Source: Actinomycetes bacterium | GTDB lineage: Bacteria > Actinomycetota > Actinomycetes > Nanopelagicales > Nanopelagicaceae | Length of the DNA stretch: 64,000 bases | Direction of reading: 5' to 3' | NCBI GenBank assembly: GCA_025360085.1 | Contig: JANYCW010000046.1 | Coordinates: 52,036-116,035, forward strand | Shown here: positions 1-64,000 of the stretch, piece after piece | Position numbering within the stretch: the stretch's first letter is position 1 | Layout of the letters: each line of letters opens with the position of its first letter | The notes under the pieces: model-generated | What the model saw: only the letters and a program-made list of their open reading frames with translations | Told to the model about the DNA's origin: nothing | The model's database searches: none | Made by a program: the position numbers and the translations under genes

Positions 1-495
1 GGCAATATTCCAAATAATGATCGCATATTACTTGTTGATTCACTTGCTGCAGTAGCCGGCGGAGTGGGAAGCATCTCTTCAAATACAAGTTATATCGAAT
101 CTGCCGCTGGTGTTGGAGAAGGTGCACGTACCGGACTTGCATCGGTTGTTACGGGAGTCTTGTTCTTATTAACAACATTCTTGGCGCCCCTTGTAGCGGT
201 TATCCCCTATGAAGCGGCTACTCCAGCACTTGTCATTGTGGGTTTTCTCATGATGACTCAGATTAAGAAAATCGATTGGGAAGACTTCGGAATTGCAATT
301 CCCGCTTTCTTAACGATTATCTTGATGCCATTTACATACAATATCTCCGTAGGTATTGGCGCCGGCTTTATTTCCCACGTTGTCATCCGAATCGTTCAAG
401 GCCGTCGCAAAGATGTTCATCCATTGCTCCTGCTTGTATCAGGCCTATTTGTGATCTACTTTCTTGCCTCGCCCATTAATGCTTGGATTGGATAA
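1..495 (+). CDS. NCS2-family purine/xanthine-uracil permease, C-terminal part (5' end outside window)
   Basis: Frame 1 is open from base 1 (GNIPNNDRILLVDSLAAVAGGVGSISSNTSYIESAAGVGEGARTGLASVVTG...), typical of AzgA/PbuG-type NCS2 permeases; hydrophobic segments; stop at 493-495. Confidence 0.88.
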   Translation, partial: GNIPNNDRILLVDSLAAVAGGVGSISSNTSYIESAAGVGEGARTGLASVVTGVLFLLTTFLAPLVAVIPYEAATPALVIVGFLMMTQIKKIDWEDFGIAIPAFLTIILMPFTYNISVGIGAGFISHVVIRIVQGRRKDVHPLLLLVSGLFVIYFLASPINAWIG

Positions 496-510
496 GTACG
501 TTAAATTAAG

Positions 511-551
511 AAATCACATACCCCGCAGATTTTCTGTGGGGTATGTGATTT
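511..551. terminator. Bidirectional intrinsic terminator between convergent genes
   Basis: Inverted repeat aaatcacataccccgcag / ctgtggggtatgtgattt (18-nt arms, one G-U type mismatch) with a 5-nt atttt loop, between a + stop (495) and a - stop (553). Confidence 0.85.
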
Positions 552-552
552 T

Positions 553-1191
553 CTACCAATAAATTGCCGCCTTACCGTGACTAGTTAAGATTTCATTAGC
601 TCGCGAAAAAGGTCTAGAACCAAAAAACCCACGATATGCCGACAATGGACTTGGGTGCGCTGACGTAATCCTGAGCTCAGCACTAAAATAACCGGCGAGT
701 TCTTGCGCATTTTTTCCCCATAAAATAGCAACTACTAAATGAGCTCCGAGAACCTTTGCAATTTCATCGGTAATGGCTTGCCACCCGATATTCACATGAG
801 CTAAAGATTGACCTACTTGCGTAGTCAAAATTCGATTAAGTAAAAGCACGCCTTGATCACTCCACCGCTGGAGATCGCCATTTTCTGGGCTGGAATCAGG
901 ATAATCGTTGCTCAATTCTTTAAAGATATTTTTTAATGTCGCAGGGAGTTGGGAAATCTGTGCGCCTACTGAAAAAGCCAATCCTTGTGCATATCCAGGC
1001 GTCGGATAAGGATCTTGGCCAAATATCACTACTCGAATGCCAGAAATTGGAAGTTTAAGGGCTCGCATAATATTCTCATGAATTGGAGCAATGTACTGAC
1101 CTGTAAGTGCGGATTCTATTTTATCAAATTGAGTTTTTTGATTCGCCAACTCGTGTTGCCACTCTGAATGCATCTGATCAAATAACTTCAT
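553..1191 (-). CDS. ung: Uracil-DNA glycosylase
   Basis: Motifs GQDPYPTPGYAQGLAFSV and HPSPLSAYRGFFGSRPFS; start taken at internal ATG (MKLFDQMHSEW). Confidence 0.95.
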   Translation of the reverse strand: MKLFDQMHSEWQHELANQKTQFDKIESALTGQYIAPIHENIMRALKLPISGIRVVIFGQDPYPTPGYAQGLAFSVGAQISQLPATLKNIFKELSNDYPDSSPENGDLQRWSDQGVLLLNRILTTQVGQSLAHVNIGWQAITDEIAKVLGAHLVVAILWGKNAQELAGYFSAELRITSAHPSPLSAYRGFFGSRPFSRANEILTSHGKAAIYW

Positions 1192-1195
1192 TCTT

Positions 1196-1987
1196 CTACA
1201 TTCGTGCGCGGGCTGAGAATCTACCACCGTGTGAATGTACTTCGATGTCACTCTGAAAAACTGCAGAAATATACTCGGAGGTAATTATCTGCTCGACTGG
1301 ACCTGAGGCCATAGCTACACCATTCCTGAGGAGTAAGGCATGTGTTGTTCCGATGGGGATCTCTTCAATGTGATGGGTGACTACAACAGTTGCGGGCGAT
1401 GTTGAGCTTAAAGAAAATTCGGCAAGCCTTCGGAGTAAATCTTCCCGCCCTCCAACATCCAAGCCACCTGCCGGTTCATCGAGAAGCAAGAGTTCAGGAT
1501 CGGTCATCAGGGCTCGTGCAATTTGAACACGTTTTCTCTCCCCTTCACTCAGGGTTTGATACACGCGATCTCCTAGGTCGCGAACTCCAAAGGTGGTGAG
1601 TAAAGCCATCGCACGAGATTCATCCCACAAATCATAAATCTCGTTCCATCGTCCCAGAATCGCATAAGCCGCGGTCAAGACAACGTCTCTTACTTTTTCA
1701 TCCTCTGGAATTTCGTAGGCAGCGAGGGCTCCGCATAGACCAATTCTCGTTCTGAGTTCAAATAAATCAATGTGTCCCATTACTCTATCTAGGATTTTGA
1801 CCGTACCCTCCGTTGGAAAAATTCTGGTTGCTAGTAATTGCAAGAGTGTCGACTTCCCCGCCCCGTTTGGACCCAGAACTACCCATCTCTCTCCCCTATC
1901 TATTGAAAAATTGATGGGTCCAAGAATAGATTTACCGTCACGTATAATGTGAATATCCGTGAGTTCTAAAACATGAGTACTGGCCAT
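1196..1987 (-). CDS. ABC transporter ATP-binding protein
   Basis: Walker A GPNGAGKST, signature LSEGERKRVQIARAL, Walker B LLLLDEP; start at MASTHVLELTDIHI preferred over the longer ORF. Confidence 0.9.
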   Translation of the reverse strand: MASTHVLELTDIHIIRDGKSILGPINFSIDRGERWVVLGPNGAGKSTLLQLLATRIFPTEGTVKILDRVMGHIDLFELRTRIGLCGALAAYEIPEDEKVRDVVLTAAYAILGRWNEIYDLWDESRAMALLTTFGVRDLGDRVYQTLSEGERKRVQIARALMTDPELLLLDEPAGGLDVGGREDLLRRLAEFSLSSTSPATVVVTHHIEEIPIGTTHALLLRNGVAMASGPVEQIITSEYISAVFQSDIEVHSHGGRFSARARM

Positions 1988-2072
1988 AGAGCAAAAAGAT
2001 ACTGGGTAGTTGATAAAAGTAGGGCCATTAACGGTTTTGGCGCCAAGTGATTCGCGATAAACTCCATTTCTC

Positions 2073-3272
2073 ATGACAAATACGCGCGAAATTGATCAAT
2101 TTACGGGACTTATCTTGCTCACTGGCAACGATAAACCTGGTATCACTGAGGCTCTTTTCGCAACGCTCTCGCCTTTTTCAGTTGCAATTTTAGATATCGA
2201 GCAGGTTGTCATCAGTCATCGATTAATTTTGACGGTCTTGATTGCCCTCAATCCCGCTCACGAAAAAGCTATCGTTGCCGATTTACTCCAATGCGAGCAA
2301 TCAATGGATGTCGAAATCGCAACCCTATTTTCTACGAATACTCCACAAAGCATCGCCGTGAAGAAGGGATTACTCCACGTTGTTATTTTGAGTACAAAAC
2401 TGCACCCCTTAGCGTTGGCAGCTATTTCAGGTGCAATGGCTAGCGTGGGCGCCAATATCGAACGCATTTCCCGAACTGCCTCACAACCTGTTATAGCGAT
2501 AGAGTTTTTGATTTCAGGTGTTGAGCAAATCGCTGTAAGCGCCGTTCTTGCTCCAATTGCAGCTAAACATAATGTCGATATGGCAGTTCAACCAGGTGGC
2601 TTACTAAGACTGGCCAAAAAATTAGTGCAATTGGATGTGGATTCAACATTAATCCAGCAAGAGGTCATAGAGCTCCTTGCGGCAAAGGCCGGGGTAAGTC
2701 AAAAAGTCAGAGAAATTACAGATTTAGCAATGCGTGGAGAGTTGGATTTCGAGCAATCATTGAGGTCAAGAGTCAAACTACTAAAAGGTCTGCCGGAGTC
2801 TGTAATCAGCGAGGTTCAAAATGAGATTTCATTGACCCTCGGCGCCCGAACTCTTATTGATACGCTCCATCGACTCGGACACAGCGTCGCCGTTGTTTCT
2901 GGTGGCTTTATAGATGTAATCGCTCCACTTGTGGATTCGTTGAAGATTAAATATGTCAAGGCTAATAAGTTAGAGATCATCGATGGATTCTTAACGGGTA
3001 ACATTTCAGGGGAAGTCATTGATCGTGCGGCAAAAGCGGCCGCGTTGCGAGAGTTTGCCGAACTCGAAAACTTAACGATGTCACAAACTATCGCTATTGG
3101 CGACGGCGCAAATGATTTAGACATGATTGCCGCCGCCGGTCTTGGAATAGCCTTTAATGCTAAACCTGCAGTAAAAGCCGCAGCCGATAGTTCATTGACG
3201 GCGCCGTATCTAGATTCCGTGCTCTATTTGCTAGGAATTGCCAGTGAAGATATTGAAAGCACGCGTGAATAG
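2073..3272 (+). CDS. serB: Phosphoserine phosphatase with N-terminal ACT domains
   Basis: HAD motif QLDVDSTLIQQEVIELLA, SGGF, GDGANDLDMIAAAGLGIAFNAKP. Confidence 0.93.
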   Translation: MTNTREIDQFTGLILLTGNDKPGITEALFATLSPFSVAILDIEQVVISHRLILTVLIALNPAHEKAIVADLLQCEQSMDVEIATLFSTNTPQSIAVKKGLLHVVILSTKLHPLALAAISGAMASVGANIERISRTASQPVIAIEFLISGVEQIAVSAVLAPIAAKHNVDMAVQPGGLLRLAKKLVQLDVDSTLIQQEVIELLAAKAGVSQKVREITDLAMRGELDFEQSLRSRVKLLKGLPESVISEVQNEISLTLGARTLIDTLHRLGHSVAVVSGGFIDVIAPLVDSLKIKYVKANKLEIIDGFLTGNISGEVIDRAAKAAALREFAELENLTMSQTIAIGDGANDLDMIAAAGLGIAFNAKPAVKAAADSSLTAPYLDSVLYLLGIASEDIESTRE

Positions 3273-3276
3273 TGCG

Positions 3277-4122
3277 TTAGAGTCGGCAAGCATGGATATC
3301 TGTAACCAAAATTCCTCGAGCACCTACTGTCCATAGTTCATCCATGACTCGATTAGTGTCTTTGCGCAGGACCATGGCACGGACTGCAACCCAATCAATA
3401 TTTTGTAATGGTGAAATTGTTGGGGATTCTAATCCTGGCGTTATTGCGCACGCCAATTCGACATCAATTTTGGGAATGTCATAATCTAGAAGTACATATC
3501 GACGAGCGGTAACAACACCTTGTAAACGTCTAATAAGAATTTCAAGATCTTCGGGTCTAGTAAAATCCTTTCGAGAAATTACAATCGCCTCACTCGTTAA
3601 AATTGGATCTCCAAATATTTTTAATCCCGCTTGGCGTAGAGTATTTCCAGTGCTTACTACGTCAGCTATTAGATCTGCCACACCTAATCGAACACTGCTT
3701 TCAACTGCACCATCCAAACGCACTATATCGGCATGAATACTCAGATTTGTTAAATAGTTCGAAACCAAACCTGGGTATGCGGTAGCCACTCTTTTGCCCG
3801 CGATGTCAGCTAATGACCATTCATAATCAATCGGGGCTGCGAATCTAAAAGTCGAGCCACCAAAATCTAACGCAAGAAGTTCCTTGGCCGATGCTCCTGA
3901 ATCAATAAGCAGATCACGACCCGTTATACCGGCTTCAAGTTCGCCTGAACCTACATAAATTGCAATATCGCGTGGTCTTAGATAGTAAAATTCAACGCAA
4001 TTTTCAAGATCAACTAAAATTAAATCTCGGGTGTCACTTCGCTGCTTGTAACCTGCTTCTTGCAAAATTTCGATCGACGAGTCCGCCAAGGAGCCCTTAT
4101 TTGGAACTGCAATCCGTAACAT
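3277..4122 (-). CDS. hisG: ATP phosphoribosyltransferase
   Basis: MLRIAVPNKGSLADSSIEILQEAGY...; DLIADVVSTGNTLRQAGL motif. Confidence 0.95.
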   Translation of the reverse strand: MLRIAVPNKGSLADSSIEILQEAGYKQRSDTRDLILVDLENCVEFYYLRPRDIAIYVGSGELEAGITGRDLLIDSGASAKELLALDFGGSTFRFAAPIDYEWSLADIAGKRVATAYPGLVSNYLTNLSIHADIVRLDGAVESSVRLGVADLIADVVSTGNTLRQAGLKIFGDPILTSEAIVISRKDFTRPEDLEILIRRLQGVVTARRYVLLDYDIPKIDVELACAITPGLESPTISPLQNIDWVAVRAMVLRKDTNRVMDELWTVGARGILVTDIHACRL

Positions 4123-4137
4123 AGGTAACTCGATTCT

Positions 4138-4401
4138 TTAGAGATATTTGTAGATATCGTCGGGCTTTAACCCTCGAGCCAACATCATGGTCTGTATATG
4201 GTAAATCAATTGGCTAATCTCTTGGGCTAACGCCTCATTAGATTCATATTCGCCAGCAAGCCAGACCTCACCTGCTTCTTCTAAAATCTTCTTTCCGATG
4301 CTATGAACTCCAGCATCCACTGCGGCAACCGTGCCTGAACCCTCTGGGCGGCTCATCAGTTTTTCGACAAGCTCTAACCAGAGGGCGTCAAAGGATTTCA
4401 T
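4138..4401 (-). CDS. hisE: Phosphoribosyl-ATP pyrophosphatase
   Basis: [17 protein letters not shown]...[18 protein letters not shown]; start at internal ATG ([15 protein letters not shown]); adjacent to hisG. Confidence 0.92.
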
Positions 4402-4420
4402 AGCGGCAACTTTACTAGAT

Positions 4421-5104
4421 TTAGTGCGGTGCTTGTATGGGATTTCTTTCACGTTTTGAAATACGCAACCACGATAGAAAACCCCAAATGACGAAGGGAA
4501 GGTAGATCGCGTATAAAGTACCGGTGGGATAGTAACCATTCTTAAAAGCAAAGGGAACGCCGACTAAGTCAACGGCAACCCAGACTAACCAGAATTCAAC
4601 ATAGCCACGGCTCATTCCGTATGTGGCAAGAGCTGTACCTGTAAAGATCCAAGTATCAACTAAAAGCCACGTACCACTTTCTCCTAATGCTTTAAAGATC
4701 TGCATTGAGAGTAAGTAAAAGACAACAATCAATGGGAGAAGAATTAGCCTCTCTTTTGAACTCGTCCATCTGGGGGAAACAGCAGGCTGTGATTTACCAT
4801 TGTTTCGTTGATGATGGGACCAACGAATCCAGCCATAGACGCTCACAACAATCAGTAAGAGATTTCGACTGGCCTGTCCATAGAAGTTGGCCGAGGGCTG
4901 ATTCGAATAGGCGAAGACTGCACCTAGAAAAACGGTGAATAAAAGTGCATCTCCAAGGATTCCGACGGGCCATGCCAACACTTTTCTACGGGCCCCTAAA
5001 ATGGCACTCGATAAACCCAGTGTTCCCCCGATAATTTCGCGTATTGCGATTGATTTACTGCCGAAGTTGATATTTGTTTCAAATAGCCATGTAATGATAT
5101 TCAT
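4421..5104 (-). CDS. ribM: PnuC-family transporter, probable riboflavin transporter (PnuX/RibM type)
   Basis: PnuC-like membrane protein ([24 protein letters not shown]..., [47 protein letters not shown]); directly downstream of an FMN riboswitch, which points to riboflavin rather than nicotinamide riboside. Confidence 0.8.
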
Positions 5105-5174
5105 AGTTGATCCTTCCTAGGATGAAAAGCTCCAGGAAGCAACAAAACACCCATGCGCGAATTGCACATGAGCA

Positions 5175-5296
5175 TTTGCTCCTTTATCCAGACTTTAACT
5201 GTCGGTTTTGGAATTTCACCAAATCAACCGACCACTGGATGTGATCGGGTCGCGGACTATACCGCCGGTTCGGAATTATCACCGACCCCCGGAACA
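5175..5296 (-). promoter_or_regulatory. FMN riboswitch (RFN element)
   Basis: Minus-strand sequence CCGGGGGTCGGTGATAATTCCGAACCGGCGGTATAGTCCGCGACCC...GGTCGGTTGATTTGGTGAAATTCCAAAACCGACAGTTAAAGTCTGGATAAAGGAG matches the conserved RFN core. Confidence 0.95.
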
Positions 5297-5304
5297 ACGT
5301 TTGC

Positions 5305-5970
5305 CTAGTCTGTCACAGATAGTGCGCAATTGCGTAATGAACGAATCATCTCGTTTGGATCCGATGAATTAAACACCGAACTACCTGCGACAAAGGTGTC
5401 GGCGCCAGCTTCGGCAGCTTGGGCAATGGTCTCAAGTGATATACCTCCGTCAACTTGCAGCCAAATGGGCCGAGCACCGATTATTAGTCGTGTTTGGCGA
5501 ACTTTATCCAACATTTCAAGCATAAATTTTTGTCCGCCAAAACCAGGTTCTACTGTCATAATCAAAAACATATCAACGTCATCAAGAAATCTTGCATAAC
5601 TAGCTATCTGCGTTCTGGGCTTTAAAGCAAGACCCGTACGTGCACCTTCACCATGAATTGCTTTTAAAGTTGACACAATATTTTTCGTTGCTTCCGCGTG
5701 AACAGTCACACTTGTCGCACCTGCTTGGGCATACGCCGGCGCAATATCATCTACATCGGCGACCATCAAATGTGCATCGACTCCGATTGGAGAGTTTTTG
5801 ATAATCTGGCTTGCTCGCTCGAAGTCAAAGGTAAAATTCGGTACAAAAATATTATCCATAACATCTAAATGTAGAAAATCAGAAGCATCGGCAATGAGGG
5901 CAATCTCTTGTTCCAAATTCGCCAAATCGGCATTTAGAATGCTCGGCGTGATGCGGATTTCACGTGACAT
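5305..5970 (-). CDS. rpe: Ribulose-phosphate 3-epimerase
   Basis: ITPSILNADLANLEQEI, LHLDVMDNIFVPNFTF, MTVEPGFGGQKF, LQVDGGIS. Confidence 0.95.
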   Translation of the reverse strand: MSREIRITPSILNADLANLEQEIALIADASDFLHLDVMDNIFVPNFTFDFERASQIIKNSPIGVDAHLMVADVDDIAPAYAQAGATSVTVHAEATKNIVSTLKAIHGEGARTGLALKPRTQIASYARFLDDVDMFLIMTVEPGFGGQKFMLEMLDKVRQTRLIIGARPIWLQVDGGISLETIAQAAEAGADTFVAGSSVFNSSDPNEMIRSLRNCALSVTD

Positions 5971-5979
5971 AGCAGAAGT

Positions 5980-7344
5980 TTAACTTCGCTTAACGAAAGC
6001 CGCTAGAAACATTGCATCTGTGCCATGAAGATGAGTCCAAAGGCTCATGGCTCCGTCGCGTATTCCATTATGGAGTCCAGACGGCATCTTCGATGATAAA
6101 TCAATAAGTTCAAGCTCTGGATAGTTTTTTAGAATATCGGTAACTTGAACGGTTGTTTCAGCCAAATGTGGTGAACACGTCGCATATCCGAGTACTCCCC
6201 CAGGATTTAAAACGCCAATAGCTGCGTGAATGAGTTCGCGTTGTAACTTAGTAAGTTCACGTAAATTTTGTAATGTTCGACGCCATCGCACCTCTGGCCG
6301 CCTTCGCAATGCTCCAAGGCCCGTACAGGGCACATCAATTAAAATCGCATCAAAGCTCTCGCCCCGTTCGGCAATGTCGCGGCCATCGCCAACCCATACT
6401 CTTGCACCGTGCACCACACGTTTCACTAACTCCGCGCGAGGAGTTGAAATCTCATTTGCTGTTACTTCGATGCCTCTCTGTGCGGCAATGGCGCACAGAA
6501 GCGCCGCTTTACCTCCGGGACCAGCACATAAATCTAGCCATTTCGTTCCGTTGGCCACTGATGCAAAAACAGTGGCGACCAACTGAGATCCCTCATCTTG
6601 GACGCCGGCTAATCGATGTCGAATTAGATCTAGACTGCCAGAATGTCCTTTCCATCGAGCTCCCAGCGTGGAAAACTGCGTTGCAGTGGCACCTACGTTA
6701 ATCAAATCTGACTGCGTTGAATATCCCGGCCATGAAACCAACGTTGGCAGCGCTGCAATATTATTTATTTTTAGTGCTTCCTCTGTCTGCTTCCAATCCT
6801 TGAGTAGATCGTAATATGCAGAGACGATCCATTCAGGATGCGAATATACGATAGCCAGCCTAGATACTGGATCTTGCATCTGGGACAGAGGTGTAAACCA
6901 CTCATCCATAGATTTTCTGGTGACGCCTCTCAAAAGAGCATTGACAAAACTGGCCTTAGATTCACCGAGTCTTGCACGTGCCACTTCAACAGTTGCAGCA
7001 ACGGCGGCATGGTCGGGTATGCGCATTTCATGCAACTGGTGTACTCCTAAGCGCGCAACATCAATGATTCCTGGATCAACTTCTGACCAAGGGCGATCAC
7101 TAATCTGAGCTAGTACCCAGTCGTGTTTTCCCAACATTCGAATAGTCCCGTAAACAAGTTCTGTAACCAGATTGCGATCGCGCTCGGACAGCGAGCTAGA
7201 TGTCAAAGCTTGCGGGAGCAGTAAGTTTGAATAACCGTTATTGCGATTGACCTCCGTTATGACATCAAAGGCGAGAAGACGAGCTGCATCAGGTCTGGGT
7301 GATTTAAAAGAATCTCTCCGTGCTTTAGTCAAAGCGCTCTCCAC
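5980..7344 (-). CDS. rsmB: 16S rRNA (cytosine-5)-methyltransferase RsmB
   Basis: NusB-like N-terminus plus RNA m5C MTase motifs (WLDLCAGPGGKAALL, DAILIDVPCTGLGALRRRPEVRW, GYATCSPHLAE); GTG start at 7342-7344 overlaps fmt. Confidence 0.92.
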   Translation of the reverse strand: MESALTKARRDSFKSPRPDAARLLAFDVITEVNRNNGYSNLLLPQALTSSSLSERDRNLVTELVYGTIRMLGKHDWVLAQISDRPWSEVDPGIIDVARLGVHQLHEMRIPDHAAVAATVEVARARLGESKASFVNALLRGVTRKSMDEWFTPLSQMQDPVSRLAIVYSHPEWIVSAYYDLLKDWKQTEEALKINNIAALPTLVSWPGYSTQSDLINVGATATQFSTLGARWKGHSGSLDLIRHRLAGVQDEGSQLVATVFASVANGTKWLDLCAGPGGKAALLCAIAAQRGIEVTANEISTPRAELVKRVVHGARVWVGDGRDIAERGESFDAILIDVPCTGLGALRRRPEVRWRRTLQNLRELTKLQRELIHAAIGVLNPGGVLGYATCSPHLAETTVQVTDILKNYPELELIDLSSKMPSGLHNGIRDGAMSLWTHLHGTDAMFLAAFVKRS

Positions 7345-8230
7345 CGTGCAAATGTAAACCTCGTGACCATTCAATTCCTGACATCTCTTTGCTACCGCCA
7401 GGTAGAACTCGCAGTAATGCAATCGCCGATGAATCTGCGCAGCCAACAACAAGATTGCCATCGATAACTGATATCTCCCCCGGTTTAAGCGAAGCTTCGA
7501 ATAGCTGCGCCTGAAATATTTTGAGCACCATGCCGTTGAATTGGCTCCACGCACAAGGTTTGGGGAAAAATCCACGAATTCGGGCCAGATTAACCTCCGA
7601 GTGAAAGCTCCAATCAATCTTGGCTTCGGTCTTGGAAATTTTAGGTGCCATAGATGCCGCGCCAACCTGTGGTCTCGGTTGGATACCTTTTTCAACTGCG
7701 ACTAAAGCCTCTTCAACGACGTGGGGTCCTAGGAGCGCAAGCGCATTCATTAATTCAAGACTGCTCCACGTGGGTTCGATAACCAGATGCGCATGCGAAT
7801 AAATCGCTCCAGTATCCATTCCCTTATCCAAAGCAAAAACCGTAACACCCGTGGCGCGCTCTCCCCGTTCAATTGCTCTTTGCACGGGAGCCGCTCCGCG
7901 ATATGCAGGCAAAATTGAAAAATGTAGATTAAGAAATCCATGAAGTGGAACTCTAAGAATCGATTCGGGTAACAAAACACCATAGCCAATCGTTAAAACA
8001 CAATCGAGATCGTCAATGTATCCGTGTAAATCTTCGGGTGAATGCGGGCGAATCAATGGGATTTTTCGATTGAGCGCCCATTGACTCACGTCAGAACTTA
8101 CAAGTGGGCGACCTCGACCAGATGGTCGATCTGGTTGAGAGATAACGAGCGCGATTTCATGAGCTGATTCAAAAAGCCACTCAAGCGTCGGGAGCGCAGC
8201 TGCCGGAGTAGCGGCTACTCCGATGCGCAT
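7325..8230 (-). CDS. fmt: Methionyl-tRNA formyltransferase
   Basis: MRIGVAATPAAALPTLEWL..., LNLHFSILPAYRGAAPVQRAI. Confidence 0.95.
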   Translation of the reverse strand: MRIGVAATPAAALPTLEWLFESAHEIALVISQPDRPSGRGRPLVSSDVSQWALNRKIPLIRPHSPEDLHGYIDDLDCVLTIGYGVLLPESILRVPLHGFLNLHFSILPAYRGAAPVQRAIERGERATGVTVFALDKGMDTGAIYSHAHLVIEPTWSSLELMNALALLGPHVVEEALVAVEKGIQPRPQVGAASMAPKISKTEAKIDWSFHSEVNLARIRGFFPKPCAWSQFNGMVLKIFQAQLFEASLKPGEISVIDGNLVVGCADSSAIALLRVLPGGSKEMSGIEWSRGLHLHGGERFD

Positions 8231-8790
8231 TAAAGTCGCCGTCCGAAAACCGCATGCGGTGATTCTTTAATCACAAGGCTATCATTGCCCTCAAACGCGG
8301 CATTAAACCACTGCGACTCTCTAATCTCTTTCATGGCTAACTTACGTTCGGCCTTTGGCAAACGATCGATGAATAAGATTCCATCTAAATGGTCAGTCTC
8401 ATGTTGCAACGCCCGTGCTAGAAATTGCGAACCATCGACTTCGATAGGCTCTCCAAACATATTAAAACCACGTGCAACTGCCCGAATCGCCCGCGGAGTT
8501 GGAAAGCTCAACTCTGGAAAGGAAAGGCATCCTTCATCATCGATTTCGATCTCATCGCTCAAAACTAAAGTTGGATTGATTAAATGACCTAAAATATCAT
8601 CCACATGCCAAACAAATGCACGCAACCCCACACCTATTTGAGGGGCTGCCAATCCAGCGCCGGGAGCTTGCAACATGGTTTCGGTGAGATCTGAAATTAG
8701 TGTTCGTAACTCTTTATCAAAATCTACAACCATAGCCGCCGGAGTGAGCAAAACTGGATCTCCAAAGTAGCGAATCTCTTGAACGGGCAT
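8230..8790 (-). CDS. def: Peptide deformylase
   Basis: GAGLAAPQIGV, EGCLSFPE, QHETDHLDGILFIDR motifs. Confidence 0.95.
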   Translation of the reverse strand: MPVQEIRYFGDPVLLTPAAMVVDFDKELRTLISDLTETMLQAPGAGLAAPQIGVGLRAFVWHVDDILGHLINPTLVLSDEIEIDDEGCLSFPELSFPTPRAIRAVARGFNMFGEPIEVDGSQFLARALQHETDHLDGILFIDRLPKAERKLAMKEIRESQWFNAAFEGNDSLVIKESPHAVFGRRL

Positions 8791-8810
8791 TACCCAATCC
8801 TAGCAATAAG

Positions 8811-10697
8811 TTAGAGGGAATAAGGATCAATTCTCATTTCCAGACGCTCCTTCTTGGCAATACTTCGTCTACGTTGTAACTCAGCAAAGAAGCTTTTAAC
8901 CACAGTTGAATCTTTGTGGGGAAAATAGAGAACAATTTTCGAAAGACCTTTACCAATATTTGTAGGGCCATAAAATTTGGTCGTGTGTGCAAGACGGTTC
9001 TCAGCAATAGCTTTTCTTAGGCCAGTTGCAATCGAAGTGAATTCACTTTCAGTACCCACTAAAACCGCACTTGATACGTACGGTGGAAGCGGAACTTCCA
9101 ATCGTTCTGATAGTTCGCGTCTAATCATTGCACCAGGATTCCAACGAGAAATCGCAGAGACAATCGGATGAGAATCTTGAATACACAGGAGTACGAATCC
9201 ATCTGGATTTAGCATTCCAGAGGTTTCGAAAAATAACTCGCGCGCACGCTCTTGTGCACGTAAATCAGGGTGCGAAAAAAAATTTAAACCTTCCATTATG
9301 ACTACAGCGGCATAACCTGTTTCAACAGTTGGAACGGCGCCAGGTGTTGCTAAAACAAGTGCTGGACGATTTGAGACCTGGTCCTTAATAACACCTCCAA
9401 ATGAAAGTATTGTTGGAAAGTTTGGGAATGCCCGTGAAATTTCCTCGCCAGCGCGATCAATTCCTCGCGCTACAATGTACTGTCGATCTCGTTGGCACCA
9501 TTGACACTTCCAACCTTCATATCTTCTTGAACACAACACACAAAGTGGCGCCGCGTTTTTCGCGGTGACTACTAGACGACCACCGCAACTACACATTGCC
9601 ATATTTTTACAATGCGCACATAAGAGCGCATTACCGTAGCCCTTGCGCGGCATAAGAAATAGGACTGGACCATTCGAAAGCCCTTTTCTAATGTCATCAA
9701 AGATTCGACCTGGCAAAAGCGATCCATCTTCTGATGAAAATGCCCTCACATTTAGTCGATGGGGTTTGGTGATAAAGGTCAGCTCATTATTCTCAATCAA
9801 TAGAGAGAGATCAAGGCTTGGGACACATCCAGTGAAGATAACCGTCAGATTCTCCCTTTTACGGCGAAGAATGGCGATATCTCGAACATTCCAGCCAGGG
9901 CTACGAATTTCATAATGTTGATGTGAACTTTCTTTGAAAACGAGAATCGTTCGTAAATTTTTTACTGGTGTGAAAATCGCACCACGTGCTCCCACGACCA
10001 CCCAGTCTCCCTCTCTCATTGATTGCAAGTAGTTCGCATATCGCATTGCACGAGGAATTGAACTATCAAGTCGAAAATGCGCAACTCCGAGTTTGCTCAA
10101 AGCGGCACAAATCGCTGCAATATCACGAGTATTTGGAGCTATAACTAAAACTGAACCATGCTCGCGTTCTCGTGAAATAATTTCCGCCGCACTTGTGGCT
10201 GGACTTACAAAGGGAGCATCTGCTTGATATGCAAAACTCCGCTTCCCGTCATCGTTCATTTGGTTGAGAGAAGTTTCGGGAAAAATGTTGCGATCGACGC
10301 TGGCAACACGAGGAGGAATTGCACTTCGAAGTAATTGCCATGGGTTTGTTACCCAATGCTGGGCAATGGATTCTATTAAAGCTAAGGACTCGACCGTTGC
10401 TATCGGATGGGCAGAGATAACTCTACTTATTGCGCTTATGCCTCCGCTAACACTCGGCTTTTCCAGACGCTCTAAAACTATTGCTTCAACTTCTCTGCCA
10501 TTAAATGGAACTTGAATTCGAACCCCAGGAGCTATGAGATCCGAAAAGGATTCGGGTACGCCGTAATCATAGGATGCGTCTAAATGCGATATCCCAGAAT
10601 CCACCCATGCACGCGCATAGGGTAGGAGCTCTGCCAAACGCTCAACTGGCCTTGGAATTACCTCGGCCTTTAAGTGAAATGGGCGCGTTGAAACCAC
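8811..10697 (-). CDS. priA: PriA-like primosomal protein N' (degenerate helicase motifs)
   Basis: PriA N-terminal domain (VRIQVPFNGREVEAIVLE), Zn-binding cysteines (CAHCKNMAMCSCGG...CVLCSRRYEGWKCQWCQ); position after metK. Confidence 0.88.
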   Translation of the reverse strand: MVSTRPFHLKAEVIPRPVERLAELLPYARAWVDSGISHLDASYDYGVPESFSDLIAPGVRIQVPFNGREVEAIVLERLEKPSVSGGISAISRVISAHPIATVESLALIESIAQHWVTNPWQLLRSAIPPRVASVDRNIFPETSLNQMNDDGKRSFAYQADAPFVSPATSAAEIISREREHGSVLVIAPNTRDIAAICAALSKLGVAHFRLDSSIPRAMRYANYLQSMREGDWVVVGARGAIFTPVKNLRTILVFKESSHQHYEIRSPGWNVRDIAILRRKRENLTVIFTGCVPSLDLSLLIENNELTFITKPHRLNVRAFSSEDGSLLPGRIFDDIRKGLSNGPVLFLMPRKGYGNALLCAHCKNMAMCSCGGRLVVTAKNAAPLCVLCSRRYEGWKCQWCQRDRQYIVARGIDRAGEEISRAFPNFPTILSFGGVIKDQVSNRPALVLATPGAVPTVETGYAAVVIMEGLNFFSHPDLRAQERARELFFETSGMLNPDGFVLLCIQDSHPIVSAISRWNPGAMIRRELSERLEVPLPPYVSSAVLVGTESEFTSIATGLRKAIAENRLAHTTKFYGPTNIGKGLSKIVLYFPHKDSTVVKSFFAELQRRRSIAKKERLEMRIDPYSL

Positions 10698-10700
10698 GCT

Positions 10701-11891
10701 CTACTTAATTGCGCTCTGCAAGGCATCAACTCGATCTGTCCGTTCCCACGTGAACTCTGTGAGTTCGCGTCCAAAGTGGCCATAAGAACTTGTTAGTGAA
10801 TAAATAGGTCTCAAAAGCTCCAAATCTCGGATGATTGCAGCTGGTCGTAAATCGAATACCGAAAGAACTGCATCTTGAATTTTAGAGACTGGAACGTTTT
10901 CAGTACCAAAAGTTTCTACAAATAAACCCACTGGCTGCGCTTTTCCGATGGCATAAGCTATCTGGACCTCGCATCGCTTCGCCAAACCTGCAGCGACGAC
11001 GTTTTTAGCTACCCAGCGCATCGCATAGGCCGCAGATCTATCTACTTTCGAAGGATCCTTACCGCTAAATGCACCTCCACCATGTCGGGCCATGCCACCA
11101 TAAGTATCAACAATAATCTTTCGTCCCGTTAAACCGGCATCGCCCATGGGTCCACCGATAACGAAACGCCCCGTTGGATTAATGAGAATCTTCAAATCTG
11201 GGCGAGGAAGATCTATTTGAGAAAGGATTGGCGCAATGACGTGCTCAATTACCTCTGGCGTCAACGTTTTTTCCACATCAACATCCTGCGAGTGTTGGCT
11301 AGAAATGACGATGGTATTGAGTGCGATAGCGCGATTTCCTTCGTATTCAATGGTTACTTGTGTTTTTCCATCGGGGCGCAGATATGCAAGTGCGCCGGAT
11401 TTACGTACCTTCGATAGTTGCTGGGCAAGGGCGTGGGCCAAATGAATGGGAAGTGGCATCAACTCTTTCGTATCATCGCAGGCATAACCAAACATTAATC
11501 CCTGGTCGCCTGCTCCTTGTAGATCTAAAGGATCGGCTCCTGCTGCAACTCGATGCTCATAAGCATCATCGACTCCTTGCGCAATATCCTGAGACTGAGC
11601 CCCAATTGAAATCGATACGCCGCAACTATTTCCATCAAAGCCTTTTTCGGATGAGTCATATCCAATCTTTAAAACCGTATCACGTACGATTGTATTGACA
11701 TCGGCATATCCATTTGTTGTTACTTCGCCGGCCACATGAACTTGACCTGTTGTTATGAGGGTCTCTATGGCCACTCGACTCTTAATATCTTGGCTCAAGA
11801 GTGAATCGAGAACGGCATCGGAGATTGCATCGGCAATCTTGTCAGGATGTCCTTCAGTAACGGACTCTGAGGTAAACAGGCGCTTTGACAT
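10701..11891 (-). CDS. metK: S-adenosylmethionine synthetase
   Basis: [55 protein letters not shown]. Confidence 0.97.
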
Positions 11892-11895
11892 ATAT

Positions 11896-13080
11896 TTAAC
11901 CTAACTGCCGAATGGCGTGATCAAGGAGGAGGTTTGCTAAAGCGTCTTTGGAGACTTCCTTGAGCGCTATTTCCGCACCGTGGCGTGTAAGAATCATACC
12001 CTGCGTCGTATCCTTTCCAAAGATTTTACCGTCGCTTACATCATTGACGTAGATAATGTCTAAATCTTTGGCGGTTAATTTAGCCCGAGCCGACTCACGT
12101 AGGTTATTGGTTTCAGCGGCAAAGCCAATCATCACTTGTTCGGCCTTTCTGGCTGAAAGTTTAACAAGTAGATCGGGATTGGGCTCTAATTCAATTGATG
12201 TGAACTGGCTTTTTTTGATCTTTTCTCTTTCCTGATGACGTGGGCGCGCATCGGCAACGGCCGCGCTCATCACTAAAACGTCACAGTGTGGAAAACGCGC
12301 AAAAAGAGCTTGTCCTAGGTCGTTGGCGCTCTCCACATGTGTAATCTCAACTCCATGTAAAGAATCTACCTGCATATTTGCGGCAATCAGTTCGACATCT
12401 GCCCCCCGTAAAACTGCTGCGCGTGCCAGAGCTAGGCCTTGTTTGCCCGAGGATCTATTTCCAATGAAGCGAACGGGATCGATAGCCTCGCGAGTTCCTC
12501 CAGCGGTAATCAAAACTCTCACTCCCACCAAATCGCGAAGATTTCCCGTGAGCAGATCGAAGGCCATCACAATTGATTGAGTATGCGGAAATCGACCTTG
12601 ACCAGAATCGCTGCCAGTAAGACGCCCAACCTCAGGCTCCATAACAACATAGCCCCTTGATCGCAACGTTGCTACATTTGCAACCGTTGCCGGATCTCTC
12701 CACATTGCAGGGTGCATTGCGGGAACCACGAGCATCGGCGCATCTGAGGCAAGGATAAGATTTGTCAAAAGATCATCGGCGCGGCCAGCGGCTATTCGAG
12801 CTATTAAGTCGGCAGTTGCTGGAGCGATAAGAAAATAATCGGCCCTATTGGCCAATGAAATGTGCCCAACGTGGTGAGCATTTTCCCAGACCTGTGTTGT
12901 AACGGCTCGGCCTGACAGCGCCTCCCAGGTAGAGGCACCCACAAAATTAAGAGCAGATGGTGTCGGAACAACCGTTATGAGATAGCCGCGATCCTGTAAA
13001 CGCCGTAATAGATCACATGATTTATAGGCGGCAATTCCAGCGCCAACCCCGAGAACAATCTCACGAGATGTGGCAGACAT
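11896..13080 (-). CDS. coaBC: Bifunctional phosphopantothenoylcysteine decarboxylase / phosphopantothenate-cysteine ligase
   Basis: [53 protein letters not shown]. Confidence 0.95.
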
Positions 13081-13091
13081 ATCTTTGCGAA

Positions 13092-13340
13092 TTAAGCCGT
13101 TGGTTCGAGATTTTCAATCGTGAGTAAGCCTTCATTAATCTCGCGAAGTGCGATAGATAACGGCTTCTCATGAACGTGGGTCTCCACCAACGGTCCTACA
13201 TACTCAAGTAGACCCTCTCCGAGTTGGGAGTAGTAGGCATTGATCTGACGAGCTCTTTTGGCGGCGTAGAGGACGAGACTGTACTTTGAGCCACTTTTGT
13301 CCAAAAGTTCGTCAATTGGTGGATTTGTAATGCCATCCAT
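13092..13340 (-). CDS. rpoZ: DNA-directed RNA polymerase omega subunit
   Basis: [33 protein letters not shown], between coaBC and gmk. Confidence 0.92.
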
Positions 13341-13376
13341 AGCTATTCCCCGCTCGTATCGTGTCCAACAGTGTGG

Positions 13377-14249
13377 TCAAGAGGTTAACCCTATCAGTTG
13401 TTCCACGACGCGCTCGACGTGATCATTAACGATAACAAGGTCGAAGAATGATGCCGCGGCCAGCTCTTCTTGGGCTAACTGCAATCGCTCTGCACGGCGT
13501 TGGGGGCTGTCGGTACCGCGACCTTCAAGGCGAGAAACGAGCTCTTCCCACGAAGGTGGCTGTAAAAACACGAGAAGTGATTGGCCAAGATGTGACTTTA
13601 CTTGTTTAGCCCCTTCAATTTCAATTTCAAGAAGTACATTGCGCCCCGCTAGTAGGGCCTCTTCCACCGCTGAGCTAGGGGTGCCGTATCGACTTCCGGC
13701 GAACTGTGCCCATTCTAGAAATTCATCGGCTCGCACTCTGCGAGAGAACTCATCATCAGTAATGAAAAAATAGTCGACCCCATCATGTTCATTTGGTCGA
13801 GGAGATCTCGTTGTTGCTGAAACGCTCACCCAAAAATCACCTGTGGTGCGCAATCTCGTTGCAACCGTACTCTTTCCGACCCCTCCCGGACCGGAGAGAA
13901 CCAAGAGTTTTCCAGGTGTCAGGGCATGTGAGGATTTCATACATTCGCTACGAAGCTCCTTGATCTGATGTCGACCCAAACCTGCAATCCGCCGTGTCGG
14001 CGAAATACGTAAACGTTGCATGAGTGCGCTTGCGCGAATTTTTCCAACACCCGTGAGCGCTTGGAGAAGATCGCTCACCCTCATCTTTGCAATCGCATCT
14101 TCATTTGCTGCAATTTCAAGAACGGTGTCGATAGAGAACTCGCCGTTCTTGACCTTTAACTTAACTTCGGCACGGCGTTTACGCGATTGGCTAGCTTTTA
14201 ACAGCGCCGCGCTGCGTTGTTCAGGAGTTAGTATCGGTGGGGCACCCAT
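13377..14249 (-). CDS. gmk: In-frame mIHF (actinobacterial integration host factor) plus guanylate kinase ORF
   Basis: Residues 1-103 match actinobacterial mIHF (PPILTPEQRSAALLKA...VGKIRASALMQRLRISPTRRIAGLG); the rest is guanylate kinase (VLSGPGGVGKSTVATRL, SVSATTRSPRPNEHDGVDYFF). No stop between them; internal ATG at 13938-13940. Confidence 0.88.
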   Translation of the reverse strand: MGAPPILTPEQRSAALLKASQSRKRRAEVKLKVKNGEFSIDTVLEIAANEDAIAKMRVSDLLQALTGVGKIRASALMQRLRISPTRRIAGLGRHQIKELRSECMKSSHALTPGKLLVLSGPGGVGKSTVATRLRTTGDFWVSVSATTRSPRPNEHDGVDYFFITDDEFSRRVRADEFLEWAQFAGSRYGTPSSAVEEALLAGRNVLLEIEIEGAKQVKSHLGQSLLVFLQPPSWEELVSRLEGRGTDSPQRRAERLQLAQEELAAASFFDLVIVNDHVERVVEQLIGLTS

Positions 14250-14278
14250 GGAGTAAATCTAGTCCACACGTGTGCCTA

Positions 14279-14983
14279 TCAGAGCAACTGGGCGCAGATG
14301 CTCTCTGCGCGCCCACGCATAGCAGCCGGTCCCTGTTTCCAGAAGGAGGTGATAGGGCGACCAATAACAACTAAATCTGCGCCTTGCTCGATCGCCTCAA
14401 GAGGTGTCAAAGTGCGTGACTGATCATCAACGCTTTCAGAATCGGATGGACGAACTCCAGGGGTAATAATAATTATCTCTGAACCAACACGTTTTCGAAT
14501 TGCATGTATCTCAAGAGGTGAACAGACAATTGCGCGCGCGCCACCCATTACCGCAACTGAGGCTAGCGCGGTTGCACTTTCCAATGCGTTTGCCTTAAAA
14601 CCTAGTGTGGCTACATCGGTATCGGAGAGAGAAGTCAAAATAGTTACGCCAGTGACAAACGTCGAGGGAAGGGCGGCAACGGCCGCGGCAACCATAGCGC
14701 CTCCACCGGATGCGTGAACTGTTACATATTTTGGGGCAAGCTCGGCGATAGCCCGTGCTGCTCCACTTACTGTATGGGGAATATCGTGGAGTTTTAAATC
14801 TAGAAAAATATCACAATCAGTTTCACTGGTAACTGCTTTTACGCCATCGTGACCAAATGTTAAAAAAAACTCTAACCCCAGTTTATAAACTTGCACTAAA
14901 CCTTCGGTCGCATGTACCCATCCGATTGCAGTTGCTAAATCAGAAGTATCGAGCGCTAACACGATGGGTGTTTTACTACTCAT
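14279..14983 (-). CDS. pyrF: Orotidine 5'-phosphate decarboxylase
   Basis: IVLALDTSDLATAIGW, DIFLDLKLHDIPHTVSGAA, TPGVRPS. Confidence 0.95.
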   Translation of the reverse strand: MSSKTPIVLALDTSDLATAIGWVHATEGLVQVYKLGLEFFLTFGHDGVKAVTSETDCDIFLDLKLHDIPHTVSGAARAIAELAPKYVTVHASGGGAMVAAAVAALPSTFVTGVTILTSLSDTDVATLGFKANALESATALASVAVMGGARAIVCSPLEIHAIRKRVGSEIIIITPGVRPSDSESVDDQSRTLTPLEAIEQGADLVVIGRPITSFWKQGPAAMRGRAESICAQLL

Positions 14984-15927
14984 TGTGATTCACTCTCTTG
15001 ATTGCGATGAGCAAAACCAACTGCCTCACGTAAAGAAGAGAAGCCTTTAGCGACCAACAGCTCCTTGAGTTCGCTCTGAATCGACATGAGCGCAGTTGGA
15101 TTACCAAAACTTGCAGTACCAATAGAAACACCGCTTGCTCCGGCGAGAATCATCTCTAGGGCATCGCCTCCATTAGATATGCCCCCCATTCCAAGAATTG
15201 GGACATGCGGCAGTTTTTCGTGAACTTGGAAAACGGCGCGGATCGCAATCGGTTTAATAGCCGGTCCTGAAAGACCACCCGTTTTGCCACCTAAATGTGG
15301 GCGCATAGTGTCGAGATTTATAACCATTCCAAGAACCGTGTTAATGAGGGCAAGTGCATCGGCACCAGCGTCAACAACTCCTTGCGCAATTGCAGTTACA
15401 TCCGTTACGTCGGGTGAAAGCTTCGCGATTATTGGGATCTCTCCCCCCGTTGCACGTCGAACACCGTCAATAACTCGGCGAGATGCATCTAGATCACAAG
15501 CAAAAACTAATCCGCGATTTTCTACATTAGGACAGGAAATATTAACTTCAAGGGCACTAATTCCAGCCACCGATCGAAGTTTGCGAGCCAATACTGCATA
15601 CTCTTCAATGCTTTCTCCCGCGATAGAAACAATGATGCGCGCCTTTTGTTCAAGAAGATAAGGAATATCGTTTGCGATAAAAGAATCTATTCCGGGGCCT
15701 TGTAGACCGATGGAGTTGAGCATGCCACTGGCAGTTTCAGCCATACGTGGCGCTGCTCGGCCAGCACGAGCCTTGTTCATAATTGACTTTGTTACGACCG
15801 CCCCAATCTCATGGAGTGGAAAAAATTGCGCTAACTCGCGACCAGAACTCGCACATCCACTCGCAGTAAATACGGGTGAGGCAAACCAAGCATTACCTAA
15901 GGTGGTGGAGAAATCTAAAACCGTCAT
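14980..15927 (-). CDS. pyrD: Dihydroorotate dehydrogenase, class 1 catalytic subunit
   Basis: VFTASGCASSGRELAQFF, LEVNISCPNVENRG, IIAKLSPDVTDV, GLSGPAIKPIAIRAV. Confidence 0.93.
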   Translation of the reverse strand: MTVLDFSTTLGNAWFASPVFTASGCASSGRELAQFFPLHEIGAVVTKSIMNKARAGRAAPRMAETASGMLNSIGLQGPGIDSFIANDIPYLLEQKARIIVSIAGESIEEYAVLARKLRSVAGISALEVNISCPNVENRGLVFACDLDASRRVIDGVRRATGGEIPIIAKLSPDVTDVTAIAQGVVDAGADALALINTVLGMVINLDTMRPHLGGKTGGLSGPAIKPIAIRAVFQVHEKLPHVPILGMGGISNGGDALEMILAGASGVSIGTASFGNPTALMSIQSELKELLVAKGFSSLREAVGFAHRNQESESQ

Positions 15928-16775
15928 ATCACTTTACCAACGCGCTTCCACAGCACATTGGCACCATCCATCACAGGGCCTTCGATACATGAACGAAGCA
16001 TGGAGACTGCACCCAATTCATCAGCCACAGGCAGTACGCACGTCATACAAATTCCGATACCACATGCCATCGACTCTTCGACGGCACACTGATGTACGAC
16101 ATCGGTGCCTTGAGTGATCTCGCTTATCGCAGCGAGCATCGCCATGGGCCCGCATGAGTAAATAACGGCGATATTAAGATCTTCGATGAGGGTTGCAATG
16201 GGATCGGTTACGCGACCTAGCTGGCCCATAGAGCCATCCTCTGTAAATATTCGCAAAGAGTTAACTGATCGTTTACCCTCCATTGGCGCATATATTTTTC
16301 CCGCAGTACTTGCGCCGAGCAACATATCAACTCGACAACCCCGAGCATTGAGTACTTCAGCTAAACCAAAAAGTGGCGCAGAGCCATAGCCACCTCCCAC
16401 GAGCAAAACAGCGACCGGTGTAGTTGGGATGCCAAAGGCATTACCAAGCGGTACAACAATATCGAGAACGGCACCTTCGCTTTGTGAACAGAGCCATCGA
16501 CTGCCTTGACCAAATGGCGCAACAATTAACTCCATCGTGCCACCAAAAGTTGAATTATTTGATACTCGCGAAATGGCAAAAGCTCTTCGTAGAATCATCT
16601 TTGAAGTTTCACCACCAACGTTTATCGCCACAAAGTTTCCGGGCTTACACACGTTGGAGATTTCACCGATATTGATTATAAGTTGGTGATACTGGCCGAC
16701 TCGCTTATTGCCCACAATCGTGGCATTAATCTGAGTGGCATTTCTATTTATCTCGGCCATCATGGCATCAGCCAC
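15924..16775 (-). CDS. pyrK: Dihydroorotate dehydrogenase electron transfer subunit
   Basis: [12 protein letters not shown] motif, [14 protein letters not shown], 2Fe-2S cysteines [16 protein letters not shown]...CIEGPV. Confidence 0.93.
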
Positions 16776-19700
16776 TCTTGAAGGGATTGTATAGATAATT
16801 CATGTGACTGCAAAAAACGAATCCCCTCAACTGCGGCGTTAAATCCGGCGATTGTTGTAATAATTGGGATGTTGCCTTGTACAGCAGCGGTACGAATGAG
16901 CCACCCATCAGCTCTTGTTCCTCGGCCAACAGGCGTATTTATCACTAAGTCAATCTCTCCAGAATTAATAATCTCCACAATGGTGGGCTCTCCCATTGCT
17001 CCCGTTCCATCAGAATGTTTGCGTACAGAAATTGAGGCTACTCCATGTGTGGCTAAGAATTGAGCAGTTCCATCGGTCGCTAAGATTCTAAAACCTAAAT
17101 CCACAAGTCCAAGCGCGGCCTGAACTCCAGCTAATTTATCTTTATCGGCAAGTGAAATAAATACAGTGCCTTTTTTTGGAAGCGGACCGAAAGCTGCAAT
17201 CTGTGATTTTGCATAACTCTCGCCAAAACTCGGCGATATTCCCATAACTTCTCCGGTCGAGCGCATCTCTGGGCCAAGAACTGCATCTACCCCTTGCCCA
17301 TTGCTTCGGCGAAAACGGTTCCAGGGTAGGACGGCCTCTTTCACTGAGACACCTTTGGCCACGCCATCACCAACGGAGGGCAAAATACCTTCGGTTCGAA
17401 GTTGGGCAATGGATGCCCCAAGTGAGATGCGGGCGGCAGCCTTAGCTAAAGCGACCCCTGTGGCTTTACTGACAAATGGCACTGTTCGAGATGCTCGAGG
17501 ATTTGCTTCAAGCACGTAGAGAATATTTTCGGCGATGGCGAATTGAATATTTATCAATCCAAGCACTCCTACACTTTGTGCAATTTTGTGTGTGGCTAAT
17601 TTTATCTCATCTAATTGCGCTGATGTGATGGTCAGAGATGGAAGCACGCATGCACTATCACCGCTATGAATTCCAGCCTCTTCGATGTGCTCCATCACTC
17701 CACCCAAGTACAAAACACTGCCATCAAAGAGTGCGTCGACATCAATTTCAATTGCACTATCTAGAAAACGATCGACGAGAACTCGGTGTTCCGGAGTTAT
17801 TTCGGTAGCTCGGGCGATAAAATCGGCTAGCGCAGCGTCGTCGTAAACGATTTCCATACCCCGCCCGCCCAAGACAAACGATGGTCTAACAAGAACGGGG
17901 TAACCGATGCGCGTGGCAATAGTTATGGCTTCACTTTGTGAGGCCGCCATTCCAAATTCTGGTGCATTAAGTCCTTGATCCTGCAAAATTTGCCCAAATG
18001 CGCCGCGTTCTTCAGCCAAATTAATCGCTTCTGGACTTGTGCCCAAAATAGTTACGCCATTTGCTTTAAGGCCTGCAGCTAAACTCAGAGGTGTTTGTCC
18101 ACCCAACTGAGTTATCACCCCAAGAAAGGGTCCAGCAGTAGTCTCTGCATGAATGACTTCAAGAACATCTTCAAGCGTCAAAGGTTCAAAATATAATCGA
18201 TCACTGGTGTCATAATCGGTTGAAACTGTCTCAGGATTGCAGTTAATCATGATAGTTTCATACCCCGCGGCGCGAAGTGCAAAGGATGCATGAACACAGG
18301 AGTAATCAAATTCAATACCCTGTCCGATTCGATTTGGGCCACTTCCTAAAATAACTACGGCCGGCTTCAAACGCACTCGTACTTCAGTCTCTTCTTCATA
18401 ACTTGAATAGTGATAAGGAGTAAATGCCTCAAATTCAGCGGCGCACGTATCTACCGTTTTAAATACAGGACGGATCGCCAAATGATATCGAATGCGGCGA
18501 ATCTCATCTTCACTGATTCCACGTAGTTCTGCGATTTGTGCATCGGAAAAGCCAGCGGATTTAGCGCTCTTCAATTGATCAAAATACAACTCGCCGGGCT
18601 CGCAAATTTCTGCCGCATGCGCATTAATTGCCTGAATCTGTTGCAAAAACCAACGATCTATTTTGCAAGCCTCATATACCTCTTCTATGGTGGCACCCGC
18701 CCACATCGCATGCTGGACTTGTTGCAACCGATACTGCGTTGGTACCACAATCAATCGCAGAAGTTTTTCCTTGTCAAGAGTGGATATTTGTGGCCAAGAA
18801 AAATTTGCATCTTTGCGTTCCAATGATCGCAACGCCTTCATTAAAGCCTCTGAAAAGCAACGGCCAATTGCCATCGCTTCGCCGACACTTTTCATGGTTG
18901 TTGTTAAACGCGGATCAGCGTCTGGAAATTTCTCAAATGCAAATCGAGGTACTTTGACGACTACATAATCCAACGTTGGCTCAAAAGATGCCGGCGTTAC
19001 TTTCGTAATGTCGTTTTGAATTTCATCGAGGGTATAACCAAGGGCTAATTTTGTAGCGATTTTTGCTATGGGAAAACCCGTTGCCTTCGAAGCTAACGCA
19101 CTCGAGCGTGACACACGAGGATTCATTTCAATGACAATAATGCGACCATCAATCGGGTTGATGGCAAACTGAATATTGCAACCTCCCGTGTCTACGCCAA
19201 CTTCACGGATGATATGCAGCGACAAATTACGCAGTTTTTGATACTCAACATCGGTCAAAGTCATGGCTGGAGCTACGGTTATTGAATCACCAGTGTGCAC
19301 GCCCATAGGATCTACATTTTCAATAGTGCATACGATTACCACATTATCTTTTTGATCTCGCATCACTTCTAGTTCGTACTCTTTCCAACCGATGATTGAC
19401 TCTTCAAGGAGTACTTCCGACGTTGGACTATATTGCAAACCCGCTTCAGCTATTTGACGCAGTTCTTCTTCGTTATAGGCGATCCCAGATCCCAAACCAC
19501 CCATTGTAAAAGATGGTCTCACGACTACTGGATATCCGAGTATGTTTACCGCCTCGAAAATCTCAACTAGAGTGTGACAAATTCGCGAGTTAGCTGATTC
19601 GCCTCCTACTTTTGCAACGATTCCTCGAAAGAGCTCACGGTTTTCTCCACGGTTAATAGCATCAACATCGGCGCCAATGAGTCGAACTCCATATTTATCG

Positions 19701-20023
19701 AGTATTCCGAGTTCAAAGAGCCCAATCGCTGCGTTCAATGCAGTCTGTCCGCCAAGGGTTGCCAGTACGGCATCAGGTTTTTCATGGGCGATTATCTTTT
19801 CAATAACCTCTGAAGTAATTGGCTCGATATATGTGGCATCGGCAAATTCAGGATCCGTCATAATCGTTGCAGGATTCGAGTTGACAAGAATTACCCGAAT
19901 ACCCTCATCACGAAGTACTCGACAGGCTTGTGTTCCAGAATAATCAAACTCACACGCTTGACCAATAACGATTGGCCCACTCCCAATGACAAGGACAGAT
20001 TTAATGGATTGATCTAAGGGCAT
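16760..20023 (-). CDS. carB: Carbamoyl-phosphate synthase large subunit
   Basis: [26 protein letters not shown]..., duplicated ATP-grasp halves, 1087 aa. Confidence 0.98.
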
Positions 20024-21138
20024 TAGTTACGAACCTTCTTGCTCATCAAATCAACGAAACGATCAAAGAGATAAGCCGCATCGTGTGGACCTGCGGCCGC
20101 CTCTGGATGGTATTGAACTGAAAATGCAGGCCGATCGAGAAGTTGCAGACCTTCGACTACCCCATCATTGAGGCTGATATGCGTTACTTCTCCACGCCCA
20201 TAAACGGTGGAAAACGCACTATCGGTTGGGGCTTTAAGTGCAAATCCATGATTGTGCGACGTAATTTCGACTTTACCTGTGTTTTTATCCAATACCGGTT
20301 GGTTAATTCCTCGATGGCCGAAAGTCAATTTGTACGTCTCAAAGCCCAGTGCACGTCCCAAAATCTGGTGCCCGAAGCAGATACCAAAGATTGGAATCTC
20401 TTGCAGCAGTACTTCTCGTACTAATTCAATTGTCTCGAGCATTGTTGCTGGATCTCCAGGGCCGTTAGAGATAAATACTCCATCCGGATTCAAGGCCGTA
20501 ATATCTTCAATTGTTGCATCAAAGGGTAGAACATGAACGTGCACTCCGCGCTCGGCCAAAGCGCGCGGGGTGGCGGCCTTAATTCCTAGATCAAGTGCGG
20601 CAACAACAAATCGGGTCTCCCCTACTGCCGGCACAATATATGCCGCTTTTGCAGAAACATCTGGCACTAAAAATGCCCCACTCATAGGCGCGCTCCTGCG
20701 TACTTCAACGACCATTTCCTCGCGTGATAATTCAAGATTTGAAAAAATACCAACCCGCATCGAGCCTCGATCGCGCAGATGGCGTGTAATGGCTCTTGTA
20801 TCAACGCCCTGAATGCCCACCACATTTTGTTCGATTAGTTCGCTCTCTAGCGAACTTTCACTTCGCCAGTTCGAAGTAGAGTTGGATGGATTGCGTACCA
20901 CAAAGCCTGCAACCCATATTTTGGCCGATTCATTATCGGTCGAATTCACACCTGTATTTCCAATATGTGGCGCCGTCATGACAACAATTTGTTTGTGATA
21001 AGAAGGATCGGTCAGCGTCTCTTGATATCCGGTCATTCCAGTTTGGAACACTGCTTCCCCAAAGGCTTTTCCTTGTGCACCCCAAGAATTTCCTTCAAAA
21101 ATTCGACCGTCATCTAAGACAAAGAAGGCTTTGCTCAT
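20023..21138 (-). CDS. carA: Carbamoyl-phosphate synthase small subunit
   Basis: [24 protein letters not shown]-type GATase motif ([16 protein letters not shown]), [12 protein letters not shown]. Confidence 0.97.
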
Positions 21139-22445
21139 GCGATCTCGCCATTTGAGTGAAGGAGACCATCACATAATGTCGCGATTCCATTAAAAAATGT
21201 ATGAGTAACAACTCCTGGAAGTTCATATCCGTGAAAGGGAGTATTGCGAGAGTTGGATGCAACTAAATCTTTATCTACAACCCATGTCGCCGATGGATTG
21301 ATAACGGTCAGATTGGCTTTCGCACCGATTTGAAGGTTTCTGCCTTGTCCTTGATAGCCAGCGATTCGCGCAGGGGCTGTAGATAGTCGATCGGCAACTT
21401 GTGCCCAACCGATTAAACGAGTGTCCACCATAGTTTTTTGCACAATTGAGAGCGCCGTTTCTAGGCCCAACATGCCAAAAGAGGCCTCTTGCCATTCGCA
21501 CTCTTTGGATTCTAGTGAATGTGGAGCGTGGTCCGTGGCAACAATATCAATGACTCCTTCAGCGAGAGCTTCTCGCAAGGCCATCACATCCTTTTCGCTA
21601 CGCAAGGGTGGATTTACTTTAAAAATGGGGTCATATGAACGAGCTAATTCATCGGTTAATAGAAGATGATGCGGCGTCACTTCGGCAGTGACATTAATTC
21701 CACGTGCTTTAGCCCATCGAATAATTTCAACGCCCCCAGCGGTAGTCACATGACAAATATGAAGACGCGACTTAACATGATCGGTAAGTAAAACATCGCG
21801 GGCAATAATCGCTTCTTCGGCAATGGCTGGCCAACCTTTGAGACCTAAAATGGAGGAGACCGAGCCTTCGTTCATTTGAGAACCTACCGTTAAGCGTGGC
21901 TCTTGGGCGTGCTGAGCGATGACGCCATCGAATTTTTTAATGTACTCAAGTGCCCTTCGCATGACGAGTGGATCAAAGACGCAGTTTCCGTCATCACTAA
22001 AAACACGCACTCGTGCGATCGAATCGGCCATCGCTCCGATTTCAGAGAGTGCTTGACCCTTCAATCCCTGCGTCACCGCGCCTATTGGAAATACATCAAG
22101 TAATCCCGCCTCTTGGCCTAAGCGAAATACTTGTTCGACAACGCCGGCATTATCGGCAACCGGTGAAGTATTTGCCATCGCAGAAAGCGCAGTAAAACCG
22201 CCCTTGGCACCTGATCGAGATCCCGAAAGCACGGTTTCAGCATCTTCTCGCCCAGGCTCGCGAAGATGAGTATGGAGATCAACCAAACCTGGAAGAAGTA
22301 CCGAACCCGTGACATCGATGAGAGTGGCGTGCGCATCGATAAGGTTCAAATCAATTTTTTCAATACATCCATGTGCAATTAATACATCGGCTTTGCTTCC
22401 ATCTGGCAATGCCGCACCTTTGAGTAGGTAACGATGTGTGGACAT
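21135..22445 (-). CDS. pyrC: Dihydroorotase
   Basis: LLPGLVDLHTHLREPGREDAET, IDIVATDHAPHSLESK. Confidence 0.96.
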   Translation of the reverse strand: MSTHRYLLKGAALPDGSKADVLIAHGCIEKIDLNLIDAHATLIDVTGSVLLPGLVDLHTHLREPGREDAETVLSGSRSGAKGGFTALSAMANTSPVADNAGVVEQVFRLGQEAGLLDVFPIGAVTQGLKGQALSEIGAMADSIARVRVFSDDGNCVFDPLVMRRALEYIKKFDGVIAQHAQEPRLTVGSQMNEGSVSSILGLKGWPAIAEEAIIARDVLLTDHVKSRLHICHVTTAGGVEIIRWAKARGINVTAEVTPHHLLLTDELARSYDPIFKVNPPLRSEKDVMALREALAEGVIDIVATDHAPHSLESKECEWQEASFGMLGLETALSIVQKTMVDTRLIGWAQVADRLSTAPARIAGYQGQGRNLQIGAKANLTVINPSATWVVDKDLVASNSRNTPFHGYELPGVVTHTFFNGIATLCDGLLHSNGEIA

Positions 22446-23392
22446 TAACTGCCACCCTCTTTCAAAGATTGACCCGCAAGCAAGACGTATAAGATTGCCA
22501 TTCGAACACTCACTCCATTTGCAACCTGTTCAACGATGACCGAGCGAGCACTGTCGGCAACTTCAGCTGCGATCTCTAAACCGCGATTCATCGGGCCAGG
22601 ATGCATAATAATTGCAGGAGCGTTCATTAATTTAAGTCGCTGCGATGTTAACCCAAAGTAGCGTGAATATTCTCTGGCGTTAGGATAGAAGAGATCATTC
22701 ATTCGCTCTTGTTGAACTCGCAGCATCATCACAACATCAACTGCGCCTATAGCGGCATCAAAATCATATGAAACAGATACTGGCCAACTTTCGATTCCGA
22801 CTGGCAGCAGAGTAGGTGGGGCAACAATTACTACGCTCGCACCTAAGAGATTCAAAAGCAATACATTCGAGCGGGCTACGCGCGAATGCAGGACATCCCC
22901 GACAATCGCAACACGAAGCCCGGCTAAATCCGGTGCGCCTTTACTCAAGTGTTTCCTGATTGTAAAGGCATCCAGAAGAGCCTGACTTGGATGTTCATGT
23001 GTCCCATCCCCAGCGTTAATAACACTTCCGTGCATCCACTCCGAACTGGCTAATCGCGCTGGTGCACCTGATGCACCATGCCTGATGACAACTGCATCGG
23101 CGCCCATGGCCTGTAAGGTCAGCGCGGTATCCTTGAGCGATTCGCCCTTACTGGCACTCGATCCTTTCGAAGAAAAGTTAATGACATCTGCAGATAGACG
23201 TTTTGCCGCGGCTTCAAATGAGATACGGGTACGCGTTGAATCTTCAGCGAAGAGATTGACAATCGTCTTGCCACGAAGTGTTGGAAGTTTCTTCACAGCC
23301 CCATCACTCACGCGCGCTAATTCAGTAGCAGTATCTAGAATTGAAAGCGCTTGTGCCTTTGATAGATCTGCGATTGAAAGTAAGTGGCGCAT
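22445..23392 (-). CDS. pyrB: Aspartate carbamoyltransferase catalytic subunit
   Basis: [49 protein letters not shown]. Confidence 0.96.
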
Positions 23393-23919
23393 TAGTTATT
23401 TTCTATCAAAACTTCATCCACATCCTCTATTTCAACAAGATGTACCTTTACAGCTTGATCAATTGAGGTGGGTAGATTTTTGCCCACGAAGTCGGCACGA
23501 ATCGGAAGTTCTCGATGACCCCGATCGACTAGTACCGCCAGTTGTACACTCCGAGGACGCCCAACCTCACCTATGGCATCGAGAGCGGCTCGAATTGTGC
23601 GACCGGAAAATAAAACGTCATCGATGAAGATAACATCTCGATCATTTACCCCTTCATGTGGAATCACCGTGGCCATAATCGCTCGAGGCGGGCGCATGCG
23701 CAAATCATCGCGGTGCATGGTGATGTCGAGCATTCCGACGGGGATTTCATGGCCGGCAATTTCGGCCATAGTTCGAGAAATGCGCTGGGCTAGGTGGGCA
23801 CCACGAGTCGGAATACCTAAAAGTGTGATCTGAGTGGAGAGTGCGTTAGCCTCTAAAATTTCATGTGACAAACGAACGAGGGCTCGGGCGATATCGGCCG
23901 AGGACAGGGCAACACTCAC
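23392..23919 (-). CDS. pyrR: Bifunctional pyr operon regulator / uracil phosphoribosyltransferase PyrR
   Basis: [25 protein letters not shown] loop, [17 protein letters not shown] at 23917-23919 preferred: AAGGAG lies 6 nt upstream. Confidence 0.93.
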
Positions 23920-23925
23920 GTAAAT

Positions 23926-23952
23926 CTCCTTCCCCATCTCTCTGGACGGGTC
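23926..23952 (-). promoter_or_regulatory. Candidate PyrR RNA-binding loop overlapping the pyrR ribosome-binding region
   Basis: Minus strand: CGACCCGTCCAGAGAGATGGGGAAGGAG then 6 nt then GTG. GUCCAGAGAG matches the conserved PyrR binding-loop core, and the SD (AAGGAG) is directly adjacent. Confidence 0.7.
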
Positions 23953-24044
23953 GTTAAAGGATGCGTGGGAGAGTGTAGCACCAGCGATTTCAAACTGTGG
24001 ATAACCAGGGCTGTGCGTCGGGGCTTCATATTACTCTGCCCTCC

Positions 24045-24548
24045 ATGACAACAAAAGAAGCAATCTCTGCTCGTATCCGTGCCATCCGAATCTCCAAAGG
24101 CCTATCGCTCTCTGACGTTGAGAGAGAAAGCAATCGCAGCATTCGAGCCGTGGTTTTAGGTTCTTATGAACGAGGTGACCGTACGCTAAGCATCACGAAG
24201 GCGGTAAAAATAGCGGAGTTTTATGCAGTTCCCCTCTCCTATCTTTTAGAGCCACCAATTCCAGCAAGCGGATCTGAGCACGCCCTCGTCATTGACTTAC
24301 GCCGAATGCGTGCACTCCTGGCCCGAACAGATCAAGCAACCATGCACAACACACCTCTTCGAATCATCATTACCTATATCAGCGGAATCGTCGCCCTGCG
24401 AAATGATTGGAATGGTGAAGTTCTCTCATTGCGCGTCAGCGATCTAACTGCATTAGCGATGGCAACGGGCAAAAATAGCCAAGAGATTGAAAGCCTTCTT
24501 CATCACAACCAACTTCTGTTGGACGCTAAATTGCCAAACTCTCTTTAA
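24045..24548 (+). CDS. bldD: BldD-like transcriptional regulator (HTH XRE)
   Basis: SARIRAIRISKGLSLSDVERESNRSIRAVVLGSYERGDRTLSITKAVKIAEFYAVPLSYLL; conserved actinobacterial neighbourhood with nusB/efp/pyrR; C-terminal RNDWNGEVLSLRVSD motif. Confidence 0.88.
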   Translation: MTTKEAISARIRAIRISKGLSLSDVERESNRSIRAVVLGSYERGDRTLSITKAVKIAEFYAVPLSYLLEPPIPASGSEHALVIDLRRMRALLARTDQATMHNTPLRIIITYISGIVALRNDWNGEVLSLRVSDLTALAMATGKNSQEIESLLHHNQLLLDAKLPNSL

Positions 24549-24942
24549 TCGACGAAATCCGTCCTAATACTCCATGAATGAAACCGGCAGATTCATCGGT
24601 CGATAGTTCTTTGGCAAGGATTAACGCCTCATCGATAGCGACTGCATCAGGAATCGTTTGCGACCAGAGGAGTTCAAAAATGCCAATTCGAAGAATATTT
24701 CTATCAACGGCTGGCAAGCGATCCATATCCCAGCCTTGAGCATAGGTCGTAATTAACTCATCAATCTTTCGTCGATTCTCGCCAACCCCATGAACGAGCT
24801 CACGGGTGTACTCACGGATGGGCTTTGAATCTGAATTCACGATATCGCGAAGTACTAAGGTTTCAACTGCGCTCGTTCCACGGATATCTGCCTCAAAGAG
24901 AAGATCTAGCGCTGCTTTTCTAGATTTGCTACGTGCTGACAC
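24526..24942 (-). CDS. nusB: Transcription antitermination factor NusB
   Basis: SRKAALDLLFEADIRG...DRNILRIGIFELLWSQTIPDAVAIDEALILAKELS. Confidence 0.93.
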   Translation of the reverse strand: MSARSKSRKAALDLLFEADIRGTSAVETLVLRDIVNSDSKPIREYTRELVHGVGENRRKIDELITTYAQGWDMDRLPAVDRNILRIGIFELLWSQTIPDAVAIDEALILAKELSTDESAGFIHGVLGRISSIKESLAI

Positions 24943-25502
24943 TAGTTAGCGCGGCCTTGGTAGGAGCCATCCCGTGTATCGACCATCACGATCTCATCTT
25001 GCTTAATAAAAAGCGGAACTTGAATTTCGATTCCGGTCTCAACCGTTGCCGGTTTTGTACCTCCTGATGAGCGATCTCCTTGTATGCCAGGTTCAGTGTA
25101 GGTAATCCTCAGAGGAAGTGCCGCGGCAAGTTCGATGTATAAAGGGTTTCCATCGTGGACAGCAACAACGGCATCGGTATTTTCAAGCATGTAGTTTGCC
25201 ATCACTCCAACTGTGGCCATAGAAATTACCATCTGATCGAAGGTTTTAACATCCATAAATACAAAATCTTCACCCTCTTTGTACAAAAACTGCATATCGC
25301 GTTTTTCTAGAATTTCGATATCAATTTTTACGCCCGAGTTGAAGGTGCGATCAATAACTTTTCCCGTAAGAACTGACTTCAATTTGGTTCGAACGAAGGC
25401 TGGGCCTTTGCCCGGCTTGACATGCTGAAACTCAACAACATTCCAGAGCTGACCTTCAATATCTAAAGTAATTCCATTTTTCAAATCAGCTGTCGTTGCC
25501 AC
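24942..25502 (-). CDS. efp: Translation elongation factor P
   Basis: [42 protein letters not shown]. Confidence 0.97.
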
Positions 25503-25589
25503 GGTAAAGCTCCACTCGTTGAAATAATTCGGCTACCCGTTGTGATAGCAAGATGGCAAGGATACCCGCAATCTGAGGCCCATATTTTC

Positions 25590-26027
25590 CTAGCCAATGA
25601 GGGCTTTAAGGGCGATAATCGCCAAAACATAAGAATTCGGGCCAAAGCCCGCAATTGTGCCATGGGCCACTCCAGAGATTACCGATGTATGGCGAAACTC
25701 CTCTCGCGACATTGGATTCGATAGATGTACCTCAATCAGAGGTGAGTTAACTAACTCGGCCGCATCACGAATGGCATACGAGTAATGCGTAAAGGCAGCT
25801 GGATTAATAATGACCGGGGTTTGATTATCGGCGGCCTCATGCAGCCAGCCGATAATGATCGACTCGTCATCACTTTGACGTACGTCGGCTTCAAATCCAT
25901 GTGATGTAGCAGCTATCTCGATGTGATTTTTGAGTTCACCATAATTTAAATCCCCATAGATCGAAGAGTCGCGAATATCTAAGCGAGCTAAATTTGGTCC
26001 ATTTATCACCAGTATCTTCATGAGCAT
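25590..26027 (-). CDS. aroQ: 3-dehydroquinate dehydratase type II
   Basis: KILVINGPNLARLDIRDSSIYG, INPAAFTHYSYAIRDA, IEVHLSNPMSREEFRHTSVI. Confidence 0.95.
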   Translation of the reverse strand: MLMKILVINGPNLARLDIRDSSIYGDLNYGELKNHIEIAATSHGFEADVRQSDDESIIIGWLHEAADNQTPVIINPAAFTHYSYAIRDAAELVNSPLIEVHLSNPMSREEFRHTSVISGVAHGTIAGFGPNSYVLAIIALKALIG

Positions 26028-27073
26028 ATTCTCTCATAGGCAGTGCGCAGCTCAATCTCAAGCGGATTTTCTATGCGCACGGTCTCACCTATCGAAGTTA
26101 AAGCTACGAAACGCAGTGAGTTACCCCGCGTTTTTTTATCTAAGGACAATAACGGGAGTAACTCCGGCCAAGCCGCGCGAGGATATGCAATAGGCAGTTG
26201 TAACCCACCTAAAACTAATCGATGCTCCTCTACAATCTCGGCCGAAAGCAACCCCTTAATGTGAGCGAGTTCGGCGGCGAAAACCATACCTATAGAGACT
26301 GCTTCACCATGGCGAAGTGCAAATTTACTATGAATTTCCAGTGCATGACCAAGAGTATGTCCGTAGTTAAGCACTTCTCGCGCAAAACTTTCCTTAAAAT
26401 CTTGTGATACAACATTGGCCTTAACCGATATCGCGGCATCTATTATTCTCGCAACACTGTTGAAATCTGAGCGAAGTTCCAAAACTGCTTTATTGCGTAA
26501 GAGATCAATGATTCCACCATCTGCAATAAAACCACATTTAATAACTTCAGCCATCCCGGCACAGAAATCTCGATCCGAAAGCGTGGTAAGCCACGAAAAA
26601 TCAACTAACACTTTAATCGGTGAATGAAAAGCACCAATTAAATTCTTTCCATACTCACTGTTAATCCCTGTTTTTCCGCCAATGGATGCATCTACCATTC
26701 CTGCAACGCTTGTTGGCACTGCCACCCAATCGATACCCCTTAACCAAGAGGCCGCAGCAAATCCGGCAACATCGGTTACCGCTCCTCCCCCAACTCCAAC
26801 GATGAGATCCGAGCGAGTGAAACCGGCAGCACCCAACCAGTCCCAAAGCTTTGACAGGGTAGCTAGATTTTTACCTGCTTCTGCATCCGGAATGCTGAAA
26901 TAGAAAATCTCGGTATCAATCTCACCAACTATGTGCACAGCTTCGGTCATGGCGCTTGAGTGAATTACTGCCATACGAACTCTGCCTCTCGCAATGGCGC
27001 CTAACTCGTCTCTCCAATTACAGTCCGTAGTGACCGTGTAATTTCGTTCGGAATGTACGGAGATGGTTTTCAT
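26018..27073 (-). CDS. aroB: 3-dehydroquinate synthase
   Basis: VGVGGGAVTDVAGFAAASWLRGIDWVAVPTS, LNYGHTLGHALE. Confidence 0.96.
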   Translation of the reverse strand: MKTISVHSERNYTVTTDCNWRDELGAIARGRVRMAVIHSSAMTEAVHIVGEIDTEIFYFSIPDAEAGKNLATLSKLWDWLGAAGFTRSDLIVGVGGGAVTDVAGFAAASWLRGIDWVAVPTSVAGMVDASIGGKTGINSEYGKNLIGAFHSPIKVLVDFSWLTTLSDRDFCAGMAEVIKCGFIADGGIIDLLRNKAVLELRSDFNSVARIIDAAISVKANVVSQDFKESFAREVLNYGHTLGHALEIHSKFALRHGEAVSIGMVFAAELAHIKGLLSAEIVEEHRLVLGGLQLPIAYPRAAWPELLPLLSLDKKTRGNSLRFVALTSIGETVRIENPLEIELRTAYERICS

Positions 27074-27574
27074 CTATATCGCCTCCTTAATTGCTTTTAC
27101 AATCTCACTAATCCGAAGCGTATCGACCTTGATGGTCACCGTCGCTAATTTTTCATAAATCGGACGACGTGCTTCATACAACGCCTGCCATTGCGCACGC
27201 GGGTTACCAAGTAGCAAAGGTCTATCTCGATTAAAACCGACTCGTGGCGCCGCCACAGACAAGGAAACGTCGAGAAAAACAATCGCAGCGCCAGATTCTT
27301 TGAGTTCGCGTTGTGCCCGTTCGGGGATCGCTGCTCCACCGCCCAAGGAAAGCACCGAAAGAGGCTCCTTTAACGCCAAAACCAAGGCTTCAAACTCGAA
27401 TTGTCTAAATACCTCCTCACCTTGATCCATGAAAATATCGGAAATACTCGTGCCTGTACGCGCTTGAACCAGGAGATCGGTCTCTACAAAATGCAGATGC
27501 AAGGATTTAGCAAGCGCCTTTCCTACCGAACTCTTTCCACTTCCTGGTGCTCCAGTGAGAACTACTCGCGGCAT
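27074..27574 (-). CDS. aroK: Shikimate kinase
   Basis: VLTGAPGSGKSSVGKALA, FRQFEFEAL, LSLGGGAAIPE, NRDRPLL. Confidence 0.95.
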   Translation of the reverse strand: MPRVVLTGAPGSGKSSVGKALAKSLHLHFVETDLLVQARTGTSISDIFMDQGEEVFRQFEFEALVLALKEPLSVLSLGGGAAIPERAQRELKESGAAIVFLDVSLSVAAPRVGFNRDRPLLLGNPRAQWQALYEARRPIYEKLATVTIKVDTLRISEIVKAIKEAI

Positions 27575-27581
27575 AGTGGCC

Positions 27582-28763
27582 TTACTTAAAATTTAAGTTT
27601 TGCATGTAGCTCTGAAAATTTCGCGTTGTCTCTTCAAGGCTATCTCCACCAAATTTCTCCAGCACTGCCTCGGCTAAAACCAAAGCTACCATCGCCTCAG
27701 CAACAACACCCGCTGCCGGAACTGCGCAGACATCAGAACGTTGATTAATTGCTTTTGCGCTCAATCCCGTTGCTACATCAATCGTCTCTAATGCTTTTGG
27801 GACAGTGGAGATTGGTTTCATTGCAGCACGTACCCGAAGCACCTCCCCATTTGTCATACCGCCTTCAGTACCGCCGGCGCGATTACTGCGACGAATAATT
27901 TCTCCATCCTCAGATCGGCCTATCTCATCATGGGCCACGCTTCCGCGCCGAAGCGCCGTTTCAAAGCCATCACCAATTTCAACTCCCTTTATTGCCTGAA
28001 TCCCCATAAGAGCCCCGGCAAGGCGCGAATCTAAACGGCGATCCCAATGTACGTGCGAGCCAAGACCAGGCGGAACATTAAAGGCAAGCACTTCAACAAC
28101 CCCACCTAATGTATCTCCCTCCGAGTGGGCATTTTCAATCTCAGCAATCATCAGAGAACTCGTCCGGGAATCGGCACATCGAACCGGATCGTCGTCTATT
28201 CGCTCCATCTCCCCTGCCTCAGGCAGGTGGGCATCCACTGGAGTTCGAATTGCACCGATAGAAAGTACGTGACTTAAAATAGTTATTCCGAGGCTTTGCT
28301 CAAGAAAATTGCGTGCAACTGCCCCTAATGCAACACGCGAAGCGGTCTCACGGGCACTGGCACGTTCAAGAATCGCTCGTGCATCATCGAGATTATATTT
28401 CTGCATTCCAACTAAATCTGCATGACCTGGACGTGGGCGAGTAAGTGGGGCGTTCCGAGCCAAGTTCTCAATCTCTCCTGCGGGAACTGGATCTGGCGAC
28501 ATAATCTTTTCCCACTTGGGCCACTCTGAGTTCGCAATCTGAATTGCAATGGGGCCACCTTGAGTCAAACCTAAACGCACTCCTCCAAGAATCGTAACTT
28601 TATCGGCCTCAAAACTCTGACGTGCACCACGGCCTACACCTAAGCGTCTGCGAGAAAGGTGAAAATCAATATCTACCGTGGTGATTCTTACTGAGGCTGG
28701 GATGCCTTCGAGAATTGCACTTAATGCCTCTCCATGAGACTCACCAGCTGTTAACCAACGCAT
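27582..28763 (-). CDS. aroC: Chorismate synthase
   Basis: [54 protein letters not shown]. Confidence 0.97.
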
Positions 28764-29190
28764 CTGCGTATTCTTGCAGATATGCAGTGTCCTTGGCGCC
28801 TAAATAGAGTGCAGTTCCGATAAATATCGCAAATGCTAAGGGTACGCTTTGAGGAATCCGAAGTTTGATGCCCAACATCAGTGCAATCTGTGCTAACGAG
28901 CATACGTACACGCAGGTAAGAAAAACTAACAAATTCGATATTTTATCAACATCCAGCGCAAGGACTGCCAGGAGCAATAGTTTGACATCGCCCATTCCGA
29001 TTTTTAGAAGCAGATTTGCCACCACTGCAATCAGACAAGCCCAAGCCAGAACGGAGATTGAAACTACACCAAATAATGTGCGCTCGATAAAGATTGAATA
29101 TGCAAGGAATATAAGATAGATATTTGGAATTCTACGATAACGCCAATCTGCAAAACACATTGGAATTGCAAATAATGCAAGCGCTGCCAT
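28741..29190 (-). CDS. Prepilin peptidase, A24 family (short form)
   Basis: [11 protein letters not shown] and [17 protein letters not shown] aspartate motifs; multiple TM segments; 149 aa. Confidence 0.85.
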
Positions 29191-29227
29191 AAGTAAATAT
29201 TAAACGTGTATTATGAGAAAAAATCTC

Positions 29228-30046
29228 TTATGTGGATAAAGATAGAGCCCTGACTCCATGGGTGCGCATGAGTTCTGCCATAGCAAGACGATCAAACTTC
29301 TCTCCAGAAAAAATTGATACTTGATCCATCGCTTGATGAATCAGTAAATCCAATCCGTCTATAACGGCCGCGCCAGAAGCGCTCCACTGGCGCAATGCCA
29401 GCGTGGGCCAAGGCTTATAAAGAACGTCAAAGAAAACGGCCGAAGAATCAGTTGGGAAAGATTGGACAAGAGAGTCAGTGACACCTTCAGGCGTTGTCGA
29501 AATAATCAAATCCGCGTATTCAAGCGCTCCGAAGTCTTGCCAATTCACAAACTCTAATTCCGAGATTTCAACGCTGTTGGAAATTGCTTCAACTCTAGAA
29601 ATGGAGCGATTCATTACTGTAATTCGATCTGCCACCCCATCACATGCTGCTGCAGCCGCACGCGCCGTAGCCCCGGCTCCAATTATTAAAACTTCACCGC
29701 TCGCATCACATCCATGTGCGGCAAGGGCATGTGTAAAACCGGAAACATCGGTAGAGGTTGCACTCCAGTGGCCTTGGAATTGCACCAAGGTATTTGCACT
29801 TCGGATTCGTGCTGAAAGTGGTGAAACTCTCGAAACACATTCCAAAACCTCTTCCTTCAAAGGCATCGTCAATGAGAAACCCGTCCATTTTTCATCACAT
29901 GTCGATAGAAATGATTCCAATGTGCCACTACAAATTTCTATTGCGGTGTACTCACTTTCTAATCCCAACTCTTGATATGCGACGGTGTGCAGTAATGGAC
30001 TTAAGGAGTGTGAAATTGGAGATCCTAAAACAGCCGCCTTTATCAC
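29228..30046 (-). CDS. aroE: Shikimate dehydrogenase
   Basis: AAVLGSPISHSLSPLLHTVAY, GFSLTMPLKEEVL, LIIGAGATARAAAAA. Confidence 0.93.
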   Translation of the reverse strand: MIKAAVLGSPISHSLSPLLHTVAYQELGLESEYTAIEICSGTLESFLSTCDEKWTGFSLTMPLKEEVLECVSRVSPLSARIRSANTLVQFQGHWSATSTDVSGFTHALAAHGCDASGEVLIIGAGATARAAAAACDGVADRITVMNRSISRVEAISNSVEISELEFVNWQDFGALEYADLIISTTPEGVTDSLVQSFPTDSSAVFFDVLYKPWPTLALRQWSASGAAVIDGLDLLIHQAMDQVSIFSGEKFDRLAMAELMRTHGVRALSLST

Positions 30047-31059
30047 TTGAAAGCTCCGGCCAATCGATTCTTTTCATATAAGCGCTTCCACGCAAGGAAC
30101 TCGGCACTGGTTGCGCTAAAGCGTGTATCCCCTGGAGCTACGGTAATAAAGTAGAGCCAATCGCCTTTGCCGGGGTTTAACGCTGCGCGCAATGCATCTG
30201 CGCCGGGATTTCCAATGGGAGTCGGCGGTAAACCATAATGTTTGTATGTGTTGTAAGGAGAGTTGATCAGAGTCGAAGAAGTACTTAAGAATATCTCGCC
30301 ACGCACTCTTTTAATGTAATGCACTGTTGAATCCATCTGTAACGGCATTGAAATATTTAGGCGATTAATAATCGTGCGAGCTACCTTTGTAAAATCTACT
30401 GAATCGCCTTCGGCCTGTACAATTGAGGCGATTGTCAATAACTGCAATGGTGAGTATCGATTTTGAGCCCCCAAAATATCGATTCCGGCCTTCTCGCTTC
30501 TAAAGCGATTTATCATGGCTTGGACGACTTGAGTTGCAGTAGTACCTTTTGGAAAACTGTATTGAGCTGGAAAAAGAAGGCCTTCAGCGTTTTTAAAACC
30601 ACTGGGAAGAATTGCATCCATAAATGCCGAATTAATCTCATCTACGGTAAAACCATACTGGCGCATCGACTCTATGATTTCACTCTTCCACGCACCTTCA
30701 AAAACCCTGATCAAATTAGGAATTCGGGTTGGATCCAATAACTGTTCTAACGCCTGCGTTGCAGAAATCGAAAGTGTTAGGCGGTGAGCACCTGGAGATG
30801 TTTTTTCAGATCTCTTATCACCAACCGCTGCTCGAAAATATGCCAGAGAAGATTTTACAACCCCATGAGCAAAAAGAAGTTGGGCTATCTCCAAACCCGT
30901 ACTTCCAACTGGAATCTCGATTGTGACCTCTGCCTCTGTAGAAGAAATCACGCGAGTTGGATAGTCAGGGGCGACGGAAACATTATTTCGAAGTGCGTGT
31001 AAACCGAAGGCTAAAAGCATTGCAACAAGCACAATGAGAGAGATGACGCGGAGTTTCAT
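30043..31059 (-). CDS. mltG: Endolytic murein transglycosylase MltG
   Basis: YceG-like: LLTIASIVQAEG...LQMDSTVHYI...SPYNTYKHYGLPPTPIGNPGADALRAALNP. Confidence 0.94.
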   Translation of the reverse strand: MKLRVISLIVLVAMLLAFGLHALRNNVSVAPDYPTRVISSTEAEVTIEIPVGSTGLEIAQLLFAHGVVKSSLAYFRAAVGDKRSEKTSPGAHRLTLSISATQALEQLLDPTRIPNLIRVFEGAWKSEIIESMRQYGFTVDEINSAFMDAILPSGFKNAEGLLFPAQYSFPKGTTATQVVQAMINRFRSEKAGIDILGAQNRYSPLQLLTIASIVQAEGDSVDFTKVARTIINRLNISMPLQMDSTVHYIKRVRGEIFLSTSSTLINSPYNTYKHYGLPPTPIGNPGADALRAALNPGKGDWLYFITVAPGDTRFSATSAEFLAWKRLYEKNRLAGAFK

Positions 31060-31487
31060 TGACGATTTTTTTCTAGTGAAAGGGCAAACTCCAAAATGGC
31101 AACCGCCGCCGCTTCATCGATTCGCTTCTTTGATGTCTTTGCGTTTAAACCCGATTCTCGCAAACTCCTGCTAGCACTCACTGTTGATAAGCGTTCATCA
31201 ATTTCAATAATGGGTACCGTAGTTAATGTCGCTAAAAACGCTATAAATGCGAGAGATTTTTCACGCGCAAGTCCGGTACTTCCATCCATATGTGAGGGTT
31301 TACCAACGTAAATGGTGATTGGTTCAAACTCTAGAAAGATTTTAGCGATGGTGGGCATAAGTTTCTTATCATGTGAGTTCAAAGTCACCAAAGGTGAAGC
31401 CAAGATTGCATCTGGATCAGTCAGGGCTACACCAATTCTTACATCGCCATAATCAAAGGCGATACGACGACCTCTTTGAATAATCAT
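31056..31487 (-). CDS. ruvX: Putative pre-16S rRNA nuclease / Holliday junction resolvase-like (YqgF/RuvX)
   Basis: RRIAFDYGDVRIGVALTDPDAILASPL, VGKPSHMDGSTG, DERLSTVSASRSL. Confidence 0.93.
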   Translation of the reverse strand: MIIQRGRRIAFDYGDVRIGVALTDPDAILASPLVTLNSHDKKLMPTIAKIFLEFEPITIYVGKPSHMDGSTGLAREKSLAFIAFLATLTTVPIIEIDERLSTVSASRSLRESGLNAKTSKKRIDEAAAVAILEFALSLEKNRQ

Positions 31488-31489
31488 TA

Positions 31490-34162
31490 CTACTCGTGGA
31501 GAGCAGTGGTAATTGCTTTCAGCGCTGCATGAACCTTTGAGCTATCGACTCCACCACCTTGTGCGAAATCATCTTTGCCGCCACCTCCACCGCCTAAAAC
31601 TGTTGAACCAATTTTAACGAGAGTTCCGGCCTTAATGCCTTGAGCTCGCGCAGCCTCACTTACGGCTACCACCAACACTGGTTTTGCATCATTGATACTG
31701 ATGAGTGCAACGACCGAGTTCGAAGTTTTTGCACGAACTTCAAGTGCGATTGCACGTAAGTCCTCACCGCTTATGCCAGCACTGAGAACGCCAACGGTGG
31801 TAGAAACTCCGCCTATATTCACGGCGGTTTTTGCTATTTCTTCGACTTGAGCAAAGGCTGCCGCTGAACGAATGGCTCCAAGCTCTTTTTCAATATCCTT
31901 AATTTTGACGAGCAGTTCAGAAATACGTTCAGGAAGCTCTTCGACGCGCGCGCCCTTTATAATCGCGGTTAATGAGTTTAGAAGAATGTGTTCTCGAGCT
32001 AGAAATTTATACGCGTCGACACCTACCAACGCTTCAACTCGACGAACTCCAGCTCCAATTGATGATTCACCTAATAATTTAACAACACCTAGTTGACCCG
32101 ATCGCAACACGTGAGTTCCGCCGCAAAGCTCACGTGCCCAATCTCCCACACTTACGACACGAACCAGGTCTCCATATTTTTCGCCAAAGAGTGCCATGGC
32201 GCCAATACTTTTTGCTTGCGCCTGTGACATTGTTTGGGCAGTAACTTCCAGATTTTCAAGCAGAAGTGTATTAACCCGCGATTCCACTTCATTAATCGTC
32301 GCATCTGAGACCGCCCCACTAGAAGGAAAGTCAAAACGAAAACGACCTGGAGCATTTTCAGATCCTGCCTGTGTTGCCCTCTCTCCTAATATCTCTCGAA
32401 ATGCTTTATGCACCATATGCGTCGCGGTGTGTGCTCGAGAAATGGCATCACGTCGCTCTACATCTATTGCCGCGAATGCATCATGACCGAGCTCCACCAT
32501 TCCACTGTGGACTCGCCCGCGATGCACAAAGACTCCAGGCACTGGGGTTTGAACATCATCAATCTCAATTATCGCACCATTAGCCATCGTTATAGTGCCG
32601 CCATCGGCCAATTGACCGCCACCCTCTGCATAAAATGGAGTGCGATTTAAAATAATCTCAACTTCATCTCCTTCCTTAGCGTTGTGCGAAAAAACACCTT
32701 CGAGAACAATTCCGGTAACGTTCGACTCACTGGTGACTCTTGAATAACCGCAGAACTCACTCGCGCCATTTCTATCGACTATTTCGCGATACACACTGAG
32801 GTCGGCGTGACCACTCTTTTTAGCACGAGAATCAGCACGCGCGCGATCTTTTTGCTCCTTCATTAATCGCATAAAGCCAACTTCATCGACTTCCAAGCCT
32901 TCTTCGCGCGCCATTTCAACCGTTAAATCAAAGGGAAAACCATATGTATCGTGAAGTTTGAATGCTTCAGCCCCCGGTAAAACTGAGTTCAAACTCTTTT
33001 TCAAGCCAGCAGTTGCTACATCGAAAATCATCGTTCCACTTTTAAGAGTCTGTAAAAAACTCTCCTCTTCAGCTGTGCTTACCGATAAAATTCGTTTCTT
33101 ATCGCCGATTAACTCAGGGTACTGGGGAGCCATCACAGCGATTGCCACATCGGTGAGCTGAGAAAGAATCGGATCCATCGAACCTAGTAGGCGCATATTT
33201 CTGATGGTGCGGCGCATCATGCGGCGCAAAACATACCCACGGCCTTCATTACCTGGTACTACCCCATCACCAATGAGCATCGCTGATGTACGCGCATGGT
33301 CGGCAATAACCCGAAGAGAGACATCTGATTTCTCATCTGCGCCATACCTAACACCGGTTAACTGCGAAGCTTTCTGTAGAATCTGCATTGTGGTATCAAT
33401 TTCATAGATATTTTCAACGTCTTGCAAAATCGCTGCCATGCGCTCAAGACCAAGACCCGTGTCTATGTTTTTCGCTGGAAGTTGCCCCACAATCGGAAAC
33501 CCATCTTTATCACCGCCGACCCCACGCACGTTTTGCATAAAAACTAAGTTCCAAACTTCCAAATAACGATTCTCATCGGCCATGGGTCCGCCATCTTTGC
33601 CATATTCCGGGCCGCGGTCGTAATATATTTCAGAGCAAGGTCCACATGGGCCAGGTATCCCCATAGACCAAAAGTTATCGCTCATACCCATGCGCTGAAT
33701 GCGCTCCTTTGGTACTCCGATTTTTTCATGCCAGATATCAGCGGCCTCATCATCATCGAGGAAGACCGTGACCCACAGCTTTTCTTCAGCAAAACCATAC
33801 CCACCGTCATCAATTGAGCGCGTCAACAACTCCCACGCAAGTGCAATCGCTCCTTCCTTGAAGTAATCACCAAATGAAAAGTTTCCACACATTTGAAAAA
33901 AAGATGCATGGCGAGTTGTCTTTCCCACTTCATCGATATCCAACGTCCTGACACATTTTTGAACGGATGTAGCACGCTTAAAGGGAGGGGTTATTTCGCC
34001 TAGAAAATATGGCTTAAAGGGAACCATCCCGGCATTTACCAGCAGAAGGTTTGGGTCATCGGCAATCAACGATGCCGATGGCACGACGGTGTGATGTAAC
34101 CCCTGTCGATTCTCGGTCTCGAAAAAGCGCAGCCAGCGTGCACGGATCTCGGCGGATTCCAC
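31490..34162 (-). CDS. alaS: Alanyl-tRNA synthetase
   Basis: [62 protein letters not shown]; 890 aa. Confidence 0.98.
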
Positions 34163-34172
34163 TAGAGAAAAA

Positions 34173-34532
34173 CTACTCGGCCTTCTTTTTCGAGCGCGCT
34201 TTTTTTGCTGATGCTGCTGAGAGAATAGCGCCTGCGACTTTTACTGCCGCACCATTTTTACTCAAAAAAGATTGGGTGACTTCACTAACTTTTTCAGAGA
34301 GATCTTCAGCATTTTTAGTGATGCGATTGATGCTCTTAAGTGGACCGTTAACAAGTGAGACGGTTGTATGAACCTCTTCAATAAGAGGGGCGGTTTCATC
34401 GACTAATGACTTCAGAGAGAGCTTGGCTTCATCGATAAATCTGCCAACTCGCATAACGACATAACTTATGGCGATAGCGATGATAAAGAGTGCGCATGCC
34501 GCGATAATTGTTGCAATTCCACCTGGCCCCAT
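34173..34532 (-). CDS. DUF948-type membrane-anchored protein
   Basis: N-terminal TM helix plus amphipathic region; position next to alaS typical of actinobacterial DUF948 proteins. Confidence 0.65.
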
Positions 34533-34536
34533 GTTG

Positions 34537-36288
34537 TTAGCCTACCCGAGGGATGTTCTTGGGAGCACCATCAATCCCGCTCTCACGGCGCTGGGCCGCA
34601 GTAATCGGGGTTGGTGCTCCTGTTAATGGATCCCCACCACTTGCCGTTTTAGGGAAAGCAATGACCTCGCGAATCGAATCTGAACCCGTGAGTAAAGCAC
34701 AGGTTCTATCCAAACCAAGGGCGATTCCACCATGCGGAGGTGGACCATAATTAAATGCTTCCAATAAAAATCCAAATTTAGAGGCCGCCTCTTCGTCACT
34801 TAAGCCAATAATACGAAAAACATCTCTTTGCATTTTTTGATCGTGAATTCGAATAGACCCGCCACCTAGTTCAGTGCCATTGAGGACAATGTCGTATGCA
34901 TAAGCCAAAGCACTCCCTGGATCTCTCACAAAGGTGGATGCAAACTCTGGTTTTGGACCAGTGAATGGATGATGTACCGCAGTCCAGCCGCCATCATCGG
35001 TTGGTTCAAACATGGGAGCATCAACGACCCATAAGAACTCCCACGTGCCTTCGGCGATCAAACTCGCGCGTTTTCCTATCTCAAGGCGCACTGCCCCTAG
35101 AAGATTCAGTGATGCCGTGCGCTCTCCCGCCGCAAAAAATATTGCATCCCCCGGTTTTGCCCCGGTAGCCTCGCCAATTCCGGCCCTTTCATGCTCACTT
35201 AAATTCTTAGCTACCGGACCGCCCAGCGTTCCATCGTGGTTAAGCAGAATGTAAGCCAAACCCTTTGCTCCCCGAGCTTTTGCCCAATCCTGCCAAGTAT
35301 CGAGTTCGCGGCGAGGAGAGGTTGCACCACCAGGCATAACCACTGCGCCAACATAAGGAGCTTGGAAGACTCGAAAAGATGTGGCGGCAAAGAAAGCGGT
35401 CTGTTCCGATAGCTCATTGGCAAAGCGTAAATCCGGCTTATCTGAGCCAAAACGAGACATGGCATCGGCATACGTCATTCTTTGAAGTGGAAGGTCGATC
35501 TTAACTCCGAGGGTGTCCAACCAAATTGTGGCAATAATTTTCTCGGCTATCGCCAGAATATCCTCTTGATCAATAAATGACATCTCAATATCCAACTGAG
35601 TGAATTCAGGTTGTCTGTCAGCTCGAAAATCTTCATCGCGAAAACAGCGAGCAATTTGATAATACTTTTCCATTCCAGCAACCATGAGCAACTGTTTAAA
35701 GAGCTGTGGCGATTGCGGAAGGGCATACCAACTCCCTGGTTGCAATCGGACCGGTACTAAGAAGTCGCGGGCACCCTCTGGGGTCGATCGTGTTAAATAA
35801 GGCGTTTCAATCTCAAGGAACTGCTCTTGCTCCATGATGCGACGAATTGTCGAGGTCACTTTCGAACGCAGCCGAAGATTTGCTGCCGGCTTTTCACGGC
35901 GAAGATCTAAATAACGGTACTTCAGGCGAACCTCTTCGCTAATGTCAGCGTCATTTCCACTATCGACAGGAAATGGTAGAGGTGCAGACTCACTCAACAC
36001 AACAACGTTATCGGCCATGATTTCAATTTCACCAGTAGTAATCTGCCTATTTTCATTTCCAACTGGACGCGCCATGACCTCGCCAGTGATCAATAAACAC
36101 CACTCAGCGCGAAGTGCTCCGGCAATTTTTTCATCACGAATAACCACTTGCACCCAACCAGATGAATCGCGGAGATCAATAAAGGCGACGCCGCCATGAT
36201 CTCTGCGCCTGGAAACCCAACCTGCGACCGTGACGGTTGAGCCTATATTGGATTTTCCTAAAGTGCCGGCGTCGTGACTTCTTAACAT
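34537..36288 (-). CDS. aspS: Aspartyl-tRNA synthetase
   Basis: [68 protein letters not shown]. Confidence 0.97.
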
Positions 36289-36308
36289 AATGAGTGTGGT
36301 TTCACTTT

Positions 36309-37559
36309 CTACAGGGCGTCGTTCAAGGAATCAATCGTAACCGAAGTCGAAACCCCGGTGCTCATATTTTTTACTTCCATACTATGACTCGTAATTTCTG
36401 CATCTCCGAGCACAATGACGTTACGTGCACCACTTTTATCGGCCGCTTTCATAGAGCCTTTGAGGGATCTATCCCCAAAAGCAATATCAACTATTTTTCC
36501 ACTCATTCGAAGCTTCGTGGCAATCGCCAATGCCATTACCATCGCGCCATGACCTAAGGGAATAATAAAAAGATCAGAGACAAATGCCTGTTTTGAAATC
36601 ACTCCCTCTGCCTCAGCCGCCAACAGAGCACGATCAACACCTAAACCAAATCCAATTCCAGAGAGTTCTTGCCCTCCAAGCTCTTTCATGAGACCGTCAT
36701 AACGGCCGCCTCCACCTATCCCCGACTGCGCGCCTAGTAGGTCATGGACAAACTCAAATGTTGTACCTGTGTAGTAATCCAAACCGCGCACCATTCTTGG
36801 ATTGAGTTCATAGGAGATGCCCATTGAATCTAAATAAACTTTCACTTGATCAAAATGAGCGCGCGATGTATCGCTTAAGTAATCCATCAATAGCGGCGCT
36901 TTCACCATTGCTTGCTTAATTTCCGGACGTTTATCATCAAAGAGTCTCAAAGGATTAATACCGGTTCGGGACGCGGTTGCCTCATCTAAATCAAGGGTTG
37001 CAATGTATGTAAGAAAATCTATTCGATGTCGCGCCCGTGACGGTGCATCTCCCAAAGATGTGAGCTCTAAGTGGTATTTTTTTAAACCAATTGCTTTAAA
37101 TCCCGCATCGGCGATAGCAATAACTTCAGCATCGATTGCTGGGTCATCCAGGCCAATTGCTTCAATACCAACTTGATAAAACTGTCGATACCGACCGGCT
37201 TGAGGCCGTTCGGCTCGAAAGTATTGACCTGAGTACCAGATTTTTATTGGTAATTGCCCGCGATCTAAACCGTGTTCAATGACAGCTCGCATCGCACCTG
37301 CCGTGCCTTCGGGTCTAAGTGTGATGGAACGATCTCCGCGATCTGTAAATGTGTACATTTCTTTGGAAACAACATCGGTAGATTCACCTACTCCTCTTAT
37401 AAAGAGTTCGGTCGCTTCAAAAACCGGTAGCTCCACCAACTGATAACCCGCTAACTTTGCCGGCGCAATGAGGCATTCGCGAACAAAGTCGAATAACCTT
37501 GAACGTGGTGGAACGTACTCACTGACTCCTTTTGGTGCTTGAATCTTTTGACCACCCAT
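36309..37559 (-). CDS. hisS: Histidyl-tRNA synthetase
   Basis: [66 protein letters not shown]. Confidence 0.97.
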
Positions 37560-38224
37560 TAGCTTCTCACTTTTAATGATTTTAAATAAGGATTTTCTTT
37601 ACGCTCACGCGCAATCGTGGTTTCGGGACCGTGGCCGGGCAATACTCGTAGGTGATCGGCAAGAGGGAGAACTTTTTTGCGCAGAGTTTCCTGCATATCT
37701 TTAGCCGAACCAGTCGGTGAGTCGGTGCGACCGATTGTGCCTGCAAAGAGCACATCCCCGCTAATGAGTAACTCATTCGAGACCTCAAACATCAACGAAC
37801 CTGCCGTGTGGCCGGGGGCATGTATTGTTGTAAAACTAAGTCCCACGAGATCAAATAACTGTGCATTGCGCAATTCTCTAACATCCTTTGGTTCGCCAAA
37901 CTCCATGCCCACTAATGTCGCGGCAAATTCTGAACTCAACAGCTTCTCGGGGCAAGCCAAAGCCATACGATCTTGGCTGTGAATATAGGTCGGGATATCA
38001 TAACCATCGGCAATAGGTCGAATCGAATACGTATGGTCTAAATGGCCATGGGTTGCAATCACGGCCACGGGTTTTAGCTTAAATTCATCGAGAATACCTA
38101 AAAGTTGATGGGAGACATCGGGCATACCAGGATCGATAACCACGCACTCTGCCCCTGTCTGGGTAGCAATCACCCAGCAGTTCGTAGAAAACATTGGGGC
38201 TTGGAAAGAGGCGATGAGCATCAA
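37559..38224 (-). CDS. MBL-fold metallohydrolase (glyoxalase II-like)
   Basis: [51 protein letters not shown]. Confidence 0.9.
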
Positions 38225-38278
38225 TTGACTCCTTCACTCATTCCAGGCTCTCCTGGATTGAACAGTTGCATACTCAGG

Positions 38279-38308
38279 CGATTAAACACTTATACGATTA
38301 AACACTTA
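38279..38308. repeat. Direct repeat pair cgattaaacactta (16-nt period) in a divergent intergenic region
   Basis: Two identical 14-mers at 38279-38292 and 38295-38308. Confidence 0.85.
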
Positions 38309-38431
38309 GGGCAGGTACAGGGTACCTTTTACCCACCTAAACGCTCAATTCACGTCTATCGGCCACCGCTGGAAGACCATGAAAAAACATAGCGACGTTC
38401 TCACGAACAACGCGCTGAAAGGATCACCACC

Positions 38432-39730
38432 ATGACCGATTTCGATTCACTTATTGGCGCCAGTGCAGCAACTGCGCTAATCGGAGATCCTGCAGCATTT
38501 GGACGAGTAGCCGATGATGGCACCGTCTATGTTCGTACGCCAGAGGGTGAAAAAGCCGTTGGCTCCTACCCTGGTAAGAGCGCGGAGGAAGCGTTAACGT
38601 ATTTTGTACGAAAATTTGAAACTTTAGCCGCAGAGATTGCCCTCCTTGCTGCGCGCATAAAGAGTGGAGCCCTGGTTCCATCGGATTCATATGCTGCGGT
38701 GAAAAAACTGCGCGAACAGGTTAAGGATCTGAATGCAGTTGGTGACTTACAAGCCCTTTCAATATCGGTTGAAGCCATTGAACCGCTCATTGAAGGTCAC
38801 CGCGAAGCATATGAAGTTAAAAAAGCGAGCGAACTTGCAGCCAAGAAAGCCCGGCTCGAACAGATATTAGTTGAAAAGGAAAAGATTGTTGCCGAAGCTG
38901 AGTCATTAGCTCTTTCTGAAAGTTGGAAAGTGACGGGAGATCGCCTCAAGGTTTTGCTTGATGAGTGGAAGTCGGCGCCGCGTCTTGAAAAAAAGAACGA
39001 TGCAGATTTGTGGAAGCGATTCTCTTCATCACGCAATAAATTTGATAAGCGACGCCGTACTCATTTTGCAGCCCTTGAATCAGTACAAAGCGTGGTTGCC
39101 CAAGCAAAGAAGGAGATTATTACCGAAGCCGAAACGTTAGCAACATCAACGGACTGGGTAACCACAGCAAAGCGATTTAAAACGCTGATGGATATGTGGA
39201 AGGCAAGCGGACGCGGCAAACCAAGTGATGACGCGAAAATGTGGGCGCGTTTCAAAGCATCTCAAGATCAATTCTTTATCGCAAAAAATGCCGATTTAGA
39301 AAAACGTGATGCAACGATGGCAAGTAATTTGATTAAGCGTGAAGAGCTCGTAGTTCTCATTGAAGCCCTTGTTCCGGTAACTAACGTAGATCAAGCTAAA
39401 AAAGCGCTTCGTGAGCATATGAATTCATGGAGCAAGATTGGGATGACTCATCGCGATAAACGCGCTTCCCTAGATGCACGTGTGCTTGCCGTAGAGACCA
39501 CAATTAAAGCCGCCGAAGCCGATAACTGGCGCAAGAGCGATCCTGCGGCAAAAGCTAGGGCTCAAGAGGTTGTTAAGCAGTTGTCAGACTCAATTGAGAA
39601 CTACGAAAAAATCGCTGCAAAATCAACGGCCGCCGGAAACACCAAAAAAGCCGCGGAATCCCTTGAATCTGCCGTTGCGCGCCGAGTTTGGCTCGCTGAG
39701 GCGGAAAAGAGTTTGGCAGAATTTAGTTAA
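38432..39730 (+). CDS. DUF349 domain-containing protein
   Basis: Coiled-coil repeats with WK.....R..D..LW.RF...... pattern (LLDEWKSAPRLEKKNDADLWKRFSSSRNKFDKRRRTHF; LMDMWKASGRGKPSDDAKMWARFKASQDQFF). Confidence 0.88.
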   Translation: MTDFDSLIGASAATALIGDPAAFGRVADDGTVYVRTPEGEKAVGSYPGKSAEEALTYFVRKFETLAAEIALLAARIKSGALVPSDSYAAVKKLREQVKDLNAVGDLQALSISVEAIEPLIEGHREAYEVKKASELAAKKARLEQILVEKEKIVAEAESLALSESWKVTGDRLKVLLDEWKSAPRLEKKNDADLWKRFSSSRNKFDKRRRTHFAALESVQSVVAQAKKEIITEAETLATSTDWVTTAKRFKTLMDMWKASGRGKPSDDAKMWARFKASQDQFFIAKNADLEKRDATMASNLIKREELVVLIEALVPVTNVDQAKKALREHMNSWSKIGMTHRDKRASLDARVLAVETTIKAAEADNWRKSDPAAKARAQEVVKQLSDSIENYEKIAAKSTAAGNTKKAAESLESAVARRVWLAEAEKSLAEFS

Positions 39731-41893
39731 TTAATTATTTGTCGTTCGGTACACATCATAGACGCCTTCAATATTTCTCACTGCGCCAAGAACTGCATCT
39801 AAATGGGTTGCATCTGCCATTTCGAAAGTAAAGCGTGAAAATGCGGTGCGGTCTTTAGAAGTACTGACCGATGCACTCAAGATATTTACATGTTGATCAG
39901 ACAAAGTTCGTGTTACATCTGCAAGCAATGATGCTCGATCTAGAGCTTCTACTTGAATATTTACTAAGAAAATGGAGCCCGCCCCGGCTCTCCATCGAAC
40001 TTTTACAATTCGATCATTTTGATTCGTAAAAAGATCAGCGGCATTAATGCAATCACTTCTATGGATTGAAACTCCACTTCCTTTGGTAATAAATCCAATA
40101 ATCTCATCCCCCGGCACTGGCGTACAACAACGTGCAAGCTTAACCAACACATCGTCGGTGCCTTCAACATCAACTGCATTGCTGGAACGCCGAATAGTTG
40201 GCATGCGTGATTGGAAAACATCCATAGTTGGTTCAGGATGAGAATCATCACCACCTAAAGCCGAGACTAGTTTTTCAATGATTGAGGCGGCCGAAACATG
40301 CCCATCACCGACCGCCGAATACAGGGCGTCGATATCGGGATAACGAAGTTCGTGTGCGAGTTCCAATAATGAATGTCCTGCAAAAATTTTTTGTAGTGGC
40401 AAGCCGGCTTTGCGCATCTGACGAGCAATGGACTCGCGTCCTGCATCAATTGCCTCTTCTCGCCGTTCTTTAGAAAACCAAGCCTTTATCTTTGACCTTG
40501 CACGTGGACTCTGAACAAAATTCAACCAATCACGACTAGGGCCGGCATGCTCACCTTTATTTGTAAGAATTTCTACTACATCGCCATTGTTTAAACGAGA
40601 TTCAAGTGGAACTAAGCGACCATTCACTTTTGCGCCCGCACAACGAATTCCAACATCGGTGTGGACTGAGAAAGCAAAATCCACAGGAGTCGAGCCGCTA
40701 GGTAAGGCCACCACACTGCCTTTTGGTGTAAAGACAAAGACTTCTGGTGATCCTAAATCAAAGCGCAACGCCTCTAAGAATTCAGAGGGATCTTCCGTCT
40801 CCTTTTGCCACTCATGTAACTGTCGAAGCCAGAGCATTTCGGGCAAACTTTCATTAGTTTCACCTCCCTGCTTATATTTCCAGTGCGCAGCAATACCGAA
40901 CTCTGCTCGCGCATGCATATCAAAAGTTCGAATCTGAATTTCGATCGCTTTTCCAGTAGGTCCGATTACGGTTGTGTGAAGTGACTGGTATAAGTTGAAC
41001 TTAGGCATAGCTATGTAATCTTTGAAGCGACCCGGAACTGGACTCCACCTCGCATGGATAGAGCCTAAAACTGCATAGCAATCGCGAACATCATCAACGA
41101 GTACGCGAATACCGACCAAGTCGTAGATGTCGTTGAACTCTCTGCCACGAACAACCATCTTTTGGTAAACCGAGAAGAAATGTTTCTGACGACCGCTTAC
41201 CGTTGCATGAATCGCATCCTTAGCTAAATCGGCGACTACGATTCCCACGACTTGCTGTGTCAGCGAATCTCGAGAAGGTGATCGCTCGGCAACTAAACGT
41301 GAAATCTCTTCAAACTTCTTAGGTTCAAGAATTTCAAAAGATAAGTCTTCAAGCTCCCACTTAATGGCATTCATGCCAAGGCGGTGAGCAAGTGGAGCGT
41401 AAATATCGAGAGTTTCACGCGCCTTGTGTTCAGCGCTTTCCATCGAAACAAATTTCCACGTTCGTGCGTTATGTAATCGATCGGCAAGTTTTATTACAAG
41501 GACTCGAATATCGCGTGACATCGCAATGACCATTTTGCGTACCGTCTCGGCTTCGGCGATCGGGCCATACGTAAGTTTGTCCAGCTTTGTAACGCCATCT
41601 ACTAAGTTGGCAATCTCATCGCCAAAGTCTCGTCGAAGATCTTTAAGCGAGTAAGGCGTATCTTCGATCGTATCGTGCAAGAGAGCGGCGATAATGGTCT
41701 CACTATTTAATCCAAGTTCGGCCAAAATCTGTGCCACCGCCACGGGATGCGTTATATATCGCTCACCAGATTTACGCATCTGCCCCTCATGCGCCTTTTC
41801 GGCGATAAGAAATGCACGTTCGACATCTTCGCCTTTGCTGTTGGCATGATTTTCTTTGAGCGCACTAACAACGGGTGCAATCAAAGTATCCAC
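39731..41893 (-). CDS. rel: (p)ppGpp synthetase/hydrolase (RelA/SpoT family)
   Basis: HD domain (RYITHPVAVAQILAEL...LLHDTIEDT), synthetase (YDLVGIRVLVDDVRDCYAVLGSIH, LYQSLHTTVIGPTGK), TGS, ACT. Confidence 0.97.
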   Translation of the reverse strand: MDTLIAPVVSALKENHANSKGEDVERAFLIAEKAHEGQMRKSGERYITHPVAVAQILAELGLNSETIIAALLHDTIEDTPYSLKDLRRDFGDEIANLVDGVTKLDKLTYGPIAEAETVRKMVIAMSRDIRVLVIKLADRLHNARTWKFVSMESAEHKARETLDIYAPLAHRLGMNAIKWELEDLSFEILEPKKFEEISRLVAERSPSRDSLTQQVVGIVVADLAKDAIHATVSGRQKHFFSVYQKMVVRGREFNDIYDLVGIRVLVDDVRDCYAVLGSIHARWSPVPGRFKDYIAMPKFNLYQSLHTTVIGPTGKAIEIQIRTFDMHARAEFGIAAHWKYKQGGETNESLPEMLWLRQLHEWQKETEDPSEFLEALRFDLGSPEVFVFTPKGSVVALPSGSTPVDFAFSVHTDVGIRCAGAKVNGRLVPLESRLNNGDVVEILTNKGEHAGPSRDWLNFVQSPRARSKIKAWFSKERREEAIDAGRESIARQMRKAGLPLQKIFAGHSLLELAHELRYPDIDALYSAVGDGHVSAASIIEKLVSALGGDDSHPEPTMDVFQSRMPTIRRSSNAVDVEGTDDVLVKLARCCTPVPGDEIIGFITKGSGVSIHRSDCINAADLFTNQNDRIVKVRWRAGAGSIFLVNIQVEALDRASLLADVTRTLSDQHVNILSASVSTSKDRTAFSRFTFEMADATHLDAVLGAVRNIEGVYDVYRTTNN

Positions 41894-41902
41894 TCTAGTT
41901 TC

Positions 41903-42955
41903 CTACTTGCGACCTTTACGCTTTGGCTGGTTACGTGGACCTCGAACTTGTCCAGTAGGTACTGCGACTATGGGTGCAACAACCAATGCCGCACCTCCTC
42001 GACCATTGACACGTTTAGCAAGGGCAATCATGGCCGGCTCACGCTCGCGTAATTGGGCTAGAACGGGGGGCGCAATAAAAATCGATGAGTAAGTGCCCAC
42101 TGCTAAACCAATAAAGAGGGCAAGGGATAAATCTTTGAGGGTACCTGCGCCAAGTAAACCCGCGCCTACAAACAAGATAGAACCCACTGGAAGAAGGGCG
42201 ATTAAAGAGGTATTAAATGATCGAACCAGGGTTTGATTGACCGCCAGATTTGTTGCTTGAGAAAAAGTACTCTTCGAGCTCGCGGTGATTGTACGAGTGT
42301 TCTCGCGAATCTTGTCAAAAACAACGACCGTGTCATAGAGCGAATAGCCAAGAATCGTTAAGAAACCGATTACGGTGGCAGGAGTTACATCAAAACCAAC
42401 AAGGGCATAGATGCCGACAGTAATAAATACATCGTGAATCACTGCAACGATAGCTGCGATAGACATTTTTGGTTCAAAAGCCATCGCTAGATAGAGCATT
42501 ACGCAGATAAGAAAACCGAAAAGTCCATAGAGTGCTTTGCGGGTAATCTCTTTACCCCAAGATGGACCGATTATTTGTGTATCTATATTTTCGGTGGCAA
42601 CTGAAAATTTAGTCGCAAGTGCATCTTGGACAGCATTATTTTGTGGGGTATCTAGTGCTGCCGTTTGCACCCGTACTTTATCGGTACCGATATTTTGAAC
42701 AATGATCTCACCTGGAACGCCAACGGTTGCAACAGCGGCCCGGGCATCCTCAATGGAGGCATTGATTTTTGTAACGGTAAATGATGATCCACCTTTAAAT
42801 TCAATACCTAGATGCAGACCTTGCAAGGTAAGGGCGGCGATGGATGCGAGAATAAAAAGAGCTGAAATGGAGTACCAACGACGGCGGTTACCGATGAAAT
42901 CAATTGAAGTTTCTCCACGATAGAGCCGCCCACCTAAACCTGAAAACTTTGACAT
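41903..42955 (-). CDS. secF: Protein translocase subunit SecF
   Basis: GIEFKGGSSFTV, GYSLYDTVVVFDKIREN, NQTLVRSFNTSL. Confidence 0.95.
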   Translation of the reverse strand: MSKFSGLGGRLYRGETSIDFIGNRRRWYSISALFILASIAALTLQGLHLGIEFKGGSSFTVTKINASIEDARAAVATVGVPGEIIVQNIGTDKVRVQTAALDTPQNNAVQDALATKFSVATENIDTQIIGPSWGKEITRKALYGLFGFLICVMLYLAMAFEPKMSIAAIVAVIHDVFITVGIYALVGFDVTPATVIGFLTILGYSLYDTVVVFDKIRENTRTITASSKSTFSQATNLAVNQTLVRSFNTSLIALLPVGSILFVGAGLLGAGTLKDLSLALFIGLAVGTYSSIFIAPPVLAQLREREPAMIALAKRVNGRGGAALVVAPIVAVPTGQVRGPRNQPKRKGRK

Positions 42956-42958
42956 TAC

Positions 42959-44470
42959 TTATGCCTCCTTAGGTGCTGGCAGAGTTCCGGTGCTTTTGGC
43001 CGAGAAACCAGAGAAACGATGGCCTGATGCAAAGAAATTGAGTTTGGCGACAATGGTTACTAATGGTTTGGTAAAGACAAAGACAACGATTAAATCGACG
43101 ATGGTGGTGAGGCCAAGCGTGAAAGCAAAACCGCGCACACCGCCGACGGCAAAAAAGTAAAGGAGAACTGCGGCAATTATCGAGACGAAGTCGGCGATCA
43201 AGATGGTGTGACGGGCACGAATCCATCCAGTATCAACTGCAGTGCGAAGAGATCGACCCTCTCGAATCTCATCTCGAATACGCTCGAAGAAGATGATAAA
43301 TGAGTCGGCCGTTACACCAATGGCCACAATGGCACCAGCAATTCCTGCCAAAGTTAAAGTAAAACCAATCCACTTTCCAAGAAGTAAAAAGAGTAAGTAA
43401 ACAAGTGAGCCAGCGACTAAAAGAGAGCCAACAGTTACTAAGCCCAAGCCACGGTAATACAAGAGTGAGTACAGCAGGACAAGTAGTAATCCAAGTCCTC
43501 CGGCAAGTAAGCCCGCATTGAGTTGATCGGCGCCAAGGGTTGGTGAAATTTGTTGAACTTCACCCCGATCAAAGGAGAGCGGCAATGCGCCATATTTTAA
43601 AACATTCGCTAAATCTTGAGCTTCAAGTTGTGTAAAGCTTCCGGTAATCTGGGCGTTGCCAGAAGGAATTGGTTCATTTATTCTTGGAGATGAGACAACT
43701 AATCCATCGAGAACAATTGCAACTTGGTTAAGTGGCTCGGCCAAAGTCGTTACACGAGTTGTCAATGCTCCAAATGCGCTTGTACCTTCGCCGTTAAATG
43801 TCAGGCTGACATACCATGCGTTCCCACCTTGAGTATCTATTCCTGCCGACGCTTTTGAGATTTGACGTCCTAAAACCTCAGCCGGTGCCAAAATATATTT
43901 CGTTAAACCGCTGCGATCACAAACAGCGATCGTATCGCTCGGAGCATCCGTACTCGTGCCTTGAAGATTTGCAGCTTTCTTGCAATCTAAAGCAGCGAAT
44001 GTGGCATTGATTTCCGCGCTGACTCCCGTTGCTGGTGCTGATGCAGAGCCTGCGGCAATGGTTGAAGGTTGACTTGCAAGGACTTGGCGAAAACGAAGCT
44101 CTGCAGTCTGGCCTACCAACTCAACAACGCGACGACCTGTGTCTCCTGGAACCGAGATTACTATCTGGCGATTTGTTCCGCTTCCTTGCGCGGCAACCTC
44201 GGACTCTGCAACACCTAATGAGTTCACGCGTTGGCGGATAATGGAGACGGCTTGGTCGATCGCTTCATTAGTAACCTTGCCACTCTCACCAGGTGCGATG
44301 CGAGGCTGAAGCGTCACAGAAGTTCCTCCGCGAAGATCTAGACCAAGGCGCACGGATGTGGCACCTTGAATGAAGGCAAGTGCGGTCATGGCGACAAGGA
44401 CTATCCCCAAAATAGCCAATGAGCGCACTGGACGTGCCGCGGTCTTTACGGTTTTAGTTGTAGTAGACAT
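42959..44470 (-). CDS. secD: Protein translocase subunit SecD
   Basis: LGLDLRGGTSVTLQP, GVTADSFIIFFERIRDEIREGRSLRTAVDTGW. Confidence 0.95.
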   Translation of the reverse strand: MSTTTKTVKTAARPVRSLAILGIVLVAMTALAFIQGATSVRLGLDLRGGTSVTLQPRIAPGESGKVTNEAIDQAVSIIRQRVNSLGVAESEVAAQGSGTNRQIVISVPGDTGRRVVELVGQTAELRFRQVLASQPSTIAAGSASAPATGVSAEINATFAALDCKKAANLQGTSTDAPSDTIAVCDRSGLTKYILAPAEVLGRQISKASAGIDTQGGNAWYVSLTFNGEGTSAFGALTTRVTTLAEPLNQVAIVLDGLVVSSPRINEPIPSGNAQITGSFTQLEAQDLANVLKYGALPLSFDRGEVQQISPTLGADQLNAGLLAGGLGLLLVLLYSLLYYRGLGLVTVGSLLVAGSLVYLLFLLLGKWIGFTLTLAGIAGAIVAIGVTADSFIIFFERIRDEIREGRSLRTAVDTGWIRARHTILIADFVSIIAAVLLYFFAVGGVRGFAFTLGLTTIVDLIVVFVFTKPLVTIVAKLNFFASGHRFSGFSAKSTGTLPAPKEA

Positions 44471-44481
44471 AGAGGCAGAGT

Positions 44482-45522
44482 CTAGGCGTCAGGTGGCGGC
44501 ATGTCGAAAAGAGAGGCGATACCAGATGTTGGTGTTCGACCTATATGGGCAAAGCCGGCAGCTGTTGCCACTCGCCCACGTGGGGTTCTGGCAATAAATC
44601 CATGCCGAACTAGGAAAGGCTCGGCCACCGATTCAACCGTCTCACGCTCTTCACCCACTGCAATAGCCAGCGTCGAAAGACCAACGGGGCCACCATTAAA
44701 ACGCTCGACTAAGGCCGTTAAGACCCCTCTATCGAGTCGATCTAAACCCAGCGCATCCACTTCATATATTTCAAGGGCTGTGCGCGTCTCTTGCAGAGAG
44801 ATAAGTGAACTCCCGTTTACTTGTCCATAATCTCGCACTCGGCGAAGGAGTCTGTTTGCAATACGTGGAGTTCCACGAGACCTACCTGAGATCTCAATAA
44901 TGGATTCGGCGGCGATATTAATCTCAAGAAGTTTGGCGCTTCGTGTGATTACTTCGGCCAACTCACTATCAGAATAAAAATCCAAGTGGGCGGTAAAACC
45001 GAATCGGTCGCGCAAGGGGCTTGTGAGCAAACCGCTGCGGGTAGTTGCACCAACAAGTGTGAAATGTGGAAGTTGTAATGGAATTGCGGTTGCACCCGGT
45101 CCCTTGCCTACGACAATATCGACGCGAAAATCCTCCATCGCAAGATACAAGAGTTCTTCAGCAGGGCGTGGGAGTCGATGGATTTCATCTAAAAATAAAA
45201 TCTCGCCCTCGACAAGTGAAGACAAAATCGCAGCCAAATCGCCTGCATGGGTAATTGCCGGTCCACTAGAGATTCGAATGGGTGCCGACATTTCACTGGC
45301 AAGAATTAACGCCAACGTTGTCTTTCCCAAACCCGGAGGGCCTGAGAGCAGAATATGATCGGCAGGAGTTTTGCGCGCTCGTGCTGCAGTAAGGAGAACA
45401 TCGATCTGCTCTCGCACGCGGTGTTGGCCAATGAACTCATTTAACGTTGAAGGGCGAAGTGCGTGTTCTAGCGCAGACTCTTCGCCTTTAATGTGTGAGC
45501 CCACTAAACGATTTTCATCCAC
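44482..45522 (-). CDS. ruvB: Holliday junction branch migration ATPase RuvB
   Basis: [59 protein letters not shown]. Confidence 0.98.
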
Positions 45523-46129
45523 GAGAGCCCCTTGCCTGTGAGAGTGCCTCTTTTAGTAGATCACTAAGAGACATTGACGTTGCTTCAATACCCTCACTGT
45601 TTAAGCGTGAAACGAGAGTTGTGATTGCAGTATCGGATTCTTTAGGTGAAAAACCAAGGGAGATAAGTGCGCTACTTAAGGATTCGCGCCACGCAGGAAT
45701 ATGAATGTTGTAGCGTGGGGCCTCTGAGAAATCTTTCAATTTACCTTTTAACTCCAGAATCATTCGCTGCGCACCTTTGCGCCCTATTCCGGGTACTTGC
45801 TCTATTGTGGAAATATCCTCGGTAGCAATGGCCCGACTTAATTCATGCGGGCTAAGAGATCCGAGAATTGACAGCGCAACTTTCGGACCGATTCCTGAAA
45901 CAGTTTGAACGAGCTCGAATAGAGTGCGCTCTTCATCGCTTAAGAAACCAAAGAGCGTTAATGAGTCTTCTCGAACCACTAACGTTGTAAAGAGATGTAG
46001 GTGCATTCCCAAAGTCACATTAGAACTTGTTGTCGTATTCACTAACACCTTTAAACCCACGCCACTAACTTCCACAACCACATAGTCGATGTAAATTGCA
46101 CGGACTGAACCGGAGATAAATGAAATCAT
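45515..46129 (-). CDS. ruvA: Holliday junction branch migration protein RuvA
   Basis: [60 protein letters not shown]. Confidence 0.96.
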
Positions 46130-46669
46130 TTACGTACGAAGGTTTCGCAGGCGAGATTTTTCTTGTGCGAGAGCGTCAGCAATTTTCGCATTAGCTCCTC
46201 CACGCCAAATGTGACAAATGGCAAGGGCTAATGCATCCGTTGCATCAACGGGCCTTGGAATCTCATTTAAATTCAGAAGTTTTACAACCATATGTGCAAC
46301 TTGGAGCTTATTAGCACGTCCCGATCCGGTAACGGCGGCTTTGACTTCGCTGGGCGTATGCATCATCACGGGAATTCCAGATTTCGCGGCAATAAGCAAG
46401 GCGACACCGGCGGCCTGTCCCGTTCCCATAACAGTACGAACGTTGTGCTGGGCAAATACACGCTCAATGGCGATGACATCTGGATTCCACAACGACACCC
46501 ATTCATGAATTGCTCTATCCAACTCTAGTAATCGTTGCTCCAAAGCGTTATCGGCGTTGGTCATAATGACGCCGACGCCAACCATCGTTAAAGGTTTACC
46601 AACTGCGCCTTCCACAATTCCGATACCACAACGCGTTAGGCCTGGATCGATACCCAGCACTCGCATCAC
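46130..46669 (-). CDS. ruvC: Crossover junction endodeoxyribonuclease RuvC
   Basis: RVLGIDPGLTRCGIGIVE, IERVFAQHNVRTVMGTGQAAGV, DATDALALAICH. Confidence 0.97.
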   Translation of the reverse strand: MMRVLGIDPGLTRCGIGIVEGAVGKPLTMVGVGVIMTNADNALEQRLLELDRAIHEWVSLWNPDVIAIERVFAQHNVRTVMGTGQAAGVALLIAAKSGIPVMMHTPSEVKAAVTGSGRANKLQVAHMVVKLLNLNEIPRPVDATDALALAICHIWRGGANAKIADALAQEKSRLRNLRT

Positions 46670-46725
46670 TTCACCGCTTTTCCTCGCACAATAAGAGTTC
46701 CAGCCTAGGCTTTAATCACTCTCCC

Positions 46726-47478
46726 CTAGTCCAGGCTCGCCATAACTTCATCCGAGACATCAAAGTTACTAAAGACATTTTGCACATCATCGAGCTCTTC
46801 AATTGCATCAATGAGTTCGAAGATTTTTTTTGCCCCATTGGCGTCGAGTTCAATAGAGATCGTTGGCACAAACGATGAATCAGCCGACTCATAGTCAATT
46901 CCCGAACTCTGTAGCGCAGTACGAACCGGCACTAAATCACTTGGCTGACTGACTACTTCAAAAACTTCACCCACATCATTGACCTCTTCGGCGCCGGCAT
47001 CTAATACCGCCTCCAAAATAGCGTCCTCCGTTAAACCCGCTACTTTCTTAACAATGACAACACCTTTGCGATTAAAGAGATAGGCCACAGATCCTGGATC
47101 TGCCATAACACCGCCATTTCGAGTTACAGCAACACGGACTTCAGATGATGAACGGTTTCGATTATCGGTCAAACACTCAATCATTATTGCAACACCATGC
47201 GGGCCGTAACCCTCGTACATAATCGTTTGATAATCAGCGGCACCAAGTTCTAGACCTGCACCACGTTTTACCGCTCTTTCAATATTATCGGCCGGCATTG
47301 AGGATTTTTTAGCTTTTGTAATGGCATCAAAAAGAGTGGGGTTGCCTTCAAGGTCGGCGCCGCCGTTTCGCGCAGCGACTTCAATGGCTCGAATCTGCTT
47401 TGCAAAAACTTTTGCTCGACGACTATCGACAATGGCCTTCTTATGCTTCGTTGTCGCCCACTTGGAATGGCCAGACAT
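46726..47478 (-). CDS. yebC: YebC/PmpR family transcriptional/translational regulator
   Basis: [50 protein letters not shown]. Confidence 0.96.
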
Positions 47479-47512
47479 CTTTTACCCCTTTGCCTCTTTG
47501 TATTAGTTCGAA

Positions 47513-48109
47513 CTACTGTACCTGTTGCAATGCCGGCAAGGCGACTTCTTCAATGAAATAGCGGTGCACGCGGTAATCTCCCGAAATCTCCGGATGAAAT
47601 GCTGTCGCAAGAATACTCTTCGAACGTACTGCAACTGGATGTGAATCAAAAGTAGTCAATACTTCGATACCGTGCCCAACTCGTTCAACCCACGGTGCTC
47701 GAATGAAAATCGCGTGCATTAACTCACTCGAACCATCGGCAAAGGAGATTTGCGTTTCAAAAGAATCTACTTGGCGACCGAAAGCATTTCTGCGCACAGA
47801 AATATCTAATCCGCCAAAGCTCTTTTGTTCAGGGCTAGCGTCAAGAATTTCATCGGCCAACAAAATCATTCCTGCGCACGAGCCATACACCGGCATTCCC
47901 GCTTTTATCCGATCTTTAATCGGCTGATAGAGATCGAAAATCTGCGCTAACTGCGCAATTGTCGTTGACTCCCCACCTGGAATTACTAGCGCATCAACCT
48001 CGGCCAACTCACTTGCACGACGGACCGAGATTGGATACACACCACAAGCGATAAGTGCACTGACATGTTCGCGGACATCACCTTGAAACGCAAGAACCCC
48101 GACCCTCAT
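47513..48109 (-). CDS. pdxT: Pyridoxal 5'-phosphate synthase glutaminase subunit
   Basis: [51 protein letters not shown]. Confidence 0.96.
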
Positions 48110-48121
48110 GAGTTACCAGCC

Positions 48122-49009
48122 TTACCAACCACGCTCTGCAAGTCGATGTGGTGCTGGAAGATCGGCGACATTAATTCCGACCATCGCCTCACCTAAGCCA
48201 CGCGAAGCATCGGCAACAACTTTTGGATCATCCCAAAATGTCGTTGCGCGAACACATGCGGCGGCTCGCTGTGCGGGATTGCCTGATTTAAATATTCCTG
48301 ATCCGATGAAGACTCCATCGGCGCCCATGCTCATCATGAGTGCGGCGTCGGCTGGAGTTGCAATGCCTCCAGCGGTAAAAAGTACGACGGGAAGTTTCCC
48401 CGCGGCGGCTACTTCTTTTACTAGGTCAAATGGAGCCTGCAACTCTTTTGCTGCAACATATAACTCATCTTCACGAAGTGATGAGAGACGACGGATTTCA
48501 CCGTTAATTTCGCGCATATGTTGCATCGCATTTGACACATCACCAGTGCCGGCCTCACCCTTAGAGCGAATCATTGCCGCACCTTCATTTATACGTCGCA
48601 ACGCTTCACCAAGATTTGTCGCACCGCAGACAAATGGAACGGTGAAGTTCCATTTATCGATATGGTTTTTATAATCGGCTGGAGTTAAAACTTCAGACTC
48701 ATCAATATAATCAACGCCAAGTGATTGCAGGACCTGTGCTTCAACAAAATGTCCAATGCGCGCCTTAGCCATAACTGGAATTGATACTGCGGCTTGAATC
48801 TTTTCAATCATGTCAGGATCCGACATTCGGGCGACTCCGCCTTGGGCACGAATATCTGCAGGGACGCGCTCAAGGGCCATAACAGCCACCGCACCGGCAT
48901 CTTCAGCAATCTTTGCCTGCTCGGCGTTGACGACATCCATAATGACGCCGCCTTTGAGCATCTCTGCCATGCCGCGTTTGACCCGCCCCGTGCCCGTTAA
49001 TTCAGCCAT
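48122..49009 (-). CDS. pdxS: Pyridoxal 5'-phosphate synthase lyase subunit
   Basis: [56 protein letters not shown]. Confidence 0.98.
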
Positions 49010-49048
49010 TTCCGCACTCCAATTGTGAAAGATTAATAGAGGATTATC

Positions 49049-50086
49049 CTACTTTGTCGGCGATGGACTCGCACTCGAAGCAATCAAGGTGAAATCAGGC
49101 TCGGTATCGGTCAGAGCGACCCACACTTGACCAGGAGCAAATGTAATCTCGTTGCCATCTAATCCCGTCCATATCGTGCTAACACCTGCCGATGCTCGAG
49201 CCCATGTGGCAGTAAAACTCTTTCCATCGCGCAAGATATATCCCGAACCAGTTCCGACGGTGTTAGAAAAAGGAGTGATGCCTCCAAACTTATCTCCATA
49301 CTGCGAGGCAGTAATGGAAACGAGTTGGATGACAAAGGTTGTGGGTCCAAGCGTCTTGCCACTTTCGGCAAGGTTAGCTTCGTTGTTATGGGTTAAGTGC
49401 CATCGATTATCTGTGGGTGACCAGATAACCTCATATGTTGTCGATGGCCAGTGTAGAACTGCCCGTGAAATCCGAACTCCTTGCGAGGCGATATCCCCGA
49501 ATTTCCAGCCAACTGATGTAGCCGAATCAACGAGATAGCCCTTCTCAATAATTCTTTGCATGAGTAAATCGGCGCGCAGAACCATATTGTACGGCGAATT
49601 GCGCGCAGGATCTCTTGTGAAGATTATTGGTGACTGGGTTTGCGCACCGAGATTCTGCACATTTGCCGCAGCAATTACCGGTAGAAGTTTCCTTTGTGCA
49701 CCACTATAGGCAAATGCAACTCGACCAAATTGAGAGAGAATTTCGATATCGGAAATTCTTGCACTGCGCACTGGGCCGATTCGATTAGGAATAACCGATG
49801 AAAAGATTGCGGCCAATCGTGTAAGACCGCCCTCTACCTGTTCAATGTAGACAATATCTGCATCCTCTAGGCCAATTTGTGGACGGGCAGAGTTCGTATC
49901 ATCAATCTTTACCGCAAGGACGGGGCCGTTGCCTCCAATTCGACCACTCAATACATTTCTCTCGGCAGGTTTAGGTTTGACGGACTCAATGGTTTTGGCA
50001 ATCGTTGCGCAGCTACTCAAAAGCAGTACTACACCTATACACATTGCGATAGAACGTTTTCTATAGAGCATCGAATTCAAATTCAT
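49049..50086 (-). CDS. DUF3048 domain-containing lipoprotein
   Basis: Lipobox VVLLLSSC near N-terminus; VLAVKIDDTNSARPQIGLEDADIVYIEQVEGGLTRLAAIFSS...IGPVRSARISD typical of DUF3048. Start chosen at MNLNSMLYRKR. Confidence 0.85.
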   Translation of the reverse strand: MNLNSMLYRKRSIAMCIGVVLLLSSCATIAKTIESVKPKPAERNVLSGRIGGNGPVLAVKIDDTNSARPQIGLEDADIVYIEQVEGGLTRLAAIFSSVIPNRIGPVRSARISDIEILSQFGRVAFAYSGAQRKLLPVIAAANVQNLGAQTQSPIIFTRDPARNSPYNMVLRADLLMQRIIEKGYLVDSATSVGWKFGDIASQGVRISRAVLHWPSTTYEVIWSPTDNRWHLTHNNEANLAESGKTLGPTTFVIQLVSITASQYGDKFGGITPFSNTVGTGSGYILRDGKSFTATWARASAGVSTIWTGLDGNEITFAPGQVWVALTDTEPDFTLIASSASPSPTK

Positions 50087-50564
50087 ACGTAACTGGAAGT
50101 GGCGCGGTACCGGAAAGGCGAAATAAACGAATCGCAATTTTTTGTCGAACCTTTTGAGTCGATGAGACTGAATCCGTGTGAATTGCAATTGCGATACGAA
50201 TCTTGGCAGTCAAGGCGCCGAGCTCATCTAGAAGTGACTGCTCGGCCGAGTTAGCATGAAGTTGACCATCAACTAAAAACAAGGCCAGAGCTCCAGAGAG
50301 GGCTGATTCCGTCGCAGATCTCTCTTGAACACTGGCTTCACGCGCGTGATATGCCGCAGATGTTAAGAGTAACGACGACGCAGGATCGGCGAAGTCGCTA
50401 CGCGCTATTTCAAGTGCAATGGCGGCTCGGCGTTGCAAGAGACCATCTAAATTAGCCCAGCTTGTCTCGACACGGTGATGCAGACGATCAAGTCGAGTCG
50501 CAAGAAATGAGAGATACCAGAGAAAGATAAGCGAAGTTAGTGTTACTAAAAACAAAGTTCTCAC
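50061..50564 (-). CDS. Membrane-anchored LemA-like protein
   Basis: N-terminal TM segment, then LDRLHHRVETSWANLDGLLQRRAAIALEIARS resembling LemA helices. Confidence 0.55.
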   Translation of the reverse strand: MRTLFLVTLTSLIFLWYLSFLATRLDRLHHRVETSWANLDGLLQRRAAIALEIARSDFADPASSLLLTSAAYHAREASVQERSATESALSGALALFLVDGQLHANSAEQSLLDELGALTAKIRIAIAIHTDSVSSTQKVRQKIAIRLFRLSGTAPLPVTYEFEFDAL

Positions 50565-51745
50565 GATTTATTCTCATCTCTTGAGAGAAAACGATTCCAG
50601 GATCTATTCTCCGACGCCAATGTAACGCCTTCACCGCCAACCATTGCCATTTCGTAAATGGAAAAAATCTGTTTGGCGACAACATCCCAATCAAATATCT
50701 GGGCATGAGTTTTACCGGCAAGAGCGAGTTGACCGCGTTTGTCATTATCGTCTAGCAAATCAATAACAACCTTAGCTAAATCAGTTGAATCCTGCGATGA
50801 AAATAGTGCGCCGAATGCTCCACCGCCGAGTAGCTCATCAAAGGCTGGAATATCGCTGGCAACCACGCAGGTTCCTGCGGCCAAGGCTTCAGCCAAAATT
50901 ATTCCAAAAGATTCTCCACCAGTATTAGGGGCTACATAAATGGCAATCGAGGACATGAAGTCGGCCTTTTCATCCTCACTGATGCGCCCTAAAAATTCAA
51001 AGCGGTGTCGCAGCTCGGGGTCGATACTTTTTTCAAACTCTTTAGGATCTCCAGGTCCTGCCACTAATACTCTGATGTCTGGCGCAAAACGAGCGATAAT
51101 TGGCAGTGCATCAATGAGCACCTGTAATCCCTTGCGTGGCTCTTCAAATCGGCCAATAAAGCCAATCGTGTTACCTGTCCACTTATCATTTCGAACACCG
51201 TTGGCATAATGCGCGGCATAGATTCCATTAGGGATTACCACTGCATCGGTATCTAAGTGATTTGTTAACGTTAATCTCGCCGCTTCTGATACTGCAATTC
51301 TGGCGTTAAGTTTTTCAATGGCAGGCTCAAGTATCGGACCGATTGCAAAGATGACTTTCTGGTGTTTTGCCGCTGCATGAAAAGTTCCAACCATTGGGCC
51401 CTCTGCTGCCCAACATGCAAGAAGTGAAAGAGAAGGGATTGCGGGCTCGTGTAAATGCAAAATATCAAAATCTCCCCCGCCAATCCACTGTCGAACGCGC
51501 GCAAATGCAATCGGACCAAATAAAACCCGCGCGACCGCGCCATTGTATGGAATTGAGATGGGTTTACCCGCGTTTACAACATAATCTGGCAACTCTGACT
51601 CACCCAATGCCGGTGCAAGCACCGATACGTCATGTCCGGCGTTAATTAAATACTCGGCCAGATCTCGAACATGATTTTGTACACCGCCAGGAGTATCCCA
51701 ACCATAGGGACAGACAATGCCGATTTTCAATTTATTTAGCGACAT
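50561..51745 (-). CDS. pimA: Glycosyltransferase family 4, phosphatidylinositol mannosyltransferase-like (PimA)
   Basis: KIGIVCPYGWDTPGGVQNHVRDLAEYL, GTFHAA, FIGRFEEPRKGLQVLIDALP, GGESFGIILAEALAAGTCVVASDIPAF; adjacent acyltransferase and PI synthase-like genes. Confidence 0.87.
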   Translation of the reverse strand: MSLNKLKIGIVCPYGWDTPGGVQNHVRDLAEYLINAGHDVSVLAPALGESELPDYVVNAGKPISIPYNGAVARVLFGPIAFARVRQWIGGGDFDILHLHEPAIPSLSLLACWAAEGPMVGTFHAAAKHQKVIFAIGPILEPAIEKLNARIAVSEAARLTLTNHLDTDAVVIPNGIYAAHYANGVRNDKWTGNTIGFIGRFEEPRKGLQVLIDALPIIARFAPDIRVLVAGPGDPKEFEKSIDPELRHRFEFLGRISEDEKADFMSSIAIYVAPNTGGESFGIILAEALAAGTCVVASDIPAFDELLGGGAFGALFSSQDSTDLAKVVIDLLDDNDKRGQLALAGKTHAQIFDWDVVAKQIFSIYEMAMVGGEGVTLASENRSWNRFLSRDENKS

Positions 51746-52629
51746 GAGGTACTTTCCTTGAAATCGCCATCGATCCAAATCCGCTGCATCATGTGCCAAT
51801 CTTCGGGATGCGCCGAGATTCCTTGTGCAAAAAGATCGGCACTGTTTTGCACAATTGCGGCAATCCTCTGGCTTTCAGTACCCGTCTCTGGAATTGCAAC
51901 TAATTCGAAATCAATGTGAATGCCGGTCTGCGTATATGAGACCATGGCATAGATAAGCGGCGCCTTGGTTCTAAGTGCCAAAATCGCAGGTCCTGCGGGC
52001 ATTCGGGCTGGTCCACCGAAAAAGGTAACGTCTATTCCAGATCGAGAAAGATCTCGATCGGCGGCAAGTGCCACAACACATCCTGCACGAAGTCGAAGTG
52101 CCAAAGTTGGAATTACTCGCCCATCAAGGGGTAGCGCCTCCAGACCAAATGCTGCGCGATAGGCCATAAACTTCTTAAATAAAGCCTCGGGTTTTAAGCG
52201 CTCGGCGACGGTAACCAATGTGGCACCTTTTGCACAGAAATATGCCGCAGCATGATCATAGTTTCCAACGTGTGCAAGAGTAACAATTGCACCTTTGCCC
52301 GCGGCGATAGCATCGAGTAAGAGATACTCCTTCGTTGTGGTGACTGTGTCTTGGATCCTCGCCGGCGACCAATCTGGAAATCTAAATGTGTCACACCAGT
52401 ATCGAAGCATCGAGCGCATCGCCTTATAGACAAGCAGATCAACATCAAGAGCGGTCATATCAGGCTGAGTACGTGCAAGATTTGCGCGCAATCGTTTGAC
52501 GCCCGTGCCATTTCGTTTGACTATAACATCTGAAATTGTGTAGGCCGATGAATATACGAATCCCTCGGGGAGCCAACGCAAAATTCGCCAGGCCGCGAAA
52601 TATCCCCATGAAGACACAACTGTGATCAT
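51736..52629 (-). CDS. Phosphatidylinositol mannoside acyltransferase-like protein (LpxL/HtrB family)
   Basis: LAHVGNYDHAAAYFCAKG (HxxxxD), LALAADRDLSRSGIDVTFFGGPARMPAGPAILALRT. Confidence 0.85.
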   Translation of the reverse strand: MITVVSSWGYFAAWRILRWLPEGFVYSSAYTISDVIVKRNGTGVKRLRANLARTQPDMTALDVDLLVYKAMRSMLRYWCDTFRFPDWSPARIQDTVTTTKEYLLLDAIAAGKGAIVTLAHVGNYDHAAAYFCAKGATLVTVAERLKPEALFKKFMAYRAAFGLEALPLDGRVIPTLALRLRAGCVVALAADRDLSRSGIDVTFFGGPARMPAGPAILALRTKAPLIYAMVSYTQTGIHIDFELVAIPETGTESQRIAAIVQNSADLFAQGISAHPEDWHMMQRIWIDGDFKESTSCR

Positions 52630-53226
52630 TTATATCTGTGCCCTTTTAACAATCAACATTCGTTGACAAGCAGTGATTGATCCAAGAATGGCAAGTACCC
52701 ACATTCCTACGCTCAGAACATAAGCAACGCCCAATCCATCGAGTGCGATTACTGAAACCGAGAGTACTAAACGCTCAGTGCGCTCGGCAATTCCGCCAGT
52801 ACATTCAATCCCAAAACTCTCCGCCTTCACTCGAATATATGGAACTAATAATCCAGTTACAAGTGCAACCAAAACAAGAATTGAAAGCATTTGATTATCA
52901 TCGATAAGAAAAAGCAGCACGCCAATTAAAATCGCCGAATCGGTAATTCGATCAATCGTAGAATCTAAAAATCCACCCCATCGACTAGCTCCTGCTTTAG
53001 AGATTCGCGCCATGGCGCCATCGAAGAGATCGCTGAGGGCGAAGAAGGCACACATCGCCGAGCCCACAAAGAACTCGCCCCGAGGATAGAAATACAGCGC
53101 CGATGAAACGACACCGATTGCACCAATCCACGTGACTACATTAGGAGAAATCCCTATTCGCAAAGCGAATCTGGCTACGGGTGTTATGAATCTCGTAACC
53201 GCGGGTTTAAAAATCCTACTTATCAT
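52630..53226 (-). CDS. pgsA: CDP-alcohol phosphatidyltransferase (phosphatidylinositol phosphate synthase-like)
   Basis: CDP-OH-P motif DLFDGAMARISKAGASRWGGFLDSTIDRITD; start at MISRIFKPAVTRF. Confidence 0.87.
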   Translation of the reverse strand: MISRIFKPAVTRFITPVARFALRIGISPNVVTWIGAIGVVSSALYFYPRGEFFVGSAMCAFFALSDLFDGAMARISKAGASRWGGFLDSTIDRITDSAILIGVLLFLIDDNQMLSILVLVALVTGLLVPYIRVKAESFGIECTGGIAERTERLVLSVSVIALDGLGVAYVLSVGMWVLAILGSITACQRMLIVKRAQI

Positions 53227-53250
53227 CACCTCCCATCGTAGGCTGAGGCA

Positions 53251-53835
53251 GTGAATACTCTCGCATCGCCTCAAACCATCGCCGTTTATGGGCATTCGAG
53301 TGCGGATCCAATGGCGGTGGCTAGAGCTTTTGGAGCAACGTTATCGAGTGAAGTGGACTCACTGGCAGATTGTGCAATCTTTGTCATTAATCCATCAACG
53401 GGGATTGACCAAGCAACTATCGATATGTGGGCGGCCTTTGATGAGTATGTAACGCCACGCATAGTCGTTGTAACACATATTGAAAACCACGACGCCGATT
53501 TTGATGATGCAATCATGTTAGCAAATCGCGTCTTTGATCGTATGGCTACGCCATTTCTTGTCTTACATGATGATGCAGGTCTGGCCTGTGCCTTAATCTC
53601 ACTTGAATCTTTAGAGGTGATTGATTACTCAACTGCGCCCTCCCAGATTATTGCAAGTGAGCCTGAACATAAAACTTTAGTACAAGAATTTCGGCAAGAG
53701 TACTTAGAACTCGTGCTTTCATTGGGTGAAGACGCATTTGCCGCGGGTCTTTTATTTCCTGCGATACCTTTGTGGATTGAAAGAGGCATCGGTGTTGATA
53801 TTGTAAAGAGTTACTTAAACCAGCTTTCTCCGTAA
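53251..53835 (+). CDS. EF-G-like G-domain relic protein lacking a P-loop
   Basis: Layout resembles EF-G domain I: IAVYGHSSADPMAVARAFGA, CAIFVINPSTGIDQATIDMW, TPRIVVVTHIENHDADFDDAI, and an ending like the helices after the EF-G G domain (EFRQEYLELVLSLGEDAFAAGL). Confidence 0.6.
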   Translation: MNTLASPQTIAVYGHSSADPMAVARAFGATLSSEVDSLADCAIFVINPSTGIDQATIDMWAAFDEYVTPRIVVVTHIENHDADFDDAIMLANRVFDRMATPFLVLHDDAGLACALISLESLEVIDYSTAPSQIIASEPEHKTLVQEFRQEYLELVLSLGEDAFAAGLLFPAIPLWIERGIGVDIVKSYLNQLSP

Positions 53836-54363
53836 CTACCAGGCAGCTGCAATCTCATCTCGTGTCAACATTAATAGTTGAGGCAGAACTTTTGTGTGAC
53901 CAATAATTGGCATAAAGTTAGCATCTCCGCTCCATCGTGGCACTAAGTGTTGATGGATATGCTCTGCCACTCCCGCTCCTGATATCGCACCTTGATTCAT
54001 TCCTATATTAAATCCCTCTGGCGATGAGATTTTACGAATCGTAATCATTGCATGCGCAGTTAATGCAGAGATTTCATTTCGTTCATCCACTGACAATTCC
54101 GTTAAATCTGCAATATGTCGATACGTGCACACTAATAAATGTCCTGGGTTATATGGGTAAAGATTCATGACTACAAAGGCAGATACTCCACGGTAAACAA
54201 TCAAACCCGCGCTGTCTTCCAACTTCGGAATACGACAGAATGGGCACTCCACCTCATTGTCTTTGAGCGGGCGATTTTCTCCGCGTAAATACTCCAGCCG
54301 ATGCGGTGCCCAAAGGCGGCTCCAACTATCAGGCAGGCCCAAACCATCAATTCTCATCGTCAC
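53836..54363 (-). CDS. HIT family protein
   Basis: [49 protein letters not shown] (HxHxH). Confidence 0.93.
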
Positions 54364-56348
54364 ACCTGTCTGCGTTCGGCGACGATTTTTGTTATCTGCG
54401 CGATTGCATCAATAATCGGAACTCCATTTCTTTGTTCGCCGTTACGGTAGCGAAAGGAAACGGCGCCTTTGGCCTGATCCTCCTCCCCTGCAATGACCAT
54501 AAAGGGGATCTTTTGTAACTGCGCATTGCGCACCTTCTTTTGCATTCGATCATCAGAGCTATCGAGTTCGGCGCGAATGCCAGCTTTTCTCATCTGTGAA
54601 ATGACATCGGCTAAGTAATCGGTAAAATTATCGGCAACGGGAATTCCAATTACTTGTACGGGAGCAAGCCACGGTGGAAATGCCCCAGCATAATGTTCGG
54701 TCAGTACGCCAAAAAAACGCTCAATCGAGCCAAAGAGTGCGCGGTGAATCATGACCGGGCGTTGGCGAGTTCCATCGGCGGCTGCAAATTCGAGTTCAAA
54801 GCGGGCAGGCAGTTGAAAATCGACTTGAATCGTCGACATCTGCCACGTGCGACCAATGGCATCTTTTGCTTGAACGGAAATCTTTGGTCCATAAAATGCC
54901 GCGCCACCTTCATCTAATACAAGCTCTAGGTTTTGAGCAGTAGCGGCTTGGGCAAGTGCCTGCGTTGCTTCAATCCAATCACTCTCTTCTCCCACTGATT
55001 TTTCAGGGTTGCGGGTAGAGAGCTCAAGGTAGAAATCGTTGAGCCCATAATCTCTTAATAGATTAAGAACGAAAGTCAGAAGCGAATCCAGCTCGCCCAC
55101 CATCTGCTCTTTTGTGCAGTAAATATGCGCATCATCTTGAGTAAAGCCACGCGCACGTGTGATTCCATGCAAGACACCGGATTTTTCATAACGATAGACC
55201 GTTCCAAATTCAAATAAACGAAGCGGAAGTTCGCGATACGAACGGCCTCGAGAGCGAAAAATTAAATTGTGGAAGGGACAGTTCATTGGCTTCATGTAGT
55301 ACTGCTGACCTGCGCGCTTTACTGTGCCATCTGCATGTAACTCTTCATCTAATATCATAGGCGGGTACATACCTTCGGCATACCATTGCAAGTGGCCCGA
55401 CGTTTCAAAGAGCGCGGCCTTTGTTAGGTGCGGTGAGTAAACAAATTCATATCCCTCTTCTTCGTGGCGCTTACGCGAATAATCCTCCATCGCCCGTCGA
55501 ATGATTCCGCCCTTAGGGTGAAAGACTGCAAGTCCAGAGCCAATCTCCTCGGGAAAAGAAAAAAGGTCAAGTTCGGTGCCCAAGCGTCGATGATCGCGCT
55601 TTTCGGCTTGGGCTAAATACTCTAAATAAGAATTGAGCTCATCCTGAGATGGCCAAGCGGTGCCGTAAATACGCTGCAACATAGGATTTTTTTCGGAGCC
55701 TAACCAATAGGCGGCAGCGGTGCGCATCAATTTAAAAGCTGGAATATGTTTTGTCGTTGGCAGATGAGGGCCTCTGCAAAGATCGCTCCACACTGGATTT
55801 CCATCTCGACCTAGGTTGTCATAGATCGTGAGTTCACTGCCGCCGACTTCAACGCCAGCATCCTCCCCTACAACTCCTTTTATGCCAATGAGCTCGCACT
55901 TATAGGGCTCATGCGCAAGCTCTTTCAAAGCATCGTTCTCAGTGATCACGCGAGGCCTAAAGCGCTGTCCCTCTTTGATAATTCTGCGCATTGCGCTCTC
56001 TATTTTTACTAAATCATCGGGATTAAAATTATTGGTCGGGTCAAAGTCATAGTAAAAACCATCTTTAATCGGTGGGCCAATTCCAAGGCGCGTATCAGCA
56101 TAGATTTCTTGTACAGCTTGGGCCATTACGTGCGCAGCCGAGTGGCGAAGAACGGCCAGACCCTCAGGAGATGAGATTGAAATACCTTCAACGTTATCGC
56201 CTTCATGTAACTGGCTCCAGAGATCTTTGAGGACACCATTGATTCGGGCGACGACAATCTCTCTTTCCTCTACAAAGAGGTGAGTCGGACGCTGATCTGC
56301 CTCGATTGCTCGAACTCTGCCATTTAAGGTGATTTCAATCATGGACAT
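54360..56348 (-). CDS. thrS: Threonyl-tRNA synthetase
   Basis: [73 protein letters not shown]. Confidence 0.98.
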
Positions 56349-56352
56349 GTAT

Positions 56353-57111
56353 TTAGTCTACCCAATGATCTTGAGCCATGGCGTGAATTTGAGCGCGCAT
56401 AGCTGCCGACGAAGAAAGTTGGCCTCCATCAATTGAATCTATCGACTGTGCAATGCGAAGGGAGCTAAGTAAAATTGCCGATGTGATATCACCGATTCGC
56501 GCCAATGCAAATGAGGCAATCTTTACATCGCAGTTTGCAATTACAAGCTCACGCATGATTCCAGGTAAAACCCCATCCTCAATCGGCGGCGTTATCCATC
56601 TCCCATCAATGTTAACGATGAGGTTTGTCACTGCGCCTTCACAGATATTGCCTTTGCTGTTGTAGACAATTGCTTCGTCAAAACCGAGTAATTGAGCCTC
56701 TTTCAAAATCGCCAAGCGGTGCTCATATGGATAACTCTTTATCGATTCACCACCATTATCGATTGCATCGGGGTGGCGGCGAACTTTGGCCGATGAATCA
56801 AGGCTCTGGTAGGCAAGATGTGCAACCACCCAGTGTCCGCTCACATCAAAAGAGATTCGCACATGGCCAATAGTTTGAGGTTCGGCAGTTATTAACTCAT
56901 CAACGGCGGCGCGAATAAGCGATATTTCTGGAAGTTTTAATCCCAGAGTTTTCGCACTTATATAGGCCCTCTGCATATGTCGGTGAAATGCATAGGGCAA
57001 TCCTTTTTCACTGCGTAAAGTTTCAAAAATTCCACGGCCAATCAGCCACCCCGTGGGTGTGCAAGCAGTGCCTTCTACATCAACGAGCAATCCATCAAAT
57101 ATGATTTTCAT
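56353..57111 (-). CDS. pabC: Aminotransferase class IV, probable aminodeoxychorismate lyase
   Basis: [62 protein letters not shown] at 57109-57111 next to the pabB stop. Confidence 0.85.
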
Positions 57112-58097
57112 GGTAACTGCCCACCGGCAATTGAAATGAGTCGACGCGCTTTCAACTGCGTCTCTTCCCACTCATTTTTTGGATCACTCCCCCACGTTAT
57201 GCCAGCACCAGTCCCAAAGCGCAATGCATCATCTTTCCAAAAGATTCTTATTGCAACTGATAGTTCGCACTGATCTGCCTGAACCCAACCGAGGGCGCCA
57301 CAGTATGGCCCGCGAGGCGATTCATTCTCGGTTATGACTGAAATAGCCGATGATTTAGGTGCACCACTAACAGATCCCGGAGGGTGCAACGATGAAAGGA
57401 TCTCGCTCCAGGAAATATTTTTTAGTAGTTCGCCCTCAATATCAGAGACCAGATGAACTAATCCGGGATGCGGTTCAGCTGCCAATAACCGCGGAACGCA
57501 AATCGAGCCGCTCTGACAAATGCTTCCGAAATCATTGCGCATTAAATCTACAATCATGACATTTTCTGCAATGTCTTTTGCGCCAAAGTGTTGCTGCCCC
57601 GGAAGTTGGGTCCCTTTAATCGGAGACGTTCTCACACGATTACCGCTTCGTTTTAAAAATAATTCTGGTGATGCCGACGCAATATTTAATCCAGGAATCT
57701 GCATATACGAGGCCCACGGCGCGGGATTATTAATGAGAATTTGGGTAAATAAACCTTGAAGTGTGCGATCAGGATCGATGGGAGTTGAAAGTTGGCGACA
57801 GGCATTTACTTGATATACCCACCCTTGCGCTATCTGGCGCTGAATCAATTTCACATAATCCATATAACTGTTTTCACTTCGCGATAAAATCCAACCTCCG
57901 ACGTTTTTCTCCCATTCCGTTGATGGAAACTCTGCGTCAACAACATGTGCAAAACGCGCCGCTAGAAAGCCTCCTTCAAAGGTGGTTGACACGGCCCAGA
58001 AAGCGCCGTCGGATAAGCATTCTGGATCCCTTGAAATCTCCTGCAATTCGGTCGCCAAACGACCGCTCATCCAAAATAAAGCCTCGCTCTGATTCAC
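57108..58097 (-). CDS. pabB: Aminodeoxychorismate synthase component I
   Basis: Chorismate-binding family; VRTSPIKGTQLPG (PIKGT, the PabB-type lysine), IVDLMRNDFG, HPPGSVSGAPKSSAI, GPYCGALGW. Confidence 0.9.
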   Translation of the reverse strand: MNQSEALFWMSGRLATELQEISRDPECLSDGAFWAVSTTFEGGFLAARFAHVVDAEFPSTEWEKNVGGWILSRSENSYMDYVKLIQRQIAQGWVYQVNACRQLSTPIDPDRTLQGLFTQILINNPAPWASYMQIPGLNIASASPELFLKRSGNRVRTSPIKGTQLPGQQHFGAKDIAENVMIVDLMRNDFGSICQSGSICVPRLLAAEPHPGLVHLVSDIEGELLKNISWSEILSSLHPPGSVSGAPKSSAISVITENESPRGPYCGALGWVQADQCELSVAIRIFWKDDALRFGTGAGITWGSDPKNEWEETQLKARRLISIAGGQLP

Positions 58098-58167
58098 AAG
58101 TGCAACGCTATCTTTTCGCCTCTCATTTTGGCGCTTATGGCCTTCCTACGATAGATTTTGCCCTCTC

Positions 58168-58240
58168 GCGGACGTAGCGCAGTTGGTAGCGCGGAACCTT
58201 GCCAAGGTTCAGGTCGCCGGTTCGAACCCGGTCGTCCGCT
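58168..58240 (+). tRNA. tRNA-Gly(GCC)
   Basis: Cloverleaf gcggacg...cgtccgc+t; anticodon arm gaacc-TTGCCAA-ggttc; GGTTCGAACC T-arm. Confidence 0.97.
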
Positions 58241-58270
58241 CTCCATCAGTCGCCTCGGCGATTTGTTACT

Positions 58271-58341
58271 GGTCCGGTGGCCGAGAGGCGAGGCAAGGGA
58301 CTGCAAATCCCTCTACACGGGTTCAAATCCCGTCCGGACCT
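58271..58341 (+). tRNA. tRNA-Cys(GCA)
   Basis: Acceptor ggtccgg/ccggacc; anticodon arm aggga-CTGCAAA-tccct; GGGTTCAAATCCC T-arm; CCA follows the discriminator. Confidence 0.97.
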
Positions 58342-58370
58342 CCATGTGTACGTGAGGAGCTTGTGGAAGG

Positions 58371-58721
58371 GTGAGCGCCATGAGTGAATCGTCGCGGCCT
58401 TGGGGGCGTTATGAAATTCTCCATGAATCCGAGGCATATAAAGTCAAATGCATCTGGGTCTATCCGCACAAACGCCTTTCCTACCAACGCCACGAAAAGC
58501 GTGCAGAGCACTGGTTTTTGGTTGCTGGAACGGCGAAGGTAACGCTTAACGGTGTTCAATCAAATGTGCGCGCCGGCGATAGCTTAGATATTGCGATTGG
58601 TGATTTACACCGCATCGAAAATATTGGCCACAATGACGTAATCTTCATTGAAGTTCAAACTGGTACATACTTTGGTGAAGATGATATCGAACGAATCGAG
58701 GATGATTTCGGGCGCGAATAA
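58371..58721 (+). CDS. Cupin-domain protein, mannose-6-phosphate isomerase type II-like
   Basis: RPWGRYEILHESEAYKVKCIWVYPHKRLSYQRHEKRAEHWFLVAGTAKVTLNG...DLHRIENIG matches the ManC C-terminal cupin; alternative ATG start at 58380. Confidence 0.88.
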   Translation: MSAMSESSRPWGRYEILHESEAYKVKCIWVYPHKRLSYQRHEKRAEHWFLVAGTAKVTLNGVQSNVRAGDSLDIAIGDLHRIENIGHNDVIFIEVQTGTYFGEDDIERIEDDFGRE

Positions 58722-58738
58722 GCGTGAAATTCGTAAGG

Positions 58739-58744
58739 TATAAT
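58739..58744 (+). promoter_or_regulatory. Candidate -10 element (TATAAT) upstream of tRNA-Val
   Basis: Perfect TATAAT 13 nt before the tRNA 5' end; no clear -35 box. Confidence 0.4.
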
Positions 58745-58757
58745 TTTGCAATAGCAC

Positions 58758-58829
58758 GGATCGTTGGCTCAGCGGTAGAGCACCACATTGACATTGTGGG
58801 GGTCACTGGTTCGATCCCAGTACGGTCCA
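58758..58829 (+). tRNA. tRNA-Val(GAC)
   Basis: Acceptor ggatcgt/acggtcc; anticodon arm ccaca-TTGACAT-tgtgg; GGTTCGATCCC T-arm. Confidence 0.96.
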
Positions 58830-58832
58830 CTT

Positions 58833-59402
58833 TTAAGCACATAGAAAGGCTTTGAAATCTGCGACGCTGAGTTCATACATCTCTTCCGGCCCATCCTCGT
58901 CGTCGATCTGCTGGCCGACATGCTTAAAACCAAATTTGTTAATCAAGGCAATCGAGGCGGTGTTTTCCGATGAAACTGTATAACGTAAAGTTTCTACTCC
59001 CTCTTGTTCGCAGACCCAACTCCACATTCCAAGCAAAGTTTCAAAACCAAATCCAAGCCCTTGAAATTTTCGGTCGATTCCAAGGCCAATCTCAATCATT
59101 CCTTTGTCATTAGGTGCACCATGAAAACTTGTACTCCCAATAATCTCATTCGTCGATTTCAAAACAATCCATCTCACAAACCATTTATTAATTGAGCGAT
59201 CAACTTTAACTTGTGGCACTCTCCAAGCAAGTGGCCCAGAATCATCCTTGAGGACTCGAAAGGGATTTGTAAAGTCTTTACCTTCATAAACCCAAGGCGC
59301 TTCAGGTGTTTCATAAATTGAAACTAGTTCATCGACGCTTATGTGATGGAGTTCAAGGTGTTGCGTACTAATGAACTCTTCCCTGGGTTGATCAGGCTGC
59401 AA
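58833..59402 (-). CDS. GNAT family N-acetyltransferase (RimJ/RimL-like)
   Basis: IGSTSFHGAPNDKGMIEIGLGIDRKFQGLGFGFETLLGMWSWVCEQEGVETLRYTVSSENTASIALINKFGFKHVGQ. Confidence 0.92.
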   Translation of the reverse strand: MQPDQPREEFISTQHLELHHISVDELVSIYETPEAPWVYEGKDFTNPFRVLKDDSGPLAWRVPQVKVDRSINKWFVRWIVLKSTNEIIGSTSFHGAPNDKGMIEIGLGIDRKFQGLGFGFETLLGMWSWVCEQEGVETLRYTVSSENTASIALINKFGFKHVGQQIDDEDGPEEMYELSVADFKAFLCA

Positions 59403-59410
59403 AAAATGAC

Positions 59411-59911
59411 CTAACCATCGACTGTATTAATCTCTCCAGCAATATCGGAAAATGCCCATAGATCAATCTCATCCAAATCTAGAATCCGAATTCCATGAAC
59501 TTTTAACGTGTCGGAAATCTGAGCACGGTGTTCGGTTGCGTGATGAATTGACTGTGAAATTATGGTCGAACGGGAGCGTTCAATTGTTTTACCTTCGTGA
59601 TGCAGAGTAATAATCCCATCTGATGTATGTGACTGCTCGCGCAAAATCTCATCAGCGGCGGCGCAGTACTCTTTCAGTTTTTCAAGCGGAATGGCCATCT
59701 CCTGCTCCAGACCAGTTGAAACTGAATGCCCCGAGGTTCTTTTGGCATATCCCCCAGATGCTAAAACAATATGATTGGCTAACTCTTGTATCGACCAATC
59801 ATCTTCGGTGAGTTGGAGTTTCCAATCTTGCTCTGTTAGCTCGCCCAGTTTTCCAAGAACATATTGATTGGCCCACGCCATATGTAGAAGTAGTTTTTCC
59901 TGATTGAGCAT
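59411..59911 (-). CDS. DinB-family protein
   Basis: MLNQEKLLLHMAWANQYVLGKLGELTEQDW...SIQELANHIVLASGGYAKR...SIHHATEHRAQISDTLKVHGI (four-helix DinB pattern). Confidence 0.82.
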   Translation of the reverse strand: MLNQEKLLLHMAWANQYVLGKLGELTEQDWKLQLTEDDWSIQELANHIVLASGGYAKRTSGHSVSTGLEQEMAIPLEKLKEYCAAADEILREQSHTSDGIITLHHEGKTIERSRSTIISQSIHHATEHRAQISDTLKVHGIRILDLDEIDLWAFSDIAGEINTVDG

Positions 59912-59929
59912 CAATAACTCCTGACTTGA

Positions 59930-59961
59930 ATATGCCTTGAATATGCCTTGAATAGGCATAT
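59930..59961. repeat. Tandem 11-nt repeat with a following inverted half-site
   Basis: atatgccttga atatgccttga ataggcatat; IR atatgcct(59941-59948) tgaat aggcatat(59954-59961), upstream of dinB-like gene. Confidence 0.8.
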
Positions 59962-59988
59962 ATTAACGCTTATCGAGATGAAACCTTC

Positions 59989-61362
59989 TTAAATCGGTGC
60001 GAATTCAGATGTGAAGTGCCGAAGGGATGGGGGCTCTTTAATTATTGAGTAGCCAGTGAGTGATGGAGCGCGTTTTAAAACTTCGGCGCAGACTTCAATA
60101 ACGTAATCGATATGACTTTGTGTGTAGGTTCGACGCGGAATCGCAAGGCGGACTAACTCCATCGCCGCAGGTACTTCACTTCCGTCGGGCTTTCGACCAA
60201 ACATGACGGATCCAATTTCGCAGCCTCTGATTCCCCCGGCTTTGTAGAGTTCAATGGCCAGCCCTTGACCGGGATATTGCAGAGCAGGGATATGTGGCAG
60301 CAAGGCTTTAGCATCGATATAAACGGCATGCCCACCGATAGGAAGTACCACGGGTATTCCCATTTCGTGTAGGGCATTTCCTAGATATGCCGTTGATTGA
60401 ATTCGATACCTTAAATAGTCATGAGAGACAACTTCGGTCAAACCCACTGCAAGGGCCTCTAAGTCACGCCCAGCAAGGCCGCCATAGGTAGGAAAGCCCT
60501 CGGTTAAAATTAGGAGGTTCCGGCAGATTGCGGCTAAACCATCGTCATTGAGGGCAAGCCAACCACCAATATTTCCAAGGGGGTCTTTTTTTGCACTCAT
60601 TGTCATGCCATCGGCCAAACGTGCGATCTCCCGAACGATATCGATAACTTCGCGCCTCGATTGGCCTGCTTCGCGTTCTCGAATAAACCAGGCATTTTCA
60701 GCAAAGCGACAAGCATCTAAGAAGAATGGTATTGAGTATTTTTTACAGATAGCGCTCACCGCGTGAAGGTTTTCAAGAGAGACGGGCTGACCTCCCCCAG
60801 AGTTATTGGTAATTGTCATCATTACTACGGGGATATTTTCAACCCCAGTATTTTTAATCAATTGTTCTAACGCAACCAGATCCATATTTCCTTTGAATGG
60901 ATGCAGATTCGCCGGATCTTTTCCCTCTGCTATAACCAAATCGACGGCTTCGGCCTGAGAGTATTCAATATTGGCGCGCGTTGTATCAAAGTGAGTATTG
61001 CTAGGAATAACTTTTCCCGCTCCCCCGATTGCGGTAAAGAGGATTTTTTCGGCTGCGCGACCTTGATGTGTCGGAATGATGTGAGTAAATGGGAAAAGAT
61101 TCTGCACCGCCGCCTTAAAGTTTAACCACGAAGGTGATCCGGCATAGGACTCATCTCCCCGTTGAATCGCGGCCCATTGATTGCGACTCATTGCTCCCGT
61201 ACCAGAATCGGTCAGTAGATCAATGAGTACATTATCGGAGTGAAGTGAGAATAAGTTGTAGCCAACCTCTTCAATAAATTCTGAGCGCTCAGATTCAGTT
61301 GTCATAGCGATCGATGCCACAGAATGAATTCTGAAAGGCTCGATTATTGTTTTAAACTCCAT
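59989..61362 (-). CDS. tnaA: Tryptophanase (beta-eliminating lyase family)
   Basis: LTDSGTGAMSRNQWAAIQRGDESYAGSPSWLNF, IIPTHQGRAAEKILF, MTMSAKKDPLGNIGGWLALND, LRHFTSEF; EIGS at the position equivalent to the tyrosine phenol-lyase ERGI motif. Confidence 0.88.
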   Translation of the reverse strand: MEFKTIIEPFRIHSVASIAMTTESERSEFIEEVGYNLFSLHSDNVLIDLLTDSGTGAMSRNQWAAIQRGDESYAGSPSWLNFKAAVQNLFPFTHIIPTHQGRAAEKILFTAIGGAGKVIPSNTHFDTTRANIEYSQAEAVDLVIAEGKDPANLHPFKGNMDLVALEQLIKNTGVENIPVVMMTITNNSGGGQPVSLENLHAVSAICKKYSIPFFLDACRFAENAWFIREREAGQSRREVIDIVREIARLADGMTMSAKKDPLGNIGGWLALNDDGLAAICRNLLILTEGFPTYGGLAGRDLEALAVGLTEVVSHDYLRYRIQSTAYLGNALHEMGIPVVLPIGGHAVYIDAKALLPHIPALQYPGQGLAIELYKAGGIRGCEIGSVMFGRKPDGSEVPAAMELVRLAIPRRTYTQSHIDYVIEVCAEVLKRAPSLTGYSIIKEPPSLRHFTSEFAPI

Positions 61363-61390
61363 ACAGGCAGTCTACTTACCTTTGGTTGAT

Positions 61391-64000
61391 CTACTTCTTG
61401 GCTACCCAGACAGCTTCCACGAGTACATCGGTTGAACCCACTTTGAATCTCGAGCCCGATAGGTAGTTAGCAGTTCCAATTTTCCACGAACTGAAAGTGA
61501 ATCCAGCCTTAGTCAATCCAAGACTTGGTGCAAGTGCGAATGTAAATCCTTCTGCCAAGGAGAACTGCGCTGGAAGAGTCCCGCTACCTCCGTTTAAGGA
61601 GTACGTGACAGTCCGAGCAACGGCAGCTATCCACGTAGCTGTCAAAGTAATATCACTGGAGCCAACGGTGTATTTATCACCAGGTAGATAGAGTTTGGTT
61701 CCATCAGTCCAACCTCCAAAGCTCGAACCGGTCTTAGTTATTCCTGTACTAGCGGCGACAGTAAATGTTGCTCCTACTGCAACTGGTGACTGACCTGGTT
61801 TAGTTCCTGTTGCACCACTGAGGAGGTAGGTAACGGTGCGGGTTACTGTTGATGCCCATTGAGCAGTAAAGACAATATTAGAAGTACCCACCGTATAGGT
61901 AGAGCCAGGCTGAAGTACGTCGGCTCCATCTGACCAGCCAGCAAAGGCAAATCCACTTCTGCTAATCGTTTCAGCCACAGCTACCGTAAAAGTTGCACCA
62001 GTTTGTAACGCGGCTTGAATTGGTACATTTCCAACACCACCGACACCAAGTGCATAGGTGATAGTACGTGTTATAGCAGGCGTCCACACTGCAGACAAGA
62101 CTATGTTTGAGTTTGCCACCGTATAAGTAGTACCTGGTTGGAACGTATTGGCTCCATCAGTCCAGGTACTAAACGTAAATCCATTTCTTGTTATACCGGC
62201 ATCATCGGCAACCGTGAACTTCGCTCCTGCTGGCAACGGCGATTCTGTAGGAGTTGTTCCAACACCGCTATTTAATGCATATCGAATCGTGCGAGTTGGA
62301 GCCTGGCTCCAGATGACGGTGAATGTGACGTTTGAATTTCCGACGGCATACGACGCTTCAGGAGCAAAGTTAGTCGTGCCATCGCTCCAACTACTAAATG
62401 TAAATCCATTACGAGTAATTCCCGCATTATCTGCAAGCGTAATCTCGGTGCCCGATGCAACTGAACTCTGCTTAGGTACAGTTCCGCTTCCTCCGCCGAG
62501 GTTAAAGGTAATTGTGCGTAGAACAACTTGGGTCCAGACGGCAGTAAGAGTTACATTGCTCGTATCAACGCTATAGGTGGCACCAGGTAAATATGTGCGA
62601 GTTCCGTCGCTCCATGACGTAAAGGCAAATCCAGCACGAGTAATTCCGGCGTCATCTGCAACGGTAAAGCTCTCTCCCACGACCACGTTTGCTTGAGTTG
62701 GCAATGTTCCAACTCCATTAGCTAAGTTGTAAGTAACAGTTCGGCTTACCACTTGAACCCAAACAGCGGTTAAAACAATATTTGTAGTCGATGCCGTGTA
62801 GCTCGCATTCGCAGCGTAATTGACCGATCCATTTGTCCAGTTACTGAAAGTGAAGCCCTCTTTAGTAATGCCTGTGCTCAGTGCAGTTCTAAACGTCAAT
62901 CCCTGAATGACTGGAGTCTGTGTTGGAAGAGGACCAACTCCGCCAGCCAAATCATAGGTAACTGTCCTCGTTGGATTAACCGTCCAGAGGGCAGTTAACA
63001 CGACGTTATTTGCACCCATGGTGTAAGCAGATCCCACATCAAATGTTGCAGTTCCATCACTCCACTTGCTAAAGGAGAATCCTGCTCGGGTAAAGCCATC
63101 ATTGCCGGCCACAATAAAGCTGGCACCCTCAGGAACATCTTCTTGAATTGGTGTTGGACCCGTTCCGCCAACGACTGGATTTGTAATACCTACAGTTGTA
63201 CTTCCAATGATGTAAGTAACTGTGTGAGTTATGTTGCGTGACCAAATTGCCGTCAAAGTTACAGCCTCGCGGCCAATTACATAGGTAGACCCTGGGAGAT
63301 AACTACTTATTCCATCTGACCAGGTGATAAACGTGAATCCAGGTCGCAGATTTGGTTTGGATGCAACTGTAAAACTCAAACCTTCAACAACATCTGCCTG
63401 CGTTGGAATATTTCCGGTACCTCCGGCAAGAACATAATCAACGCTTCGACTTCCTGCCTGTGTCCACTGCGCCGTCAAAGTGATGTTGTCCTTACCAACC
63501 AGATAAGTTGATCCTGGGGCATAACTTATCTTTCCATCGCTCCAATCGCTAAAAGTAAAGCCAACTTTGGCCAAGCCCGTTCCATCAGCGACAACGAAAC
63601 GTAGACCCTCCGAGATTGATGGTTGAACAGGAAGTGTTCCTGTGCCGGCTGCAAGGGTGTAAGTAATCGTGCGACGAGTACCTGGATTCCAAATCGCAAA
63701 GAGAGTTGCGTTAGAGGTAAAGGCGTAGTTAGCCTCATTAGGGTATGAGATGGGGGCATCTAAAGCCGTTGAAGTCGCCCAACCACCGAATGTATATCCG
63801 GTTCGCGTAAATGTATTTGGAATGAGCTTGGTTGTTGTATTCGTTGACTGTGTGTAATCAGCGCCGACGCCCTCATTGGCATTAAATGTCACAGTTGAAT
63901 TAAGTGCGACGTTCCATTGCGCTGTCAGAGTTACATTGCCACCACTCACTGTGAATGAGCTACCAGTTGCAAACGAGATAGCTTCGATTCCAGATCCCGA
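61391..64000 (-). CDS. Large Listeria-Bacteroides (InlB B-like) repeat surface protein, C-terminal part; 5' end outside window
   Basis: Frame open from 64000 to TAG at 61391; about ten ~75-aa units RTVTY.LAGG.GTLPTQ...G..FTVA...GITR.GFTFS.WSDG...Y.PG..Y.VG.SNVTLTAVW. Confidence 0.9.
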   Translation of the reverse strand, partial: SGSGIEAISFATGSSFTVSGGNVTLTAQWNVALNSTVTFNANEGVGADYTQSTNTTTKLIPNTFTRTGYTFGGWATSTALDAPISYPNEANYAFTSNATLFAIWNPGTRRTITYTLAAGTGTLPVQPSISEGLRFVVADGTGLAKVGFTFSDWSDGKISYAPGSTYLVGKDNITLTAQWTQAGSRSVDYVLAGGTGNIPTQADVVEGLSFTVASKPNLRPGFTFITWSDGISSYLPGSTYVIGREAVTLTAIWSRNITHTVTYIIGSTTVGITNPVVGGTGPTPIQEDVPEGASFIVAGNDGFTRAGFSFSKWSDGTATFDVGSAYTMGANNVVLTALWTVNPTRTVTYDLAGGVGPLPTQTPVIQGLTFRTALSTGITKEGFTFSNWTNGSVNYAANASYTASTTNIVLTAVWVQVVSRTVTYNLANGVGTLPTQANVVVGESFTVADDAGITRAGFAFTSWSDGTRTYLPGATYSVDTSNVTLTAVWTQVVLRTITFNLGGGSGTVPKQSSVASGTEITLADNAGITRNGFTFSSWSDGTTNFAPEASYAVGNSNVTFTVIWSQAPTRTIRYALNSGVGTTPTESPLPAGAKFTVADDAGITRNGFTFSTWTDGANTFQPGTTYTVANSNIVLSAVWTPAITRTITYALGVGGVGNVPIQAALQTGATFTVAVAETISRSGFAFAGWSDGADVLQPGSTYTVGTSNIVFTAQWASTVTRTVTYLLSGATGTKPGQSPVAVGATFTVAASTGITKTGSSFGGWTDGTKLYLPGDKYTVGSSDITLTATWIAAVARTVTYSLNGGSGTLPAQFSLAEGFTFALAPSLGLTKAGFTFSSWKIGTANYLSGSRFKVGSTDVLVEAVWVAKK
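61394..63673 (-). repeat. About ten protein-coding repeats, period roughly 225-230 bp
   Basis: Ten translated units each beginning R(T/S)(V/I)xY or THTVTY and ending LTAxW; sequences diverged from one another. Confidence 0.9.

Follow-up and report, generated by a model that had tools for sequence, protein, structure and literature searches.

The PnuC-family transporters RibM and PnuX of Streptomyces davawensis and Corynebacterium glutamicum are controlled by FMN riboswitches (PMC3239331, PMC4418817), and the criteria given for proteins of this type are FMN-riboswitch control or synteny with rib genes and at least 38% identity to the S. davawensis RibM (PMC4418817). The closest described system is that of acI-A4 strain IMCC26103 (accession no. 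CP015604), which has no rib operon and carries an FMN riboswitch only before its second pnuC-like gene, identified as pnuX; RibF is retained in this strain, and the other pnuC was assigned to PnuT (Kang et al. 2017, PMC5301498).

Here we describe a locus in a 64,000-nucleotide stretch of contig JANYCW010000046.1 (the window), from the genome of a freshwater acI-type actinobacterium. The locus shares PnuC family membership, riboswitch control, and the actinobacterial rib/his neighborhood with the RibM/PnuX systems of S. davawensis and C. glutamicum, and it resembles IMCC26103 in having a lone riboswitch and importer without the enzymes, with transporters that are 72% identical. The pnuX of IMCC26103, however, has neither rpe nor hisE within 6 kb, whereas the window retains the rpe-hisE site, and the IMCC26103 aptamer lies 9 nt from the start of the match, compared to a platform of 67 to 68 nt in the window. 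In large-genome relatives within the class (L112 and L113), ribM is part of a complete rib operon, while the ribM of the window stands alone and the enzymes are absent. The nicotinamide riboside transporter PnuC (PDB 4QTN; E. coli PnuC) has a fold in common with the window protein but only 20 to 26% identity to it and a separate branch in the tree. The arrangement of riboswitch and importer is therefore already known from IMCC26103, and the route by which it arose, as traced in related genomes, is what we add here; a literature search, with most subscription journals outside its coverage, recovered no account of operon collapse in acI or of an association between the riboswitch and the enzymes. 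We consider it very probable that the window comes from an acI bacterium auxotrophic for riboflavin and encodes a RibM/PnuX-type riboflavin importer controlled by an FMN riboswitch of its own, and that the locus is a remnant of a rib cluster at its original site, as judged from sequence comparisons.

FMN riboswitch and locus organization

A search with Rfam model RF00050 identified an FMN riboswitch aptamer (RFN element) at positions 5173 to 5300 on the minus strand; the match covers the full model (positions 1 to 138) with a score of 95.6 bits (gathering threshold, 66.2; E value, 8.5e-21). The 5' end of the aptamer lies 4 nt past the stop codon of rpe (positions 5305 to 5970, minus strand; TIGR01163, 227.2 bits), and its 3' end is 68 nt from the ATG of a 227-amino-acid open reading frame (ORF), ribM/pnuX (positions 4421 to 5104, minus strand), that matches the PnuC family model PF04973 with 146.5 bits against a cutoff of 27.3. 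Next on the same strand are the phosphoribosyl-ATP diphosphatase gene hisE (positions 4138 to 4401; NF001610, 137.5 bits), probably starting at the ATG at 4401, and hisG (positions 3277 to 4122; TIGR00070, 169 bits), which by synteny are flanks of an ancestral rib cluster. An initial reading of the window from its sequence alone had proposed a complete RFN element ahead of a PnuC-family gene, with hisE-hisG behind it and rpe upstream, and had called for the RF00050 search; the family models bear out each of these assignments. Its range for the feature, positions 4421 to 5296, was right in substance and left out 4 nt at the 5' end of the aptamer. This aptamer is the only RF00050 match in the whole genome (1.63 Mb in 61 contigs), and it is a predicted FMN-responsive switch for the importer gene. 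Elsewhere in the window, three consecutive tRNA genes lie on the plus strand at positions 58168 to 58829.

Identity of the transporter

The 227-amino-acid protein is 36 to 50% identical to RibM from class-level relatives, in most cases encoded inside a rib cluster (37 to 38% for two relatives with genomes of 8 to 9 Mb and up to 50% for the others), compared to 26% for E. coli PnuC and 27% for the second PF04973 protein of its own genome. In a 98-row tree, made with a quick search and containing several long branches, the acI PnuX proteins form one clade (support, 98) and fall together with RibM on one side of a branch (support, 97), opposite E. coli PnuC, an additional PnuC from a large-genome relative, and the other type found in the genus. 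The protein thus does not group by sequence with nicotinamide riboside PnuC, and it combines riboswitch control with an rpe/hisE-hisG setting shared with the rib clusters of outgroups. A profile search of PDB sequences with the transporter gave no match at an E value of 0.001, so that a fold search was required; with an AlphaFold model (pLDDT, 88), the best PDB fold was PnuC 4QTN (Foldseek E value, 3.5e-6; probability, 1.00).

This fold, together with a match to the NCBIfam nicotinamide riboside transporter model TIGR01528 (56.5 bits; cutoff, 42.45), would be in keeping with an importer for another vitamin, nicotinamide riboside or thiamine, that has merely inherited a flavin switch. We regard that as very improbable: the protein groups with the RibM of rib operons and has its highest identities there, and its gene lies behind an FMN riboswitch in a genome that has no riboflavin enzymes and no other gene with such a switch. 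The TIGR01528 label, although above its cutoff, is not decisive for the substrate by itself. The comparison of RibM and PnuC phylogeny proposed at the outset places the transporter with RibM and away from PnuC and PnuT, and the protein is very probably of the RibM/PnuX type, a predicted riboflavin importer distinct from both.

Two further relatives were noted. The second PnuC-like gene of the genome (L101:6224-6879; about 10223 to 10878 on G000:C49) has an upstream TPP-riboswitch match of 28.7 bits, below the gathering threshold of 54.3, and it probably encodes a PnuT thiamine transporter with a diverged TPP riboswitch; given this weak match, the assignment agrees with that of Kang et al. A full-length PnuX relative with 44.7% identity is present in a "Bacteriophage sp." record (MT835496.1:55490-56170), where bacterial carry-over seems likelier than a phage gene.

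Absence of riboflavin biosynthesis enzymes

Protein family searches of the whole genome found no lumazine synthase (RibH; PF00885), no 3,4-dihydroxybutanone phosphate (DHBP) synthase (RibB or RibBA; PF00926), no riboflavin synthase (RibE; PF00677), and no GTP cyclohydrolase II (RibA; PF00925). The one PF01872 match is a stand-alone RibD_C-like ORF of 163 amino acids, too short to include a deaminase domain, and a two-domain RibD was not found in the genome. RibF is retained, as its FAD synthetase domain (PF06574) was recovered. As a control, among the 26 good genomes of the genus, 23 matched PF00926 and 23 matched PF00677, which demonstrates that the searches work and that the absence of the enzymes is specific to the lineage.

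Since the assembly is a draft of 61 contigs, a rib operon could in principle lie in a gap and the auxotrophy be only apparent. This is extremely unlikely, however: the genome is 99.36% complete, five enzyme families are absent together although RibF was found, and RibBA is also missing in 51 of the 52 genomes that have the riboswitch before the importer. The suggestion of riboflavin auxotrophy made from the window alone is supported by this genome-wide search, which found no pathway elsewhere, and the host is a predicted riboflavin auxotroph.

Origin of the locus

Gene order in related genomes points to an ancestral rib cluster between rpe and hisE. The class relative L113 has the order ribD-ribE-ribM-ribBA-ribH-hisE-hisG, with similar orders in others, and in one relative (L016) rpe is immediately upstream of ribM. 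The groundwater MAG nzgw101 (L189), whose transporter is 55% identical to that of the window, has the order rpe-RFN-ribD-ribE-ribBA-ribH-ribM-hisE-hisG-serB-abc-ung, and the window has the same flanks minus the four enzyme genes. In a close relative of this MAG (L191) the order is rpe-RFN-ribM-hisE, and RibBA was not found in that genome. The two align with 84% DNA identity up to the end of the aptamer and with 82% from the ribM start codon onward, and they differ in length by 3317 bp, from the start of ribD to the start of ribM; without this segment, ribM has taken the place of ribD behind the switch. In sequence type, the riboswitch of L189 also matches the importer riboswitch of the window. 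These comparisons suggest that an ancestral cluster, rpe-[FMN riboswitch]-ribDE-BA-H-ribM-hisE-hisG, once occupied this site and that the window locus is its remnant, still in the original position.

Within the genus, genomes that encode rib enzymes carry them as RFN-ribDE-BA-H between nrdJ and dinG rather than between rpe and hisE, and in those that lack ribM, rpe is followed directly by hisE. A foreign origin of this second operon was rejected: in a concatenated RibE-RibBA-RibH tree, all 17 acI operons form one clade (support, 99), with the rpe-site cluster of L189 as its sister (support, 100), indicating that the operon moved within the lineage without import. Riboswitches of both kinds are present in the genus, together in one genome (G072), so that the importer riboswitch might be a recent copy from the nrdJ-dinG operon instead of being inherited at its site. 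A copy of this kind is decidedly unlikely, as the two belong to different sequence types (CAGTTA..TCTGGATAAAGG before the importer and CGGTTA..TCCGGATGAGAG before the nrdJ-dinG operon) and the importer type is the one found in the rpe-site cluster of L189. Inheritance at the rpe-hisE site thus remains our preferred reading, and the enzyme genes would have left that cluster for nrdJ-dinG in some lineages and been lost outright in others. The proposal that the biosynthetic genes were lost at this locus accordingly holds over deeper time, as L189 has ribDE-BA-H between rpe and hisE, but the most recent enzyme loss probably occurred at nrdJ-dinG, where the rib-bearing genomes of the genus have their operon.

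Other arrangements were also noted. In three genomes (L142:1557-2216, L145:6001-6696, and L149:1658-2353), a pnuX without a riboswitch adjoins nrdJ and/or dinG, and one of the three retains RibBA elsewhere. At L209 and L197 (G015:C1:666371-668325), two copies of rpe separated by about 1.3 kb enclose a hisE-hisG stretch, which looks like a tandem duplication in a one-contig genome.

Expression platform and mode of control

The expression platform (positions 5105 to 5172, minus strand), delimited by sequence and folding, follows the aptamer with a hairpin at 5177-5145, an anti-Shine-Dalgarno (anti-SD) segment, UUGCUUCCU, at 5142-5134, and the SD, AGGAAGG, at 5118-5112. The pairing of this SD with an upstream GCTTCCT had been recognized in the sequence-only reading; both segments are present, and CTTCCT within 5142-5134 is complementary to the SD (in RNA, CUUCCU pairs with AGGAAG). 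The 3' strand of P1, GGAGCAA, has two possible partners, its 5' strand, UUGUUCC, or the anti-SD, UUGCUUCC. When the whole leader of the window is folded, the alternative structure is best (-79.8 kcal/mol) and leaves the SD mostly unpaired; the fold with P1 and the sequestor is 4.1 kcal/mol worse, a difference that binding of the ligand might plausibly reverse. Across 42 related leaders, with the P1 strand occupied, mean SD accessibility was 0.12, compared to 0.30 in shuffled sequences, supporting the SD-hiding half of the model. Folding the segment 3' of the aptamer alone did not release the SD (mean accessibility of 0.16 versus 0.12), and the antisequestor consequently rests mainly on the whole-leader fold of the window. 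The pairing between SD and anti-SD recurs in 23 aligned relatives; covariation in the hairpin is weak, with a double change in 1 of 8 pairs. The platforms of rpe-site importers are mostly 58 to 100 nt long, and many of these contain an anti-SD able to pair with the SD, while in a second importer group, which includes IMCC26103, the aptamer is just 9 to 10 nt from the gene.

The hairpin at 5177-5145 was classed as terminator-like, which would be expected if control were by transcription termination rather than translation. We consider termination unlikely and do not prefer a terminator at this position: terminator-like sites are near chance level (4, versus 2.0 ± 1.4 in shuffled sequences), the U-tract is poor, the anti-SD/SD pairing is present across the 23 relatives, and termination would also silence hisE-hisG if both are read through from rpe. 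Control is instead probably translational, via hiding of the SD. An upstream ORF at 5175-5101, with an ATGA overlap with the ribM start, was rejected, as it is not conserved in relatives.

In the proposed mechanism, high cellular FMN would lead the aptamer to close the P1 helix, so that the anti-SD would be available to mask the SD and block translation of the importer. At low FMN, the 3' strand of P1 would pair with the anti-SD and free the SD, such that riboflavin would be imported and converted to FMN and FAD by RibF.

Riboswitch and enzymes across genomes

The importer riboswitch and RibBA were scored in 69 genomes, including drafts in which absences may be gaps; 51 have the riboswitch without RibBA, 13 have RibBA without the riboswitch, 4 have neither, and 1 (G072) has both. 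The association is strong when kinship is ignored (Fisher P value, 8e-10). Well-supported branches provide only 5 independent pairs, which are either tied or point the same way, and a sign test is not significant (median P value, 0.0625); by tree contrasts the association is therefore suggestive. The G072 riboswitch has the lowest score of the full-length matches above the cutoff in the genus (85.5 bits), and its changes fall on positions that are nearly invariant elsewhere. On balance, we lean slightly toward the view that in acI the importer riboswitch was kept only in genomes that do not make riboflavin, while genomes retaining the enzymes lost either the importer or its switch, several times independently. 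If true, a switch before the importer predicts auxotrophy.

Implications

The L189/L191 pair indicates that a biosynthetic operon can be reduced to its last gene with the riboswitch retained. The resulting pair of switch and importer is usable as a sequence marker for predicted riboflavin auxotrophy. A dependence on riboflavin among some of the commonest lake bacteria, as predicted here, would bear on cross-feeding in freshwater plankton and on the culturing of these organisms.
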